Position numbers and translations under genes: made by a program
The notes under the pieces: model-generated
The model's database searches: none
What the model was told of the DNA's origin: nothing
What the model saw: only the letters and a program-made list of their open reading frames with translations
Virus record (IMG/VR): IMGVR_UViG_3300037336_000152
Location: 1-59,133 of that record
DNA: 59,133 nt
Reading direction: 5' to 3' (one strand)
Origin: a virus
In this document: positions 1-59,133 of the stretch, one piece after another
Layout: the number at the start of each line of letters is the position of its first letter
How positions within the stretch are numbered: position 1 is the stretch's first letter

Positions 1-20
1 CTATCTTTTATGGATGCCAT
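1..20 (-). CDS. 5' end of membrane/coiled-coil cargo gene (partial, cut by window edge)
   Basis: Read leftward, these bases give Met-Ala-Ser-Ile-Lys-Asp, the same first codons as the complete gene ending at 56526 and starting at 57278. The rest lies outside the window. It shows that immunity region 1 is flanked by the same cargo gene as region 2. Confidence 0.6.
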
Positions 21-142
21 TTAGGCCTTTCAAGTTCGCCTGCGCGCCATTCTGGCTTACCCACTACAATCGCCCGCCACCACTCGCCCAGGCTGGTAGG
101 CGATGCGGCCGACAAAGATCGCCCCCCCCATCAATCGCCGCG
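1..142. repeat. Direct repeat A, left copy
   Basis: The stretch matches 57259-57397 base for base except for one homopolymer: eight C here against five in the right copy. Homology stops abruptly after the shared cgccgcg at 136-142. Together with repeat B it brackets the two alternative immunity regions. Confidence 0.9.
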
Positions 143-192
143 CCGCAGCTGGCGCAGGCGGTGGCGTCGCTCTAGGCAGCCTCGCCAAAGTG

Positions 193-1227
193 CTAGTACG
201 AGAACTCGTACCCGCTCTGCAGGGCGCCGATTAACTGAGCCTGGTTTTCCGCACTCTCACTAAAGGCGACCAGGATGTCAGCTAATGGGACATGCTTGTT
301 ATTGACGGCATCAAGCCAAAAATTTAAACCGTCGACATCTGCCGGGCGATTTAAGACATTCCCGTAGAGTCCGGCGATAATATCGCTGGGCGATGCAGAA
401 ATTCCGTAGATGGACGCGAACTCTGTTGAAGAAATAAACATTTCTGCGACACTACCCAGGGAAATCCCGCGATCAATGGCACTGACCCAATACCCTAGAC
501 CGTGAGCATCTGGCGCTCGATCAAACGCGGCCTGGTAGAGGCGGTATGCGGTCGCAGCAGAGCCAGTGGTCTCAAATGAGACTATGAAATCGGTAAAAAT
601 AAATCGTTCGATATCGAAAGCGGTGAGTAGTTGGCCCGTCGTCTTTGTAACCACAGTGTGATCATCAATGTTTTGGATAGCATATTCTGCTCGTGCGCCA
701 GCAAACGTTAAAGTGTCGAGCCCTTCCGCTCCATGAAACTCTGTATATGGCATCGCTAGTAGGCTATCGTTTCCCGATGTGCCATACTGAGTTGTCCAGA
801 CAGGTATTGTGTCAACATCCTCGTAGATGGATAGTGACACGAACGTGTGGTAAGCGCCCTGGTCCCACCCAGCACTAACGTAGTAAGTTCCTGTGTATGG
901 CGCCACGAAATCCCATACGTAGTCCGAGCCGTATGTGCGGTCCTCCCCGTCAACAGCCACGACGTTTCCAAGATTGTCGTACACCTGGATAAGAAACGGA
1001 TCAAAAAAACTACTGCTAGAAATATCGTAAGTAGCACCCGCTGTGCCCTCCCATGCAAAAAGCGAGTGAAGAATTGCGCCTGGCTTGGACGTGTAATAGG
1101 TGACACTGTTATCCCAGTCCGTTATGACTTCAGTCTGCGTGTATTTTGAGAAAGACAGCGTGTTCGCCTTCCGCATCTCCGCAGAAGTGAGATCTGGAAG
1201 GTAGTCAATCGTTGTGTATGCTGGCAT
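193..1227 (-). CDS. DUF4214-domain cargo (moron) protein
   Basis: Protein of 344 residues. The ATG at 1227 is chosen because GAGGAAA stands just upstream; an in-frame TTG at 1269 has no such site. The first ~130 residues look like a beta-sandwich of the bacterial pre-peptidase C-terminal type (D-rich, ending in TGTYYVSAG). A GTSGND motif and a repeat-like segment follow, resembling RTX/hemolysin-type proteins. The last ~110 residues are two DUF4214 units with the signature RAPDAHGLGYW and RPADVDGLNFW. No signal peptide is obvious, so export, if any, would be by another route. The position of the gene beside the repressor, and its replacement by an unrelated gene in region 2, are typical of lysogenic cargo. 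The tape measure protein of this phage also ends in DUF4214 units. Function unknown; superinfection exclusion is inference. Confidence 0.75.
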   Translation of the reverse strand: MPAYTTIDYLPDLTSAEMRKANTLSFSKYTQTEVITDWDNSVTYYTSKPGAILHSLFAWEGTAGATYDISSSSFFDPFLIQVYDNLGNVVAVDGEDRTYGSDYVWDFVAPYTGTYYVSAGWDQGAYHTFVSLSIYEDVDTIPVWTTQYGTSGNDSLLAMPYTEFHGAEGLDTLTFAGARAEYAIQNIDDHTVVTKTTGQLLTAFDIERFIFTDFIVSFETTGSAATAYRLYQAAFDRAPDAHGLGYWVSAIDRGISLGSVAEMFISSTEFASIYGISASPSDIIAGLYGNVLNRPADVDGLNFWLDAVNNKHVPLADILVAFSESAENQAQLIGALQSGYEFSY

Positions 1228-1251
1228 GGTTTCCTCGATAATTACGGCAAA

Positions 1252-1320
1252 GGCGTGCCGGTCCGCCAATTAATTATACGCATCAAAAAATGATGAAATC
1301 TAACCAATTGTTGCTATGTC
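1252..1320 (-). promoter_or_regulatory. Conserved cargo-gene promoter block, region 1
   Basis: Leftward -10 TATAAT (1273-1278) lies 45 bp before the cargo start. The block is shared with 57939-58006, including 31 identical bases ending at ttgctatgtc, although the genes behind it differ. No good -35 is seen; TGCG precedes the -10 in both copies. The promoter role is inference. Confidence 0.5.
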
Positions 1321-1538
1321 ACTGCGTCGAGGATTTTTCGCAGTGATGCCTTTATTTCGGCCAGCTCGGCCTGCGTTTGACCTCTACTATCTCGCAGGCG
1401 AATAAGTATTTCCTGATTGAGCGAATGCCCGTGCTGCTCGGCTGATAGTTGAAGATCGCGATGTAAATCTGGCGGAAGACGCAATGCGGTTTTGATGTAG
1501 TCGGCTTGTGTTGTTTTTTTTGCGGGCGGTATCGGCAT
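1314..1538 (-). CDS. Arc-family ribbon-helix-helix DNA-binding protein
   Basis: 74 residues. Residues 12-50 (YIKTALRLPPDLHRDLQLSAEQHGHSLNQEI) fit the Arc/MetJ fold: a short beta strand carrying the LRLPPDL contact motif, then two helices. The tail from ~55 is helical and probably aids oligomerisation. Such proteins bind operators as dimers of dimers. The gene stands between the cargo gene and the immunity genes and reads the same way as the cargo gene. It has no counterpart in region 2, so it belongs to the exchanged segment. Confidence 0.75.
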   Translation of the reverse strand: MPIPPAKKTTQADYIKTALRLPPDLHRDLQLSAEQHGHSLNQEILIRLRDSRGQTQAELAEIKASLRKILDAVT

Positions 1539-1718
1539 CGCCCAATTGTTTCATGCGGGAATTCTATTTGGGTAGCGCTGCCTCCATGTATGAAGGCTCA
1601 ATTGTGTATATTCGTTACTTTTCAACAACGAATTGAGCGCAAAACGCAGCTATTCTCTCTGGTTTGTAGGATTGTTCCTACTGTACGATTGATTGCTTAA
1701 TCGAACCAAAGGTTGTAG
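1539..1718. other. Intergenic stretch of immunity region 1
   Basis: No gene recognised. It holds start signals for the leftward Arc-like gene and the rightward small gene, and the inverted repeat at 1666-1681. Confidence 0.5.
1666..1681. promoter_or_regulatory. Inverted repeat GTAGGA-N4-TCCTAC (site 1)
   Basis: A perfect six-base inverted repeat with a TTGT spacer, 37 bp before the small rightward gene. The same arms, spaced by GTTG, occur at 58084-58099 before the equivalent gene of region 2, though the surrounding sequence is not alike. It is probably the operator of a shared or host regulator. Confidence 0.6.
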
Positions 1719-1922
1719 ATGAAAAATTATGACGAATACATAGCAATGTATTTGCGAATGAATGACGCGGCAAGGCAAATTATGTTTGATACGTCCGTAC
1801 GGCTTCTACAATCCCCTTCAGCGCAACGTCGGCGACCGACCCTATCCTTGGTTCCGCAAAACATCGGCCGGGTCGCGCCTGGGCGCGCTGGCAACAGTGG
1901 ATCGGATCGCGTGCTGCCCTAA
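1719..1922 (+). CDS. Small protein convergent with the repressor (region 1)
   Basis: 67 residues, with AAAGGT before the ATG. The N-terminal half resembles the region 2 counterpart at 58139 in pattern: an opening acidic/aromatic helix, then an R..D..VRLL-like helix, then SLVP or RLVP. The gene faces the repressor gene and their 3' ends overlap by 81 bp, so the two mRNAs are complementary there. The same arrangement recurs in region 2. Function unknown. Confidence 0.5.
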   Translation: MKNYDEYIAMYLRMNDAARQIMFDTSVRLLQSPSAQRRRPTLSLVPQNIGRVAPGRAGNSGSDRVLP

Positions 1923-2288
1923 AGGGTCTGCCAGTCGGTATGCCTCAAGTAAATTTATCTCGTCCTCATAAGCCAAAATCAGTCTCGGCAGGCCCTTTTC
2001 GGAATGCGCCTCAACGGGAAGTCCTGCATCGGTAGGTCGATCCGGCGCGCGATGTTCCGCCGAGTCACTTTCAGCACCAGGCGCTCCGCGCCCAGTGGTT
2101 AGCCACTCAACGCTTACCTGTAATACCTCGGCGACTTTGCCTATCCTAGCCCGATTTGGCGCGGTCCCACCCTCTTTTTCCCATAGTTGGACGGTTTGCC
2201 ATGCCACGTTGAGCTTGGTTGCCAGAGCCTTATGACTCGCCATGCCAAGTTCTTGGCGACGCTGCCTGATTCGTTGGTGAATGCTCAT
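1842..2288 (-). CDS. CI-like phage repressor (short, XRE family), region 1
   Basis: 148 residues from the ATG at 2288. Residues 2-66 are a classical XRE/Cro-C1 helix-turn-helix (IRQRRQELGM, then KALATKLNVAWQTVQLWEKEG, then VSVEWLTTG). The C-terminal half is acidic and helical. There is no LexA/S24 peptidase domain, so induction by RecA-stimulated self-cleavage is not expected, and an antirepressor such as the Rha-type protein may be needed. The gene diverges from the Cro-like gene across an 81-bp gap holding inverted repeats. A leftward TATATT ends six bases before the ATG and no Shine-Dalgarno is seen, so its mRNA may be leaderless. It differs entirely from the region 2 repressor. Confidence 0.8.
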   Translation of the reverse strand: MSIHQRIRQRRQELGMASHKALATKLNVAWQTVQLWEKEGGTAPNRARIGKVAEVLQVSVEWLTTGRGAPGAESDSAEHRAPDRPTDAGLPVEAHSEKGLPRLILAYEDEINLLEAYRLADPLGQHAIRSTVASAPRRDPADVLRNQG

Positions 2289-2369
2289 ATAAAGAATATA
2301 TCCGCTAGTTTTTGTTGTGGATACACAGAAAATTCTTGTCCGTGCTAGTTTTTCTAGTACAATCACTAC
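2289..2369. promoter_or_regulatory. Operator-promoter region between repressor 1 and cro 1
   Basis: Rightward promoter: TTGTCC (2336-2341), 16-bp spacer, TACAAT (2358-2363); the cro ATG follows six bases after the -10. The palindrome GTGCTAGTTTTTCTAGTAC (2342-2360) covers the spacer, and a half-site GCTAGTTTTT recurs at 2304-2313. A leftward TATATT serves the repressor gene. These operator motifs are absent from the left promoter at 54.86 kb. Confidence 0.65.
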
Positions 2370-2699
2370 ATGGACAAAGAATCTTCAAAGCAAGCACTGG
2401 CCGAGGCCGTTGATAAGTACCCAACTCTCAGGGCGTTTTCTGATGCAATTGGAGTCCCGTATCAGGTCGTCCAGCAGTGGCGAAAAAATGGCGTTCCTGC
2501 CGAGCATTGCCCGACTATTGAGCGGCTGGCTGGGGTTCTCTGCGAGCGACTAAATAGCGGCGTCGACTGGCCCTACGTGCGTAGCACTGGCCAATCGCCC
2601 CAGCACCCTCCGCCTCGCCGCAAGCCACCAGCCAAAACCGTCATGGAGGCGGGAGTCGATCAGACTGACCCGAACTGCGTTGCACAAAACCCCAAATAA
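2370..2699 (+). CDS. Cro/YdaS-like regulator, region 1
   Basis: 109 residues. Residues 8-60 (LAEAVDKYPTLRAFSDAIGVPYQVVQQWRKNGVP) form the YdaS-type HTH used by Cro-like proteins of Rac-like prophages, which switch off the repressor promoter. The C-terminal 25 residues are nearly identical to those of the region 2 Cro although the DNA-binding parts differ, which places an exchange point near codon 84. The mRNA probably starts at the ATG itself. First gene of the rightward operon. Confidence 0.8.
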   Translation: MDKESSKQALAEAVDKYPTLRAFSDAIGVPYQVVQQWRKNGVPAEHCPTIERLAGVLCERLNSGVDWPYVRSTGQSPQHPPPRRKPPAKTVMEAGVDQTDPNCVAQNPK

Positions 2700-2776
2700 C
2701 CAGGACGCCAAATTAACACCCGCATCACCCGAAGTCCTGAACCCACGAAAGCAAGCCATGAGCCTTGAAACCAAAC
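2619..2776. repeat. Direct repeat B, left copy
   Basis: Matches 58976-59133 with about three mismatches, up to the window end. It covers the 3' end of cro and the start of the next gene. Because the right copy is cut by the window edge, homology may extend further. Confidence 0.9.
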
Positions 2777-3225
2777 TCGATCAACTGATTGACCTGATGT
2801 CGCGCCCAGTGCAGGGCATCGAGATCGCCGCCGACGACACGCCGGCACTGATCCTGGCCGAGCTGCGCACTCATTCCGCATTGCTGACTACGCTCTGCCA
2901 GCACCAGGACGACGCGGCCAAGATTCACGATGCGACCGTGCGCGGCTTTAACTCACGCACGGCTAAGTCAATGCCATCCCCGTCTGATGGGATGTTCTTC
3001 CGTTTGGGCGGTGAACCTATTCCCTGGCCTGGGCACTCCCGCTGCGAAGAAACACTCAGTGCTTCGGATCAGGCGCAGCTTGAAACTCGGAAGTTTGCAA
3101 TTTCCGAACTGCCGAATTTAGAGCCTCGGCCAGTTCCGATGCCTGGGGAGCGGTCAGGACAAATTGCGGACTCTGAATCGCTTCTGGCAAAAGTTGCATC
3201 GGACTCGTCAGGTAATCGAGCCTGA
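2758..3225 (+). CDS. Unrecognised early protein
   Basis: 155 residues from the ATG that is conserved in repeat B; the upstream signal is weak (GAAAG). Residues 1-65 are helical and acidic, with natural composition. The part beyond ~70 is Pro/Arg/Ser-rich and runs antisense to the BssS-like gene for 170 bp, so the true protein could end earlier if a frameshift occurred. Function unknown. Confidence 0.45.
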   Translation: MSLETKLDQLIDLMSRPVQGIEIAADDTPALILAELRTHSALLTTLCQHQDDAAKIHDATVRGFNSRTAKSMPSPSDGMFFRLGGEPIPWPGHSRCEETLSASDQAQLETRKFAISELPNLEPRPVPMPGERSGQIADSESLLAKVASDSSGNRA

Positions 3226-3298
3226 CCGTGACAGCTTCATACGCCTTGATCGGCCCGATAGTCCAGCCGCACACCGGAAATAGCTTTATCTCGTCCAT
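3056..3298 (-). CDS. BssS-like small protein
   Basis: 80 residues. VCGWTIGPIKAYEAVTVRLDYL and FVLTAPQASELAEALNSAVRKL follow the pattern of the BssS family (GWD....YDAM.LRL.Y, then a helix in which a ligand or partner is expected). In E. coli BssS influences biofilm formation; in prophages the role is unknown. AAAGG precedes the start. It reads against the early operon, so its expression from a lysogen is possible. The overlap with the preceding rightward gene is unusual. Confidence 0.6.
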   Translation of the reverse strand: MDEIKLFPVCGWTIGPIKAYEAVTVRLDYLTSPMQLLPEAIQSPQFVLTAPQASELAEALNSAVRKLQTSEFQAAPDPKH

Positions 3299-3412
3299 GG
3301 GAAGCCCTTTTGAAAGTTGTTGTTTAGGAACTGCAACTTTAACTCATCAGGGCAGCCCGCCCGTTTTACCTGAATTTCAACACGTTCCAACCCTCTGAAA
3401 ATGGAGAAACAA

Positions 3413-3718
3413 ATGAGTACACGTAACCGCACGAAAATCCGCGAAACCTGCGTCAACAAGGTCGAGGACGACACCATCACTGACCACCTGCGCGACATCG
3501 GCATGGCGTTTTCCACCTGGTCCCGAATGGTCATGTTCGGATCCATTGCTGAGCATGATGCACTGCAAGCGCGACCAGTGGAATCCCGTAAATGTCGGGA
3601 TGCTCCGATGGCAAGCCGGCCATCAGCCAAGCCGGGCAGGGCCATTCAAACGGCTGTTCGCCATGGCGGGCGGCATCGGGCGGGATTCGGCGGTGCGCCC
3701 CGGCCAATCCGGGTTTGA
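3413..3718 (+). CDS. Unrecognised early protein
   Basis: 101 residues beginning MSTRNRTKIRET, with GGAGAAA before the ATG. Residues 1-50 look like a folded helical unit (DDTITDHLRDIGMAFSTWSRMV); from ~55 the chain is basic and low in complexity, and may be read-through of unselected sequence. No family recognised. Confidence 0.45.
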   Translation: MSTRNRTKIRETCVNKVEDDTITDHLRDIGMAFSTWSRMVMFGSIAEHDALQARPVESRKCRDAPMASRPSAKPGRAIQTAVRHGGRHRAGFGGAPRPIRV

Positions 3719-3755
3719 TGGCGATTTCAAACTACGAAAAAAACAGGAGGCGTAA

Positions 3756-3929
3756 TTGAGTATCAAGCAAAACGCGCTCACCGCCCTGGCCGAATACATC
3801 GACGCGCACGAATCATGGAACAAGGTGCAAAGCGAGCATCTGGCCAAGGAGAAGAGGCTGAAGCACAAGCAGTTGATCGAGGCCGGGAAACTATACCGGC
3901 CGCAACACAAGCCCGAATCTGAGCGATGA
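3756..3929 (+). CDS. Small helical protein, TTG start
   Basis: 57 residues. AGGAGG stands five bases before a TTG codon that opens MSIKQNALTALAEYIDAH; no ATG is available in frame. Mostly alpha-helical and lysine-rich (HLAKEKRLKHKQLIEAGKLY). Too short to classify. Confidence 0.6.
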   Translation: MSIKQNALTALAEYIDAHESWNKVQSEHLAKEKRLKHKQLIEAGKLYRPQHKPESER

Positions 3930-3999
3930 CGGGAGAAAGAGGTCATGTACGAAATCCGACTACGCCGGGCATCAGACCCGGCATCAACTGAAAGAGACT

Positions 4000-4209
4000 A
4001 TGGAATCGAACATCAACATTCTGCTGGACAAGATCATGAGCCTGCACGCGATCAAAAACGACGCGGGGCTGGCGGGATTTCTGGAAGTGGCGCCGCCGCT
4101 TATCAGCAAGCTGCGCCACAACAAACTCCAGCTGGGCGCGACGATGATCATCACTATCCACGAAAAAACTGATATCCCGGTGCGCGATATCAAGCAAATG
4201 GCAGCCTGA
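4000..4209 (+). CDS. Small HTH-like regulatory protein
   Basis: 69 residues. LLDKIMSLHAIKNDAGLAGFL, then PPLISKLRHNKLQL, has the spacing of an XRE-type helix-turn-helix: helix 2 around DAGLAGFL and the recognition helix around PPLISKLR. Such short Cro-like proteins are common in early operons. Possible CII/Cro-like role; not proven. Confidence 0.6.
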   Translation: MESNINILLDKIMSLHAIKNDAGLAGFLEVAPPLISKLRHNKLQLGATMIITIHEKTDIPVRDIKQMAA

Positions 4210-4224
4210 CGCGGAAAAAGAAAA

Positions 4225-4247
4225 AGCCCGCTGATCAAGAGCGGGCT
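4225..4247 (-). terminator. Hairpin with U-run on the leftward transcript
   Basis: AGCCCGC / GCGGGCT with a nine-base loop. Read leftward it is followed by TTTTTCTTTTT, a good intrinsic terminator; read rightward it has no T-run. It would stop antisense transcripts, or fold in the rha leader. Confidence 0.55.
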
Positions 4248-4280
4248 TCGTGGAACGTTTTTCAACAACAAGGAATTCCC

Positions 4281-5045
4281 ATGATAGCACAATCACAAAA
4301 TGCCGCATCCGGCGCGCCTACCGCTGCGCCAGCGGTGACGATGACGAGCTTGGAGCTTGTCACCATTATCAATTCCATGCGCGAGCCTGGGCGCGCAGAT
4401 CTTCGCCACGATCATTTCATGGCAAAGATCGAGAATCACCCCGGAATCGACTCACCCAAATTTTTGGGCCAGTACAAGGACAGTACAGGCCGCACGCTCA
4501 AGTGCTACCAGTTGCCCAAGCGCGAATGCGAGATCCTTGTGATGAGCGAGTCGCTGGCGGTTCAGGCCAAAGTGTATGACCGCATGACCAAACTTGAATC
4601 CCATCCACCAGCGCGCGCACGTCGCGCTCGACTTCCGAAGGCGCCGATTCTCGTCGCCGCTGCTCTGATCCCGCCAGTTATGCGTACGCTCGAGCGTATG
4701 GGTATGGACAAAAACTCGGCCGCGATCAGCGCAAACCGCATGGCGCTGGCAGAAACTGGCGTGGACTTCCTTGCCCTTGCCGGACACACGCATTTGGTCA
4801 CGCCGACCCAAGAACTGTGCTTCACCCCGACCGAGCTTGGCTCGCGTCGATGCATGAGCGCAAAGGGCTTTAACATTCATCTTGCTCAGCGCGGCCTGCA
4901 GGAGCGCATCAGCGGCCACTGGGTGCCGACCGCCAAGGGCGCGCCCTTCGCCGTGGTGCTCGACACCGGCAAGGCGCACGGCAACGGCACGCCTATTCAG
5001 CAAGTTAAGTGGATCGACTCGGTGATGAGCGAGGTAGCCGCATGA
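4281..5045 (+). CDS. Rha-family phage regulatory protein (antirepressor type)
   Basis: 254 residues; AAGGA precedes the ATG. Residues 22-105 carry the pRha pattern: an HTH-like segment TSLELVTIINSMREP, RADLRHDHFMAKIEN, then CYQLPKRECEILVMSES and a VYDRM helix. The C-terminal third (KGFNIHLAQRGLQ.....GHWVPTAKG) resembles the C-terminal domain of phage antirepressors. Such proteins relieve repression or reset the lysis-lysogeny choice, which matters here because both repressors lack a self-cleavage domain. It overlaps the next gene by ATGA. Confidence 0.8.
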   Translation: MIAQSQNAASGAPTAAPAVTMTSLELVTIINSMREPGRADLRHDHFMAKIENHPGIDSPKFLGQYKDSTGRTLKCYQLPKRECEILVMSESLAVQAKVYDRMTKLESHPPARARRARLPKAPILVAAALIPPVMRTLERMGMDKNSAAISANRMALAETGVDFLALAGHTHLVTPTQELCFTPTELGSRRCMSAKGFNIHLAQRGLQERISGHWVPTAKGAPFAVVLDTGKAHGNGTPIQQVKWIDSVMSEVAA

Positions 5046-5662
5046 CTAGCCGAACAACTATTCCAACGGCTGCGCTTCCCGTCGCGCCACTGAACGTCCA
5101 TGCCCGATCCCTGATCCGCCATTCGAACCTCAAAAAACTGGTTTTTAGCCTGCGAGACAATCCGATGCAGCGCGACGAAATTGCCGGAATTTTTAAATTC
5201 TCACCTTCTGGCGCGCGCAATTACATTAAAGATTTGCGGCTGGCTGGCCTGATTACGATCATCGGATACCCGGATGAAAGAGGTCCGCACAGGGGTCTGC
5301 CGCTGTGGGGAATCGTGCTTGACGCTGCGCATGTCGAAAAATGGCTATCGCGCCTCGATGCCGGCGAATGCGCTGGGGTCCACAAGCAGCGCCCCAAAAA
5401 CCTAATGATTGCCATGAAAGACAAGACGCGCCATTTTCACATTCTCAGCGACGACGCGCATTTTAATGTCAAAGTGAGCAGGTCCAAAGGCAAGCCCGAT
5501 CCGATTGCGCAACACCTTTTTGGCCGCGCGCCGGCTGCTGATTCGCGCGCCGATGGTTTGGATAATTTTCCAGAACCTGCGCGGCCGGCAAAGATCTCGC
5601 CGTGGGAGGCGCTGATGCAGATTCGATTCGACCTGGGCGAGCCGGAAAGGATTCGGGCATGA
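5042..5662 (+). CDS. Winged-helix DNA-binding protein
   Basis: 206 residues, start overlapping the rha stop. Residues ~35-85 (KKLVFSLRDNPMQRDEIAGIFKFSPSGARNYIKDLRLAGLI) are a winged-helix unit of the MarR/ArsR-like kind. The rest is a basic linker and a C-terminal tail with no recognised domain. Located between a regulator and the methylation/replication genes, it may be a transcription factor or a replication origin binder. Confidence 0.65.
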   Translation: MTSRTTIPTAALPVAPLNVHARSLIRHSNLKKLVFSLRDNPMQRDEIAGIFKFSPSGARNYIKDLRLAGLITIIGYPDERGPHRGLPLWGIVLDAAHVEKWLSRLDAGECAGVHKQRPKNLMIAMKDKTRHFHILSDDAHFNVKVSRSKGKPDPIAQHLFGRAPAADSRADGLDNFPEPARPAKISPWEALMQIRFDLGEPERIRA

Positions 5663-5829
5663 ATAATTCCGGCAAATCCCGCAGCACATACACCCCAACC
5701 GCTCCAGGCATCGGCATCCAGACTGCTATGCGCCGCTGTGCGGGTGAGTGCGCGCGCCGGCTCAGTGTCGGGCAGTTCGTGGCTGGGAGTGATGTTTGCT
5801 TGCGCTGCGAGCTTCGGAGGGCGAAATGA
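5659..5829 (+). CDS. Small zinc-ribbon-like protein
   Basis: 56 residues, ATGA-overlapped at both ends. C-x3-C and C-x2-C pairs (RRCAGECARR...DVCLRCE) suggest one zinc site. Several such mini zinc proteins are scattered in this operon. Function unknown. Confidence 0.6.
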   Translation: MNNSGKSRSTYTPTAPGIGIQTAMRRCAGECARRLSVGQFVAGSDVCLRCELRRAK

Positions 5830-5927
5830 AGCGGTCCCCATTCAAGCCAAGCACCATCACCATTAAAAGCAATGATCTGATGCGTATCACGGCTATGGAT
5901 CGGGCGGAGATTGGCGGTGATGCATGA
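5826..5927 (+). CDS. Small coupled ORF
   Basis: 33 residues (MKRSPFKPSTITIKS...). It fills the gap between two genes with four-base overlaps on both sides, which argues for translation. No family recognised. Confidence 0.45.
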   Translation: MKRSPFKPSTITIKSNDLMRITAMDRAEIGGDA

Positions 5928-6838
5928 TGGCCATCGACTTGTTCGCGGGCGCTGGTGGATTCAGCACTGGCGCCACAATGGCCGGGGTTGATGTGGTATG
6001 GGCCGCAAACCACTGGCCGGCAGCCGTTGCTATCCATGAGCTAAACCATCCCGGCGCGCAGCACGCATGCCAAGACCTGCATCAGACGAATTGGCAGGAC
6101 GTGCCGGCGCATGATCTTTTGCTTGCTAGCCCATGCTGTCAGGGTCATAGCAAAGCACGCGGCAAGGCTAACGGGAATCCGCAGCATGACGCCAGCCGCT
6201 CGACTGCATGGGCCGTAGTGTCGGCTGCCGAATATCACCGGCCAACGTTCGCGCTGATCGAAAATGTTCCAGAGTTCGTTCGATGGGCTCTGTACCCGGC
6301 ATGGTGCGCTGCGATGGATGCACTGGGCTACGCACTGACGCCAATGATTATCGACGCCGCCGACCACGGCGCGCCGCAGCACCGCGAGCGCCTGTTTATT
6401 GCAGCCGTGCGCGCCAAGCACCCGATTCAAATTCAAATGCCACGGCGCGATCACGTCCCGGCCAGCAGTTTTATCGACTTCGACGCAGGGAAGTGGCAAC
6501 CGATCCAGAAGCCGGGCAGGGCGGCAGCTACGCTTGCGCGGGTTGCTGCCGGTCGGGCGCAGCACGGCGAACGCTTCATTTCCAGCTTCTACGGGAATTC
6601 AACGGGCGGGCGGTCTATCGACAGGCCAATCGGAACAATCACGACAAAGGACCGTCACGCGATCATCGACGGCGAACGCATGCGCATGCTATCCGCGCAA
6701 GAGTGCCGCGCCGCTATGGGCTTCCCTGCTGATTACATCCTGCCGACAAAGCACGCCGATGCCGTGCATATGCTTGGCAATGCCGTGGCGCCGCCAGCCG
6801 CGCGCGATGTGATAACCGCAATGATGGAGGCCGCATGA
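5924..6838 (+). CDS. C5-cytosine DNA methyltransferase
   Basis: 304 residues. Motif I DLFAGAGGFSTG (5-16) binds SAM. Motif IV reads SPCCQGHS (69-76), with the catalytic cysteine at 72; the usual second proline is replaced by cysteine. ENV (113-115) is motif VI and QHRER (152-156) motif VIII. Motifs IX-X lie near the C-terminus (FSAQECRAAMGFP-like LSAQECRAAMGFP, then LGNAVAPPAA). No endonuclease partner is adjacent, so this is an orphan enzyme, probably protecting phage DNA from host restriction or marking it. Translationally coupled on both sides. Confidence 0.92.
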   Translation: MMAIDLFAGAGGFSTGATMAGVDVVWAANHWPAAVAIHELNHPGAQHACQDLHQTNWQDVPAHDLLLASPCCQGHSKARGKANGNPQHDASRSTAWAVVSAAEYHRPTFALIENVPEFVRWALYPAWCAAMDALGYALTPMIIDAADHGAPQHRERLFIAAVRAKHPIQIQMPRRDHVPASSFIDFDAGKWQPIQKPGRAAATLARVAAGRAQHGERFISSFYGNSTGGRSIDRPIGTITTKDRHAIIDGERMRMLSAQECRAAMGFPADYILPTKHADAVHMLGNAVAPPAARDVITAMMEAA

Positions 6839-6999
6839 GCATCGCCGGAACAATGCCAAATCGCGCTGCATCAAAAAGTGATAGCCCGAGCCTGATCGCG
6901 CGCGTTCGATTCTGCTCAGGTTGTCGCCAAAACCGGTCGCCCATGCAGTTCAAGGGCGCTACCGGCAATTGTATGCAATGTGTGAGGCGCGGTAAATGA
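6835..6999 (+). CDS. Small zinc-ribbon protein
   Basis: 54 residues with FCSGC and CMQC pairs 25 residues apart, a typical single zinc ribbon. ATGA overlaps on both sides. Function unknown. Confidence 0.6.
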   Translation: MSIAGTMPNRAASKSDSPSLIARVRFCSGCRQNRSPMQFKGATGNCMQCVRRGK

Positions 7000-7289
7000 A
7001 GCGCACCACATCAGCAGCAGACAAGCAGCACCTGCAAAAAGTCGCGGCGCTTGGCTGCATCCTGTGTGACTGGCTCGGAACGCCAGGCACGCCAGCGCAA
7101 ATCCATCATGTTCGAGTTCGGCATGGATGGGGGCGAAGCAGTCATCAGGCGGTGATTGGACTTTGCGACTTCCACCATAACGACCAGAAGGCAGGTGTTC
7201 ATGGGCAGGGCAGGGAGGAATTCACGGCCATGTACGGCGTGAGTGAGCTTGCATTGCTGGACATTGTGCATATCAGGGTGGGCGCATGA
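6996..7289 (+). CDS. Ref-family recombination-enhancement nuclease
   Basis: 97 residues. The pattern GCILCDW, IHHVR, and CDFHHNDQK with a trailing GREEF matches the HNH-like nuclease core of phage P1 Ref, which cuts DNA at RecA-bound displacement loops. Residues needed for zinc and metal binding (paired C, HH, and CxxHH) are visible. It lies between methyltransferase and helicase genes, so a role in recombination or DNA processing during early growth is likely. Confidence 0.75.
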   Translation: MKRTTSAADKQHLQKVAALGCILCDWLGTPGTPAQIHHVRVRHGWGRSSHQAVIGLCDFHHNDQKAGVHGQGREEFTAMYGVSELALLDIVHIRVGA

Positions 7290-7543
7290 ATCCGGCTGAA
7301 ATTCGATTCACCGCCAAGCCAGCGCGTAATTGCAAGGGCTGCATATTTGACACTTGCCGCAGCACGGTATGTCACCGCGCTACGGAGGTAGCCAAGCTGC
7401 GCAGCTTGCCCGACTGCGACACCGGCTATGTGTATGTGCCGGACGAATCGGACGAGAGGCAAAGTGAATTATTTAACCAGTGCGGGCCACAAGCGGCAGC
7501 AACCGAATGTAGCCCTGTCATAAAAACAAAGGGGAATTTATGA
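7286..7543 (+). CDS. Cysteine-rich small protein
   Basis: 85 residues with NCKGCIFD, CRSTVCH and a later single C. It probably binds zinc. Overlaps both neighbours by four bases. No family recognised. Confidence 0.6.
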   Translation: MNPAEIRFTAKPARNCKGCIFDTCRSTVCHRATEVAKLRSLPDCDTGYVYVPDESDERQSELFNQCGPQAAATECSPVIKTKGNL

Positions 7544-8943
7544 GTAGCGTTAGTCTACCAGAATACGAAAGATTCATTAAAAGCAAGTTATCTGCCGACA
7601 TTCCGACCGGATTTGATGCAGATGTACCAGTCGGCCCGCTGTTCGATTTTCAAGCCGCTTGCGTCAAGTGGGCTTTGAAGAGGGGTCGCGCCGCGCTGTT
7701 TCTTGATACCGGCTTGGGAAAAACCGCATGTCAAGTCACTTGGGCGCAGATGGTCAGCGATCACACGGGCGGCAACGTCATCATTGCCGCTCCGCTATGC
7801 GTGGCGCAACAGACCGTCGAGGAAGCCGCGAAGTTTGGAATCGTCGTCAAATACTGCCGATCGGATGAGGAAGTCGAGCCGGGCATCACGATCACAAATT
7901 ACGAAATGCTGGAGCACTTCGACCTGGAATCGTTCGCAGGGGTGGTCCTGGATGAATCCAGCATCCTCAAGAGCCACACCAGCAAAACGCGCGAATACAT
8001 CGCGACAGCTTTTAAGCAGACGCCCTATAAGCTGTCCTGCACCGCTACACCATCGCCAAACGACTATATCGAGCTTGGCAATCAGGCCGACTTCCTCGGC
8101 GTGATGAGCGCACAGGAAATGCTGGCGACGTTCTTTACTCATGATGGCGGCGACACGTCAAAATGGCGATTGAAGGGCCACGGGAAGGTGCGGTTTTGGG
8201 AATGGATGGCGTCATGGGCAATCTGCATTCGCAACCCTGCTGACCTCGGCTTTGACGGATCGCGCTACGAATTGCCGCCGATGCATCTGGTGGAGCACGT
8301 TGTCTCGGGCGGCGAACTGATGGAAGGGCAGTTGTTCGCATTGACAGCGCAGTCGTTGACCGAGCGCCGCGAGGCCAAGCGGAACAGCATGGCCGACCGG
8401 ATCGCACTCGCGGCCAGGATCGCCACGGAAGCAGATGGCCCGGTAATCGTCTGGTGCCACATGAACGAGGAAAGTGAGCGCCTCGCAAAAGCGATCCCTG
8501 GCGCGGTCGAGGTAACAGGATCGATGACTATCGATCAGAAGACGAAGAACGTCATGGCTTTTACTCATGGCGAGGCGCGCGTGCTGGTCAGCAAGGCTTC
8601 AATCTGCGGGTTCGGCATGAACTGGCAGCACTGCAAAACCATGATTTTCGCCGGTATGGACGACTCATTCGAGAAGTACTACCAGGCCGTGCGCCGCTGC
8701 TACCGATTCGGACAAAAAAGCTCCGTGACTGTCCACATCATCACGGCTGAGACTGAGGGCGCAGTCAAGGCAAACATCGAGCGCAAGCAGGCACAAGCGA
8801 ACCTGATGGCCGGGCAGATGGTCGCGCACATGCGCGCAGTCACGCGCAGTCAGATCATCGGCGCCAAGAGCAATACCGAATCCTACAACCCTACCGTGCC
8901 GATGATTATTCCGGCATGGATTATCGCCAACATCGAGAAATGA
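7540..8943 (+). CDS. SNF2/DEAD-like superfamily 2 helicase
   Basis: 467 residues. Walker A is DTGLGKT (~65-71), motif II LDESS, motif III TATPSPND. The C-terminal lobe contains VIVWCHMNEES, ASICGFGMNWQHC (motif V) and QAVRRCYRFGQ (motif VI), diagnostic of SNF2-type translocases. It probably moves along double-stranded DNA. The next gene is a DNA methyltransferase, coupled by overlap. Temperate phages of Burkholderiales carry this pair, whose role may be anti-restriction or remodelling of bound proteins. Confidence 0.88.
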   Translation: MSSVSLPEYERFIKSKLSADIPTGFDADVPVGPLFDFQAACVKWALKRGRAALFLDTGLGKTACQVTWAQMVSDHTGGNVIIAAPLCVAQQTVEEAAKFGIVVKYCRSDEEVEPGITITNYEMLEHFDLESFAGVVLDESSILKSHTSKTREYIATAFKQTPYKLSCTATPSPNDYIELGNQADFLGVMSAQEMLATFFTHDGGDTSKWRLKGHGKVRFWEWMASWAICIRNPADLGFDGSRYELPPMHLVEHVVSGGELMEGQLFALTAQSLTERREAKRNSMADRIALAARIATEADGPVIVWCHMNEESERLAKAIPGAVEVTGSMTIDQKTKNVMAFTHGEARVLVSKASICGFGMNWQHCKTMIFAGMDDSFEKYYQAVRRCYRFGQKSSVTVHIITAETEGAVKANIERKQAQANLMAGQMVAHMRAVTRSQIIGAKSNTESYNPTVPMIIPAWIIANIEK

Positions 8944-8945
8944 CC

Positions 8946-9848
8946 ATGACCAACGTACTCAATCAAGAAGTAACCGATAAATTCGCGCTGTTCAATGCCG
9001 ATTGCGTCGATGTATGCAAGACCCTGCCATCCGATTCTATCGATTTTTCAGTCTACTCGCCGCCGTTCGAGTCGCTGTATGTATTCAGCAACAGCGAGAG
9101 GGATATGGGCAATTCCGCATCAAGCGAGGATTTCTGGACCCATTACCGCTACCTGATCGCCGAAATGTACCGGGCCATGAAACCCGGCCGGCTGGTGGCA
9201 ATCCATGCAATGCAACTGCCGACATCCAAGGTTCGGGATGGCTATATCGGGTTGAAAGACTTCCGCGGCGAGATTATCCGGGCCCACCAGCAGGCCGGAT
9301 TCATTTATCACAGCGAGGTCTGCATTTGGAAAGATCCGGTTGTCGCAATGCAGCGCACAAAGGCGCTCGGCCTGCTGTACAAGCAGGTGCGCAAAGATTC
9401 GGCCATGAGCCGTCAAGGTATTGCGGACTACCTTATCGTGGTTCGCAAACCTGGAGAAAACCCCGATCCTGTCACGCATACGCACGATAGCCTAACTGTA
9501 GACACCTGGCAGCGCTATGCCTCTCCGGTATGGATGGATATCAAGCAATCAATGACGCTGCAATACATGAGCGCCCGAGAAAGTGACGACGAAAGGCACA
9601 TTTCGCCGCTTCAGCTCCAAGTGATCGAGCGCGCCATAGACCTCTGGACGAAGCCCGGCGATCTGGTCTTTACTCCATTTTTGGGCATCGGGTCCGAGGC
9701 ATATGTGGCTCTGCAAATGGGACGCCGCGCATGCGGGTCGGAGTTGAAGCGATCGTATTTCGAGCTGGCCGTGCGCAACTGTCGCGAGGCGCAGTCCGGG
9801 GTCGACGGCGACCTGTTCGCCGCCATCGACGCGGAAGCGGAGGCCTGA
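8946..9848 (+). CDS. DNA methyltransferase, N4-cytosine or N6-adenine type
   Basis: 300 residues from the ATG at 8946, preceded by GAGAA; an ATG at 8940 overlapping the helicase stop is the alternative. Catalytic motif SPPF (38-41) comes before the SAM motif FLGIGSEA near the C-terminus, the permuted beta-class order. SPPF favours N4-cytosine, though N6-adenine is possible. Strongly linked to the SNF2 helicase upstream. Confidence 0.88.
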   Translation: MTNVLNQEVTDKFALFNADCVDVCKTLPSDSIDFSVYSPPFESLYVFSNSERDMGNSASSEDFWTHYRYLIAEMYRAMKPGRLVAIHAMQLPTSKVRDGYIGLKDFRGEIIRAHQQAGFIYHSEVCIWKDPVVAMQRTKALGLLYKQVRKDSAMSRQGIADYLIVVRKPGENPDPVTHTHDSLTVDTWQRYASPVWMDIKQSMTLQYMSARESDDERHISPLQLQVIERAIDLWTKPGDLVFTPFLGIGSEAYVALQMGRRACGSELKRSYFELAVRNCREAQSGVDGDLFAAIDAEAEA

Positions 9849-9849
9849 C

Positions 9850-10023
9850 GTGCTTACCTACGAAGTTTTCGGGCCTATGAACGGCCAATGGTGCGCCGGC
9901 TGCCGCACGCCTGGCGCTGCTCATGTCATCACTATGGGCGAGCCTTGCGGGACGGCTGCGAGGGCGCGCGAGGATGCGACTGTCGAAAATCGCATGCTGT
10001 GCGGGCCGGGGAGGGGCCGGTGA
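9850..10023 (+). CDS. Small cysteine-containing protein, GTG start
   Basis: 57 residues in a frame that starts with GTG next to the methyltransferase stop and ends overlapping the next gene. QWCAGC, then isolated cysteines, suggest a zinc site. An in-frame ATG at 9877 is the alternative start. Confidence 0.5.
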   Translation: MLTYEVFGPMNGQWCAGCRTPGAAHVITMGEPCGTAARAREDATVENRMLCGPGRGR

Positions 10024-10880
10024 ACTACTTTCCCCACCACATCGGCGATTTCGACCGGGCTACGCGCCATCTGACCCGGGTCGAGCGCAGCATCTACCGC
10101 GATTTGATTGATGTGTACTACGACTCGGAGTGCGCGCTGCCGCTGGACGTGGCCGCGCTATGTCGGAAGGTCGTGGCGCGCACCGAGGAAGAGAAAGCTG
10201 CAGTCCTGGCCGTGCTCGATGAATTCTTCCACGAGACACCAACTGGCTGGTTCCATGATCGCTGCGAGGAGGAATTGGCGGAATATCGCAAGAAGTCATC
10301 GCAGGCTTCATCTGCCGGCAAAGCGTCATCACTGGCCAGGGCCGAGCGCCGGAATGCGGCAATGCGCGCTAACTCTAGCGAAAACCAACGGGAATCCAAC
10401 GACCGTGGTACGTCCGTTGAACATCCGTTGAACGACCGTGGTACGGGAGCCCAACAGAACGTCAACGAACTCGCAACCAACCAAGAACCAATAACCAATA
10501 ACCATAAACCAAAAACCAAAGAATCAAAAACTAACACTGCCCCATTCTCCGCCGTGGGCTATTTGACCGATGCTGGCGTAACTCCCCAAACAGCGGCCGA
10601 CTGGCTAAAGCTCCGAAAGGCCAAAAAAGCCCCAGCCACACAGACCGCGCTCGACACCGTGAAGCGCGAGGCCGAGAAAGCAGGGCTGACCCTTGATGGC
10701 GCATTGACAATTTGTTGCTCGCGGGGCTGGCAGGGCTTCAAAGCGGAATGGGTTACGCGCGCGCCGGATCGTCTAACACCCGGCGCCCCGACCGACCTTG
10801 CCGCGATCCAACGCGCCGCAAACGCCGAGGCCAAGCGCCGCCTCGGCATCGGACAGCCGGGGGTCATCGATGCGCGCTGA
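10020..10880 (+). CDS. DUF1376 (YdaU-like) replication protein
   Basis: 286 residues from a GTG with GGGGAGGGG before it, overlapping the preceding stop. Residues 1-75 (NYFPHHIGDFDRATRHLTRVERSIYRDLID.YY) are the DUF1376 module found in phage replication initiators. A basic, asparagine- and threonine-rich linker follows. The last ~100 residues end in CSRGWQGFKAEW, the short C-terminal motif shared with lambda O/DnaT-like proteins. It likely recognises the origin and recruits the loader encoded next. Confidence 0.8.
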   Translation: MNYFPHHIGDFDRATRHLTRVERSIYRDLIDVYYDSECALPLDVAALCRKVVARTEEEKAAVLAVLDEFFHETPTGWFHDRCEEELAEYRKKSSQASSAGKASSLARAERRNAAMRANSSENQRESNDRGTSVEHPLNDRGTGAQQNVNELATNQEPITNNHKPKTKESKTNTAPFSAVGYLTDAGVTPQTAADWLKLRKAKKAPATQTALDTVKREAEKAGLTLDGALTICCSRGWQGFKAEWVTRAPDRLTPGAPTDLAAIQRAANAEAKRRLGIGQPGVIDAR

Positions 10881-11622
10881 CGACTTCGACGACTTCGCCC
10901 AGCTGTTGGACGACGCTTACGACCTGATCGGCTCGGGTTCGAACAAAGCCATCAGCGGCGGCGCCAAGAGCCTATTCTTCGCTGCCATGGCGTCGTACTC
11001 GCTCGCTCAATTTCGCGCCGCTCTGAGCGCGCATTGCCTCGACAGGGCCAGAGGGCGATTCACGCCGAAGCCGGCCGACATCATCGAGCAGATCGAGGCT
11101 TCCGCCCTGAACGACGGACGGCCTGGCGCCGAGGAAGCCTGGGCTATTGCGCTGACCAGCCGTGACGAGGCCGACACCGTGGTTTGGACTGCGGAATGCG
11201 CTGCAGCGTTCTCCGTTTGCGGGCCGGTGCTAGGCCTTGGTGATGAGGTGGGCGCGCGCATGGCGTTTAAGGACGCATACGGGCGCCTTGTCGCTGCCGC
11301 TCGCGCTGATCGCCGGCCTGCCGCGTGGAGCGTGTCGGCCGGCTGGGACACGCTGCGCAGGAATGCCGCTCTGCTGCGCGCCGTGACCGCTGGCCTACTG
11401 CCCGCGCCAGTCGCCCCGCTCCTGGCCGCGCCGGAAGGGCAGGGCGCCGACGACCGAGCCCGCGAGCAACTGGCAGAAATCAAGCGCCGGCTGGTCGAAG
11501 GCGCCGAGGCAAAGCAGCGCGCGATCGACGCGGCATCTGACTCCCGCATCCAGTCCGAGGCCGACATCACGCGAGGCATCGCCGGCCAGGTCGAGGCGTA
11601 CTGCAAAGGTGAATCGACATGA
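10870..11622 (+). CDS. Phage replication protein P-like (helicase loader)
   Basis: 250 residues; the ATG overlaps the previous stop. SLFFAAMASYSLAQFRAALSAH and GRFTPKPADIIEQIE resemble lambda-P-type helicase loaders. The C-terminal part is alanine-rich and helical. Pairing with a DUF1376 initiator supports the call: the protein would deliver host DnaB to the phage origin. Confidence 0.7.
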   Translation: MRADDFDDFAQLLDDAYDLIGSGSNKAISGGAKSLFFAAMASYSLAQFRAALSAHCLDRARGRFTPKPADIIEQIEASALNDGRPGAEEAWAIALTSRDEADTVVWTAECAAAFSVCGPVLGLGDEVGARMAFKDAYGRLVAAARADRRPAAWSVSAGWDTLRRNAALLRAVTAGLLPAPVAPLLAAPEGQGADDRAREQLAEIKRRLVEGAEAKQRAIDAASDSRIQSEADITRGIAGQVEAYCKGEST

Positions 11623-11741
11623 TCCACGCAACCCACCAATCCCGATTCGGCGCGCTCGGCGGTATTGCCATTCAACGACCGGAGACGACACGCTGCCCGC
11701 GTTCATCCGGTGTTTTTAACACCATGAAGGGACTGCAATGA
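11619..11741 (+). CDS. Small coupled ORF
   Basis: 40 residues, ATGA overlaps on both sides. Basic and unrecognised. Kept because the frame exactly bridges two genes. Confidence 0.4.
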   Translation: MIHATHQSRFGALGGIAIQRPETTRCPRSSGVFNTMKGLQ

Positions 11742-11959
11742 AAAACGAACCGCATGACAATATCAATCATCCGAAGCACTACACGAACCATGCGAGCGGC
11801 GTGGAGTGCATCGCAATTGCCGAGCACATGAGTTTCAATCTTGGGAATGCAATCAAATACCTCTGGCGTGCGGACGAGAAGGGGGCCCCGATTGATGATT
11901 TACGCAAGGCGGCCTGGTACATCGAGCGTGAGATTGCCAAGAGGGGAAAATTGCTGTGA
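11738..11959 (+). CDS. DUF3310 protein
   Basis: 73 residues. NHPKHYTNHASGVECIAIAE, FNLGNAIKYLWRADEKG and LRKAAWYIEREI match the DUF3310 nucleotide-kinase-like phage family almost throughout. Function uncertain; often found beside nucleotide or replication genes. Confidence 0.85.
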   Translation: MKNEPHDNINHPKHYTNHASGVECIAIAEHMSFNLGNAIKYLWRADEKGAPIDDLRKAAWYIEREIAKRGKLL

Positions 11960-12321
11960 TCGAATTCACCATCCCATTTCCGAGCGCCAAGCTCAACCCA
12001 AACCAGAGTAAGGGTATGCACTGGGCTGCCACGTCGAAACTGCGCAAAGACGCGCGCCAGTTCGCATTCATGCAAGCCCGGCAAGTCTGCTGCGGAAAGG
12101 CCCTGTTTGGCGACTCCGGCGACGTTGCTATATCCGTAACATTTGTCATGCCCGACCGGCGCGCGCGGGACCGGGACAACCTGCTCGCGGCGTTGAAGCC
12201 TTCGCTTGACGGCGTGGCCGAGGCGATCGGGGTCAACGACTCGCGATTCGAGCCCATCACCATTCGGCGCGAGTTTGGCACCCGGCCCGGCCTGGTGCGC
12301 ATCCTGATCGGCGCGCCATGA
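11956..12321 (+). CDS. rusA: RusA-type Holliday junction resolvase
   Basis: 121 residues from a GTG overlapping the previous stop (GAGGGG upstream). RARDRDNLLAALKPSLDGVAEAIGVNDSR holds the conserved acidic cluster that binds metal in RusA (DRDN, K, D, and the later ND). The enzyme resolves branched DNA from replication and recombination before packaging. Confidence 0.9.
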   Translation: MIEFTIPFPSAKLNPNQSKGMHWAATSKLRKDARQFAFMQARQVCCGKALFGDSGDVAISVTFVMPDRRARDRDNLLAALKPSLDGVAEAIGVNDSRFEPITIRREFGTRPGLVRILIGAP

Positions 12322-12731
12322 GCAAGCGTAAAAAATACGTCCCTAAGCCCTGCATCCTCCCGCTCGGTATGCGCAGGGCCGGGCAAATGGAAATGCCAGG
12401 ATATGCCGCATCGCTGGCACTCGGCACGGACTGGCTTGTCGAGCAGCATATCTACGACCTGCTATCGAATGCCGACATGACGCGCCGTATCGCGCCTGTT
12501 GGCCATCCGATACTGGCGACCGCTCAGGGCATGGTAGAGGCGATTGCAGAGATCCAGGGGCGGCATGTGAGCACTGGAAGGCTTGGCGTCACTGGCGACG
12601 ATTTACGAGTGTTGCGCGAGGGAGTAGGGCGCACGATGGACTATTTGCGCAGCGTGTCGAATGTGTCGATTGATCGGGCGGCTAGATCGGCGCTGGCTGA
12701 ATTCGATAAAATCGGAGTGCTCCGGGTATGA
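12318..12731 (+). CDS. Unrecognised early protein
   Basis: 137 residues, overlapping both neighbours by ATGA. Basic N-terminus, then a helical body (DLLSNADMTRRIAPVGHPILATAQGMVEAI). It has the size and place of small proteins that follow rusA in many phages. No motif found. Confidence 0.6.
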   Translation: MSKRKKYVPKPCILPLGMRRAGQMEMPGYAASLALGTDWLVEQHIYDLLSNADMTRRIAPVGHPILATAQGMVEAIAEIQGRHVSTGRLGVTGDDLRVLREGVGRTMDYLRSVSNVSIDRAARSALAEFDKIGVLRV

Positions 12732-12919
12732 GCGATCAGACTATCAGTAAAGCCGAATTGCTAGCAATCCACCTGTACCGCCAGGGCAAGCCGAAGGACT
12801 ACGCGCAGCCGAAGCAGTCGTATTTCAATCCGGCCGACAAGGTGCGTTTTCAGGTGGAGATTGACGATCGCGAGCGGGGCAGGGCGCGACGGGATAGTTT
12901 GAGGGGAAATAGGACGTAA
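12728..12919 (+). CDS. Small early protein
   Basis: 63 residues, acidic-basic mix; start coupled to the preceding gene. Last member of the overlapping series. Function unknown. Confidence 0.55.
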   Translation: MSDQTISKAELLAIHLYRQGKPKDYAQPKQSYFNPADKVRFQVEIDDRERGRARRDSLRGNRT

Positions 12920-12966
12920 CGGGAAGCTGCGCACCGAACAGCGCAGCAACATATGGAGCTTTCAGA

Positions 12967-13233
12967 ATGACATTACCAATCAATCAAATCGCAACTTTTG
13001 GCGACGCTCGCCGCATGATCCTCGACACCATTTTAGAACTTCGCAATGGGAATATGGATGTAAATCGAGGCATGGTAATTGCGGCAAACATGAAGGTGTT
13101 GAACGACTCAGTGCAAGTTGAGATCAATGCCGCCAAAACGGCTATTCTCGCTCAAAAAGAGGGGCACAACTTCGGCAGGGTCGTCGGCATGGGTCAAAAG
13201 TTCATTGGCAACGCCGAGGGCCAAGGAGAATGA
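12967..13233 (+). CDS. Unrecognised early protein
   Basis: 88 residues, helical. DVNRGMVIAANMKVLNDSVQVEINAAKTAI resembles small phage proteins of unknown role often placed before the late switch. Coupled by ATGA to the next gene. Confidence 0.6.
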   Translation: MTLPINQIATFGDARRMILDTILELRNGNMDVNRGMVIAANMKVLNDSVQVEINAAKTAILAQKEGHNFGRVVGMGQKFIGNAEGQGE

Positions 13234-13886
13234 TTTTCCAAATAGACGACCCGGTCTTGGCCTTCGAGGTTCGGCGGGTCATTGACGAGTTCAACCGTAA
13301 AAATGCCGAAGCCGCGAGTATCGCGAGCATGAGCTACCCGGATCGCATGGCATCTTTTCTTGCACGCTTCTATATGCAAGATGAATTGGTCGGACGGATA
13401 GATTGGTACAAAGATATCCCTTTATTCGCCACCTTCCCACCGCAAGAATTGGAGAAATTTTTTTGCAAGGGCGAGCCAGTTCCCTGCCTCATGCGTGGGT
13501 CGATTAGTATGATGAAAAAGCGGCGCTCACCGATGTACTCATTGGCATGCGATGTTTTGAGACGGTTTATCAGAAGTAAAAAATACAATTGCACTAATAG
13601 TGATGAGTGGGTTGAGCTTTGTCGATCATATGCTGGCGACGCAGTAATTAATAGGATACGGGAAAAGTGGGACTCATCAGGGAAACATAACTTTTACACC
13701 TTTGCGCTGACGCTTGTGTCACGGGAATATTACGGCGGAGTCAGAAGCGTCTTGATTGAAGGAGAGAAGTCGTATTTTTCGGCAGAGAAAATCAAGCTTC
13801 TAGATGCTTTACGCGCACAAGAATCTAAGTTGAAAAAACTTGAAGTCACATTCGCAAAATTAACGGACAAGCGAAGCCCCGACTAG
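13230..13886 (+). CDS. Unrecognised protein with atypical base composition
   Basis: 218 residues. Helical throughout, lysine- and aromatic-rich toward the middle (KKRRSPMYSLACDVLRRFIRSKKYN). The gene is clearly more AT-rich than its neighbours from about 13.3 kb onward, suggesting recent transfer. It sits where phages often carry accessory genes. No family recognised. Confidence 0.6.
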   Translation: MIFQIDDPVLAFEVRRVIDEFNRKNAEAASIASMSYPDRMASFLARFYMQDELVGRIDWYKDIPLFATFPPQELEKFFCKGEPVPCLMRGSISMMKKRRSPMYSLACDVLRRFIRSKKYNCTNSDEWVELCRSYAGDAVINRIREKWDSSGKHNFYTFALTLVSREYYGGVRSVLIEGEKSYFSAEKIKLLDALRAQESKLKKLEVTFAKLTDKRSPD

Positions 13887-14048
13887 CACCGCACGCGGGT
13901 CGATCGCAACCCAAGTTGATCCGTTATTTTGATCGATCAACATGGCGCATCACGCGCACGATCCATCCTTTGCTGGCGCTGCCGGTGTCCCGGTAGGTGG
14001 ATGGCGCGGCATTTGCGCGGCATTATGGCGGCATTACACCTCAGCCAT

Positions 14049-14095
14049 CAGTTCTCAGTTCTCAGTTCTCAGTTTCCATTTTGTCAGTTCTCAGT
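14049..14095. repeat. Heptamer tandem repeat CAGTTCT
   Basis: Three perfect copies plus a degenerate fourth, then CAGTTCTCAG again after a 7-bp break. It lies in the 240-bp gap before the putative antiterminator. Copy number could vary by slippage. Confidence 0.8.
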
Positions 14096-14128
14096 GATGG
14101 CAAAAAATCTAGACTTTCGGGAATATTT

Positions 14129-14593
14129 ATGATAGCATCGCGCAGGCTACTTTTGATGGGGCAAGAAATGGGAGCAGCAGACAGCAGTTTTTTTGGATCA
14201 AAAATTTTGCGACGTGTGCGCCTGGACGCGCCGACTACGGGTTTCGTCAGGCCCGATGGGCTGGAATATTGCCTCGATTGCTGGAAATCATGGATGCGAG
14301 GCGACCCCGATAGAGACATGGGCGTAGTAACGATGCGCGGATTGACTGGAGACGACTCCCGCAACATCGACTCAGGGGAGGCGCAGCAGGATAACGATAA
14401 TCGGATCGGCGCAGCAACCGATGCGGCAATATCCGACCTATCAGTGATGCATGGGTGGGCGATCAAGCGGGCATGCAGCATTGCGAGCGTCTGGCGATTC
14501 CCGAGCGCAAATTTCATTGAGGTCGCAGCCGAGGCCAGGGAAGAATTGACAAAAAAGTTAAAGAAAAACATTTGCACATCGGTGCTTTTCTGA
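14129..14593 (+). CDS. Putative late antitermination protein (Q-like by position)
   Basis: 154 residues from the ATG at 14129; ATGs at 14156 and 14168 are alternatives. YCLDCWKSWMRGD suggests a zinc or redox cysteine pair, and the C-terminal half is helical (HGWAIKRACSIASVWRFP, ending in EELTKKLKKN). I cannot match it firmly to a Q family. It is the last early gene and is followed at once by a promoter and a terminator, as in the lambda Q-pR'-tR' arrangement. It is relatively AT-rich. Confidence 0.45.
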   Translation: MIASRRLLLMGQEMGAADSSFFGSKILRRVRLDAPTTGFVRPDGLEYCLDCWKSWMRGDPDRDMGVVTMRGLTGDDSRNIDSGEAQQDNDNRIGAATDAAISDLSVMHGWAIKRACSIASVWRFPSANFIEVAAEAREELTKKLKKNICTSVLF

Positions 14594-14600
14594 TATATTA
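14572..14600 (+). promoter_or_regulatory. Possible late promoter
   Basis: TTGCAC (14572-14577), 16-bp spacer, TATATT (14594-14599), just at the end of the putative antiterminator gene and 71 bp before an intrinsic terminator. A second -35-like TTGACA occurs at 14546 without a good -10. Confidence 0.4.
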
Positions 14601-14670
14601 TTGCTCATAGGGCGATTTTTCACGCCTAAAAATATGTAGTCACCCCGCAAATAGCGCGGGACAAACCCAG

Positions 14671-14698
14671 AAAGCCGCCTCTTAAAGGTGGCTTTTTT
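14671..14698 (+). terminator. Intrinsic terminator before the late genes
   Basis: GCCGCCT / AGGTGGC stem with a five-base loop, then six T. It would stop transcripts from the promoter at ~14.6 kb unless antitermination acts. A weaker hairpin (CCCGC / GCGGG) precedes it at ~14.65 kb. Confidence 0.7.
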
Positions 14699-14855
14699 GC
14701 ATTGCAGCGCCACCTTATGAGGCCAGCATGCCCCACGTCATACATACCAAGCGCCGGCCATTCATTTGTCGGATGTGGAATTCATATGCCGGCTGGCGCG
14801 CGATATACGGCCGGTGGGACTCGATCAAAGCTGCTTGGTGGATTGCGAGGCTGTG

Positions 14856-15014
14856 ATGGCATCAACTAACAAACCGAATAAGCAGGCGGTCCGTGATTAC
14901 ATGGACAGCCGCACGCACGAAGAAGACCCGCCGCCGACGCTCGAGGAAATTCGGCGCCAGCTAGGGTGGCATCTGGTCCAGGGTGGCTGGCCGATGCCGG
15001 AGGTGCCAGACTGA
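14856..15014 (+). CDS. Small acidic protein
   Basis: 52 residues from an ATG with GAGG upstream: MASTNKPNKQAVRDYMDSR, then PTLEEIRRQLGW. It looks like a small phage protein with one C-terminal helix. Extension to an upstream ATG at 14766 is possible but lacks a binding site. Confidence 0.55.
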   Translation: MASTNKPNKQAVRDYMDSRTHEEDPPPTLEEIRRQLGWHLVQGGWPMPEVPD

Positions 15015-15200
15015 CGCCTCGCTGGGCGGAAGGCCGCGCAAGCCGGGACGGATGCCGGTCACCACAACTATTTAACGCCTCGAGTCCAGCCGGATAGCGG
15101 GGCATTCCGAATTCATCCGCTGTGAAGTGCTGAATATGGCATGACATTCCTAAGCCGGTATTCACCGGGCCGCAAGGTGCGAGTCAAGCTATTTCAATGT

Positions 15201-15234
15201 AGGGCGGCGCCTCCGGGTGTCGCCCTTTTCTTTT
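15201..15234 (+). terminator. Intrinsic terminator
   Basis: AGGGCG / CGCCCT with a 14-base loop, followed by TTTCTTTT; it lies immediately before the KilA-N gene. Confidence 0.7.
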
Positions 15235-15247
15235 GGCGGGGATGGAA

Positions 15248-15760
15248 ATGGAAAGCATCACAATAGTCAACACGAGTATCCGGCAGGACCAGGATGGCCG
15301 GTTCTGCCTTAACGATCTGCACCGCGCCGCTGTTGCCCAAGGCAAGGCGACGAAGCATCACCGCCCGGGCGAGTTTATGCGACGCGATGATACTAAGCGC
15401 CTGGTAACTGCCATAAAAAAGAGATGCGCGAATACCCGCATCACTCCTGTGGCAATTATTAAGGGCAACACCCCGGGCGTCACGCAGGGCACATTTGTGG
15501 CAAAGGCACTCGTTTATGCCTACGCCATGTGGATAGACGCCGACTTTCACTTGGACGTGATCGAGGCCTTTGACCGCGGGCAGCACGACCAGCGCAACCT
15601 CTGGCAGCAGATGCAATCCCTGATCGCCAAGGAAGTCCGATCACAAGTCCGCGCCTCGTTCGGCTCGCGCCTGATGCTGGACCGGAAGCGCGAGCTACCA
15701 AGCCTGCGCGATGAGCGAGCCTTGCTTGAGTCTGCCATCCAGCCATCGCTATTGAACTAA
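15248..15760 (+). CDS. KilA-N domain protein
   Basis: 170 residues from the ATG at 15248 (GGGGA upstream). Residues 1-105 match KilA-N: NTSIRQDQDGRFCLNDLHRAA, then KHHRPGEFMRR, TQGTFVAKALVYAYAMWIDADFHLDVIEAF. KilA-N binds DNA and occurs in phage antirepressors and toxic early proteins. The C-terminal ~55 residues are helical and basic. It lies alone between terminators, so it may be controlled separately. Confidence 0.85.
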   Translation: MESITIVNTSIRQDQDGRFCLNDLHRAAVAQGKATKHHRPGEFMRRDDTKRLVTAIKKRCANTRITPVAIIKGNTPGVTQGTFVAKALVYAYAMWIDADFHLDVIEAFDRGQHDQRNLWQQMQSLIAKEVRSQVRASFGSRLMLDRKRELPSLRDERALLESAIQPSLLN

Positions 15761-15771
15761 AGCCGAAAGCC

Positions 15772-15960
15772 ATGATGCACATCGACTACTACCGCGACCT
15801 GATCATCCGAGCAGTCGCAGAGGACGAAAGCATGCTCGATTCCATTGCATCTACGCTATTTGCTAGCACCGATGCGCTGTCAATCCTGCGCGCCAAAGGG
15901 TACGGGGTGCATGGAATGCAGATTGATGCCACGGCCCGCCTGGTGCCCGAGGCAGACTAA
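15772..15960 (+). CDS. Small protein after KilA-N
   Basis: 62 residues starting at tandem ATGs. One predicted helix (DLIIRAVAEDESMLDSIASTLF), then GYGVHGMQIDATARLVPE. Unrecognised. Confidence 0.5.
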   Translation: MMHIDYYRDLIIRAVAEDESMLDSIASTLFASTDALSILRAKGYGVHGMQIDATARLVPEAD

Positions 15961-15988
15961 GATCCCCTTCGTCGAGCAATCGGCGGTT

Positions 15989-16023
15989 GCCGCTGGCCGC
16001 ATTCGTGCGACAGCGGCTTTTTT
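15989..16023 (+). terminator. Intrinsic terminator
   Basis: GCCGCTG / CAGCGGC with a 15-base loop, followed by six T. Confidence 0.75.
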
Positions 16024-16037
16024 ATTCGAGGTATGAC

Positions 16038-16415
16038 ATGCTGATCAACCTATGGTGCGCGCTGTTCGGGCATGACTGGCAGGTCAATGGTGACGGGCCT
16101 TCGGACATCGGTTCTGAGCGCAACTGCAGGCGCTGCGGGCGTCACTGGCCCGCTATCGTATGGCCTCGCAGCCACGCCACGCCAGGCCAATCAGGCGACA
16201 TCAAGACCCAGGTGATCGCGGCCAGTGTTGGCGACACCATCGTTGTGACATACGAGGGCGCGCTGAGCGCGCATCAACTCGCCAAGGTAGTTGAGAACAT
16301 CAAGCGCTGTATGTCCAGTGGCGTAAAGGTGCTGGTGCTCGACAGTGGCGCCAAGCTCACGCATGTGAAGGTGACAACTGTGCGCCCGCGCCCGGTAATC
16401 CCTCAGCCTAAGTGA
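16038..16415 (+). CDS. Zinc-ribbon protein
   Basis: 125 residues, CGAGGT before the ATG. NLWCALFGHDWQVN and RNCRRCGRHW at residues 1-40 form a CxxC zinc knuckle of the type seen in phage DUF1660-like proteins. Residues 65-120 (AASVGDTIVVTYEG...VENIKRCMSSGVKVLVLDSGAKLTHV) look like a small alpha/beta domain. Role unknown. Confidence 0.6.
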   Translation: MLINLWCALFGHDWQVNGDGPSDIGSERNCRRCGRHWPAIVWPRSHATPGQSGDIKTQVIAASVGDTIVVTYEGALSAHQLAKVVENIKRCMSSGVKVLVLDSGAKLTHVKVTTVRPRPVIPQPK

Positions 16416-16441
16416 AGCTACAAACCCTAAAGAGCCGCACG

Positions 16442-16489
16442 ATGGATGATGCCAGCAGGGCCGCGGCAATGCTGGTCGAGAAGCAGTAA
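16442..16489 (+). CDS. Mini leader ORF
   Basis: 15 codons ending in TAA that overlaps the HNH start (TAATG). It may couple translation. It could equally be a chance frame. Confidence 0.3.
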   Translation: MDDASRAAAMLVEKQ

Positions 16490-16812
16490 TGGCCTGGTCG
16501 AAGCTGTCGCGCCAAGCGCGGGGATATGGCGCTGCATGGGACCGAGTCCGCAAGCTGGTCATGATCCGCGACTGCGGGCTGTGCCAGGTATGCGAGAGAG
16601 CGGGCAGGCTAGGCGTTGCCGCTCATGCGGTCGATCACATCGTAAGTAAGGCAAAGGCCGAGGCGATGAGGTGGAGCCAGGCGCGCATTGATGATCCGGT
16701 GAATCTTCAGGCAATTTGCGATCCCTGCCATTTGGTTAAGACTGAGGAAGAGCAGGGGAAGAAGCTCAAGCCGAGGGTGACGGTGGGGCCGGATGGCTGG
16801 CCTAGCACGTAG
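16489..16812 (+). CDS. HNH endonuclease next to terminase
   Basis: 107 residues. CQVCERAG, VDHIVSKA, DDPVNLQAICDPCHLVKT is a complete zinc-stabilised HNH site. HNH proteins beside P27-type terminases cooperate in cos-type cleavage and packaging in HK97-like phages, so a role in DNA packaging is likely. Confidence 0.88.
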   Translation: MAWSKLSRQARGYGAAWDRVRKLVMIRDCGLCQVCERAGRLGVAAHAVDHIVSKAKAEAMRWSQARIDDPVNLQAICDPCHLVKTEEEQGKKLKPRVTVGPDGWPST

Positions 16813-16854
16813 TGCTGCATGTTTATACAGTGCTCAGTTACAATACAAACAGCA

Positions 16855-16887
16855 AGGCCCGATCAGTGTTGACGCACTGCCGGGCCT
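16855..16887 (+). terminator. Strong hairpin after the HNH gene
   Basis: AGGCCCG / CGGGCCT with an inner CAGTG / CACTG, so the stem is extended; few T follow. Terminator or RNA-stability element. Confidence 0.55.
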
Positions 16888-16915
16888 CTAATTCATCCAC
16901 TATCTGAGGTAGCAA

Positions 16916-17911
16916 ATGACCTGCGCGAATTATACCGCCGTTACGCCAACATGCGCGTGCGGCAATCAACTCAAGCAAGCTGGACACGGACGGCCACGCA
17001 AGTACTGCGGACCGAAGTGCAAAGGGCGGCCGCAGCCCGCACCTAGAGCGACCAAGCAAAGAGCCCCGCAGAATTACAGCGCCGTTGGCGAAAGAGCGTT
17101 TGAGTGCGCACAGTGCAGCGCATCGTTCGCAGCCGACCACAAGCGTATGTACTGCACCGCATCATGCAAGTGGCGCGCACAGACGCTCAAGCGGTACCCT
17201 GGCGCGAGGATGATGTCTGACGTGCCGGCGAAAGACCGGGCGTGCAAGTGCGCTGGGTGCGGCAATGAATACAAGAACAAGCGCAATGGCGGCACAACTG
17301 GCGAGGGAAGCAAGTACTGCTCGCGGGAATGTGCGTTTGCTGATAATGCACAAGGCAAGCACGGCAACGTCAACCCAGATAAGCCGGGCGCATCAAGCCG
17401 CATATATGCGGGCTACTGCCTTTGCTGCGGCATCCCGTTTGTATCGCGCAGAGCTCGGTCGTTTTGTAGTTACGAATGCCATCCATCCAGAGAGTACGTC
17501 AGCATCGCTCCCGCAGCCAGGGAATGCGCCACTTGCGGGGCATCGTTTGTAGCGCCAAAGGCCAAGACAAGGCCAACAGATTTCTGTAGCGCCAGGTGCA
17601 AAGCGTCGGCAATTTCCAAGCAAAGGCGAATCCAGCGCAGCAGGAGGCGAGCCCTAACAAGAATGATGTCGGTTGAGAGTGTTGATCCATTTAAGGTATT
17701 CGACCGCGATAAGTGGAGGTGCCAACTGTGCGGCACAAAGACTCCAAGACTTAAGCGCGGAACATTCGATCACGACGCGCCAGAGTTGGACCACATTATC
17801 ACGCTGGCAGATGGCGGCGAGCATAGCTACAGAAATACCCAGTGCGCATGCAGGAAGTGCAATGGAGCGAAGTCCAGCCGATCAATGGGGCAACTTCTGA
17901 TGTTCGGATAG
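16916..17911 (+). CDS. Five zinc-ribbon repeats fused to an HNH nuclease
   Basis: 331 residues. Five tandem modules of the form C-x2-C...(Y/F)C-x3-C (around residues 13-36, 63-84, 108-139, 159-180, 200-227) precede a basic linker and an HNH domain (CQLCGTKTP, ELDHIITLADGGEH, NTQCACRKCNGAKSS). The ribbons probably bind DNA or RNA and target the nuclease. It is the second HNH gene within 1.5 kb of terminase; it could be a free-standing homing-like nuclease or part of packaging. AGGTAG precedes the ATG. Confidence 0.8.
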   Translation: MTCANYTAVTPTCACGNQLKQAGHGRPRKYCGPKCKGRPQPAPRATKQRAPQNYSAVGERAFECAQCSASFAADHKRMYCTASCKWRAQTLKRYPGARMMSDVPAKDRACKCAGCGNEYKNKRNGGTTGEGSKYCSRECAFADNAQGKHGNVNPDKPGASSRIYAGYCLCCGIPFVSRRARSFCSYECHPSREYVSIAPAARECATCGASFVAPKAKTRPTDFCSARCKASAISKQRRIQRSRRRALTRMMSVESVDPFKVFDRDKWRCQLCGTKTPRLKRGTFDHDAPELDHIITLADGGEHSYRNTQCACRKCNGAKSSRSMGQLLMFG

Positions 17912-18021
17912 TTGCACATGGGTAAGCCCCCTTATGTCTTTGGGGAACCAGCCGCGCAGGACCGCGCTTACCCACTATTTTCATAAACGTGGACAAAAAA
18001 AGTAAAAAGGCATTTTAGGAA

Positions 18022-18474
18022 ATGACACAACGCGGCAGAAAATCGGGGGCTATGAAAGAGGTCGCCGGTCTAGTCGCGCCTACGCGCGTTGACGAACGCC
18101 TCCGCGCGCCATTGCACCTAAGCGATGCGGAGCGCTCGGTCTGGGTAGAGGTAGTTAACGATCAGCCTGGAGGTGCATTCACGCCGACGCACTCGCCCCT
18201 GCTGGAAATGTACTGTCGGCACATTACGCAGGCTCGCATTCTTGCTGATGAGCTTATCAATTTTGAGCGCGCATGGCTTGCTGATAGTGACGGGCTGAAA
18301 CGATACGACCGCCTGCTGGCGATGTCCGAGCGCGAGAGCCGGGCCGCGTCGTCACTGGCCACCAGGCTAAGGATTACGCGCCAGGCTGTTGAGCATCCGA
18401 CGACTGTGGGTCGCAGCCTGAAGAACCAAGCGAAGGGACGCAAGCCGTGGGAACTCGCGCTGAACGAAAGCTAA
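18022..18474 (+). CDS. Terminase small subunit (P27 family)
   Basis: 150 residues. APLHLSDAERSVWVEVVND, PLLEMYCRHITQARILADEL and HPTTVGRSLKNQ are typical of P27-type small terminases, which recognise the packaging site and recruit the large subunit. It overlaps the large subunit gene by 28 bp. Confidence 0.85.
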   Translation: MTQRGRKSGAMKEVAGLVAPTRVDERLRAPLHLSDAERSVWVEVVNDQPGGAFTPTHSPLLEMYCRHITQARILADELINFERAWLADSDGLKRYDRLLAMSERESRAASSLATRLRITRQAVEHPTTVGRSLKNQAKGRKPWELALNES

Positions 18475-20018
18475 GCCGAGGCGAGCGCAATATTGCGTGG
18501 GTCGAAGATCATTGCCGCATTCCAGAGGGTCGGCTGGTCGGAAGGCCGGTCAAGCTAACCAAGCATCAGCGGCGATGGATTTGCAGAATTTACGATTCCC
18601 CGACTCGCGTATTCATTCTGACGATGGCTCGGAAGAATGCCAAGACTGCACTATCGTCATTTCTTTTACTCCTGCACCTGTGCGGGCCGGAAGCGAAGCC
18701 GAACAGCCAGCTTTATAGCGCGGCACAATCGCGCGACCAGGCATCAATCCTGTTCGCACTCGCGGCCAAAGTTGTAAGGATGTCGCCAAGTCTGTCGGAG
18801 TATGTGGGCATTCGAGACACCGCAAAGCAACTCTATTGCGACGAACTCGGGACGCTATACCGCGCGCTGAGCGCTGATGCATCTACAGCATACGGGCTTA
18901 GCCCGGCCTTTGTTGTGCATGATGAACTTGGACAGGTCAAGGGGCCGCGATCCGAACTATATGAGGCGCTGGAGACTGCAAGCTCCGCGCAAGAGTCGCC
19001 CCTGTCAATCGTGATCTCGACGCAAGCACCGACCGATGCCGACTTGCTGAGCCTCCTGATTGACGATGGCCTGACCGGAGCTGATCCGCGCATCAAGGTC
19101 GAGCTATATACCGCGCCACTTGATTCGGACCCATTCAGCGAAGAGTCGATCAGAGCGGCAAATCCGCACTTTGATGACTTCATGAACAAGGAAGAGGTTC
19201 TTAGGCAGGCGTCGGATGCGAAGCGAATGCCGAGCGCCGAGGCCGGCTACCGGAACCTGATCCTAAATCAGCGCGTCGAGTCGCGAAGCCCATTTGTCAC
19301 GCGCTCGGTATGGCAGGAGAACGGCGCAGCGCCGCGAGAACTTGAGGATGGCGCGGAAGTATTCGGAGGGCTTGACCTGTCTAGCGTTTCTGACCTAACT
19401 GCGCTGACGCTCATTTCTGAGAGCAAGGAGCCGATTGGGCGCAAATACGTAGACGGGCGACTTGATTCTGATGTTAAACCGTGGGATGTCTACCCGACAT
19501 TTTGGCTTCCAGAAAACGGACTAGCCGAAAAGTCGCGCGCCGACAGGGTGCCTTACGACCTATGGCAGCAACAAGGCTTTCTCATGACAACGCCAGGCGC
19601 GTCGATCGAATACGAGTTCATCGCAGCGCATCTGCGCGAGGTATTCGACCGCTACAACGTGCGAGCGCTGGCGTTTGATAGGTACAACATGAAATTTTTA
19701 AAGCCGTGGCTGGAGCGCGCCGGGTTCACAGGGGACGAACTATCCAGGTTCATAGAGTGGGGACAAGGCTTTGTGGGGATGTCGCCGGCAATCAGGGAAT
19801 TTGAATCACTTCTCTTGGCGCGAAAGTTGCGACACGGGAATCACCCAGTGCTGGCTATGTGCGCCAGTAACGCGACAGTCGTTAAAGACCCTGCCGAGAA
19901 CCGCAAGTTCGTCAAGGGCAAGGCAACGGGGCGCATTGACGGAATGGTGGCGCTGGCGATGAGCGTCGGCGTGATGCCGCAAGCGCCATCATCTGAAACA
20001 AAATCATTCTGGGAATAA
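18447..20018 (+). CDS. Terminase large subunit
   Basis: 523 residues from a GTG with AAGGGA upstream. The ATPase has a deviant Walker A ARKNAKT (61-67), usual for this HK97/P27 branch, and Walker B AFVVHDELG (154-162). The nuclease half begins with GGLDLSSVSDLTAL and ends with DGMVALAMSVG, supplying metal-binding acidic residues. It drives DNA into proheads and cuts it. Confidence 0.95.
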   Translation: MGTRAERKLSRGERNIAWVEDHCRIPEGRLVGRPVKLTKHQRRWICRIYDSPTRVFILTMARKNAKTALSSFLLLLHLCGPEAKPNSQLYSAAQSRDQASILFALAAKVVRMSPSLSEYVGIRDTAKQLYCDELGTLYRALSADASTAYGLSPAFVVHDELGQVKGPRSELYEALETASSAQESPLSIVISTQAPTDADLLSLLIDDGLTGADPRIKVELYTAPLDSDPFSEESIRAANPHFDDFMNKEEVLRQASDAKRMPSAEAGYRNLILNQRVESRSPFVTRSVWQENGAAPRELEDGAEVFGGLDLSSVSDLTALTLISESKEPIGRKYVDGRLDSDVKPWDVYPTFWLPENGLAEKSRADRVPYDLWQQQGFLMTTPGASIEYEFIAAHLREVFDRYNVRALAFDRYNMKFLKPWLERAGFTGDELSRFIEWGQGFVGMSPAIREFESLLLARKLRHGNHPVLAMCASNATVVKDPAENRKFVKGKATGRIDGMVALAMSVGVMPQAPSSETKSFWE

Positions 20019-20019
20019 C

Positions 20020-20178
20020 ATGCAAAAATTCATATCCGCCTTGCCTGACGTGCTGATCGTCGCGGGCGTGAGCGCAATTTCGTATGGCGCCTGGCTCGTA
20101 CATCCTGCTGCCGGCTTCATTATCGGCGGCATGCTCGCGTCGGGTCTTGGCGCTCTTGCATCTCAACGGGCCCAATAA
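20020..20178 (+). CDS. Small two-helix membrane protein
   Basis: 52 residues, beginning two bases after the terminase stop and sharing TAATG with portal. Two hydrophobic segments (VLIVAGVSAISYGAWL and AGFIIGGMLASGLGAL). Function unknown; similar mini proteins lie before portal in HK97-like phages. Confidence 0.65.
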   Translation: MQKFISALPDVLIVAGVSAISYGAWLVHPAAGFIIGGMLASGLGALASQRAQ

Positions 20179-21398
20179 TGTCGTTCTTCGTGCCTGAGCG
20201 CAAAGCCGCTTCTATTTCCGGCGAACTCCAGGAGTTTTTTAGTTCGCGCTTGTCGATGACGGGCAAGTCAGTGACGGTCGATAGTGCGCTGCAGGTATCC
20301 TCGGTATTCGCGTGCCTGCGCGTACTGGGCGAGGGCGTGGCCCAGGTGCCTCTGAAGTTGATTCGCGAAGGCAAGGACGGTCGCACACGCCTAGCGGCCC
20401 GAGAGCACCCGCTTTATGACGTGCTCGCGTACCGGCCGAACCCATGGCAGACCTCGTTCGAGTTCCGCGAGACGATGATTTGGCACGCCGGACTGGCTGG
20501 CAATTTTTACGCATTCAAAAATATCGTCAACGGCAAGATCAAAGATCTCATTCCGTTCGAATCTGGATGCGTCACGACGCAGCGCGACGAGCGCACCGGA
20601 GTGCTGAGTTACGACGTCTCGCTGCCATCGGGCGAATACAAAACATTCCCGGCCAGCGCGATCTGGCATGTGCGCGGCCCCAGCTGGAATTCCTGGATGG
20701 GCCTTGACTGCATGACGCTCGCCCGCGAGTCGATCGGCCTGGCCATGGCAACTGAAGAACAGCACGCGCGCATGCACAAAAACGGCGTGCAGGCATCCGG
20801 CGTGTATTCCGTCGAAGGCACACTGGATAACGCACAAAGCGAGAAATTACGCGGCTGGATCGAGAAAAACTCGGCCGGATTGGTCAATGCCGGGCGCCCG
20901 ATCGTGCTTGATCGCGCCGCAAAGTGGGTTAGCACTGCCATGACCGGTGTCGATTCGCAGCATTTGGAGACCCGAAAGCACCAAATCATCGAGATCTGCC
21001 GTCATTTTCGCGTGAATCCAATCATGATTTACGGCGACGACAAGCTCTCAACATACGCTGGGTCGGAGCAAAATTTTCTGAGTCATGTCGTCCACACCTT
21101 GAGCCCGTGGTATCAGCGCCTCGAGCAGTCCATGGACGTCAACTTGCTGACAAAAAAAGACCGGGAAGAGGGGCTTTACACTCAATTTGTCGAAGAAGGC
21201 CTGCTTCGCGGCGACTCGAAATCGACCGCTGAGTTTTTGACCAAGCTCAGCACGAACGGGATCATGACGCGCAACGAAGCGCGCGCCAAGCTCGACCTAA
21301 ATCCAATCGAAGGGCTCGATGAGCCGCTGACCCCCGCGAACATGATCATCGGCGCAGAACCAGCCGCCGCAGATCCCGCACAAGGAGTAACCGCATGA
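20178..21398 (+). CDS. Portal protein, HK97 family
   Basis: 406 residues. ALQVSSVFACLRVLGEGVAQVPLKL, HPLYDVLAYRPNPWQTSFEF and GNFYAFKN are diagnostic for HK97-type portals; the C-terminal wing ends GLDEPLTPANMI. It forms the dodecameric DNA channel at the head vertex. Overlaps the protease gene by four bases. Confidence 0.95.
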   Translation: MSFFVPERKAASISGELQEFFSSRLSMTGKSVTVDSALQVSSVFACLRVLGEGVAQVPLKLIREGKDGRTRLAAREHPLYDVLAYRPNPWQTSFEFRETMIWHAGLAGNFYAFKNIVNGKIKDLIPFESGCVTTQRDERTGVLSYDVSLPSGEYKTFPASAIWHVRGPSWNSWMGLDCMTLARESIGLAMATEEQHARMHKNGVQASGVYSVEGTLDNAQSEKLRGWIEKNSAGLVNAGRPIVLDRAAKWVSTAMTGVDSQHLETRKHQIIEICRHFRVNPIMIYGDDKLSTYAGSEQNFLSHVVHTLSPWYQRLEQSMDVNLLTKKDREEGLYTQFVEEGLLRGDSKSTAEFLTKLSTNGIMTRNEARAKLDLNPIEGLDEPLTPANMIIGAEPAAADPAQGVTA

Positions 21399-22045
21399 CC
21401 ACAAAAACGCTCGACTTTTCCTGTGAGTTGAAGGCATCCAAGGATGACGGCTCTTTCGAGGGCTACGGCTCCGTATTCAACATCACAGACCAGGGCGGCG
21501 ATGTGGTTGTGCCGGGCGCCTTTGTCGAAAGCCTGGCCAGCCAGAAAGCCACCGGGCGCATGCCCGCAATGCTCTGGCAGCATCGTCAGGCCGAGCCGAT
21601 TGGCGTCTACACCAGCATGGAAGAAGATGCGATCGGGCTTAAAGTCTCCGGCCAGCTTGCGCTGAAGACCTCGCGCGGCGCCGAGGCCTACGAGTTGATG
21701 AAAATGGGCGCCTTGTCCGGCATGTCGATTGGCTACCGCTCGCGCGATGATAGCTACGACCGCGTGACTGGCGTTCGGACACTGAAAAAGCTCGATCTGA
21801 TCGAGTTAAGCCTGGTCACGTTCCCGATGAACGATGCTTCGCGCGTCGCGTCGGTGAAAAGTATCGAAACCCTCACCAATATTCGCGATGCGGAGGAATT
21901 CCTGAGAGAGTCAGGGCTTTCACGCAGCGCAGCCGTGGCGTTTATCGCCAGGGTTAAGTGCCTCGGACAGAGCGATTCTGATGGGGGTGACATGCAGCAA
22001 ATCGTTTCGGCATTGAAGCGTCGAGACGCTTATCTGGCCGCATAA
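21395..22045 (+). CDS. Prohead protease, HK97 family (S78)
   Basis: 216 residues. Core FEGYGSVFNITDQGGDVVVPGAF, catalytic His in MLWQHRQAEPIG, catalytic Ser in MGALSGMSIGY, then LIELSLVTFPMND. It cleaves the scaffold part of the capsid protein during maturation. The C-terminal ~50 residues are an extra helical tail. Confidence 0.95.
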   Translation: MTTKTLDFSCELKASKDDGSFEGYGSVFNITDQGGDVVVPGAFVESLASQKATGRMPAMLWQHRQAEPIGVYTSMEEDAIGLKVSGQLALKTSRGAEAYELMKMGALSGMSIGYRSRDDSYDRVTGVRTLKKLDLIELSLVTFPMNDASRVASVKSIETLTNIRDAEEFLRESGLSRSAAVAFIARVKCLGQSDSDGGDMQQIVSALKRRDAYLAA

Positions 22046-22071
22046 GCCAAAAATCAACCACCCCCCCCGAG

Positions 22072-22093
22072 CCGGCATATAGCCGGTTTTTTT
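22072..22093 (+). terminator. Hairpin with T-run between protease and capsid
   Basis: CCGGC-atata-GCCGG followed by seven T; an eight-C run lies just before. It may adjust the ratio of protease to capsid transcripts. Confidence 0.65.
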
Positions 22094-22112
22094 ACGCCCA
22101 AAGGAAAATATC

Positions 22113-23393
22113 ATGTCGGATCTCGCAGAAGTAAAAAGCATCATCGAAACCCAAGGCCGCGCCTGGGAAGAGTTCAAAAAGACCAATGACGAACTGGTCA
22201 AAGCCAAGGCTGACGGTAAATCTGTTGGCGATCTGGAAGCCAAGCTGACCGCAATCGAGTCGAAGGGCCTGGCATCGGGCGAAGCGCTGAGCGCCAAGCT
22301 GGTTGCCGCAGAAGCCGAAGTCAAGCAGGCCAAACTGGCTGCTGAAGAAGCCAAGACCGCCGTCGAAGAACTGGAAGCGAAGTGGAACCGCGAAGGCCTG
22401 TTCGCAAAAGGCGGCGCCAAGAAAGCGGATCACAACGCCTGGGCGCGGGCAGTTGTCGGCGCCCATACCCAGGGCGTCGCCAACCTGACCTCTGACCAGC
22501 AGAAGGCTCTGGCGGCTGTCGAGGCTGAATACAAAGCGCTGGGCATCAGCAACGACACCACGGGCGGCTATTTGGCCCCTGCGGAATTCGTCCGCGAGAT
22601 CATCAAGGGCGTCACCGAGATGAGCTCGGCCCGTCAACTGGCCCGCGTTCGCCAGACTGGCAGCAAGTCGATCATGCTGCCAAAGCGCACCGGCCAGTTT
22701 GCTGCACAGTGGACCGCCGACCAAGGAGCCCGCTCCGAAACGGCCGGCCTGGCATGGGGCATGCTGGAAATTCACGCGCATGAAATGTATGCGCTGGTCG
22801 ACATCTCCCAGCAGAACCTGGAGGACAGCGCGTTCAACCTGGAATCGGAAATCAGCTTTGAGGCCACGGAGCAATTCGCTGTTGCTGAAGGCGCCGCCTT
22901 CGTCAACGGTTCCGGCGTCGGCCAGCCCGAAGGCTTCATGACCAATGCCGACGTTGGCTTTACCGTGTCGGGCAGCGCCGCTACCGTTACTTCGGATGGC
23001 TTGCTGGCACTCAAGCATGCCATCAAGACCGCCTACGCACGCAATGCTCAATGGGCGATGAATCGCACCACTCTGGGCAGCGTTCGCCGCCTGAAGACCA
23101 CCGGTGGCGATTACGTGTGGATTCCTGGCATCGCCGCCGGCAAGCCGAACACCATCGATGGCGATCCGTACGCTGAAGTGCCTGATATGCCAGTCGAGGC
23201 AGCCAATGCATTCCCTGTTGCGTACGGCGATTTTGCTCGCGCCTACTCGCTGGTTGATCGCGTCGCAATGAGCATGCTGCGCGACCCATTCACGCAGGCG
23301 ACCAGCGGCAATATCCGGTTCCTGTTCCGTCGCCGGCTGGGCGGCATGGTCGTGTTGCCGGAAGCGATCCGCAAGCTGAAGTGCTCGGCCTAA
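22113..23393 (+). CDS. Major capsid protein, HK97 fold
   Basis: 426 residues. Residues 1-~110 are a charged coiled-coil delta domain (scaffold). Then comes the mature HK97-fold part beginning near NDTTGGYLAPAEF, with ITEMSSARQLARV-like VTEMSSARQLARV, and ending GDFARAYSLVDRVAMSMLRDPFTQ and RRLGGMVVLPEAIRKL. Preceded by AAAGGAAA. Confidence 0.95.
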   Translation: MSDLAEVKSIIETQGRAWEEFKKTNDELVKAKADGKSVGDLEAKLTAIESKGLASGEALSAKLVAAEAEVKQAKLAAEEAKTAVEELEAKWNREGLFAKGGAKKADHNAWARAVVGAHTQGVANLTSDQQKALAAVEAEYKALGISNDTTGGYLAPAEFVREIIKGVTEMSSARQLARVRQTGSKSIMLPKRTGQFAAQWTADQGARSETAGLAWGMLEIHAHEMYALVDISQQNLEDSAFNLESEISFEATEQFAVAEGAAFVNGSGVGQPEGFMTNADVGFTVSGSAATVTSDGLLALKHAIKTAYARNAQWAMNRTTLGSVRRLKTTGGDYVWIPGIAAGKPNTIDGDPYAEVPDMPVEAANAFPVAYGDFARAYSLVDRVAMSMLRDPFTQATSGNIRFLFRRRLGGMVVLPEAIRKLKCSA

Positions 23394-23405
23394 TCATCGG
23401 CTAAA

Positions 23406-23421
23406 CCCCGCTCGAGCGGGG
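23406..23421. terminator. Perfect 16-bp palindrome after capsid
   Basis: CCCCGCTCGAGCGGGG, in the 56-bp gap after the capsid gene. No T-run follows, so it is more likely an mRNA-stabilising or processing hairpin than a terminator. Confidence 0.5.
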
Positions 23422-23449
23422 ATTCCCAACCAAATCAAAGGAGTATTTC

Positions 23450-23872
23450 ATGCAAGATCTTCACAATAATATCGCGATCAAACGCGCCATCAGCCCGGTT
23501 TCGGTCGCAGACAACACCGCGCAAGTCTCGCAAATCATCGACATGCTTGGTTACAACTCACTTGAATTCGTCATTGCGACAGGCTCGATTGCCGATGTGG
23601 ACGCCACATTTACTGTTCTGGTAGAGGACGGCGCCGTTTCGAATCTGTCGGATGCCGCTGCGGTTGCCGACACGTTCCTGCTCGGGACCGAAGTTCTCGC
23701 CGCATTCACGTTTGCCGACGACGACAAGTGCCGGAAGATCGGCTACACCGGCAGCAAGCGATATGTTCGCCTGACCATCACGCCAGGCGGTAATGCGTCC
23801 GCTGCGCTGCTGTCGGCCGTCGCCATCCTGGGCAATCCAGGCAGCGCCCCTACCGCCAATCCACCAGTATAA
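23450..23872 (+). CDS. Putative head decoration/structural protein
   Basis: 140 residues, AAAGGAG before the ATG. Beta-rich (LEFVIATGSIADVDATFTVLVEDG, KRYVRLTITPGGNASAALLSAVAILG). This pattern is widespread in head modules, directly after capsid. Probably a virion surface protein. Confidence 0.65.
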   Translation: MQDLHNNIAIKRAISPVSVADNTAQVSQIIDMLGYNSLEFVIATGSIADVDATFTVLVEDGAVSNLSDAAAVADTFLLGTEVLAAFTFADDDKCRKIGYTGSKRYVRLTITPGGNASAALLSAVAILGNPGSAPTANPPV

Positions 23873-23916
23873 CCGCGACATGAGGCGGCCCCGGTCGCCT
23901 CCAAAGGATTATCCCC

Positions 23917-24180
23917 ATGAAAATTATCATGATGGTCTCTGAGCGAGGCTCGATTGACGGCATCAGGTCGGCAATGTACGTCGCCGGATCTGAATATAAC
24001 CTGTCGGATTCGCCCGGCGCGGTTGCGCTAGCAGAGGCATTCATCGGCGCTGGTATGGCCGAAGAAGTCCATTCGCGCACTATCGAAACCAAGGTTACAG
24101 ATCCAGATCTTGAGGTCGGCCAACTGGTTGAGCTTGCATTCGAATCCAAGCCAGGCGCAAAGCCGGGCAGGAAAAAATGA
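23917..24180 (+). CDS. Unrecognised head-module protein
   Basis: 87 residues: MKIIMMVSERGSIDGI..., basic tail GAKPGRKK. Small proteins with a KxxGSxDG...G..Y-like start often precede head-tail connectors; role unknown. Confidence 0.6.
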   Translation: MKIIMMVSERGSIDGIRSAMYVAGSEYNLSDSPGAVALAEAFIGAGMAEEVHSRTIETKVTDPDLEVGQLVELAFESKPGAKPGRKK

Positions 24181-24428
24181 CCAACTGCCTCCTTTTCGCC
24201 CTCGCGCTGTACTGGCGCCGAAGGGCTAAAGGAGCGCGCTGCTACATCAGCATCAGGAAATCCGACGCGGGCCCGTTCCCGCATTTCCTAGTATTCGAAT
24301 ACCGGCGCGGCATGTTCCGCGCGATCAGTTACAAGCCGATCAATCCGCGTCACAAGACCTGCCCGCCGCCCGTATTCAAGGGCCGGGCAAGTTGGGGCGA
24401 TGCACCGAACAATTCACACAAGAGGTAA
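24177..24428 (+). CDS. Small basic protein
   Basis: 83 residues, coupled by ATGA. An N-terminal hydrophobic stretch (CLLFALALYW) is followed by basic, aromatic sequence (HFLVFEYRRGMFRAISYKP). Unrecognised. Confidence 0.55.
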   Translation: MTNCLLFALALYWRRRAKGARCYISIRKSDAGPFPHFLVFEYRRGMFRAISYKPINPRHKTCPPPVFKGRASWGDAPNNSHKR

Positions 24429-24431
24429 TTT

Positions 24432-24821
24432 ATGGGCTATAGCACCGAACTGCGTAATGCCAAACTGGATGCGATCACGACTATTGTCGGCGATGGCGGC
24501 AAACTCGAAATCTACTCAGGGGCAAAGCCCGCTGTCGGCGGCGTGGAAGGGACGACGCTTGCCGTTTTCACCCTGGGCACTCCGTTTGCGCCAGCGGCAT
24601 CTGGCGGCGTTCTTTCGCCGACACTTCCTGCCGCAACTACAGGAGTTGCCACCGGCACAGCTGGATGGGCGCGCGTCACGAAGGCCGATGGCACCACGTT
24701 CGTCATTGACCTGACCGTGGGTACATCTGGCGCAAAGATGAATCTCAATACGCTGTCGATCACGAGCGGCGGCGCCGTGTCGGTCACAAGTTGGACCATC
24801 ACCGACGGCAACGCGGCCTAA
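24432..24821 (+). CDS. Putative virion structural protein
   Basis: 129 residues; AGAGG before the ATG. Beta-rich, Gly/Thr/Ala-rich (LEIYSGAKP, FTLGTPFAPAASGGVL, WARVTKADGTTFVIDLTVG). This family recurs in head modules and starts a run of accessory virion genes. Confidence 0.65.
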   Translation: MGYSTELRNAKLDAITTIVGDGGKLEIYSGAKPAVGGVEGTTLAVFTLGTPFAPAASGGVLSPTLPAATTGVATGTAGWARVTKADGTTFVIDLTVGTSGAKMNLNTLSITSGGAVSVTSWTITDGNAA

Positions 24822-24824
24822 GCA

Positions 24825-25973
24825 ATGACCTACCCGATAGCGCAGTCGTTCTCGGCGGCGAGTGGCGCGACGATTTATGCCGGCCGTGCTGCGCCGTCGG
24901 GCCTGCCAGTATGGTTGCAGGCAATGGCCGTCGGAGAGCTTGCGAGCATCAGCGGCACCGCCCCAAGCGCGTCAAGCGGTGTTGTTCCTGCCGTAGCTGG
25001 GTCGATGGGTACGCAGGCGGGGATTACAAACGCATGGTGCGGCGGGATCGTGCATGGCAAAAAATTCATAGTCCACGGCGGCGGTCATGCCGACTATGGA
25101 GGGAATGAATTTCCGGTCATAGACCTAAGTACAGACGCGCCCGCATGGGATTTGCTGATTGAGCGCACCCCTGTGGGCAACTTGCTCGGCGGCTCAAACT
25201 ACTATGCCGATGGTCGCCCGACAAGTCGGCACACGTATTACGGCATGTTCGTTGCGACCATCGCAAGCGCGGCAAAGATTCTCCGGTTTAACGCAAATAT
25301 GGGCTTCGCTTACAACGGCGCGCCGGTGAATGGGGCAGCGGACGTTCGCACACTCGGAATTGACGGGTTCGACCTTACGTCAAACGTTTGGGAACCCGCA
25401 GCGCACGGCACTATGCCACGGATCACCGGATCAGAAACGGCAATGGGCCAAGACCCCGTTACGGGTGACGTTTACGTGTGGGGCTCAAACTCGGTTATCT
25501 CGAAGTACGACGCGACCACCGGCCTATCTTCCGACATTGCCGACCTGCCCGGGGTAGAGGGCGCAGGCGCGGCGCTATTCGTGGACGCGGCCAACGGGCG
25601 TCTCGTCCGCATCGGCGGGCGCGCGAGTGGTGGCGTCGTCTATACCGACAAGTCCGGGGGCGGCGCGAAGGTAGCGCCGGCATTGACCGGGCCGGGCGCA
25701 GTCGCGTTTAGCGCCGCGCTCTCCGGAGAGCAGCACGGGTGGGGTAGGGCGCACGACACGACACGGAATCACGCATACCTTTACACGACCGCCGGCGCCA
25801 TTTTCCGACTAGACCTGGCGAATTTTAGCGTCGCTCAAGTCGCGCCGACCGGCGAGGCTTTGCACGCGGAGGTAAACGGCTGGTGGGGCCGTGCCCAGTA
25901 CATGGATGAGTTGGACATCATCGTTTCTCTCGCGTCATGGACATCCGCAATACAAATTTACAGGGTGGCATAA
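24825..25973 (+). CDS. Kelch/galactose-oxidase-like beta-propeller virion protein
   Basis: 382 residues. Repeating units containing GGGHADYGGNEFPVIDLSTDAP, GQDPVTGDVYVWGSN and GRLVRIGGRASGG fit propeller blades of the kelch type; W-x-P and D-x-N turns are spaced about 50 residues apart. No signal peptide. Lying between head genes, it is probably displayed on the capsid, where it could bind carbohydrate. Enzymatic activity is not indicated. Confidence 0.65.
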   Translation: MTYPIAQSFSAASGATIYAGRAAPSGLPVWLQAMAVGELASISGTAPSASSGVVPAVAGSMGTQAGITNAWCGGIVHGKKFIVHGGGHADYGGNEFPVIDLSTDAPAWDLLIERTPVGNLLGGSNYYADGRPTSRHTYYGMFVATIASAAKILRFNANMGFAYNGAPVNGAADVRTLGIDGFDLTSNVWEPAAHGTMPRITGSETAMGQDPVTGDVYVWGSNSVISKYDATTGLSSDIADLPGVEGAGAALFVDAANGRLVRIGGRASGGVVYTDKSGGGAKVAPALTGPGAVAFSAALSGEQHGWGRAHDTTRNHAYLYTTAGAIFRLDLANFSVAQVAPTGEALHAEVNGWWGRAQYMDELDIIVSLASWTSAIQIYRVA

Positions 25974-27095
25974 ATGGCGCTACAGGATTTTACCTACCGC
26001 CTAAAAGCGGTAAATGGCGACACTACGCCGGTTGACGTGGTTGGCGGCAGCATAACATTGGCTGGCGGCACGATCACTCTCGTAGATATGGGCGGCAGTG
26101 ATTACGCATGGCAATTTGTCGGGAAGGCCAGCGCCGATGGGCCATCTAAAACTGTAACTGGCACGACTGCCGGCACAGGAGTTACGATAGCTCTACGTAT
26201 TGCGGTAACGTCGTATGACGCGGCAGGGTTCGCCTATTTAGCCGGATACGGTGATGATTCTACGCCTGCAAAGGGGCTAGTGTTGGGCCAAAACGGCACC
26301 AATATTATCCGCAGCCGATGGGTTGATTCGGGCACTGACACGCTTTCAATGTTGACCGTCAATACGGCTATTCGCACGGTGGTTATTCGAGCCACTATCA
26401 ACAGCGGAGTGACAGACAAAGTACACTCGTGGGTCAATGGCGTTACCGGGTCGGCGGATACCGCTGACTACATCAGCACCGGCCAAAACTACACCTCGCC
26501 TATCCTGGATACGGTTTTCCTTGGGTCAGCAGGCAGCACTATCCGCGTATCGGATTTTGTTGTATGGGGCGAAGAACTGAGTGATGCGAACTGTCACACG
26601 CTCGCGGAAAGCGGGATTCGCGCAACGCTGGACGTGACGCCATCGGTCGATGCCACGATCAGTTGGACCGAGCCCGCCGACATTTCCGCAATCGCTGGCG
26701 ACGTTGCAATCTCCGCTGTCACGGTGGATGTCGCGTGGACTGAAGCCGCTGATGTGACGGCTATCGCAGCGCTTGCCGAGGTGTCGGGCGCGATGTCATG
26801 GACCGAGGCTGCAGACGCTGCCGCAATTGCCGCGACATTCACGCCGAACACGCCGACGATCACGATCGCAGATATTAAACTCAACAACGGCACGCTGCGC
26901 GCCTCAGAGACGTTTGACGCATACATCTACAACCTGACGACCGGCGCGCTGGTCGTCAAACTTGCGGCGCAGGTATCGACTGCTGGCGGCGATTTGGAGC
27001 TGGTGAGCGCATCGATGACCGCTGCTGTCGAGTACCGCGTGGTACTAGTTGATTCCGGTGGCCTGGCGGGCGTGGGCAGGGCCACGGCAGCATGA
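25974..27095 (+). CDS. Lectin-like virion protein with WTEAAD repeats
   Basis: 373 residues, starting directly after the propeller stop. Residues 1-~210 resemble a LamG/concanavalin-like jelly roll (DYAWQFVGKAS, SFVVWGEELSD-like DFVVWGEELSD). Three copies of (S/A)WTE(P/A)AD-x2-AIA follow, then a beta domain of ~90 residues (ITIADIKLNNGTLRASETFDAYIYN). Likely a capsid fibre or decoration protein. Repeats continue in the next gene. Confidence 0.65.
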   Translation: MALQDFTYRLKAVNGDTTPVDVVGGSITLAGGTITLVDMGGSDYAWQFVGKASADGPSKTVTGTTAGTGVTIALRIAVTSYDAAGFAYLAGYGDDSTPAKGLVLGQNGTNIIRSRWVDSGTDTLSMLTVNTAIRTVVIRATINSGVTDKVHSWVNGVTGSADTADYISTGQNYTSPILDTVFLGSAGSTIRVSDFVVWGEELSDANCHTLAESGIRATLDVTPSVDATISWTEPADISAIAGDVAISAVTVDVAWTEAADVTAIAALAEVSGAMSWTEAADAAAIAATFTPNTPTITIADIKLNNGTLRASETFDAYIYNLTTGALVVKLAAQVSTAGGDLELVSASMTAAVEYRVVLVDSGGLAGVGRATAA

Positions 27096-27862
27096 GCTTC
27101 CGCGTAGATGCGCCATGGATTGCCGACTCGTTCATTGTTGGCAACCAGGGCGGCGGCGTACTGGCCGAGGATCTAGCGACGACTGGCGACAGCGGCGATG
27201 GCTTTCTGTCCGCATGCGTCACGCTGCCCGCCGACAATGGCAAGGAAATTCGGGCGCTCATTACCTACGTGCCGCCCGGCCTGACGATGTATGCGTATGA
27301 GGATGGCAGTGTTATAGCGTCGGCAGCAGATGGCGCTTACGTCGCACGGTACGAGCTTTACGTTGACTACGCGCTGACCGGGCCAGAAACTAACCTGACA
27401 TTCACATTTGGCGACGTCTCGATTGCCGCAGCTTGGACTGAGGCCGCTGACAGTTTTGCAATGCAAGGGGCGGTCGAGGTATTGATCGGCGCAGCATGGA
27501 CCGAGGCCGAGGATATTTTCTCGGCTACCGGCAGCGTAGCAGATCAGGCGGTATCGGGCGCAGCAGCATGGACTGAAGCAGCCGATGTTTTTGCAATCGA
27601 GGCGACCGCACTTGGTCTGGAAATAGCCTTAGCGTGGACTGAGGCTGCGGATATCTGCGCCATTGCCGCGCACATGGACGGCGCTGAGATATTGGCGGCT
27701 ATTGCGTGGACTGAGGCTGCTGACTCCATGGCGATAGCGGCAACGAGGTACGCGAATGCGCCGCGCGGTAGCGGATACGCGCCGCAGCGCAGAGAGTCAA
27801 CGACCAGGCCGAGCAGCAGCAACACGTCGCGCCCCGAATCAACCCAGAGGAACAATCGATGA
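27092..27862 (+). CDS. WTEAAD-repeat virion protein
   Basis: 256 residues, coupled by ATGA. Residues 1-~110 form a beta domain; five copies of AWTEA(A/E)D-x2-A/S-x2 follow at ~25-30 residue steps to residue ~215; the tail is Arg/Ser/Thr-rich and probably disordered. The repeats may be short beta-strands of an elongated fibre. Confidence 0.65.
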   Translation: MSFRVDAPWIADSFIVGNQGGGVLAEDLATTGDSGDGFLSACVTLPADNGKEIRALITYVPPGLTMYAYEDGSVIASAADGAYVARYELYVDYALTGPETNLTFTFGDVSIAAAWTEAADSFAMQGAVEVLIGAAWTEAEDIFSATGSVADQAVSGAAAWTEAADVFAIEATALGLEIALAWTEAADICAIAAHMDGAEILAAIAWTEAADSMAIAATRYANAPRGSGYAPQRRESTTRPSSSNTSRPESTQRNNR

Positions 27863-28401
27863 CCTACCGCTTGATCACGCCGCCAGTCAATATGGCGGTG
27901 TCGCTCGCTGACGCCCGTACCGCCGGCCGGCTGAATGGCACGGCGCTTGATACCGAGCTTGAAATGGTCGTGCGCGGGATCACTGAGGATGCAGAGCACG
28001 CTACGGGCCGCGCATTCATCACGCAGACGTGGCGCGTCACGCTCGACAGTTTCCCGGATGCGATCAGGCTCGCGGCATCGCCGGTCCAGTCGGTTGCGAG
28101 CGTTAAATATTTGGACGTGAGCGGAGTAGAGCAGACGCTTGACCCGCTAGATTACACGGTCGATCTGGTGAGCGAGCCTGCTTATATCGCGCCAGCGCCA
28201 GACCTCGCATGGCCGACAACTTACGACCGCATCAACGCGGTCTATGTTGATTTTGTATGCGGATATGGCTCCGCAGATACCGATGTCCCGAGCGGCGTCA
28301 AGTCATACATTTTGGCGAAAGTGGCCAGCCACTATGCGCCGGCCGGAACGCCGGAATTGGGATATTTCCCCCGATTGCTTGACCGGTACCGGGTGTACTG
28401 A
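27859..28401 (+). CDS. Head-tail connector (gp6/phiE125 gp8-like)
   Basis: 180 residues. VSLADARTAGRLNGTALDTELEMVVRGITEDAEHATGRAF is the helical gp6-like motif, and VYVDFVCGYGSADTDVPSGVKSYILAKVASHY completes the family pattern. It forms the adaptor ring below portal. Confidence 0.85.
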   Translation: MTYRLITPPVNMAVSLADARTAGRLNGTALDTELEMVVRGITEDAEHATGRAFITQTWRVTLDSFPDAIRLAASPVQSVASVKYLDVSGVEQTLDPLDYTVDLVSEPAYIAPAPDLAWPTTYDRINAVYVDFVCGYGSADTDVPSGVKSYILAKVASHYAPAGTPELGYFPRLLDRYRVY

Positions 28402-28745
28402 TGGCCATTCCATTCAAATGTGACGAGCTGGTGACGATTGAAAGCCCGCCAGCGATTGATCCGGCAACCGGTGAGCTTGGCGCGACCTGGACGATCGTCG
28501 CGGCGAACTATTGGGCGAACGCTCAGGACGTTCTGCCTAGCCGCTCGGAATCGGTCGAGCACGGCTTGCGCATTGGCGTGCTGCGGACCCGCCTGCGCAT
28601 GCGCGTAGATGACGCGATCACCGCGACTATGCGCGTCACGCTGCACAACAAGGGCGACAGGGTAATGCAAATTATCGCCGGGCCATCACTGCTTGATGAC
28701 CGCGAGCACATGGAATTCATGCTGGAGGCGTATTCGAATGGCTAA
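28401..28745 (+). CDS. Head closure protein (SPP1 gp16-like)
   Basis: 114 residues; stop and start share a base with the connector gene. WANAQDVLPSRSESVEHG, RLRMRVDDAIT and RVMQIIAGPSLLDDREHMEF match the phage head-tail joining family. Confidence 0.85.
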   Translation: MAIPFKCDELVTIESPPAIDPATGELGATWTIVAANYWANAQDVLPSRSESVEHGLRIGVLRTRLRMRVDDAITATMRVTLHNKGDRVMQIIAGPSLLDDREHMEFMLEAYSNG

Positions 28746-29223
28746 TCAAAACATATCTGGCGGGCGCGAACTCGACGCGGCATTGCAGTCGTTATCCGTA
28801 AAAATTGAGAAGAACATTCTACGGTCAGCTTCACGTGCTGGCGTTAATGAATTCAAAGATGAGGTTAGATCCAATTTGGTATCAACCGGGTCCATTGAGT
28901 CAAATATGCTTTGGCGAAGTGTGCGAGTTTCATCGAAAGCCAAGGGCGGTAGGGTCACGGCATCCATAAAAATCGGCAATAAGAAGGCGTGGTACGGACA
29001 CCTTATTGAATTTGGCGTCAAAGCTCACGGCACAAAAAAAGGTGCCGACCGTGAGCGCGGGAAATATCAGGACGGGAAGTTGCACCCAGGCTTCAGCGAA
29101 AAGCCATTTGCCCGACCTGCATTTGACTCAAAGAGTGGCGCAGCACTTGCCGCTTTCGCCGCGCAAGTACGCAAGCGGCTTACGGCCGAGAACATCAACG
29201 TTCCAGCGCCGGAGGTGGAATGA
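28738..29223 (+). CDS. HK97 gp10-like tail completion protein
   Basis: 161 residues from the ATG at 28738, overlapping the closure gene. ALQSLSVKIEKNILRSASRAG, AWYGHLIEFG and HPGFSEKPFARPAFD are the hallmarks of the gp10 family that bridges head and tail. Confidence 0.88.
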   Translation: MANQNISGGRELDAALQSLSVKIEKNILRSASRAGVNEFKDEVRSNLVSTGSIESNMLWRSVRVSSKAKGGRVTASIKIGNKKAWYGHLIEFGVKAHGTKKGADRERGKYQDGKLHPGFSEKPFARPAFDSKSGAALAAFAAQVRKRLTAENINVPAPEVE

Positions 29224-29627
29224 GCGCCGTACAAGTGATCCGGTCGCTACTTACTGGTTCGGCCACGGTAGTAGCGATTTGCCCGGCGATACGGATCATC
29301 ATCGGGACAGTGCCGCAATCAACACCAATGCCCTCGCTGTCAATCTCGCATATCAGTACCGTTGCCATTTCGAGAATTGACGCGCAGGCCGAGTATGGGC
29401 TGGTCACAAGTCGGATTCAGGTCACGGCAATGGCTGGCAATTATTCTGCCGCCAAGGCATTGATTGATGCATCCAGAAAGGCTTGCAACTTCGGACGCGG
29501 GGAATTGGCTGGCGTCAGTGTTGTGAGCGTGGTGCGCGATACGGTTGGTCCCGATTTATCAAATGACGAAGCCACGATCCACTTTCAAACAATAGATTTC
29601 AAAGTCGCATATTTCGAACAGAACTAA
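29220..29627 (+). CDS. Tail terminator (DUF3168-type)
   Basis: 135 residues. VIRSLLTGSATVVAICP, PSLSISHIS and SRIQVTAMAGNYSAAKALIDASRKA fit the gpU-like tail terminator fold. Follows gp10 in canonical order. Confidence 0.8.
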   Translation: MSAVQVIRSLLTGSATVVAICPAIRIIIGTVPQSTPMPSLSISHISTVAISRIDAQAEYGLVTSRIQVTAMAGNYSAAKALIDASRKACNFGRGELAGVSVVSVVRDTVGPDLSNDEATIHFQTIDFKVAYFEQN

Positions 29628-29659
29628 TTAAGCAAGTAAGTAAGTATTTTCAACCCAAA

Positions 29660-29688
29660 CCGCAATGCATCCGCTTGCGGTTTTTTTT
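29660..29688 (+). terminator. Intrinsic terminator before tail tube
   Basis: CCGCA / TGCGG with an 11-base loop, then eight T. It may separate head and tail transcripts or act as an attenuator. Confidence 0.7.
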
Positions 29689-29705
29689 ACGTCTAAAGGA
29701 ATTAT

Positions 29706-30917
29706 ATGGGCACCGCGAGCGGAATTTATAAGCAGGTCAAATACAAAGAGGAAGTCACATACGGCACCGTGCCAACGGCTACAGCCTCCCAGGCTATTCG
29801 CCGCGTCACATCGAATCTGGACATGACGAAAGAAACTTACCAGTCGGGCGAGATCCGTTCCGACTTCCAAATGGCCGACTTCCGGCATGGAACCCGCAAG
29901 GTTGGCGGCTCGATCAACGGCGAGTTGTCGGCCGGTACGTACAAAGACTTCATCGCCGCCGCGCTGAAGAAGTCGTTTGTGGCGACGGCTGCAATGTCCT
30001 CACTGTCGATCACGATTGCCGGAACCGCCGGCGCATGGACGATCGCACGGGGCACAGGATCATTTCTCACGGATGGGGTAAAAATCGGCGACGTTGTGGC
30101 ATTGACTGCCGGGGCATTTAATGCAGCCAACCTCAACAAGAACATCATGGTCACCAATGTGACTGCGCTTACTCTGACCGGCCTGGTATTGAATGCGTCC
30201 GTGCTGGTTGCGGAGGGGCCAATTGCATCTGCATCACTGACGGTGCGCGGGAAAAAATCTCTCATTCCACAAACTGGCCACACGGACAAGTCGTACTCGA
30301 TTGAGCAATGGTACCCGGAAGTTCCGACGAGCGAGACATTCACCGGATGCAAGGTGTCGAAGCTTTCGTTTGGCCTTCCACCTTCCGGGATGGCGACAAT
30401 CGGCGTCGACTTCATGGGCAAGGACTCCGTGACTTCGGCTAGCGAATACTTCACCGCTCCGACGGCTGCGACCTCGACCGGCATTATGGCTGCTGTCAAC
30501 GGCGTTTTGCGCGTCGGCGGCGTCACCGTGGCGAACGTGACCGGGCTGACCATTGACGTGGATGCGGCGCAAAGCGGCGAGCCGACTGTCGGCAGCAACA
30601 CTGTGGCATTCCAGGCTGCCGGCCGCGTGATCGTAACCGGGCAGATTACCGCGACGTTTGACTCCACGACTCTGCGCGATGCGTTTTATGGCGAGACTGA
30701 AATCAGCCTGTACGCGGCATTCACCGCAGACAACACGGCGCTTTCCGATTTCATCGGCTTCAACATCCCGCGCATCAAAGTCGGCGGCGCGTCGAAGGAC
30801 GATGGCGAGAAAACCATCACGCAGACATTCCCGTTCCAGGCGCTGCTGAACACCTCCGGCGGTGCGGCCCTGTCCACCGACATGACCACCATTTCCATTC
30901 AAGACTCGGCTGCATAA
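29706..30917 (+). CDS. Major tail tube protein
   Basis: 403 residues, TAAAGGAA before the ATG. The opening (GIYKQVKYKEEVTYGTVPTA...RRVTSNLDMTKETYQSGEI) is typical of long tube proteins of the phage_tail_2 family. An inserted domain (~75-170) and a C-terminal section (FPFQALLNTSGGAALSTDMTTISIQDS) complete the tube fold. Confidence 0.9.
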   Translation: MGTASGIYKQVKYKEEVTYGTVPTATASQAIRRVTSNLDMTKETYQSGEIRSDFQMADFRHGTRKVGGSINGELSAGTYKDFIAAALKKSFVATAAMSSLSITIAGTAGAWTIARGTGSFLTDGVKIGDVVALTAGAFNAANLNKNIMVTNVTALTLTGLVLNASVLVAEGPIASASLTVRGKKSLIPQTGHTDKSYSIEQWYPEVPTSETFTGCKVSKLSFGLPPSGMATIGVDFMGKDSVTSASEYFTAPTAATSTGIMAAVNGVLRVGGVTVANVTGLTIDVDAAQSGEPTVGSNTVAFQAAGRVIVTGQITATFDSTTLRDAFYGETEISLYAAFTADNTALSDFIGFNIPRIKVGGASKDDGEKTITQTFPFQALLNTSGGAALSTDMTTISIQDSAA

Positions 30918-31016
30918 ATCCCAGCCATAACCGGCACCGAGCGGTCCAGTGTCGCCCTTTCGCGGGGCGCGCTGGATCGTCACGGGCATTTTTAAACCAC
31001 CCGCGAAAGTACAAAT

Positions 31017-31466
31017 ATGAACACCGAAAAAGACGTAAGCAATCTGGCATTCAAGTTGATCACCAACCTCGACATCGACGCATACGAAGATGTTCCGACC
31101 GGCAAATTGATCATCCTGGACCCGAAGACCCAGGCTCCAACCAGTTCATTTATTGAGCTGGCAAGCCCGGAGCACGAGTCGCGCAAGCGCCTTGACCTGA
31201 CCCGCACGCGGGCATTGCGGGCCGAGTATGCCAATACCGGAAAGATGCCGAGCACTGACCCTATTGACGACATCGAAGACGAAACGAACTATCTCGTCGC
31301 CGCGACGTTGAGCTGGAATATCACTCAGGGTGGCGAACCTCTGGAATTCACTCCTGCCGCCGCTCGCAAGCTCTACACCGACCCGAAAAAGCAATGGCTT
31401 CGCGCCCAGGCGCTTGTTGGCCTGCGTAAAACAGAGCTTTTTATCAAAACCTCCGCAAAGGCCTAG
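31017..31466 (+). CDS. Tail assembly chaperone (G-like)
   Basis: 149 residues. DVPTGKLIILDPKTQAPTSSFIELASPEHESRKR is typical of gpG/gp13-like chaperones. A second frame is open in -1 from 31430, so this is the short product of a G/GT pair. It coats the tape measure during tail assembly. Confidence 0.82.
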   Translation: MNTEKDVSNLAFKLITNLDIDAYEDVPTGKLIILDPKTQAPTSSFIELASPEHESRKRLDLTRTRALRAEYANTGKMPSTDPIDDIEDETNYLVAATLSWNITQGGEPLEFTPAAARKLYTDPKKQWLRAQALVGLRKTELFIKTSAKA

Positions 31467-31786
31467 CGGAGAGCTGCCGCGCCGAGTTTGAACTCTCGGC
31501 GCGGCAAGGTGATGGCGCCAGTCTGAGGACTCACCTCCAGAGGCTAGCGAAGAACACAGGCAAAGCTGACCCGCGCCTATCCATCGAGTGGCCGAAGCTA
31601 GGTCAGCCGATATGGGACGTTTTTTGCCGGCTCGGTCGCCCTGCTTCGATGAATGGCATGGAGGCGATTACCAATCAGGAAATCGCCGCCTATCAGTCTG
31701 TTCGCCGCGTCACTCTCACCGAATGGGAGCTTGACGTGATCGCGATGTTTGACCGTATCGCCCTTGAAATATCGAATAAAAAATAA
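31430..31786 (+). CDS. T part of frameshifted chaperone (GT-like)
   Basis: Reading frame -1 relative to the upstream chaperone, open for 118 codons, with no good start codon in its first half. The product contains GDGASLRTHLQRLAKNTGKADPRLSIEWPKLGQ-like chaperone sequence (only partly quoted elsewhere), then TNQEIAAYQSV and LTEWELDVIAMFDRIALEI, a motif seen in gpT-type proteins. Expression is therefore inferred by ribosomal slippage between 31430 and 31464. Candidate sites are CGCAAAG (31454-31460), which ends like the lambda GGGAAAG, and the T-run at 31438-31442. An independent start at the ATG near 31650 is less likely. Confidence 0.65.
   Translation, partial: NRAFYQNLRKGLAESCRAEFELSARQGDGASLRTHLQRLAKNTGKADPRLSIEWPKLGQPIWDVFCRLGRPASMNGMEAITNQEIAAYQSVRRVTLTEWELDVIAMFDRIALEISNKK
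31475..31506 (+). promoter_or_regulatory. Strong hairpin downstream of the frameshift window
   Basis: TGCCGCGCCGAG / CTCGGCGCGGCA, a perfect 12-bp stem with an eight-base loop, starting nine bases after the zero-frame stop and 14 bases after CGCAAAG. Such a stem could stimulate -1 slippage, though the spacing is longer than the usual 5-9. Confidence 0.6.
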
Positions 31787-31795
31787 AGGAAGCTC

Positions 31796-34700
31796 ATGAT
31801 CGTCGGAGATATGGAAATCCGCCTTCGCGCGGATATCGCTCGATTGCAACGCGACATGGACTCTGGCCGCCGCGTGGTCAATGACGCCAGTGCGAGCATG
31901 AGCCGCGCAGCCGACCGGATCAAGACGGCATTTGCCGGTATCGCTGCTGGTATTGGGCTGTCTCAAATCATCTCGATGACTGACCAGTACGCGAAATTCA
32001 CAGCGCAGCTGCGCCTTGCCTCAACATCAGCGCGCGAGTACGCTGCGGCCTATGCTGATGTAAAGCGAATCTCTACCGCTGCGCAACAGGACTTGCAGGC
32101 TACCGGCGTGCTGTACGCCCGGATAGCCAACGGCACGCGAGAACTAGGCACCACGCAAAAGCAAGTGGCCGCGATCACCGAAACCGTCAACATGGCGCTC
32201 AAGGTTTCGGGCGCCACGGCGGCTGAATCCGCATCTGCGCAACTCCAGCTTTCCCAGGCATTCGCATCTGGCACGCTCAGGGGCGAGGAATTCAACGCGG
32301 TCAACGAGGCCGCGCCGCGCCTGATGCTCGCCCTTGCCGATGGCATTGGCGTTCCTGTGGGCGCGCTAAAGAAAATGGCTGAGAATGGCCTAATCACGTC
32401 CAAAATTATGTCTGACGTGCTTCCGAACGCGCTTGAGAAGCTGCGCGAAGAAGCCAAGGAAGTGCAGACCATCGCCGGGGCATTTACTGTCCTCAAAAAC
32501 AACATGATGGAGTTCGTCGGGGTGCAGTCGAATGCAAGCGGGGCTGTATCGGCGATGACCGGCGCGATTGGACTCCTGGCCAATAATCTGACCCTGCTTG
32601 CCGGCGCAATGCTTACCGTTATGGCTGCGAAACTTGGCTCGTTTCTCGGTGCTTCGGTCGCGAAAACTTATGAGAGCGTGGCATCGAATCGCGCACTTGT
32701 GGCGGCCAATCTCGCAACAGCGAATTCTCAAGTTGCGGCAACATCGGCAATTGCATCAACAACGGCAGCTCGCCTTGCCGAACTTCGCGCTGTAGTACTG
32801 GCTGCGCCAGCGACTGATCGACTTTTCCTGGCCACTACGGCACTCATACCAGCGCAAGGCCGCGCCGCCGCCGCCGCGACTGCGCACGCCGCAGCGCTCC
32901 GCGTGCAGTCGCTGGCAATGGGTCAAGCATCTATTGCTGGAGGCATCTTGCGTGGGGCCGTGGCGTTCCTTGGCGGCCCAGTCGGCGCGATCATCACACT
33001 GCTTGGAGCTGGCGCTATCGCATGGAGCATTTGGGGCGACAAAGGAAGCGAGGCTGAGAAGAAGGTCGTTGACACGCTGGCTAATGAGATTGATGACTAT
33101 CTAGCGAACCTGAACAGGCAAATCGAAAAACTCAAGGAGCGCAACGAGCTGGCCGGGAAGGGCATGGTTTCTGCTGCCGCTCCTGAGAGTGATTACGACA
33201 AGAAGCGCGAAAAGATCATGGCCGAAATTAACCGAATCGGCAACCAGGCTGATCTCAATGTCGCGGCCAAAACTGAGATTTTGAAAGTATGGGGCGGGAA
33301 GCTCAATCAATTAACCATTGATATGCAAGCACTCAATGTCGCCCAGCAAAAAAACAAGGATCTTACGTTTTCCGGCAAAGAGGCAGATTGGCTTGGAAAG
33401 TACGGGACTGCCGCGCAAAAAACGGCGTACGAACTTGACGCTTTGCGCAAGGAATTTGGTAGAGTGACGCCCGCTATGGAGGCTCATGTAAAAAGCAAAT
33501 ACGCGGACAAGGGCGCGGCCACTGCCATCAATCAAGAGGCATCTGCCTACAAAAATCTTGTCGCCTCCATTGGTGAAAAGATCGCAGCCAACAAGCTCGA
33601 AATGAGCGGATACAACAAGCTTAACGATGCTCAGAAAATGACGATCAAGCTCGATGAGTCCATTGCATCAGGCAAGAACAAATTGAGCAAGGAGAGTATC
33701 GAGTCCGTGCGCGTGATGATCGCCACTGTGGCCGATCAGGATGCGTCGATCAGATCCGCCAATGACCACAAGAAATTGATGGATGACGCTTTGGCGAGCA
33801 CTGATAAGATCGTCGATGCCATCGACGAACAGACCCGCGCCCTGCAATTCAAGATCAAGACCTACGGCCTTTTGCCGTCCGCAATTACCGCTGTCCAGAT
33901 CGCCGAGCTGGAAGCGTCGCAGCAGTCGCTTGCCCTGAGTGATGCGGGCGTGGCAGACATCCAGCGCAAGATTGACGCGCTCAAGGGCCTGGCAAGCGCG
34001 CAAGCTGCTGCTGGCGCACTCGAAACCAATCCAGGTCTCACCCGCGCCAAAGAACTACTCGATGTCATGGCCCAGATCGACGAGGTGACGAAATCGGCAG
34101 CTGCTGGCATGGCCGAGTCATTTGGCAAAGTTGGCTCTGCCATCGGCGGCTTGACGACCGCGCTTTCAGGTTACGGTCGCGCGCAGGCTGCAATTGCCGC
34201 GCAACTGGCGGCCGCAACGAAGGATGCAGGCGGCGACACTTCAAAGATCGCCAAGGCGAACACGCTCGCGGCGCATCAGTCGGCACAGGCACAGGTGCGC
34301 TCATACGGCGATATGGCCAGCGCCGCCAAGGGCTTTTTCAAAGAGAACACGGCCGGCTACAAAGTCATGGAGGGCGTCGAGAAGGCGTACCGCGCTACTG
34401 AAATGGCGATGGCAATCGAAACCATGATTACCAAGAGTGGCATTCTTACCGCGTTCACCGGCATGTTTGTGGCGAGCAAGGCGACGGAGGCGGCGGCAGA
34501 GGTTGGCGCAACTGGCGTATCAGTCGCAGCTGCGGGCACTCAGTCAAGCGCATGGGGCATCACGGCTGTCGTCAAAGCGCTGGCATCCCTGCCATTCCCC
34601 GCCAACCTTGCGGCGGGCGCGGCCACTCTCGCGGCTGTGGTTGCCATTGGCGCCAAAATGATCGGGGGTATTGGCGGCGGTGGAGGCGGCGGCCAGTCCG

Positions 34701-37297
34701 CAGCCGACGCGCAGAAGGCGCAGGGCACTGGCGGCGTGTTCGGTGATGCAGATGCCAAGTCGGCATCGATTGCCAAATCTATCGAACTGCTCGAAAAGAA
34801 CTCGGGCAGCCTGATCCCGCTGAATCGCGGCATGCTCTCGGCACTTCGCGCTATCGAAGCGTCGATGTCTGGGCTGACGAATATTCTCGTCCGAACGCCA
34901 GGTGTGATTGATGGCTCGAATCTTGGCATCCAAGAGGGAGTTCTGGCGAAAAGCAAGGGGCGCTCCGGGGTAGGTATGGCCGCTGGCGCTGCGGCTGGCG
35001 CGGGCTATGGCGCTACTGCCGGCGCAATTCTAGGGCCGCTTGGCGTTGCCATCGGCGCGGTCGGCGGCGCATTGCTCGGGGCCGCTGTCGGCCAGCTAAT
35101 GAAACTCTGGGGCAAGACCACGCAAAAAATCGTGGACTCTGGCATACAGTTTGGCGGCAGTGTGCGCGGCTTGCAAGCAGGCCAAGGGATCAATCAATAC
35201 GCCAGCGTGGATACGACGAAATCGAGCTGGTTCGGCCTATCGAAGAAAACGACGAACTCGATGCAGACCGCAGGCTTGAGCAATGAATTGACCGCTCAAT
35301 TTGGCCTGATCTTCACCAATGTTGAAAATGCTTTGGCCGAGGCTGCCGGCGCTATCGGAATCGGCTCTGGTCAAATCACGTCCGCACTCGACGCGCTGAC
35401 CATCGACATGACCAGTATTTCGCTCAAGGGGTTGACCGGCACGGCGCTGACAGATGCGCTCAATGCCGTGATCAGCAAGACGACTGACGAGATGGCGCAG
35501 GCTGCAATCCCCGGAATGGACGCGTTCCGGCAAGTGGGCGAGGGCTACGCGCAAACCGTGATCCGAATCGCGTCGAACTATGCGCAACTGGACGTCGCGC
35601 TGTCGTCCATCGGCATAACCTTTGGCGCGGTTGGCGTCAACTCTCTGGCGGCGCGCGAAAAATTGATTGAACTTTCTGGCGGTATTGATGCGCTGGCGCA
35701 GAACGTCGCATCGTTCGCTGAGAACTTCTTGACCGAAGCCGAGCGCCTGGCTCCAGTACAGAAGTACGTTACCGAGGAACTGGCGCGCATGGGTTACGCC
35801 GGCGTCACGACGCGCGATCAGTTTAAAGACGTGGCCATGGGTCTAAATCTCGCCACGGCCAAAGGCGCGGAACACTTCGCTGGTCTGATGTCCCTGCAAG
35901 CCGCTTTCGCCATGGTCACGCCAGCAATCGACCACGCTGCCATCGCAGCTGCCAATCTTGCAAAGGCGGAGCAAGAGCGAACAGCCGCAATTGAGGCGCA
36001 AGCAGCGGTACTGGCTGCGCAAGCTGCAGCGCTCCAGGCGACGCGGGACGATGCCGCCAATCTGCTGTCTGGTGTTGATGCGGCTTTCGGTGTTTTGCAG
36101 CGCGTGATCAATGCCGAGAAATCGAAAATCAACGAGGCTCACGCGCTGACGATGAAGAATCTGGGCGAGCGCATTACTACTGAGACTGCGGCAGTCGCAA
36201 AGCACAAATCGTTAGCCGATTCGATCAACAATTCGCTCGAGCAGATGCGCGCAGATAGCATTGGCACAGGTGCGCGCGCCGATGCTCAATCGCAGATCAA
36301 AATGATGCTGGCCATCGCGCGGTCGGGCGGTCCATTGCCGACATCGGACGCGCTCAAAGGCCCGCTCTCGGCGCTGTCCAAAGACGCATCGGGCCAGTTC
36401 GCCACTCTGGTCGATATGCAGCGTGACGCGGCTCGATCCCACAACGATCTGGCCGAATTGGGCGCACTCACCGACAAGGCGCTCTCGGTCGAGGAACGAG
36501 CACTGGCAGCGCTCGAAAGCCAGCGCGACAATGCGCAGCTCGCACACGCGGCCGAGATCGCGCGGCTCGATGGAATCGTTGCGCAGGCGCAGACTGAGAT
36601 TGACATCATGCGCGGAATGGATGTTTCCCTGCTGACCATTGCGGGCGCCATGGCGGGCCTGCAATTGGCACTCCTGGCCGCGATGAAAAACCCGATCAAC
36701 GCATCGACCGGAGCGATCACGAGCGCATACCAGACGTCACTTGGCCGCGCGCCAGAGGCTGCTGGATTGAAATACTGGCAGGACGCAGCTGCTGGCGGCA
36801 TGGGCAATTCTGAGATTGAAAAGCTGATCGCCAACTCGTCGGAAGCTAAGGTGCAATCGCTGTTCAAGTCGGTGCTCGGTCGCTCGGGCGATGCTGCTGG
36901 TCTTGACTACTGGACGCAGCAAATGAACTCCGGCCTATCCGTCGATGCTGCGCGTCAGATGTTCATGCAGTCGGACGAGTACAAGCGGCGCCAAGGAATT
37001 CCGGGCTTTGCTGTCGGCATCAATCGAGTGCCGTTTGATATGCCGGCGATGATCCACAAAGATGAGGCGGTCATTCCCGCCTCGTTCAATCCGTTCAATC
37101 CTAATGCGCGGCCGGCGATTGCGGGCGGCGACACGCAGCGCCTTGAGCGGCTGGTTGAAGCGCTGACCGCTGAAGTGTCGCAGCTTCGTAAGGACAACAG
37201 CGCCGAGAACATCGCAATCGCTAAAAACACGCTGACCGTAGCCGACATTCAAGAGAAGCAAGAGGCCATCGGCCTGCCAGCAGAAAGGGCTGCATGA
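31796..37297 (+). CDS. Tape measure protein
   Basis: 1833 residues. Residues 1-~200 are the tape-measure N-terminal domain (MEIRLRADIARLQRDMDSGRR, SGTLRGEEFNAVNEAAPRL). Long helical and coiled-coil parts follow, with hydrophobic stretches near 290-310, 385-410 and 905-960 that may form membrane channels during DNA entry, and a Gly-rich patch near 965. Residues ~1327-1379 match a segment of the membrane cargo protein encoded at 56526-57278 (22 of 53 identical, ungapped). Residues ~1640-1728 are two DUF4214 units. It sets tail length and escorts DNA through the envelope. Confidence 0.95.
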   Translation: MIVGDMEIRLRADIARLQRDMDSGRRVVNDASASMSRAADRIKTAFAGIAAGIGLSQIISMTDQYAKFTAQLRLASTSAREYAAAYADVKRISTAAQQDLQATGVLYARIANGTRELGTTQKQVAAITETVNMALKVSGATAAESASAQLQLSQAFASGTLRGEEFNAVNEAAPRLMLALADGIGVPVGALKKMAENGLITSKIMSDVLPNALEKLREEAKEVQTIAGAFTVLKNNMMEFVGVQSNASGAVSAMTGAIGLLANNLTLLAGAMLTVMAAKLGSFLGASVAKTYESVASNRALVAANLATANSQVAATSAIASTTAARLAELRAVVLAAPATDRLFLATTALIPAQGRAAAAATAHAAALRVQSLAMGQASIAGGILRGAVAFLGGPVGAIITLLGAGAIAWSIWGDKGSEAEKKVVDTLANEIDDYLANLNRQIEKLKERNELAGKGMVSAAAPESDYDKKREKIMAEINRIGNQADLNVAAKTEILKVWGGKLNQLTIDMQALNVAQQKNKDLTFSGKEADWLGKYGTAAQKTAYELDALRKEFGRVTPAMEAHVKSKYADKGAATAINQEASAYKNLVASIGEKIAANKLEMSGYNKLNDAQKMTIKLDESIASGKNKLSKESIESVRVMIATVADQDASIRSANDHKKLMDDALASTDKIVDAIDEQTRALQFKIKTYGLLPSAITAVQIAELEASQQSLALSDAGVADIQRKIDALKGLASAQAAAGALETNPGLTRAKELLDVMAQIDEVTKSAAAGMAESFGKVGSAIGGLTTALSGYGRAQAAIAAQLAAATKDAGGDTSKIAKANTLAAHQSAQAQVRSYGDMASAAKGFFKENTAGYKVMEGVEKAYRATEMAMAIETMITKSGILTAFTGMFVASKATEAAAEVGATGVSVAAAGTQSSAWGITAVVKALASLPFPANLAAGAATLAAVVAIGAKMIGGIGGGGGGGQSAADAQKAQGTGGVFGDADAKSASIAKSIELLEKNSGSLIPLNRGMLSALRAIEASMSGLTNILVRTPGVIDGSNLGIQEGVLAKSKGRSGVGMAAGAAAGAGYGATAGAILGPLGVAIGAVGGALLGAAVGQLMKLWGKTTQKIVDSGIQFGGSVRGLQAGQGINQYASVDTTKSSWFGLSKKTTNSMQTAGLSNELTAQFGLIFTNVENALAEAAGAIGIGSGQITSALDALTIDMTSISLKGLTGTALTDALNAVISKTTDEMAQAAIPGMDAFRQVGEGYAQTVIRIASNYAQLDVALSSIGITFGAVGVNSLAAREKLIELSGGIDALAQNVASFAENFLTEAERLAPVQKYVTEELARMGYAGVTTRDQFKDVAMGLNLATAKGAEHFAGLMSLQAAFAMVTPAIDHAAIAAANLAKAEQERTAAIEAQAAVLAAQAAALQATRDDAANLLSGVDAAFGVLQRVINAEKSKINEAHALTMKNLGERITTETAAVAKHKSLADSINNSLEQMRADSIGTGARADAQSQIKMMLAIARSGGPLPTSDALKGPLSALSKDASGQFATLVDMQRDAARSHNDLAELGALTDKALSVEERALAALESQRDNAQLAHAAEIARLDGIVAQAQTEIDIMRGMDVSLLTIAGAMAGLQLALLAAMKNPINASTGAITSAYQTSLGRAPEAAGLKYWQDAAAGGMGNSEIEKLIANSSEAKVQSLFKSVLGRSGDAAGLDYWTQQMNSGLSVDAARQMFMQSDEYKRRQGIPGFAVGINRVPFDMPAMIHKDEAVIPASFNPFNPNARPAIAGGDTQRLERLVEALTAEVSQLRKDNSAENIAIAKNTLTVADIQEKQEAIGLPAERAA

Positions 37298-38850
37298 TCA
37301 TCCTCGACCCGACTGATATCTCCGACGCGAGCATGACCGGCGCAAATGGCACGTACTGGGACGCCAATGGCGTGCTGCAAACCGCAGCGGCAAATGCGCT
37401 GCGTGTCACGTATGACCCTGCGGATTTGAGCGCGCCGCCGTATGCTCTGATTGAGGGCGAGGCGAGGAATCTGGCCCTTCAAAGCGAAGACCTGACCGCC
37501 AGTTGGACTGTCAGTGTTGCCACGGTCGTACCCAATGCCATCGCAGCGCCAGATGGCGCGCTCACGGCGGATAAACTAGAAGAAACAGCAGTCGCTAATC
37601 AGCACCTTTTCTATCAGATTATGAGTGCTCCAGTGGTTGGCGATGTCTATGCGGTTAGCTGTTTCGCCAAGGCAGCAGAGCGCACCAAGATAGCCATAAC
37701 CATGCACGGAGAGGGCTACTCAGTTTTTGATCTGGCTGCGGGTACTGTCTCACAAGCTGGCGGCAACGTATGCACGATAGCATCGTTGAAGGACGGCTGG
37801 TATCAATGCACCGCTCTTATTACGAAGACCAATACCAACGGCACTTTTCACTTCCTGTTGTGGGAAACGGCCCAGAGTTATCTTGGTGTCGCGGGCCATG
37901 GGGCATACTTTTGGGGCATGGAATGCAAAGCAGGTAAAGCGTCGTCGTACATCAAAACCACCACCGCAGCCGTCACCCGCCCCGCCGACATCATCAGCAC
38001 GACCGGCACATTCCTGGCGTCGAACGTGCCCGAGGATGACGCCCCCGCATACGTGCCCGGCACCTATGCGCTTGGCGCGCAGGTCATTGACTCGCATCTG
38101 GTCTACGAATCGAAAGCCAATGCGAATACTGCTCCGCTGACAGACGCAACAAAGTGGCTGCTGATCGGCGCGACAAATCAGCGGAAGATGCTCGATCAGT
38201 ACAACAACACGGCGACCGAGCATCCCGAGGAAATCGTGTTGACTCTCACGCCGCGCCAGATTGCTCAGGGGTTTTACGTCGGCGAGGTGGATGGGAGCGA
38301 GGTGTCGGTTGTCATGCAGGACAACAACGACAATATTGTCTACTCTCACTCTGAAAGCATGATCCTGTCGAATTCCGGCAGCAGCGCCTTCAACTGGTGC
38401 TTCAAGCGGATTCAGCGGAAGACATATTTTTTCACAGGCGATCTGCCGGTCTACTCAAATCCGCGCGTGACGATCTCGATCAAAAACCCGGGCGGCACGG
38501 CGAAATGCGGGATGTGTGCAGTCGGGCCGCTGATCGACGTGGGCCTGTCGAAATACGGACTCTCCACAGAGATCAAAGACTTCTCGTCATCGACTTTCGC
38601 ATTCGACGGCACCAGCTCGACGATCCAGCGCGGGTACGCGAAAGTGATGTCAGTCGATATGATGGTTGAGAACAGTCAGATCGACTCTGTTCAGCAGCAG
38701 TTGGCCAATTTTCGGCAGCGCCCGGTCGTGTGGGTCGGCGCGGCGATGTACGGCAGCGCGATCATCTACGGAAAATATTCCAGTTTTAAAAATGTGATCG
38801 CTTACCCGGCGCATTCAATCATGTCGCTCAACATTCAAGGAACCGTCTAA
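37294..38850 (+). CDS. Distal tail protein with carbohydrate-binding-like module
   Basis: 518 residues, overlapping the tape measure stop. Residues ~45-230 resemble a carbohydrate-binding jelly roll (RNLALQSEDLTASWTV, AISCFAKA-like AVSCFAKAAERTK, SLKDGWYQCTALI, ATSYIKT-like ASSYIKTTTAAVTRPAD). Residues ~250-290 (YVPGTYALGAQVIDSHLVYES) resemble small chitin-binding-like spacers. The C-terminal ~220 residues are unrecognised. Probably part of the tail tip involved in receptor contact. Confidence 0.65.
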   Translation: MIILDPTDISDASMTGANGTYWDANGVLQTAAANALRVTYDPADLSAPPYALIEGEARNLALQSEDLTASWTVSVATVVPNAIAAPDGALTADKLEETAVANQHLFYQIMSAPVVGDVYAVSCFAKAAERTKIAITMHGEGYSVFDLAAGTVSQAGGNVCTIASLKDGWYQCTALITKTNTNGTFHFLLWETAQSYLGVAGHGAYFWGMECKAGKASSYIKTTTAAVTRPADIISTTGTFLASNVPEDDAPAYVPGTYALGAQVIDSHLVYESKANANTAPLTDATKWLLIGATNQRKMLDQYNNTATEHPEEIVLTLTPRQIAQGFYVGEVDGSEVSVVMQDNNDNIVYSHSESMILSNSGSSAFNWCFKRIQRKTYFFTGDLPVYSNPRVTISIKNPGGTAKCGMCAVGPLIDVGLSKYGLSTEIKDFSSSTFAFDGTSSTIQRGYAKVMSVDMMVENSQIDSVQQQLANFRQRPVVWVGAAMYGSAIIYGKYSSFKNVIAYPAHSIMSLNIQGTV

Positions 38851-40178
38851 TGATTACAGTAATGCTCGACATCGAGAAGATGCCGAATCAGTCGCAGCAG
38901 CAGCCAATTTTTGACGCGAATATCGAGAAAGTATTTTCAGATCTTCCGACGTTCGCTGCGCAGATCAATGCGACATCGGCGGGCATGAATGCCATTGCGG
39001 CGGGCGGCGGGATATCGCTGGCATACACGTTCAGCACGAGCACGGCCGATGCTGATCCCGGCCCGAACACGCTGCGCCTCAGCAGTGCAACGCAGAACGC
39101 GGCAACGGTGATGCGGGTCGATCTGACAAGTGGCAGTGTTGATGTGACCGCGATTCTCAACTCGCTGGGCGACTCGACCAGCGTAATTAAAGGCCAGGTC
39201 AAACTGATCAAGCAGACGGACCCAAGCAAATGGCTGGTATTCCATTTAACCTCGATACTCAGTCCTGCTGGCTACCGCAATTTCACGGTGGTCAATGCAG
39301 GTAGCAGCGCAGCATCGCCGTTCGCAAATGGCGATGCTGTCCTGCTGATGTTCACGAGAACCGGCGACAAAGGCGATCTCGGTTTCGATTCGGAATTCAC
39401 GGCGATCGCCAGTGCAGCGACGGTCAACCTCGATGCGACGGTCGGCAATTTCGGGCACATGACCGGCAGCGCCACGGTAACTGCATTCACGCTCGCCCAG
39501 GGTGCGCACAAGCGTGTGGTTGCTGATGGCGCGGCAGTCATCACGAACAATGCGAGCATCATCGTGCAGGGCGGTGCCAACTACGCATGCGAGGCTGGCG
39601 ACATCCTGCTGATCGAAGGCGAGGGTAGCGGCGTCGTGCGCGTCACGATTGATCGCGCCAACGGTCGCTCGCTGAAATCAGCAGAGGACTTGATCGCCTC
39701 TTACACCGTCGGCGCTGCCGTAGCCAACATCGACTACCTGACGCTGTTTTCGAGTGAGTACGACAATTACCGGATCGAGGTGATTGGCGATCTTGGAACG
39801 GCCGCGTCGTCAATCTACATGCGCCTAGCCGTAGCCGGGGCGGTTGACACTGGGTCGAATTACTCGGACGGCCTGGGGGGGGATACAACAACCACAGTGC
39901 TTAACCCTCAGATGGCTATTGGGGTATCAACAACAGTCGGTGGGCGAGGTGGGAATGCCACTATATTGGTAGGCGGCGTAAATAGCTCCAATCGACTAAA
40001 AACCGTGCGGTCGTACGGCATTGCCCAAAACGGCACAGCGCCATCATGGGGGTCGCGCACATTGAATTGCGCATACGTTGCTCCCAATGCTGTTACCGGT
40101 TTCCGGCTCTATAGATCTCTTGGTGGCGACACCTTCGCAGCCGGCACCATTCTGGTCTACGGCCAACGCAAAACATAA
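38850..40178 (+). CDS. Putative tail fibre protein
   Basis: 442 residues. An N-terminal helix (NIEKVFSDLPTFAAQINATSAGM) is followed by beta-rich Gly/Ala/Thr repeats and a C-terminal domain (ASYTVGAAVANIDYLTLFSSEYDNYRIEVIG) common at the ends of phage fibres. Located between tail tip and lysis genes. Likely binds the host surface. Confidence 0.7.
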   Translation: MITVMLDIEKMPNQSQQQPIFDANIEKVFSDLPTFAAQINATSAGMNAIAAGGGISLAYTFSTSTADADPGPNTLRLSSATQNAATVMRVDLTSGSVDVTAILNSLGDSTSVIKGQVKLIKQTDPSKWLVFHLTSILSPAGYRNFTVVNAGSSAASPFANGDAVLLMFTRTGDKGDLGFDSEFTAIASAATVNLDATVGNFGHMTGSATVTAFTLAQGAHKRVVADGAAVITNNASIIVQGGANYACEAGDILLIEGEGSGVVRVTIDRANGRSLKSAEDLIASYTVGAAVANIDYLTLFSSEYDNYRIEVIGDLGTAASSIYMRLAVAGAVDTGSNYSDGLGGDTTTTVLNPQMAIGVSTTVGGRGGNATILVGGVNSSNRLKTVRSYGIAQNGTAPSWGSRTLNCAYVAPNAVTGFRLYRSLGGDTFAAGTILVYGQRKT

Positions 40179-40191
40179 CCCGAGGATGACT

Positions 40192-40641
40192 ATGAAAGTT
40201 GCTGATAACGGCATCGAGCGCGATGCCACGCCGGAAGAAATTGCGGAGATTGAGGCGCGTTCGGTTGTTGACGTGGGCGCACTCAAAGCCGCACTGATCG
40301 CCAGCGTCGATGACACCATCGCCGCAATCTGCGCGCGCTGGCTGCGATTCGAAGCAGGCTATGTCAAGCGCGAGGCGGCGGCGCGCGCGTTTGTCGCTGA
40401 TGCGTATGTTGGCGATCCCGGAATCTGGGTCACTGCGTTTTCGAGCGCAGCCGGAATGACGGACGCCGATGCATCGGACCTGATCATCGTGCAGGCCGAT
40501 GGGCTGCGGGTGGCGCTTGAAAATCTTGAGGCGCTGCGCATGACGAAGTACGGCATTCAGGCTGCGGTAGATGCGATCAGCGCACAGGCGGCGCATGATT
40601 CGATCATCGCGCAGGCAAATGCGATTGCGGGGGCGCTATGA
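40192..40641 (+). CDS. Tail fibre-associated protein
   Basis: 149 residues; GAGGA precedes the ATG. Start MKVADNGIERDATPEEIAEIE resembles XkdW/tail fibre assembly proteins; the rest is helical. Directly after the fibre gene, so a chaperone or fibre-tip role is likely. Confidence 0.6.
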   Translation: MKVADNGIERDATPEEIAEIEARSVVDVGALKAALIASVDDTIAAICARWLRFEAGYVKREAAARAFVADAYVGDPGIWVTAFSSAAGMTDADASDLIIVQADGLRVALENLEALRMTKYGIQAAVDAISAQAAHDSIIAQANAIAGAL

Positions 40642-40910
40642 ACTTCAAACATGGATTTACCCAACTATTCATCGCATTCGATCAGTTTCTCAACGTTCTG
40701 ACAAATCCGTTCAGCGATGAGACCTGGAGCGACGAAACGCTCTCAGCGCGGTGTGGCCGACTCGGCCATCGCAACCCGTATAAATTCTGGCGCGTCGTCA
40801 TCGACTGGATGTTCGCCTGGCAGGGGCCTGGGCACTGCGTCCGAGCGCATCACAGCGAAATGGCGCGCTATAACTCGCCGCCGTCGACGCGCAGCGCGCC
40901 TGTCAAATGA
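40638..40910 (+). CDS. Small protein before the lysis genes
   Basis: 90 residues, coupled by ATGA. TQLFIAFDQFLNVLTNPFSDETWSDETLSAR and HCVRAHHSEMAR recur in Burkholderiales phages just before lysis genes. Function unknown. Confidence 0.7.
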   Translation: MNFKHGFTQLFIAFDQFLNVLTNPFSDETWSDETLSARCGRLGHRNPYKFWRVVIDWMFAWQGPGHCVRAHHSEMARYNSPPSTRSAPVK

Positions 40911-41344
40911 GCGGCCAGCACAACGGCGGCGACCGGGCCGGGTCGATATTCAGGATGTATATGGGTGGCGCCGCCATCGCAAACTGGCACATGGCCACCT
41001 ACGAGCCTCGATCGCTGATGCGTCTGGTCAGCGCTTCGGCCGAGGGCGCGATGCTGATCTGGCTGCTGGCGATAGTCGGCCTGGCGGCGCTGCTCGATGC
41101 GGTGATAAACGATTTCCTCCCGCCCCGGTTTCGCTGGCGCGTGGCGCTGCGCCAGAGGCATTTCATCCTGGCAGCCATGGCGTTCTGCTACGTGGCGCAG
41201 CTGTACGTGGCATTCATCTACATGCGGTCCTCCGCCGGACTGCTGCTTCAATACCTCTGGAACGTGGCGGCCATCATGGCGGTTGCGTTTTTCGATGCTC
41301 ACCAGCGATCAAAGGACGCCTCATGCGTGATAGTTTGCAACTGA
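40907..41344 (+). CDS. Membrane protein of lysis module
   Basis: 145 residues with three hydrophobic segments (~45-65, 80-100, 108-128). It may be a second holin-like or antiholin component. Its 3' end overlaps the holin gene by 22 bp in another frame. Confidence 0.6.
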   Translation: MSGQHNGGDRAGSIFRMYMGGAAIANWHMATYEPRSLMRLVSASAEGAMLIWLLAIVGLAALLDAVINDFLPPRFRWRVALRQRHFILAAMAFCYVAQLYVAFIYMRSSAGLLLQYLWNVAAIMAVAFFDAHQRSKDASCVIVCN

Positions 41345-41745
41345 TTAAAATGTGCTGGGTCTGGCTCCTGACGTTTTGGAGCGCCAGCGCCTGGGCGGCC
41401 ACCACCACGTTCGCCAGCGACTTGTCGAGCATCCCGGCTGCTGCCGTCGCCGTTGCGCTCGCGCTGTCCCTGATCGGCGGCGCTGCGGCGACCCTGCAGA
41501 AGATCGCCAACCCGGAGTTCGTCGTCAAGTCCGTGCCGCTGGAGATCGTCAAGGATATCTTTGCCTCCGTCGTGGCCGGCCTGGTCACCTACTCGCTTTG
41601 CGCCTGGCAGGAAATCCCACTTCTACTGCAGCCTGGCTGCATCACAATCGCAGGCTATGGCGGCTCGCGCGTGCTTGAGCGGTATCTGGCCGCCGGCATG
41701 AAGCGGATCGATCAGCTCGGCGATATCCCGAAAGGTAAGCCATGA
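41323..41745 (+). CDS. Holin-like membrane protein
   Basis: 140 residues from an ATG with AAAGGA upstream. An N-terminal signal-like segment (MCWVWLLTFWSASAWA) is followed by AVAVALALSLIGGAAATL and SVVAGLVTYSLCAW, fitting phage holins with two or three membrane passes. It immediately precedes endolysin. Confidence 0.72.
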   Translation: MRDSLQLIKMCWVWLLTFWSASAWAATTTFASDLSSIPAAAVAVALALSLIGGAAATLQKIANPEFVVKSVPLEIVKDIFASVVAGLVTYSLCAWQEIPLLLQPGCITIAGYGGSRVLERYLAAGMKRIDQLGDIPKGKP

Positions 41746-42257
41746 CGCTCGATCAGCTTAAAAAAATTATGCCACATGCCCGCCTTAGAGCGGGTATTTT
41801 TTTGGAGCCGCTGAATCTGACCATGGCCGAATTCGGGATCGACACGCCGGCGCGGCAGGCTTCGTTTCTATCGCAAGTCGGGCACGAGAGTGGGCAGCTT
41901 CGCTACGTGCGCGAGCTTGCCAGTGGCGCGGCATACGAGGGGCGCAAGGATCTTGGCAACACGCAGCCGGGCGATGGCGTGCGATTCCGGGGCAGGGGCT
42001 TGATTCAGGTGACCGGGCGGGCGAACTACGCCGCTTGCATGATGGCGCTCGATATCGACTGCGTAGATCATCCCGAGCTTCTGGAATTACCTATCAACGC
42101 CTGCCGGTCGGCTGGATGGTTCTGGAAGTCGAACGGCCTGAACGGATTGGCCGATGCTGGCGATCAGCGCAAAGTGACCCGTCGAATAAATGGCGGATAC
42201 AACGGCCTGGATGATCGTCTGGCACTGTTTAGCGTGGCGCAGCGAGTGTTGGCATGA
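41742..42257 (+). CDS. Endolysin, GH19 chitinase-like
   Basis: 171 residues. FLSQVGHESGQLRYVRELASG has the catalytic glutamate in GHESG; RFRGRGLIQVTGRANY and NINGGYNGLDDR-like RINGGYNGLDDR complete the GH19 lysozyme fold. It degrades peptidoglycan and lacks a signal peptide, so it depends on the holin. Confidence 0.93.
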   Translation: MTLDQLKKIMPHARLRAGIFLEPLNLTMAEFGIDTPARQASFLSQVGHESGQLRYVRELASGAAYEGRKDLGNTQPGDGVRFRGRGLIQVTGRANYAACMMALDIDCVDHPELLELPINACRSAGWFWKSNGLNGLADAGDQRKVTRRINGGYNGLDDRLALFSVAQRVLA

Positions 42258-42775
42258 TCGCGCCCTACGCCATGCTGATCAAGATCGGCGCGGCCATCGC
42301 GCTGGCCCTGGCCATCTTCGCGGGCGGTCACAGCATGGGCGCGCGCGGCGTGCAGGCTGACTGGGACCGGGAAGCGCTGGCCCGGGTCGAGTCCGACAAA
42401 CACGCCATCCTGGCCGCTGTCGCCGCAAACGACGCCGCGCACCGGCTCGACATCAAACAATCACAAAAGGTCATCGCTGATTATGAAAAACGCCTACAAG
42501 AATCTGATTCCCGCATTGATGATGAGCGCGCTGCTGCTGACCGCCAGCGGCTGCGCTTCACCATCGCAGCACGCTCTTGCACTGCCGCTGCCGGCCAAGC
42601 CGCAAGTCCCATCGTCGCTGATGGCGCCGGAACCGAGGAAATCGAGCTACCAGGCCCGATTGCAAACGATCTTCGGCAACTAGCGGAGGACGCGGACCGG
42701 GACATCGCGGCCAGGGATGCGAAAATCGAAGCGCTGCAGCGGTGGGCCCGGGATCGCGGGTTTTACGGGGAATGA
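42254..42775 (+). CDS. Rz: Inner-membrane spanin (Rz)
   Basis: 173 residues. An N-terminal anchor (IKIGAAIALALAIFAGG) is followed by a long periplasmic coiled coil. It partners with Rz1 nested within it to fuse the membranes at lysis. The stop lies one base from the converging integrase stop. Confidence 0.85.
   Translation: MIAPYAMLIKIGAAIALALAIFAGGHSMGARGVQADWDREALARVESDKHAILAAVAANDAAHRLDIKQSQKVIADYEKRLQESDSRIDDERAAADRQRLRFTIAARSCTAAAGQAASPIVADGAGTEEIELPGPIANDLRQLAEDADRDIAARDAKIEALQRWARDRGFYGE
42483..42683 (+). CDS. Rz1: Outer-membrane spanin lipoprotein (Rz1), nested
   Basis: 66 residues in a different frame inside Rz. Lys-containing signal peptide, hydrophobic core ALMMSALLLTA, and lipobox TASGC; the mature part is short and Pro-rich. 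This nested layout is typical of spanin pairs. Confidence 0.9.
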   Translation: MKNAYKNLIPALMMSALLLTASGCASPSQHALALPLPAKPQVPSSLMAPEPRKSSYQARLQTIFGN

Positions 42776-42776
42776 C

Positions 42777-43769
42777 TCAATCCAGCCGGCCTGCAATATC
42801 CTCTGCGCTTGCGTTGTAGTATGTCATTAACTGTTTGATATCTCTATGCCCGACCATGCGCGCCAGGTCCAGCACATCAAGTTTTCTCGCCAGCCTGGTA
42901 ATCGCTTCGTGGCGCGTATCGTGGAACGTCAAGCCTTCAATGGTCGTTCGATTGTCCCTCGCCTTGCGAAACAAGGCGTCGAGCGATGACGACGACAGGC
43001 CGAACAGGTAGGCGGACTCTGGCAGCAGGCCTATAAGTTCCCGCGCGCGAGTGGAAAGCGCCACGGCGCGGCTCGTCCCGTTTTTCGTGTCGCGCAGAAT
43101 CGCGGTCCGGCCGATGATGTCGCCCGGGAGAAGGTTGCAAATCTCACCGGCGCGCATTGCTGTCTCGATAGCGAAAAGGAAAGCTACGGCTACAGCCTGC
43201 ATTTTTGTCCGCGCTGGCCCGCCGTCGAACCCGAGCGCCTCGCAAATCTGCGCCGCCTCTGCATCGCTGATGCGCCGGTCCCGCGCTTTGGACACTCCGG
43301 GTCGCCTCGTGTCGGTCGTCGGGCTGGTCGCAATCCAGCGCCATTCGCGCCTAGCGGTGGAAAATACGTGTGACAGCAGGTTCATATCGCGCACGATCGT
43401 CGACCCGCTTACCACCTTCAGTCGGGAATCACGCCAGGCGCCCAGCACCTCCGGCGTGACCGCGCACAGGCGCAAGCTCCCCAATCTCCCCAATTTCCCC
43501 ACCTCGTGATTCGCCAGGGCGAGAATTCTCCGCTGCTCTGCCGCCGACGTTTTTTTGTGCGCAGATACCTCAGTGGCGTAGCGATCGAACGCGTCCTGCA
43601 TTGTCTTGTCAGTATTTACGCCAGTTTCGACCATGCGCCGCAGTTCGGTTTCCCGCGCTGCTGCCCAAGACTGAGCCTCCGCTTTCGTTGAAACGGTTGT
43701 CGAATCGCGCACGCCGCGCACGTAGACCTGGGCTCGCCAGCCGGATTTTTGTTTTGTGATGGATGCCAT
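42777..43769 (-). CDS. int: Tyrosine-type integrase
   Basis: 330 residues. Catalytic set: R206 (AMRAGEI), K229 (DTKNGTS), H283-x2-R286 (FHDTRHE), H308 (GHRD) and a tyrosine at 317/318 (TYYNAS). The N-terminal arm- and core-binding domains are complete. It opposes the late genes, with the attachment core 120 bp before its start. No clear Shine-Dalgarno is visible. Confidence 0.95.
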   Translation of the reverse strand: MASITKQKSGWRAQVYVRGVRDSTTVSTKAEAQSWAAARETELRRMVETGVNTDKTMQDAFDRYATEVSAHKKTSAAEQRRILALANHEVGKLGRLGSLRLCAVTPEVLGAWRDSRLKVVSGSTIVRDMNLLSHVFSTARREWRWIATSPTTDTRRPGVSKARDRRISDAEAAQICEALGFDGGPARTKMQAVAVAFLFAIETAMRAGEICNLLPGDIIGRTAILRDTKNGTSRAVALSTRARELIGLLPESAYLFGLSSSSLDALFRKARDNRTTIEGLTFHDTRHEAITRLARKLDVLDLARMVGHRDIKQLMTYYNASAEDIAGRLD

Positions 43770-43889
43770 GATGGGGAGATCATGGGTAAAGTTTGGGGAA
43801 CTGTCAACGGAAACGACCTTGATTAACCTCTTAAATCATGATCTTCACGCCCAAGATTTACCATTATTTCACTCTACCGCCTGTTTTAT

Positions 43890-43914
43890 TGGTGCCCGGA
43901 ACCGGAATCGAACT
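43890..43914 (-). other. Attachment core (tRNA-Leu 3' end-like)
   Basis: The leftward strand reads TTCGATTCCGGTTCCGGGCACCA, the T-loop, acceptor strand and CCA of a tRNA such as tRNA-Leu. The upstream half cannot pair into a T-stem, so it is not a functional tRNA but the core carried by a phage. Phage genes on both sides mean attP or a prophage-prophage junction. Confidence 0.75.
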
Positions 43915-43969
43915 CCCCGCCTTTGAAGGCGCTGCACTGTCGGCGGGGAGTTTATGGGGAGTTGCTGCG

Positions 43970-44230
43970 CTAGTTTTTTTCACGAAACTTTTTGGTCCAT
44001 TCCACAACCTCTATGGCATTGTACAGCGGTCTTGCGCGGCCCTGAGATGGCAGGCGAATTGCTTTTGGGAATGATGTTAGGCAGGTCAACGTATTCTGCA
44101 CATAACTCGAACTGCGCCGCAAATATTTGGCCACGTCCGACAAATCCCAGAGTTGATCAGAAAACGGAACGACCGGCCCGCCAAGTTTTTCGATCAGCGC
44201 ATCAAATCTGTCCAAAAGCTCATCTGTCAT
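43970..44230 (-). CDS. Excisionase/AlpA-like winged-helix protein
   Basis: 86 residues from the ATG at 44230 (AAGGGG upstream). LWDLSDVAKYLRRSSSYVQNTL and YNAIEVVEWTKKF match the MerR-like HTH of excisionases: one helix-turn-helix plus a C-terminal helix following the wing. Position next to the attachment core supports a Xis role. Confidence 0.75.
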   Translation of the reverse strand: MTDELLDRFDALIEKLGGPVVPFSDQLWDLSDVAKYLRRSSSYVQNTLTCLTSFPKAIRLPSQGRARPLYNAIEVVEWTKKFREKN

Positions 44231-44732
44231 TTTCAATCCCCTTCGCGGCAATAGCCGCATCATCCGTCCCGACCAGCACTCGGCGTACAGCGCGTGCCCG
44301 GCCACCCTCGTACGACGTGCGGTCGTTGTCCTGGCCGCCACCGTCGAAATCCTGACTCCACGCGCGAGAAGTGTCGGCTGCGTACTGCTCTCTGGACCAA
44401 TAAAGCGTCGCATCGAACTTGTTCTTCAAGTTCGCGTACAGCAGCGCCTGCTCTGATCTGGTTGGCAGGTCACCGCCGATACTGGCCACCCATTCGACAG
44501 CCTTGTCCCACTGGATGTCGCGGGCCTGATCGCTCATGAGGATCAAGTGGTACGAGGGGGCGCCAGTCTCGCTGAGCACAATGCCTGCATAATGCTCGCC
44601 GGAATTGATCTCGATCTCTACGCGGGGGATGGCGAAGATGCGCGGTATCGTCGCCTCATAGGCTGCGATCATGTTTGCAAGCTGCTCCTGCGCGGCTTTG
44701 ATCGCGTCAAGTGTGATGATGGTGGTGGTCAT
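44220..44732 (-). CDS. DUF1566 lectin-fold protein A (possible retroelement target)
   Basis: 170 residues. The N-terminal ~50 residues are helical; then come GIVLSETGAPSYHLIL and a DUF1566/C-type-lectin-like domain (WDKAVEWVASIGGDLPTRSEQALLY, YWSREQYAAD, SYEGGRARAVRRV). The end of the domain is a variable surface in proteins diversified by retroelements. Its core differs from paralog B only at first and second codon positions. It stands at the far end of the leftward operon and overlaps the Xis gene. Ligand unknown. Confidence 0.8.
   Translation of the reverse strand: MTTTIITLDAIKAAQEQLANMIAAYEATIPRIFAIPRVEIEINSGEHYAGIVLSETGAPSYHLILMSDQARDIQWDKAVEWVASIGGDLPTRSEQALLYANLKNKFDATLYWSREQYAADTSRAWSQDFDGGGQDNDRTSYEGGRARAVRRVLVGTDDAAIAAKGIENDR
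44316..44375 (-). repeat. Putative variable region A
   Basis: 20 codons aligned without gaps to 44806-44865. 15 bases differ, none at third codon positions, and 12 codons change the amino acid. Flanking codons share CAGTACGCAGCC on one side and TCGTACGAGGG on the other. Confidence 0.7.
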
Positions 44733-44760
44733 AGTGACTCCGATAGGAATTGATGAATGA

Positions 44761-45363
44761 TTAAATTGCTAATCTGCGGACAGCGCGCGCCCGGCCCTCG
44801 TACGACCTGTGGCCGTCGTCCTGGTAGCCATCGTTGAAACCCTGATACCACGCGTAAGAAGGGCCGGCTGCGTACTGCGTGGATGACCAGTGCCAGACCG
44901 GATCGATGGACTCTGCCTTGCCGTCCTTGAATGCCTCCACGCTCGTCTGGCCGGGCAAGGCTTCGGTGTAGGGGTAGCCGACTGGCGCGCTGCTCGGGTT
45001 GTCGCCGTCGCGGAAAGACTCGTAGTTCTCTTGGCCGGTCGGCTTGAGGTTTCGATACATCAGCTCGAGCTCGTCGCGGCTAGGGATGTACCAGTCGGTG
45101 TGACCTTCGATGTCGAGACCGCGCGCCCACTCGGCAAGGTCGCTGCCGGCCTCGGCCATGGCGGTAGTGTTCTGCATGCCATCGGAGTAGCTCTGTGCTC
45201 CTGGCAGGGTCTTGGTGCCCGCATTCCAGGGGGCCTTGTGTTCGCCGGCAGCCTTTGGGGAAACGATCAGCGCGAAGGTTCCGCCATCGACATTGATCAG
45301 GCCAGCGAAGAAGCCGCCGGCGAACGCGGCGCCGATGGTTGTGGGAAGTTTTGGTTGGTTCAT
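44761..45363 (-). CDS. DUF1566 lectin-fold protein B (possible retroelement target)
   Basis: 200 residues. ATIGAAFAGGFFAGLI-like TTIGAAFAGGFFAGLIN opens a domain with LDIEGHTDWYIPSRDELELMYRNL, then HWSSTQYAAGPSYAWYQGF and SYEGRARAVRRL at the very C-terminus. This is the full-length DUF1566 form; protein A lacks part of it. The start overlaps the upstream methyltransferase stop by ATGA. Proteins of this family occur in phage left operons and are known targets of diversity-generating retroelements. Confidence 0.85.
   Translation of the reverse strand: MNQPKLPTTIGAAFAGGFFAGLINVDGGTFALIVSPKAAGEHKAPWNAGTKTLPGAQSYSDGMQNTTAMAEAGSDLAEWARGLDIEGHTDWYIPSRDELELMYRNLKPTGQENYESFRDGDNPSSAPVGYPYTEALPGQTSVEAFKDGKAESIDPVWHWSSTQYAAGPSYAWYQGFNDGYQDDGHRSYEGRARAVRRLAI
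44806..44865 (-). repeat. Putative variable region B
   Basis: Counterpart of 44316-44375. Variable codons end in C or T (TAC/CGC, TAT/AGT, AAC/GAC, TAC/GGC), as expected if both came from AAC/AAT codons of a template by adenine mutagenesis. The next, GC-rich codons differ only at third positions. Confidence 0.7.
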
Positions 45364-45923
45364 TTTGGTTCCTTATTGGTGTTGGTGGCAGGTGCGGTCA
45401 CGGCCTCGCCGGCATTCACAGGGGTGGGCTTCATAAATACCAGCCAGTGCGTCATGCCGCTGCGCCCGGAGATTTGCCCGAATAGCGGCTTTTGATCCGT
45501 CAACGCAAGAACTTCGGCCAGCTTGACCTGCGTTTCATTCCACTTGAACACCAGCACGCCTTCCGGCTCAAGCACGCGGAAGCACTCGGCGAACCCAGCG
45601 CGCAAGTCCGAGCGCCAGTCGTCGGACAGCTTCCCGTACTTGGCGGCCAGCCAACTACGCGGGCCAGCACGTTCCAAGTGCGGCGGGTCGAATGCGACCA
45701 GTCGGAAGGTGTCGTCAGCGAATGGCATGGCGCGAAAGTCCATGATCTCGTCGGGGGCGATGTGCAGCGTGCGAGTTCCGTCTTCGCGGTGAGTGCGATC
45801 CGTGACGATGATGGTTTCGCTACGCTTATCGCCGAACAGGGTTAGCTGGTGCGCCTTGTCGAACCACATCATGCGACTACCGCAGCACGGGTCTAGTACG
45901 CGCTTTAGAGTGGCGATGCTCAT
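45360..45923 (-). CDS. SAM-dependent methyltransferase
   Basis: 187 residues from the ATG at 45923 (GGGGAGAG upstream). LDPCCGSRMMWFDK is the SAM motif and FDPPHL the catalytic motif; RVLEPEGVLVFKWNET follows. Likely methylates DNA adenine or another amine target. It is the third methyltransferase in the window. Confidence 0.8.
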   Translation of the reverse strand: MSIATLKRVLDPCCGSRMMWFDKAHQLTLFGDKRSETIIVTDRTHREDGTRTLHIAPDEIMDFRAMPFADDTFRLVAFDPPHLERAGPRSWLAAKYGKLSDDWRSDLRAGFAECFRVLEPEGVLVFKWNETQVKLAEVLALTDQKPLFGQISGRSGMTHWLVFMKPTPVNAGEAVTAPATNTNKEPK

Positions 45924-46150
45924 CAACTCTCCCCTGTCACGTTGCTCTTGAGGGCGCGGATAACGGCGGCACATGACGTTGCCTCCCCTCTACACACCGA
46001 GTAGAAGTCTTGCAAACGCATTGAGTTTTCCTCGTCTCTTACCTCGTCGCCCCACCACGCGGCACGCTTATCAAGCGCTTTTGCAGCCTGCTCAAGCGCC
46101 TGGTCCGCGCCAATGGTTGTGGGAAGTATTGCTGTTTTCAGGTCGGTCAT
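45923..46150 (-). CDS. Unrecognised small protein
   Basis: 75 residues, helical (ALEQAAKALDKRAAWWGDEVRDEENS), with two cysteines late. Adjacent to the methyltransferase, with one shared base. Function unknown. Confidence 0.6.
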   Translation of the reverse strand: MTDLKTAILPTTIGADQALEQAAKALDKRAAWWGDEVRDEENSMRLQDFYSVCRGEATSCAAVIRALKSNVTGES

Positions 46151-46287
46151 GGTTTTGCTTTCTGTGTAGTGGCGAGAGCGGCTGCGGTATGCAGTGCGGC
46201 GTTAAAACCTTGCGAGTACAGTCCGCAGTCACCCCCCGCATGAGGGTTGGCCCATTTCAGCGCCATAATTAGTTCTGAGGGTTTCAT
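46147..46287 (-). CDS. Small coupled protein
   Basis: 46 residues (MKPSELIMALKWANPHAGGDC...). GAGG before the ATG and ATGA overlaps on both sides make translation likely. Resembles small phage proteins with a GDCGLYSQGFN-type centre; no known function. Confidence 0.6.
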   Translation of the reverse strand: MKPSELIMALKWANPHAGGDCGLYSQGFNAALHTAAALATTQKAKP

Positions 46288-47324
46288 TTCAATTCCTCTG
46301 GTTTTTTAGTAGCGAGTGCTTCCACGATCTTTTCAGCGAGTGCGCCAGCGCCCAGATTGTGATTGCCATCGACTGAGCGGATTATGTTTGCGAGCCAATC
46401 AACATCAGGCACAGCCAAGCCGTCAGGAATACCCGGCTGCGATGCGATAGACTCAAATGTAAGCTCGCTACCAAGAGCTTGCATCGCAATACCTTGAATA
46501 TGCTGGATGATAGAGGTCGGGTCAATCTGCTCGCATCCAATCGGATCACCATCTGGTGAGATATGCTCGATGAAGAAGCCGTTTTCTCCATACGATGGGA
46601 TTTCGCGCAGAATCTTGCGCAACGCTTCCTCTGCCACCGGCTGCGCTTGCACTTGCGCGGCAGGGGTGCTCATTTCACCAACCCTCTGTGGCACAACATC
46701 AAACCAGTGCTCGATGATGTTGCACAAGCCCTGGTACTGCCAGCCGATCTTGCTGTCGCCGTGCTTGCGAATCACGGCTGCGCGAAACTCGTCTACAGAG
46801 CCACGGAAACAGCCGCGAGTAACTTCTACTCCTGTCTTGGTGCGATACGCCGTTAGTGTGTCGCTGTCAGAACCAACACACGAGTACCACTGAATGCTGG
46901 TGCGTGTTTCGACCCGCGCATCGCCGTAGACCTGTGCATCGCCGTAGACCTGTGCATCGCCGTAGACCTGTGCATCGCCGTAGACCTGTGCATTGCCGGA
47001 TACCTGCGCATTGCCGTAGACCAGTGCATTGCTGGATACCCACGCATCGCCGTAGACCCGTGCATTGCTGGATACCCACGCATTGCCGTAGACCAGTGCA
47101 TTGCCGTAGACCCGTGCATTGCCGTAGACCCGTGCATTGCCGTAGACCCGTGCATTGCCGTAGACCCACGCATTGCCCTCATGACTCAAGCATGTCTCAG
47201 ACTCTACATAACCCCCAAGCTCCCCCGCCGCAATTAAACTAAAATCCACGAGCGCCCGAATACGGTACAGCGTATGGCCTTCGAATTGTTTTGTGTCAGT
47301 CTGGATGAGTTCGTATTTTTTCAT
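46284..47324 (-). CDS. NAxVYG-repeat beta-solenoid protein
   Basis: 346 residues from the ATG at 47324. Residues 1-50 lead in (LIAAGELGGYVESETCLS); then about 17 hexads of the form (V/A)YGNA(R/Q/W)V, with SSNA and YGDA variants, to ~residue 155. This is expected to fold as a left-handed beta-helix. A small domain (VEVTRGCFRGSVDEFRAAV) and a helical C-terminal part follow. The repeat is near-identical in DNA, so copy number may change. Function unknown. Confidence 0.8.
   Translation of the reverse strand: MKKYELIQTDTKQFEGHTLYRIRALVDFSLIAAGELGGYVESETCLSHEGNAWVYGNARVYGNARVYGNARVYGNALVYGNAWVSSNARVYGDAWVSSNALVYGNAQVSGNAQVYGDAQVYGDAQVYGDAQVYGDARVETRTSIQWYSCVGSDSDTLTAYRTKTGVEVTRGCFRGSVDEFRAAVIRKHGDSKIGWQYQGLCNIIEHWFDVVPQRVGEMSTPAAQVQAQPVAEEALRKILREIPSYGENGFFIEHISPDGDPIGCEQIDPTSIIQHIQGIAMQALGSELTFESIASQPGIPDGLAVPDVDWLANIIRSVDGNHNLGAGALAEKIVEALATKKPEELK
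46912..47175 (-). repeat. 18-bp tandem repeat array in the solenoid gene
   Basis: Units like tgcattgccgtagacccg recur every 18 bp, alternating cgtagacc with ctggatacc. Each encodes one solenoid hexad. Confidence 0.85.
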
Positions 47325-47872
47325 TTTGTGCTTTCGGCAGAGACAACTTGCGCAGTAGTGCCGGGCGCGGCTGGCAATGGCATCCAGTGGGTAACATTTC
47401 CGGTGTCGATCAAGTCGCAGAGGAACGTCGTGCAACGTGGGACCAGGTGCGAGATAACGACCCATGACTTCCCTGGGTAGCCAGGATGGGTAGGAGTTGC
47501 TACGGGGCCTGCAAACCTCGAAACCAATACAACTTCATCTGGCAGCGGCAACCGATCATCTACGCTGATCCATGCGCTCTGCTCGGAGGCTGCGCGAGTG
47601 AGCGCGGCGCAAGTAGCGTTAAGGCGATTGGCCGCATCGCGCCAAACTTGCTGATGCTCGTTAGCAGCCCATACCGCACCTTCGTGGCCGTGCAGCGCCA
47701 TGTAAAACTGCTCGCCAGTGATTGCGCGATCAGCGGCCTGCGCAGCCATCACGCGCTCGCCGTGGGCGGTGGCGTAGGCGTGCATGTCGTCTGCATCAAA
47801 CCAGCGTCCGTAGTCCTGAAAATCAGGCTCGGGAAGCGGCGCAAGATCTACGACTGGGGTGGCGGCGCTCAT
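47321..47872 (-). CDS. DUF551-domain protein
   Basis: 183 residues. The C-terminal ~70 residues (WISVDDRLPLPDEVVLVSRF...VTHWMPLPAAP) are the DUF551 module frequent in prophage left operons. The N-terminal half is helical (GEQFYMALHG, ANEHQQVWRDAANRL). Overlaps both neighbours. Function unknown. Confidence 0.85.
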   Translation of the reverse strand: MSAATPVVDLAPLPEPDFQDYGRWFDADDMHAYATAHGERVMAAQAADRAITGEQFYMALHGHEGAVWAANEHQQVWRDAANRLNATCAALTRAASEQSAWISVDDRLPLPDEVVLVSRFAGPVATPTHPGYPGKSWVVISHLVPRCTTFLCDLIDTGNVTHWMPLPAAPGTTAQVVSAESTK

Positions 47873-48375
47873 GCTGCACGCTCACATGTGGCGCTGATCA
47901 ACGTGTATCCGCTGCTGCGCTTGACCGATTCAACATCAACACGTTTATCTGCCTCGCACTGCTGTCGAGTGGTGGCCTGGTAGCGAATCTCGACAATATC
48001 GGCCTGTGGCGTTTTGAGGCGAATTACGAGTTCGTGCGCGACGGGAGCGGCGTGCGCGGCAGTGGCGAGGAAAAGCGAGGCGATCAGAATGATTTTGGCC
48101 ATGATTGGATCCATGCGGTTCGGTTTGGAAACCGACGCACTAAAGTCCAATTTAGGGCGGCGGCCTGGCAGGATTGGACTACCGGAAACCGCATGCGCGA
48201 ACCGGCGAGCCGTGAGGCTCTCCCACCAGGCCGCCATAGGAGGGGCTGGAAATGAAAAAGCTACGACGTGAGCGTAGCTATATGCCACGCGGTTTATCAG
48301 GAGTCCAATCCTGGCCGCGTTTTTCTCCGCGGCAGAGAAATCATGCGCCTGGAATGCGTTATTGTCAAGATTCAT
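47869..48375 (-). CDS. Small exported protein with long upstream extension
   Basis: From the ATG at 48102 the product is 77 residues with a signal peptide (MAKIILIASLFLATAAHA) and a short periplasmic part. The frame stays open to an ATG at 48375 that has AGGAA upstream and overlaps the preceding stop, giving 168 residues. The extension contains AAWWESLTARRFAHAVSGSP, a string I associate with the phage Ash-type leader, and the DNA there folds (GAGCC-gtga-GGCTC). Possibly two products or a translated leader. Confidence 0.55.
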   Translation of the reverse strand: MNLDNNAFQAHDFSAAEKNAARIGLLINRVAYSYAHVVAFSFPAPPMAAWWESLTARRFAHAVSGSPILPGRRPKLDFSASVSKPNRMDPIMAKIILIASLFLATAAHAAPVAHELVIRLKTPQADIVEIRYQATTRQQCEADKRVDVESVKRSSGYTLISATCERAA

Positions 48376-48680
48376 TTCGGCTGTTCCTGTAAAGTTATTT
48401 CGCTGCTGTCGATAGGCGCCGGACTGCCGGCCAGGTACACGGTCATCGCTACGCGGCCACCGGATGGTCCAACGTGGGCCGATTGAATATGGCAGGACTT
48501 GCCGCCGTGGATCACCGGCCTCGCGCAGTGCAGCGACTTGAGCATCAGCGCGTGATGCTTGTACGCGTCCGGGTCCAGTGGGGCGTAATCAATGGCGTGG
48601 GGTGTCATGGCATGGCGTCCATCGATCACCTGATCGCTGCCGTCGGCTCGAGCAATCCTACCTCGTTCTGCTTGGTTCAT
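48372..48680 (-). CDS. Unrecognised small protein
   Basis: 102 residues from the ATG at 48680 (AAGGACAGGA upstream). MTPHAIDYAPLDPDAYKHHALML and HIQSAHVGPSGGRVAMTVYLAG suggest a folded beta-containing unit. Unknown function. Confidence 0.6.
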   Translation of the reverse strand: MNQAERGRIARADGSDQVIDGRHAMTPHAIDYAPLDPDAYKHHALMLKSLHCARPVIHGGKSCHIQSAHVGPSGGRVAMTVYLAGSPAPIDSSEITLQEQPK

Positions 48681-48693
48681 TTTCCTGTCCTTG

Positions 48694-49191
48694 TCATGCG
48701 CGCTGCGGCGCTTCGTGAAACTCGACGCCCATACTGGCGCCGAATGCGTGTATCTGGTCCAGGTACTGCGCAAAACCCTTGATCGTCAGATCGGTGCTGC
48801 TGCCCACCAGGACCCGATCACCGGCTGGCGTGGAGTCCCATTTTTTGTAGCCTTCCTTGCACAGATCGAGGTCGAATTCCTCTGGTAGCAGCTCGGCCTT
48901 GAAGTATTCGTGCCAGATTTCGGCGCTGTACTGGCGCCCGTTCGCCCAGCACTGATCCGCAATATCCTTGAGCGGCCCAGCCCACATCAGCGCGTTCTGG
49001 TCTGGCTTGCGGGCCCTCACTTCCTCGCGCAACACGACTTCGATCGGCTTCTTTGCATCGAGCGGCAGGGTTGGCAGCAGGGCAATCAAGCGCTCGATCT
49101 GTTCGGCGCTGCGTAACAGAACCTTGCGCGTCACGAACTGCGGGCGCTTCAAGGCCCCGCTGGTAGCCTTGGCCAGGACGATATCTGTCAT
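48694..49191 (-). CDS. ninB: NinB-like recombination protein
   Basis: 165 residues from the ATG overlapping the upstream stop. PIEVVLREEVRARKPDQNALMWAGPLKDIADQCW and GSSTDLTIKGFAQYLDQIHAFGASMGV are NinB family hallmarks. NinB (Orf) replaces RecFOR functions in lambda recombination by binding single-stranded DNA. Confidence 0.88.
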   Translation of the reverse strand: MTDIVLAKATSGALKRPQFVTRKVLLRSAEQIERLIALLPTLPLDAKKPIEVVLREEVRARKPDQNALMWAGPLKDIADQCWANGRQYSAEIWHEYFKAELLPEEFDLDLCKEGYKKWDSTPAGDRVLVGSSTDLTIKGFAQYLDQIHAFGASMGVEFHEAPQRA

Positions 49192-50456
49192 GGCGGCGTG
49201 GATTTGACCAGCGAGGCGAAATCGCAATCCACCAGGATCGAAAGCGCCTCTTCGTATTCGTACCCGTACTCGCTCATGACCATTGCGACGATGGATCCAG
49301 CATCAGGAGGCTGCAGCGTCGATACCTGGCAGGACTCAGGCGGCGGGAGGTCGTGCGCAATTAGATCGACAGCATCGGCCGGCGCCGAAGAATCGGGCGC
49401 AACTTCGGCAGCAACGAGCTTTTGCGCCTCATCAGATCGCGCCTGTGCTTCGGCAGCTATCCGCGCATCGAACTCGGCCTGCTGGCGCGCCAGCGCGTCC
49501 TGCTGCGCTTGAATGGCGGCAGCGGCCTTGTCATGCTCGGACTTGACTCGCAGCGCCTCAATGCGCGCCAGGCTGTCGCGCTCGGCTTGCTCGGCGCGCG
49601 CTTGTCGCTCCTGTTCGGCTGCGACTTCGGCAAGGCGCGATTGCTCTTGCTGGATTGCCAGGCGGGCGGCAGCGGTTTCCTGATCGGCTTTGACGCGCTC
49701 AGCGGCCAGGCGTTCGGACTCGATACGGATGCGCTCGGCCTCTTCGGCCATCTGGCGAGCCAGTTCGGCGCGCTCTGCTGCGATGCGTTCTTTTTCGGCT
49801 TCGATGGCGGCGGCGCGGTCGGCTTCGGCCTGTTCAGCGGCAACGGCGGCGGCGTGCATTTCGGACAATTTAGCGAGCGCGGCAGCTTGCGCGGCATTTG
49901 CTTCGTCTAAAAATTCCATGTAGTCACCGGACGGAGCGGGACCGGCGCTGTAGTGCTCAACAGCACTTGCCAGAAGTTCGGCGCTCGAGCCGGCGTAATT
50001 GGCAGGCGCCTGGACGATGGCTGCGATCATCGCCTTGATAGCATCGGTGCGCGCACGTTCCTGGGCGATCTTGGCCTGGCGCTCGGCTTCTATCTTGGCG
50101 TCCCATTCGTCGCGCAGGGCCAGAACTCGCGATTCCTCGGGCTCAATCAGGGCGACTAGCGCAGCCTCTTCCTTGATGACGGCCTTGCTGAATGCCGTTG
50201 CATCCTCGCGCGCCGCCTTGCCGGTCTTTTCGATAGCGACCCGGGTGGACTTGAGCACCATGCCAGCGGCATGCGCTTCGTGGCGACCGTCGGCGTTCGT
50301 CACGGTCAGGATGCCCGACGACTTCGTGACCAGTTCGACCAGTTGCTTGCGCGTCTCTGCGCTACTGAGGGCGACAGCGGCGCGTGCGGCTGGCGCGAGG
50401 GTGGTAATATCGGTGCTGGCGACTGCGGCCAGTTCGGGGGCGGTTGTCGTGTTCAT
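49188..50456 (-). CDS. Coiled-coil protein of the recombination operon
   Basis: 422 residues. Residues 25-150 form a helical unit (TNADGRHEAHAAGMVLKSTRVAIEKTGKAAREDATAF) common beside phage exonucleases. Residues 185-340 are an alanine- and glutamate-rich coiled coil (EKERIAAERAELARQMAEEAE). Its place between exonuclease and NinB implies a role in recombination, still undefined. Confidence 0.75.
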   Translation of the reverse strand: MNTTTAPELAAVASTDITTLAPAARAAVALSSAETRKQLVELVTKSSGILTVTNADGRHEAHAAGMVLKSTRVAIEKTGKAAREDATAFSKAVIKEEAALVALIEPEESRVLALRDEWDAKIEAERQAKIAQERARTDAIKAMIAAIVQAPANYAGSSAELLASAVEHYSAGPAPSGDYMEFLDEANAAQAAALAKLSEMHAAAVAAEQAEADRAAAIEAEKERIAAERAELARQMAEEAERIRIESERLAAERVKADQETAAARLAIQQEQSRLAEVAAEQERQARAEQAERDSLARIEALRVKSEHDKAAAAIQAQQDALARQQAEFDARIAAEAQARSDEAQKLVAAEVAPDSSAPADAVDLIAHDLPPPESCQVSTLQPPDAGSIVAMVMSEYGYEYEEALSILVDCDFASLVKSTPP

Positions 50457-51097
50457 GCGGCCTTTCCAATGCTCATAAAATCGTTGACCTTGACCTGCAC
50501 TTCTGCCAAGAATTGAAGAACCTGATCTTCCAGGCTGTCGATGTATTTCTGGTCGCGCGGAATGCGCTGGGTGTAGAGCTTCAAATGCTCGCCGCCCGAC
50601 TGTAGGCGCGGGTCGTAGCTGCAGAAATCGACCCAGTCCAGATCGAGAATCCAGATTTGCCCCTGCACCTGGGCTGTGTGATGCTCTGGCATGCCTTCTG
50701 CCCAGGTCTGCAAGTGAATCGCGCTGTTATGCGGACACTTGATCTCGACCGCGCCGCGCGGGCCGACACGGCCATCCGATGACGCGCCGATCCACTTGTG
50801 CACCGGGTGGCGCACAAAACCCACTTCGGTAACAATGTTGCCGGTCGCGAGCTCGTATTCGGCGCGAGCGTAGGGTTCGGCGTCCGTGCCCCAGTTCATT
50901 GCGAAGCTGCTTGCGCTGGCGACCGGCTCGGCGGTGATGCGCTCGACGACCAGTTTCATGAGGTAGTCGTCGCGAGCCTTGAGGGGCTTGCCAGTCTTGC
51001 CGATGGCAACAATGTCAGCGAAGCAGGATGCGGTTGCATGGCCTGCCCGGTCAGCGAGCCAGCCGGCGCTGCCTTGATCAGATTGACGCTCAAGCAT
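50453..51097 (-). CDS. YqaJ/lambda-type exonuclease
   Basis: 214 residues. GHATASCFADIVAIGKTGKP, WGTDAEPYARAEYE, then catalytic D in GASSDGRV, E-x-K in VEIKCP, and QVQGQIWILD. Processive 5'-3' exonuclease that makes overhangs for the RecT partner encoded just before. Overlaps RecT by eight bases. Confidence 0.93.
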   Translation of the reverse strand: MLERQSDQGSAGWLADRAGHATASCFADIVAIGKTGKPLKARDDYLMKLVVERITAEPVASASSFAMNWGTDAEPYARAEYELATGNIVTEVGFVRHPVHKWIGASSDGRVGPRGAVEIKCPHNSAIHLQTWAEGMPEHHTAQVQGQIWILDLDWVDFCSYDPRLQSGGEHLKLYTQRIPRDQKYIDSLEDQVLQFLAEVQVKVNDFMSIGKAA

Positions 51098-51863
51098 TTT
51101 CGGATCCTGCTGCGGCGGCGCGCTCTTTCAGTGCTGCCATCTCGGGCAGAATCTCGCGGCGAACGTCTTTTGCCAGGCCTTCCCACGCGGCTTGCAGCGC
51201 GTCTGTACCGGTGTCTGCAGCCGCACTCATATCCGCTAGCAGGCTTTCGCGCGCTTCGGGCGTCATGGCATCAGGCGCAGCGATTGCGGCCTGGGCGATC
51301 TGACCGGCATTCTGGCGCACTGGCTTGGCCGGCGTAATGTCGCGCGGCTCTACGTCCATCATTTCCTCGGCAATCGGCATGCCCCGGAGCACATCTGGAA
51401 ACACGTCGCGCAGGGCCCAAGACCGTGCGCGCATCTGCATCATGCGTTTCGGGTACTGCGTCCATGGGCCGGCTTTGCCCTGCAGGCCAGCCTTCTTGGC
51501 ATCCTCTGGCGTGAAGATGCGGACCTGCTCATCCTCGCCTCGGCGCTTGACGCGGCAGACTGCCTTGCCGTCGATTTCTTCTTCGATCACGTATTCGCAC
51601 AGCGGCGACGACCGCACCAGGCCGATCACCGCATCACCCCATAGCGAGGGGCGCCCGTTGATCACGGCGATGTTCTGCATGGCCTGCATGGGCTGCAAAC
51701 CGAGTTCCATGCCCCACTGGACGGCAACAAGAATGTTGCCGGGGTTGTTCTGAAAGTCCTTCGGGATGATGTTCGATTTTGCCATCATGTCGGCAAAGGA
51801 AATGGCCTGCGCCAAATCTTGCGGGGCCAGGCTGAAGCTCTTGCTTACGGTCATGTCGTTCAT
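51090..51863 (-). CDS. recT: RecT-family single-strand annealing protein
   Basis: 257 residues, AAAGG upstream. KDFQNNPGNILVAVQWGMELGLQPMQAMQNIAVINGRPSLWGDA is the RecT core (only partly distinctive motifs quoted: GMELGLQPMQA, GRPSLWGDA); ARSWALRDVFPDVLRGM follows. It anneals complementary strands for phage recombination and repair. Confidence 0.93.
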   Translation of the reverse strand: MNDMTVSKSFSLAPQDLAQAISFADMMAKSNIIPKDFQNNPGNILVAVQWGMELGLQPMQAMQNIAVINGRPSLWGDAVIGLVRSSPLCEYVIEEEIDGKAVCRVKRRGEDEQVRIFTPEDAKKAGLQGKAGPWTQYPKRMMQMRARSWALRDVFPDVLRGMPIAEEMMDVEPRDITPAKPVRQNAGQIAQAAIAAPDAMTPEARESLLADMSAAADTGTDALQAAWEGLAKDVRREILPEMAALKERAAAAGSENA

Positions 51864-51906
51864 TTGATGCCTTTCTTGCGAGGACTCTGCCCGCTTTATG
51901 TGGGTG

Positions 51907-51999
51907 CTACAGGTTAAAATACTTCAAGCTCAAAACCAGCGCATCGCCGCGCCGAAAGCCCCAGCCGCGCCACTGGCGATACTTGCGAATCAGATTCAT
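51907..51999 (-). CDS. Very small basic protein
   Basis: 30 residues (MNLIRKYRQWRGWGFRRGDAL...), overlapping the stop of the preceding gene by ATGA. Amphipathic, basic. Similar mini ORFs accompany phage recombination genes. Confidence 0.5.
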   Translation of the reverse strand: MNLIRKYRQWRGWGFRRGDALVLSLKYFNL

Positions 52000-52244
52000 T
52001 TCCGAATCTCGTCAAACGCGACCATCGCCCGAGCCTGCGCATCCAGCCGCTCGAATTTATTGGCGACCTCGACCCGGCAGACTTCGGCGACCTGGCTGCA
52101 CGCAATCACACGAGCAGCATTTTTCGCAGCCTGCTCGTCGTCGTGCTGCATCAAGCCAGTGAGCGTAACGAGCACAAGCGCAGCGCAACCGCCGGCGCAA
52201 AATCCTGCGATCTTGCCGATGGCATCCTGCTCGCGGCGGGTCAT
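51996..52244 (-). CDS. Single-pass membrane protein
   Basis: 82 residues with one membrane segment (IAGFCAGGCAALVLVTLTGLM) and a helical, probably periplasmic, tail. Coupled on both sides. Confidence 0.6.
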   Translation of the reverse strand: MTRREQDAIGKIAGFCAGGCAALVLVTLTGLMQHDDEQAAKNAARVIACSQVAEVCRVEVANKFERLDAQARAMVAFDEIRK

Positions 52245-52351
52245 GACATCACCCAGACGAAAATGTCGGCCGCAGTCTCTGCGAGCGCAATAATCACTAG
52301 AATTGCTACAGCGTTGCGAGCCGGATGGGCGCTGGTGAATGGGTCAATCAT
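52241..52351 (-). CDS. Small membrane peptide
   Basis: 36 residues with one hydrophobic segment ([21 protein letters not shown]). ATGA overlaps on both sides. Unknown function. Confidence 0.55.
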
Positions 52352-53199
52352 GCTGCGCTCGATGGTGAAAATGCATCGCGCATAGCGTCCAGCCACTCCT
52401 GAGACCATTGCAGAGCAAGCGCGGAAAACTGGCTAGTCTCTGGCGTATCGCCTCGACGGATGCCCAAGAAAAATCGCTCGGCTGGGCGTGAGCTATTTGG
52501 TTTGAGGCTCCCAAGATCGTTGACCGAAGCTTTGCGCGCCGTCGCGATTGTGCCAACCAGGCAGGAGCATTCGCCCGAGTAAGTCGAACCATCGACGCGT
52601 CCAGCTTTCAAGGCTTCGATCAGTGCCTGGACTTCATGCGGTGCCGATGAAAGAACAGCCCAAATGTCGTCACGGATCGGCAATAGCTCGGCATCGCGCA
52701 GATCGGCACCGCGCAGGTCGGCACCGCGCAGGTCGGTATTGCGCAGGTCGGCATCGCGCAGATCGGCACCGCGCAGGTCGGCACCGCGCAGGTCGGTATT
52801 GCGCAGGTCGGCATCGCTCAGGTCGGCACCGATCAGATCGGCACCGCTCAGGTCGGTATTGCGCAGGTCGGCACCGCTCAGGTCGGCATCGCGCAGGTCG
52901 GCACCGCTCAGGTTGGCACAGCTCAGATCGGCACCGCTCAGGTCGGCATCGCGCAGGTCGGCACCGCTCAGGTTGGCACAGCTCAGATCGGCACCGCTCA
53001 GGTCGGCATCGCGCAGGTCGGCACCGCTCAGGTCGGCACCGAGCAGATCGGCACCGCTCAGGTTGGCATCGCGCAGGTCGGCACCGCTCAGGTTGGCACC
53101 GCTCAGATCGGCACCGCTCAGGTTGGCCATGCTATTAGCCTCCGCGTCATGCGCAAACAGTGTTGCTCCGGTGTAGCGATGTTTGATTTCGATAATCAT
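52348..53199 (-). CDS. Pentapeptide-repeat protein
   Basis: 283 residues. About 29 pentapeptides of A(D/N)L(S/R)(G/D) type from ~residue 25 to 165, forming a right-handed quadrilateral beta-helix. The C-terminal ~115 residues hold [10 protein letters not shown] and [19 protein letters not shown], resembling a cap common in prophage pentapeptide proteins. The fold can mimic DNA, as in gyrase inhibitors; that role here is only a possibility. Confidence 0.88.
52680..53130 (-). repeat. 15-bp tandem repeat array in the pentapeptide gene
   Basis: Units such as gcaccgctcaggtcg recur every 15 bp with larger near-identical blocks of 60-75 bp, e.g. two blocks near 52.72 and 52.78 kb. Confidence 0.9.
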
Positions 53200-53207
53200 G
53201 TTCTCTC

Positions 53208-54224
53208 CTAGTTGTTGGATTCCACAAACTCACCAGCCGCGTCGAGCATGTACCAGGCGCCGGCCTTGATGCCGTTGTCGCCGACCTTGCTGGCGCGAAT
53301 GTGGATCAGTTCGTAGTTGTCATTGCGATACACGAGGATGATTGCCCCGCTTTCGCCGGCCATGGCGCGACCCATATAGCCAGAGGCCATGGCGACGGAA
53401 TCTCGCCCCGTGTTGCTGGCGGCGCTGCGGTCGCCCGTGTTGCTGGCGGCGCTGTAGTCGCCCGTGTTGCTGGCGGCGCTCTGGTCGCCCGTGTTGCTGG
53501 CGGCGCTGTGGTAGCCAGTGTTGCTGGCGGCGCTCTGGTAGCCAGTGTTGCTGGCGGCGCTGCGGTCGCCCGTGTTGCTGGCGGCGCTGCGGTAGCCAGT
53601 GTTGCTGGCGGCGCTGTAGTCGCCAGTGTTGCTGGCGGCGCTCTGGTAGCCAGTGTTGCTGGCGGCGCTGCGGTAGCCAGTGTTGCTGGCGGCGCTGTAG
53701 TCGCCAGTGTTGCTGGCGGCGCTGCGGTAGCCAGTGTTGCTGGCGGCGCTGTAGTCGCCAGTGTTGCTGGCGGCGCTCTGGTAGCCCGTGTTGCTGGCGG
53801 CGCTGCGGTAGCCAGTGTTGCTGGCGGCGCTGTAGTCGCCAGTGTTGCTGGCGGGGGATTCAGGGTCAACAGGCCCGCAACGGCTGATCGTGTATGCAAT
53901 AGCCGCTTTCACAAGGCCGGCAAAATTGATCTCAGCACTGACCGTCAGAGTTTGGCTTGCGACATTCGTGTCTTCGCCGTGGCGACTAAGTTGCCCGGAC
54001 TGCTCGACAGCGGCAAAATTGCTGCCAGCTGGTGGGTAGTAGTTGAAAATGTCGAGCGGATATTCGCAGGCATGAAAGCCGGATTTGCACGCATCCACAT
54101 CGCCATCGTGCGTGTACGTTTCGCCGACAGCGTATTGAAAATCGCGGCACTTCCAATGTTTGTCAAATCCCTTGTACGAAATTACCGTTTCCTCTGGCTT
54201 GCTTGCTGAAACCTTCTTGCTCAT
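53208..54224 (-). CDS. SAASNTG-repeat prophage protein (DUF7666-type)
   Basis: 338 residues. Residues 10-110 are a conserved module ([46 protein letters not shown]). 17-18 octads of (D/Y)xSAASNTG follow to ~residue 280, then a C-terminal cap ([24 protein letters not shown]). The octads should stack as a beta-roll. Very frequent in prophages, with no known function. Confidence 0.85.
53405..53850 (-). repeat. 24-bp tandem repeat array
   Basis: Units gtgttgctggcggcgctgtagtc.. repeat every 24 bp, nearly identical apart from two variable codons (TAC/CGC/CAG/CAC and GGC/GGG-type changes) per unit. Confidence 0.9.
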
Positions 54225-54233
54225 TGATTTCTC

Positions 54234-54383
54234 CTAGTTGTTTGGTGCCCGTCTTTCCAGGCTGTCAGGGCATGCTGATCCCTCAGGGCCAGTTATTTCG
54301 GCTGGCGTGCCTAGCTGCGCAATTAACGAGGCGCGGCGCTCGGTGAATTCAAGGCGGCCGCAAGAACATGCGCGCAATTCCAC
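54234..54383 (-). CDS. Small cysteine-containing protein, GTG start
   Basis: 49 residues: ELRACSCGRLEFTERRASLI, acidic-proline tail. GGGAG lies just before the GTG, and the frame overlaps the upstream gene by 35 bp. CxC near the start could bind zinc. Confidence 0.5.
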   Translation of the reverse strand: MELRACSCGRLEFTERRASLIAQLGTPAEITGPEGSACPDSLERRAPNN

Positions 54384-54729
54384 GCTCCCACTCGGTCCAC
54401 TCGGCCCGCGCCTCCTGATCGGCCTCTAAATCACGCTCCACTTGTTCGATATCTTGCATCGCGCAAATTTCGGCCATGTCGTCAATGCAGGACTGGATCA
54501 GGTCGTGCTGAGTAGCCCCGGCCACGCCAGCGCCACAAGCGCGGTCAGTGCTGATCAGGTGCTCTGTCACGCCAGGCTTGCTAACCTTGAACGACCACGC
54601 ATCTGCAAGCTCGCTAAGTGTCTCGGCATCGCCGGCAGCGGCCAGATCGCTGATGCGCTTGGCGTGCTCGCGGGCGGCAGATGCGATTGCCATGTCGCGC
54701 AGGTCGTCGGCGTCGGCGCGGGCGTTCAT
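54349..54729 (-). CDS. Unrecognised left-operon protein
   Basis: 126 residues from the ATG overlapping the preceding stop (ATGA). Helical and acidic (MAIASAAREHAKRISDLAAAGD, QDIEQVERDLEADQEARAEWTEWE). Family unknown; second gene of the leftward operon. Confidence 0.6.
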   Translation of the reverse strand: MNARADADDLRDMAIASAAREHAKRISDLAAAGDAETLSELADAWSFKVSKPGVTEHLISTDRACGAGVAGATQHDLIQSCIDDMAEICAMQDIEQVERDLEADQEARAEWTEWERGIARMFLRPP

Positions 54730-54827
54730 GCGGACACCGCGCCAACTTGGATCGCCGCACCAATGCCGCGTGCGGCGCAGAACGGCGCTTTGCGGGCCGG
54801 GCGTGCGGGGCGGGTCAATGTAAGCAT
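54726..54827 (-). CDS. First gene of leftward operon, small basic protein
   Basis: 33 residues with GAGG six bases before the ATG, about 26 bp downstream of the predicted transcript start. Basic N-terminus (TLTRPARPARKAP). Could be a leader peptide. Confidence 0.5.
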   Translation of the reverse strand: MLTLTRPARPARKAPFCAARGIGAAIQVGAVSA

Positions 54828-54859
54828 GGTGTCCTCTGGTGCTGTGTGGCGATGAGGTA

Positions 54860-54900
54860 ACTATAGCAAATTGCTTTTCCATTTGCAACAGCAATTTGCT
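54860..54900 (-). promoter_or_regulatory. Left promoter with two operators
   Basis: Leftward -35 TTGCAA (54883-54888), 17-bp spacer, -10 TATAGT (54860-54865). Operators AGCAAATTGCT (54865-54875) and AGCAATTTGCT (54890-54900) start 25 bp apart. The same hexamers, spacing and operators form the cro promoter of region 2. Confidence 0.82.
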
Positions 54901-54939
54901 TTTATTTATGCTATGATTACCCATCGCAGGAATTTTTGG

Positions 54940-55270
54940 CGATCGCCTCGCACGCGTTATACGCTTAGAGTTGCAATGCAGTGCTGCGTGGTAATAGTCG
55001 GCAGTGGTTGTAAGAGATAAAAAAAGAAACACCGAAGGTGAAAAATATAGTCATCTTGCGAAGCAAGTGACGCCCCCGTGGCGAACGGGCCTCCACGGCG
55101 AGTGGGGTGTGATTGATTAGTTAAGGATGAGCCGTCGATTAAGCAACCAGCACATAGCTTTAGCTACTACGCGTGCGAATACCATAAATTCGATGCCTTG
55201 AATAGGCATATTGGAAGCGACTTTAAGATTTTAAAGTAATATAGGCGGGTGGCCATTCAGGCGAGCAAGA
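54940..55270. other. 330-bp gap with possible structured RNA
   Basis: No gene seen. Potential stems: CTTGC-gaa-GCAAG (55055-55067), CCCCCGTGG.../CCACGG...TGGGG (55073-55107) and ATGCCT-tgaat-AGGCAT (~55193-55209). It may encode a small RNA or carry transcription control for the left operon. Confidence 0.4.
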
Positions 55271-55291
55271 AAAAGCCCCGACTGGCGGGGC
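55271..55291 (-). terminator. Leftward intrinsic terminator
   Basis: GCCCCG-ccagt-CGGGGC followed leftward by TTTTTC. It would end the transcript of the winged-helix gene at 55522-55998. Confidence 0.65.
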
Positions 55292-55292
55292 G

Positions 55293-55682
55293 ATGGGGAT
55301 GACAATGATGGACCAAGGCAAGCAAGGTGAAATAACATTTAAGGCAAGGGCTGCGGTTCAGATCGCAGGCCGCCGCTTCGATGGCTCGACCGAGTTGTAC
55401 CTATTGGCAACCACGGAATTGCCCGAGTTCTGGGTTGCCTTGGGGCGTCAAGGTAAGGCTGATCCGATCGGCTACCTTCACTATGTACAGGCTAAGAATG
55501 CTGGCAATGCCACTGGCGACGCTATTGAGAGGACGTTTGAATTGCGTGAAGTACTCTCGGCCAACTCTCCAGCCCCGCATCCAATAATTTCATTGTCAGG
55601 TATTTTATGGACTCGCCGCGCAGATCTCGAAGCTGATCGATCCATCCTTGCTTATCTTCAGGGCTTAGATCTGATCTGCTGA
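55293..55682 (+). CDS. Possible small protein, opposite strand
   Basis: Up to 129 residues; the ATG at 55308 (MDQGKQGEI) is an alternative start. ITFKARAAVQIAGRRFDGSTELYLLA has good composition, but the last 50 codons run antisense to the neighbouring gene. Uncertain. Confidence 0.4.
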   Translation: MGMTMMDQGKQGEITFKARAAVQIAGRRFDGSTELYLLATTELPEFWVALGRQGKADPIGYLHYVQAKNAGNATGDAIERTFELREVLSANSPAPHPIISLSGILWTRRADLEADRSILAYLQGLDLIC

Positions 55683-55998
55683 TTCGCGCTTCGACCATCG
55701 ACTTGATTGTATCGTCGTGCAATTTGACCGTCAGCACGCCGAGGATGGCCGATAAGCCACCATCCTCGGCCAGCAGGTCCAGTCCATTAACCGTTATCCG
55801 CGCATAAAGGAAGTGTTTTGAGGTGCTGGCAACTGCGGATGAAATATCCCCGTCGATCAGTCCGTGCCCGTAGAGATAGTGCATATTCGGCGTGACTTCC
55901 GGGTTATCCTTTGCATGCTGCTGGACGTTGGCTTGCGCAGGATAGGCTTCGGCTAGCTCTTTGAGTAATTCGAGCTGCAGTGCTCGGTCAAGTTTCAT
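55522..55998 (-). CDS. Winged-helix-like regulatory protein
   Basis: 158 residues from the ATG at 55998. Residues 1-70 (LLKELAEAYPAQANV, HYLYGHGLIDGDIS) resemble the winged-helix start of small phage/mobile-element proteins; LSAILGVLTVKLHDDTIKSMVEARI follows, then a helix ending in HAIQTS. It lies apart from the left operon with its own terminator. Function unknown. Confidence 0.65.
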   Translation of the reverse strand: MKLDRALQLELLKELAEAYPAQANVQQHAKDNPEVTPNMHYLYGHGLIDGDISSAVASTSKHFLYARITVNGLDLLAEDGGLSAILGVLTVKLHDDTIKSMVEARISRSDLSPEDKQGWIDQLRDLRGESIKYLTMKLLDAGLESWPRVLHAIQTSSQ

Positions 55999-56525
55999 AA
56001 TCGCTTTCGTAGTTGATGGACACACTCCGCTCGGCCTGCAAGCAAAAAGTGGAGCGCACTTAATTTTAACCAACAGAAGCCCCGAATGGTGGGGCGTGGA
56101 ATACCAGGCATGGGCGAAGAAGATCTGCGACTTGCGCGGCGCGGAAGGGCGTTAAGAAGCCTGCTCGGGCGGGCTGGTGTGGGAGTAAGCTGGTCTGGCG
56201 CTACTTACTTTGGTGGTGCCGTGGAGGCGGGTACAGTGATGATGACTCGGCGCGCGGCATTGCGGCGGCACTCGGCCCGTCAAAGCCAGGCGGTAAGGAT
56301 TTTTAGCGGCTTGTGAATGGCAAGGGTTGTCGAAACACCGTGGTGCGGAAGTGATTTAAAAAGTGATGCAACCCATTGAATTCAAATGGGATTACCTTGG
56401 TGCGGCTGTATGCGCGCGATCAGCAGGACGCCGATGGTTGGCGCCAGGTCGGCGCCAGGTCGGCGATATCAACAAGGGCGATGAGGATAGATCTGCCATT
56501 GAGGAGGCGGTGGCAGTGCGCACAT
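55999..56525. other. 530-bp stretch without a solid gene
   Basis: Rightward frames exist (56086-56316, 56363-56602, 56376-56612) but composition is poor. Near 56437-56465 the unit ggcgccaggtc is duplicated. Two overlapping frames hold plausible pieces (LVRLYARDQQDADGW in one, IEEAVAVRTFTSGLVLAV in the next), suggesting a decayed small gene broken by that duplication. Confidence 0.4.
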
Positions 56526-57278
56526 TCACTTCAGGGCTGGTGCTGGCGGTGTCGGCTGCGGCACAACTGGCTGAGACGAAGAAACTGCCGATGGCTGGAT
56601 GACAGGTACTGAATGATGGGAAGCCTTGTTGATGTAGGTTAGCAAGCCAACCGTCGCACCAATAATCGCAATCGCAATACCGAGACCCCATTTGATAAGG
56701 TCAGAAGTATTCTTGTGCATCTCCGTTTGCAACTTGGCCATTTCCGTACGCATTTCGGCGAAACCTACCCGCACGTCCGCAAATCCTGTTTTGATGCTTG
56801 CGTCGAAGTTGGCAAGGCGTGCGTCAATCTTCGCTTCCGAAGCAGCGATCTTTGCATCTACTTCCTGGCGGGTCAGATCAGTCATAGTTGCATCATTGGG
56901 CAGTTCTTCGTTATTGTCAACCACGGAGTGGGCGCGAATCGGCTTAGAGGTCGGCGCAGGGGCATCATCAACTGGAGGTGTTAGCGAGGCAAAGTCTTCG
57001 GCCAGCGCCATTATCTCGGCCAATCGCTTTGCGCCATCTTCGGTGGACGGGTTGGTGTCTTGCGCGGCCCGCTTGAATTCTTTCCTCGTTGTAATCCCTT
57101 CAAGCCCGAGTGCTCTCAGCCGCTCGCCAATGGTCGCGGCCATCGTGTTTTGCCGTCTGGCGTGCTGAATATAGGCCTCAAACCCCTCACCAGCCCGGTC
57201 AAGAGTTTCGGTTTTACTCGGCGCCGCCGCCTTTGTTGCTTGCGTCGACGGCTTGCGCCTATCTTTTATGGATGCCAT
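56526..57278 (-). CDS. Membrane-anchored coiled-coil cargo protein with tape-measure segment
   Basis: 250 residues. Basic disordered N-terminus; residues 52-104 (GLEGITTRKEFKRAAQD, EDGAKRLAEIMALAEDFASLTP) align with tape measure residues ~1327-1379. Then a Pro-rich linker, a coiled coil (~130-190, DARLANFDASIKTGFADVRVGF, resembling DUF1640/CCDC90-type proteins), one membrane segment (LIKWGLGIAIAIIGATVGLL, ~194-215), and a Ser/Pro tail. Monocistronic, next to the immunity region. Superinfection exclusion is inferred, not shown. Confidence 0.75.
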   Translation of the reverse strand: MASIKDRRKPSTQATKAAAPSKTETLDRAGEGFEAYIQHARRQNTMAATIGERLRALGLEGITTRKEFKRAAQDTNPSTEDGAKRLAEIMALAEDFASLTPPVDDAPAPTSKPIRAHSVVDNNEELPNDATMTDLTRQEVDAKIAASEAKIDARLANFDASIKTGFADVRVGFAEMRTEMAKLQTEMHKNTSDLIKWGLGIAIAIIGATVGLLTYINKASHHSVPVIQPSAVSSSQPVVPQPTPPAPALK

Positions 57279-57397
57279 TTAGGCCTTTCAAGTTCGCCTG
57301 CGCGCCATTCTGGCTTACCCACTACAATCGCCCGCCACCACTCGCCCAGGCTGGTAGGCGATGCGGCCGACAAAGATCGCCCCCATCAATCGCCGCG
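57259..57397. repeat. Direct repeat A, right copy
   Basis: Matches 1-142 apart from a three-base shorter C-run. Covers the start of the cargo gene and its upstream region. Confidence 0.9.
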
Positions 57398-57543
57398 GCC
57401 TGTTGTGGGTTGTAATTCACCTGTAAGTCCTTATTTCTACGCCATGAACGAGAATTTTCCGCATCGATGACCATGCTTTTTCGGAACACCACTTTGGGTT
57501 TTGGGGTGCAGCTGGCGTAGTCGGTGACGTCACCGTCACCCAT
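57322..57543 (-). CDS. Doubtful small ORF across repeat A
   Basis: 73 codons (MGDGDVTDYASC...). Its last ~25 codons lie in repeat A, where the C-run difference is a whole codon (one Gly), so the frame is kept in both copies. No ribosome site seen; may be chance. Confidence 0.25.
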   Translation of the reverse strand: MGDGDVTDYASCTPKPKVVFRKSMVIDAENSRSWRRNKDLQVNYNPQQAAAIDGGDLCRPHRLPAWASGGGRL

Positions 57544-57556
57544 GTGTCTACACTTC

Positions 57557-57916
57557 TCAGAATGCAAGTGCCTGAATTTTTGTAAATGTTTTAGCGTCAG
57601 TAGTGGCAAGCATCTTCTTTCCATCCTTCATTATCAGAATGAAAGTAACATCCTTGCCCCTGCCTCCGAGCAAAAGGCCCGCCAAAAGCCCAACAGGTCC
57701 GAGCAATACGCCGCCAGCAAGTCCCCATCCAACTGTGCCGCCAGTGCGCTTTACATCCTCCTCGGATGCGACGGATGCCGACTCAACCTGCCCAATAAGA
57801 GTGACGGTCTTCCCTATAAGTCCATCGCCAGGCTGCCATGCCAGCAAGATGACACTGGCAGATGCAGAGTGCCTACCCTTCGGGAAGTCGCCAGCATGTA
57901 TTTCAATTGTCGCCAT
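57557..57916 (-). CDS. Glycine-zipper membrane cargo protein
   Basis: 119 residues; GGAGG stands five bases before the ATG at 57916. Beta-rich first half; then WGLAGGVLLGPVGLLAGLLLGG, a glycine-zipper membrane hairpin, and DVTFILIMKDGKKMLATTDAKTFTKIQ. It occupies the place taken by the DUF4214 gene in region 1, behind the same promoter block. Function unknown; it could act at the membrane against other phages. Confidence 0.7.
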   Translation of the reverse strand: MATIEIHAGDFPKGRHSASASVILLAWQPGDGLIGKTVTLIGQVESASVASEEDVKRTGGTVGWGLAGGVLLGPVGLLAGLLLGGRGKDVTFILIMKDGKKMLATTDAKTFTKIQALAF

Positions 57917-57938
57917 ATATCCTCCACTCGGCATCATC

Positions 57939-58006
57939 GCGTGCCGTGTCGCCCATTGATTATACGCAAAAAAAAATGATGAAATCTAACCAATTGTTGC
58001 TATGTC
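57939..58006 (-). promoter_or_regulatory. Conserved cargo-gene promoter block, region 2
   Basis: Counterpart of 1252-1320; leftward -10 TATAAT at 57959-57964, 43 bp before the cargo start. Confidence 0.5.
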
Positions 58007-58083
58007 GCACATAGCCATGATGTGAGAATTTGTTAGTTTTAAAGCATCAAAGTAATCGTAAAAACGCTTATTGTTCTGCGCAT

Positions 58084-58099
58084 GTAGGAGTTGTCCTAC
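58084..58099. promoter_or_regulatory. Inverted repeat GTAGGA-N4-TCCTAC (site 2)
   Basis: Perfect arms, GTTG spacer; 40 bp before the small rightward gene, as at site 1. Confidence 0.6.
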
Positions 58100-58138
58100 T
58101 GGGTATAGTTGCCTTTTCAATCGTACCTGGAGTCATCA

Positions 58139-58375
58139 ATGCAAGATGTGCAGCAACTATTAAATCTTTATGAGCGTACCAATGAGATTGGCAGGGACTT
58201 TCTCATTGACCAGGCCAAGAAATGTGTGCGGGACTGGCCGGCGAATGTTGTGGCGACCCTACCCACCCTTAGACTCGTCCCGCCTCTGCCCGTCCGTACG
58301 CCGCATGGCCGACTCGACGCCATTGGAAATCATTCGTCGTGCCACCTCGTCGCCAAGACGCCATGCAATAAGTAA
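58139..58375 (+). CDS. Small protein convergent with the repressor (region 2)
   Basis: 78 residues; GGAG lies seven bases before the ATG. MQDVQQLLNLYERTNEIGRDF has the pattern of small prophage proteins that face the repressor gene, and the overall plan matches the region 1 gene. Its 3' end overlaps the repressor by 117 bp on the other strand. Confidence 0.55.
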   Translation: MQDVQQLLNLYERTNEIGRDFLIDQAKKCVRDWPANVVATLPTLRLVPPLPVRTPHGRLDAIGNHSSCHLVAKTPCNK

Positions 58376-58672
58376 TCGCAATTCATCCGTCGATCTGGCA
58401 CCGTCACTCAATAAGCTATTTGAGTCGCCATCATTGCTTTTTTCATGGTCTCGGTCCATCCATCCGACAGGCTTATCGCAACCATGTTCAAGCTTGCGCG
58501 CTAGGGCGTCACCTACGCCACGAACCGTTCCTGTAGACGACTGAGCGCCAGTCAATATTTGACTCAGGTACATGGGGGCCGTGAGCGCCCGCTTAGCCAC
58601 GTCGTCGGCGGTCTTAAATTCGGCCACCAGGGAGCGCAGGTTTTTCAGTCTCAATTCTTTTGATGTGGCCAT
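58259..58672 (-). CDS. CI-like phage repressor (short, XRE family), region 2
   Basis: 137 residues from the ATG at 58672; ATGs at 58690 and 58699 are alternatives. KELRLKNLRSLVAEFKTADDVAKRALTAPMYLSQILTG is the HTH, GVGDALARKLEHGCDKPVGWMDRDH the end of the DNA-binding domain. The C-terminal part (STDELRLLIAWRLGDEVARRMI) is helical. There is no peptidase domain. Unrelated in sequence to the region 1 repressor, hence different immunity. Its likely operators (AGCAAWTTGCT) occur at the region 2 cro promoter and at the left promoter. Confidence 0.82.
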   Translation of the reverse strand: MATSKELRLKNLRSLVAEFKTADDVAKRALTAPMYLSQILTGAQSSTGTVRGVGDALARKLEHGCDKPVGWMDRDHEKSNDGDSNSLLSDGARSTDELRLLIAWRLGDEVARRMISNGVESAMRRTDGQRRDESKGG

Positions 58673-58709
58673 GTCGATATTAAATAGCATTGCGCTCATT
58701 TGGAGAATG

Positions 58710-58750
58710 TGCAAATTGCTATTGCAAAACCAAAAGCAAATTGCTATAGT
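58710..58750 (+). promoter_or_regulatory. Right promoter with two operators, region 2
   Basis: -35 TTGCAA (58722-58727), 17-bp spacer, -10 TATAGT (58745-58750). Operators TGCAAATTGCT (58710-58720) and AGCAAATTGCT (58735-58745), again 25 bp apart. The cro ATG is at 58757, at the expected +1. Confidence 0.82.
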
Positions 58751-58756
58751 TGGTGC

Positions 58757-59056
58757 ATGAAACTTCTCAGATACGTCCAGACACACAGTACTCAGCGCGA
58801 ACTTGCCGTTAAGTTGGGCATTACACCGGTACTCATCAGCCAGTGGGCCAACGAATCAAGGCCAGTACCGCCAGAGCGATGCGTTGAGCTGGAGATGGCA
58901 ACTGACGGGATGGTTACTCGTCGTGATCTGCGCCCGGACGATTGGTTGCGCATCTGGCCAGAACTTCGTCCCACCCGCAAGCCATTAGCCAAAACCGTCA
59001 TGGAGACGGGAGTCGATCAGACTGACCCGAACTGCGTTGCACAAAACCCCAAATAA
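58757..59056 (+). CDS. Cro/YdaS-like regulator, region 2
   Basis: 99 residues. LLRYVQTHSTQRELAVKLGITPVLISQWANESRPVPPERCVELE is a textbook YdaS HTH. From residue ~75 the sequence joins that of the region 1 Cro (AKTVMETGVDQTDPNCV). No Shine-Dalgarno; the -10 ends six bases upstream, so a leaderless mRNA is expected. Confidence 0.85.
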   Translation: MKLLRYVQTHSTQRELAVKLGITPVLISQWANESRPVPPERCVELEMATDGMVTRRDLRPDDWLRIWPELRPTRKPLAKTVMETGVDQTDPNCVAQNPK

Positions 59057-59133
59057 CCAGGACGCCAAATTAACACCCGCATCACCCGAAGTCCTGAACC
59101 CACGAAAGCAAGCCATGAGCCTTGAAACCAAAC
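58976..59133. repeat. Direct repeat B, right copy
   Basis: Matches 2619-2776; truncated by the window end. Confidence 0.9.
59115..59133 (+). CDS. 5' end of early gene (partial, cut by window edge)
   Basis: Identical to the first codons of the gene at 2758 (Met-Ser-Leu-Glu-Thr-Lys). Confidence 0.55.

Follow-up and report, generated by a model that had tools for sequence, protein, structure and literature searches.

Can a phage carry the genes that a diversity-generating retroelement (DGR) diversifies without carrying the retroelement itself? The question is raised by two adjacent genes, VP2 and VP1, in a virus record of 59,133 nucleotides (IMG/VR IMGVR_UViG_3300037336_000152), which was analysed over its full length and is called here the window. 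Each gene has a tract (W2 in VP2, W1 in VP1) that the initial annotation, having found no reverse transcriptase (RT) in the window, nevertheless read as the target of adenine mutagenesis. The features under discussion are collected in Table 1.

Table 1. Coordinates of the features discussed, in window positions.
Feature	Position	Strand	Remarks
End overlap	1..126	+	Exact copy of 57259-57384
End overlap	59007..59133	+	Exact copy of 2650-2776
Tyrosine integrase	42777..43769	-	PF00589, phrog_1
Excisionase-like gene	43970..44230	-	phrog_4996; start overlaps VP1 stop
VP1, DUF1566/Lcl_C-like downstream target, 170 aa	44220..44732	-	Pfam PF07603, E=0.0016, below cut-off
W1 degenerate GC block	44278..44303	-	Motif lost (GTACGCCG); AT element replaced by coding tail
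Variable region of VP1 (W1)	44305..44387	-	W2-type block; adenine-only differences from template
W2 GC block, GTCCGCAG initiation motif and AT-rich downstream element, intact	44758..44793	-	
VP2, DUF1566/Lcl_C upstream target, 200 aa	44761..45363	-	Pfam PF07603, 41.1 bits, over cut-off
Variable region of VP2 (W2)	44795..44877	-	83-nt block common with W1; adenine-only differences from the L034/G367 template, codon 3 on

The pattern in the two tracts is largely as it was first described. The 20-codon cores (44316-44375 and 44806-44865, both on the minus strand) differ at exactly 15 nucleotides, all of them at codon position 1 or 2 and none at position 3, and 12 of the 20 codons are altered to give 12 amino-acid changes. 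The block common to W1 and W2 is longer than this core. It covers 83 nucleotides, from CAGTACGCAGCC to TCGTACGAGGG, with identical edges of 12 nucleotides on the 5' side (CAGTACGCAGCC) and 11 on the 3' side (TCGTACGAGGG); outside it, the identity between VP1 and VP2 is at background. One part of the description needs amendment. The GC-rich codons past the core were said to differ only at third positions; this does not hold for the tracts as first aligned, and holds only once W1, which has one extra codon past the core, is shifted by one codon. With this shift, the two tracts show three differences over some 24 nucleotides, after which divergence is complete. Two loose matches elsewhere (2731-2748 and 59088-59105) were rejected as further variable regions (VRs), being chance matches inside the repeated end segments.

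The tracts were compared with template repeats (TRs) from other genomes. From codon 3 onward, W1 differs from the L034/G367 TR at 14 of 26 adenines and at none of 37 other bases (P=3e-7), and W2 at 12 of 26 adenines and, again, at none of the 37 (P=4e-6). Between 12 and 14 of the 15 differences separating W1 from W2 fall on adenines in the TRs of other genomes (P 6e-6 to 1e-4), and for this reason the pattern is not chance; the remainder lie in codons 1 and 2 or in the last codons, at which the TRs differ from one another. Throughout the 83-nt block, no difference between W1 and W2 falls outside the adenine positions, as in working DGRs. Ordinary synonymous variation in these codons, which the initial annotation had set against its own proposal, was looked for in relatives, with the opposite result. 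The proposal that these are DGR targets is firm; the skeleton of non-adenine positions, the initiation site, the C-type-lectin family and the gene order all match complete DGRs of related phages. Thus, W1 and W2 are firmly supported as true VRs.

These relatives were found with a search pattern (GCGTGGNNYCNGNNYTTCNNCNNYGGCNNCCNG) in which only the non-adenine positions of the skeleton are fixed. In viral contigs it matched at least 119 stretches; most records held two to five copies, one copy being rich in AAC, and 43 of 50 skeleton-bearing virus records encode an RVT_1 RT. A stricter form of the pattern matched Janthinobacterium alone among the scanned species genomes, and it is in Janthinobacterium that the nearest relatives of the window VRs lie. 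Two matches (L009, L066) are chance, and three (L012, L018, L031), which belong to another target type, were left out of the count of orphans. Protein-pattern searches with VP1 alone or VP2 alone gave no relatives, where the skeleton DNA patterns succeeded. A close relative of the window phage was sought and not found, and none of the viral contigs yielded a VR or TR whose 5' flank matches that of the window exactly. A near-DNA search of phage records returned pentapeptide-repeat matches only, and no relatives of the targets. The window encodes a pentapeptide-repeat protein beside a DUF7666 protein (52348-53199 and 53208-54224), both genes having long internal DNA repeats; pentapeptide DNA like it is found in phages of Salmonella, Edwardsiella and Rheinheimera. 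One Janthinobacterium VR (L122:3221, minus strand) contains a differing, out-of-frame-looking stretch, TTCATTCTTCAGCC, possibly a failed or indel-bearing product of retrohoming.

The proteins themselves are of the expected kind. DUF1566 is the commonest annotated DGR target domain (PMC6642488). VP2 is 47-64% identical to 30 target proteins from related DGR loci, and its model (pLDDT 90) matches the C-terminal domain of Legionella Lcl (Z 12.7), with a weaker match to TvpA, a DGR protein (Z 6.2); in this predicted structure, its VR forms the C-terminus of a C-type-lectin-fold protein. VP1 matches VR-bearing target proteins by blastp with E values down to 4e-47. Upstream in the left operon lies a C4 antisense RNA (48153-48241, minus strand; RF01695, 60 bits), and 46284-47465 encodes a beta-solenoid protein of the YdcK type, whose gene has internal DNA repeats, now diverged, at about 46911-47177.

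The two VRs are not equivalent at their 3' ends. In the skeleton family, GTCCGCAG follows 193 of 222 distinct VRs, with an AT-rich element next; the flank reads GATT in VRs against GATC in TRs, and W2 follows the VR consensus. The initiation site is present at the end of W2 (GTCCGCAGATT...) and missing from W1, whose GTACGCCG is the sole such case among the 222. The Bordetella phage BPP-1, where the initiation site (IMH) and a downstream element are required (PMC3240598), resembles the window in its adenine mutagenesis, its IMH at the 3' end of the VR and its C-type-lectin target. It differs in having a complete DGR, a tail-tip target and a GC-rich hairpin with a GRNA loop; the 3' region of W2 shows a short AT-rich inverted repeat (GATTA-N6-TAATC) and no GC-rich stem of 7-10 bp with such a loop. 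By analogy, W2 would be a competent acceptor, and W1 probably would not.

What, then, has become of the machinery? The statement that the window holds no RT was borne out: the record has no RVT_1 match, and tblastn with the RT of L036 gave only noise. The Avd of L036 likewise gave noise only; the same searches gave strong scores in two relatives used as controls. Nor does the window hold a TR, there being no third repeat; only W1 and W2 match, and the next-best site fails at 24 of 57 fixed positions. In relatives, the order is a VP2-type target, a VP1-type target, Avd, TR and RT, and in L036 Avd (bAvd, PF22296), TR and RT (PF00078) are followed by a cytosine methylase. The early-operon DGRs of Janthinobacterium prophages (L122-L125, G367) and related IMG/VR phages have a skeleton and initiation motif like the window's, and the same order of VP2-type and then VP1-type targets. 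These carry Avd, TR and RT, of which the window has none, and the window has in addition lost the W1 site. In relatives the three elements come directly after the last target, and the equivalent place lies inside the window record. There the excisionase-like gene fills the slot; in L036 a similar gene sits downstream of the RT and methylase.

The record also appears to be complete. Its end overlaps, of 126 and 127 bp, read as what assembly at k=127 leaves of one body joined to itself through two alternative segments. These end segments (1-2776 and 57259-59133) each have their own, differing repressor and Cro-like gene. The structure of the assembly suggests a circular phage, some 56.4 or 57.3 kb long and present in the sample in two immunity versions, and genes for packaging, head, tail, lysis, integration and recombination are all in the record. 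A tandem of two prophages, considered as the source of the end repeats, is disfavoured, if not fully, by the exactness of the overlaps and by the lack of any break near the integrase; no tRNA marking an attachment site was found in the record. Because the record ends overlap the interior, which suggests a complete circular phage, the absence of Avd, TR and RT is probably real for the phage itself. What the window phage carries is DGR targets and not a DGR.

It is not alone in this. VRs without an RT occur in parallel in G332, G083, G028, G031, G047 and the phages Aurca01 and Medea1. Two of these are genomes (G332, 6.0 Mb, and G083, 2.6 Mb) with a window-type VR and no RVT_1 match at all; the virus records G028 and G047 have VRs followed by 9-15 kb downstream without an RT, and G031 by 4 kb. 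In G083 the VR-bearing target gene (L176:9556-10245) lies beside a serine recombinase. In G332 (L173/L175), the final 7.4 kb of the contig is a 99.9% repeat of an earlier prophage stretch, which is either a tandem prophage or an assembly overlap. Among cultured phages, protein search gave two of Pseudomonas syringae, Aurca01 and Medea1; both are complete, and both have a pair of adjacent DUF1566 genes and lack an RT. It also gave Cruim01, which shares its isolation strain with the RT-less Aurca01 and has both TR and RT. A skeleton search with the P. syringae-phage VR gave 12 viral records, with an RT in one (G825); two others end at the VR (L189 and L192, which end within 100 bp of it, carry no information on RT). 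The Medea1 target pair was not found in plasmid records.

The P. syringae phages permit a comparison of siblings. Their RT-less VRs differ from the Cruim01/G825 template at 11-18 of 29 adenines and at 0 or 1 of 37 other sites. When RT-less phages that are 96-99% identical beside the VR are paired, they differ from one another at 13-18 of the 29 template adenines and at 0-1 of the 37 other sites. For example, the first genes of Aurca01 and Medea1 are 99.1% identical over 450 bp upstream, and their VRs differ at 15 of 29 adenines against 0 of 37 others; the second genes of Medea1 and L197 have flanks 99.3% identical, and VRs that differ at 13 of 29 against 0 of 37. Comparable VR differences, with flanks at 96-98%, are seen in L190, L191, L194 and L199. 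Downstream, the second-gene group has a common RT-less junction, 97-99% identical over 630-700 bp. Therefore, these phages have the RT loss in common but not the VRs. In this group the last target has lost GTCCGCAG, as W1 has. Stasis also occurs, because L193, L196 and L198 have one identical VR haplotype.

To judge from these alignments, the targets of RT-less P. syringae phages are evidently not simply frozen; retrohoming supplied in trans by a helper, or recombination, must have acted to refresh them. That a VR without an IMH turns over speaks rather for recombination; the intact first target permits either route. The siblings suggest a mixed answer, in which the cis machinery is lost and the VRs nonetheless go on changing wherever there are RT-bearing relatives.

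For the window, we consider it likely that W1 and W2 are VRs left by a DGR, and that the phage has lost or exchanged the cis machinery (Avd, TR and RT), with W2 possibly still an acceptor. The sequence pattern shows that both VRs arose in an ancestor, where an adenine-rich template was copied by error-prone reverse transcription into the ends of two genes of the C-type-lectin fold. Gene order suggests that the Avd-TR-RT block after the last target later disappeared by deletion or exchange, the breakpoint lying at the 3' edge of the final VR; such a break would have cost W1 its initiation site and would have left VP1 running into the next gene. Against this reading stand the integrase, which is oriented differently in L036 and in the window, and the failure to find a TR with the window's 5' flank or a genome in which a VR lies remote from its TR. 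W2 could thereafter have taken new sequence from the Avd-TR-RT of a related prophage acting in trans, or have recombined with one.

How far this last step applies is where the readings part. The machinery may have been lost only recently, leaving both VRs as frozen alleles inherited like any gene; this is a serious possibility, if somewhat short of even. The loss of the W1 site, the VRs of G332 and G083 in genomes without any RT, and the haplotype identical in L193, L196 and L198 all fit it. Against it, the cis site is kept in W2, the VRs of RT-less P. syringae siblings do differ, and the 83-nt block has no non-adenine difference between W1 and W2, although a count of 0 in about 57 sites sets a limit on drift no tighter than about 5%. 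Alternatively, RT-less phages may receive their VRs by homologous recombination with RT-bearing siblings in co-infection rather than by retrohoming, which we hold rather doubtful. Here, the flanks are mosaic (L190 and L199 are 98% identical over 2.4 kb upstream, other pairs over only about 550 bp), Aurca01 is 100% identical to the RT-bearing G825 beside both VRs, and even the IMH-less target varies; the 450-bp flanks, however, are too alike to reveal crossovers. We regard it as unlikely that W2 is still being rewritten by mutagenic retrohoming, with RT and TR supplied in trans by the host or by a prophage resident in the same cell. It would suit the intact W2 site, the finding that avd, TR and brt supplied in trans work in BPP-1 (PMC3240598), and the turnover of VRs in RT-less P. 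syringae phages, where RT-bearing Cruim01 and RT-less Aurca01 were isolated on one strain. Yet no genome in samples of the Janthinobacterium family, genus and class had a VR distant from its matching TR, and variation in the IMH-less second target of the P. syringae phages is poorly explained by retrohoming. Diversification in trans and the relic, the two options of the initial annotation, both stand for the window phage.

Two other explanations would dispense with the loss altogether. The RT and TR might lie in the same phage beyond the record, which is linear and has no completeness estimate; this is improbable, given that the exact overlaps close both ends on the interior, and that the RT slot of relatives, right after the last target, lies inside. 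Or there may be no retroelement, only ordinary DUF1566 duplicates under positive selection, as adjacent paralogues with nonsynonymous differences only might suggest. Such genes would be expected to have a non-adenine skeleton free to differ in relatives, and the reverse is seen; the changes fall only at adenines of other genomes' TRs, and the edges of the block are the edges of the VR. Plain positive selection was rejected on the adenine-only register against the L034/G367 TR, and we give it almost no weight.

Targets without an RT have been described before. In Treponema denticola (PMC4891356) and in nanoarchaeal DGR fragments (PMC4372165) they were read as remnants or remote targets; these have the same adenine-directed VR changes without an RT, but are cellular genomes, with no comparison of RT-less VRs on common flanks in siblings. 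The Burkholderia phage Magia, described with a DGR of the window-target kind (PMC7883833), is, like the window, temperate, with DUF1566 targets downstream of recombination genes and an IMH-like site; unlike the window, it carries Avd and RT. Aurca01 and Medea1 share with the window two adjacent DUF1566 VRs, no RT, and a last target without GTCCGCAG, in complete phages, and differ in TR skeleton and host; the papers describing Aurca01/Cruim01 and Medea1 name no retroelement. In open papers, no report was found of recurrent RT-less phages with VRs that vary between siblings, and this pattern appears to be unreported. Because DGR surveys begin at the reverse transcriptase, targets without one nearby are missed, as Roux et al. 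noted for remote targets (PMC8144416).

It is a speculative thought, and one that we think will probably prove too strong, that temperate phages without an RT depend as a rule on a shared generator of diversity, their acceptor VRs being rewritten by the Avd-TR-RT of co-resident siblings, with target and mutator as separable, exchangeable modules. Whether the DGR of one phage diversifies the genes of another could be asked of Aurca01, Medea1, Cruim01 and G825, which form a ready-made set for comparison. Should live VRs prove common in RT-less phages, DGRs would reach further, and hypervariable phage proteins would be more numerous, than has been estimated.
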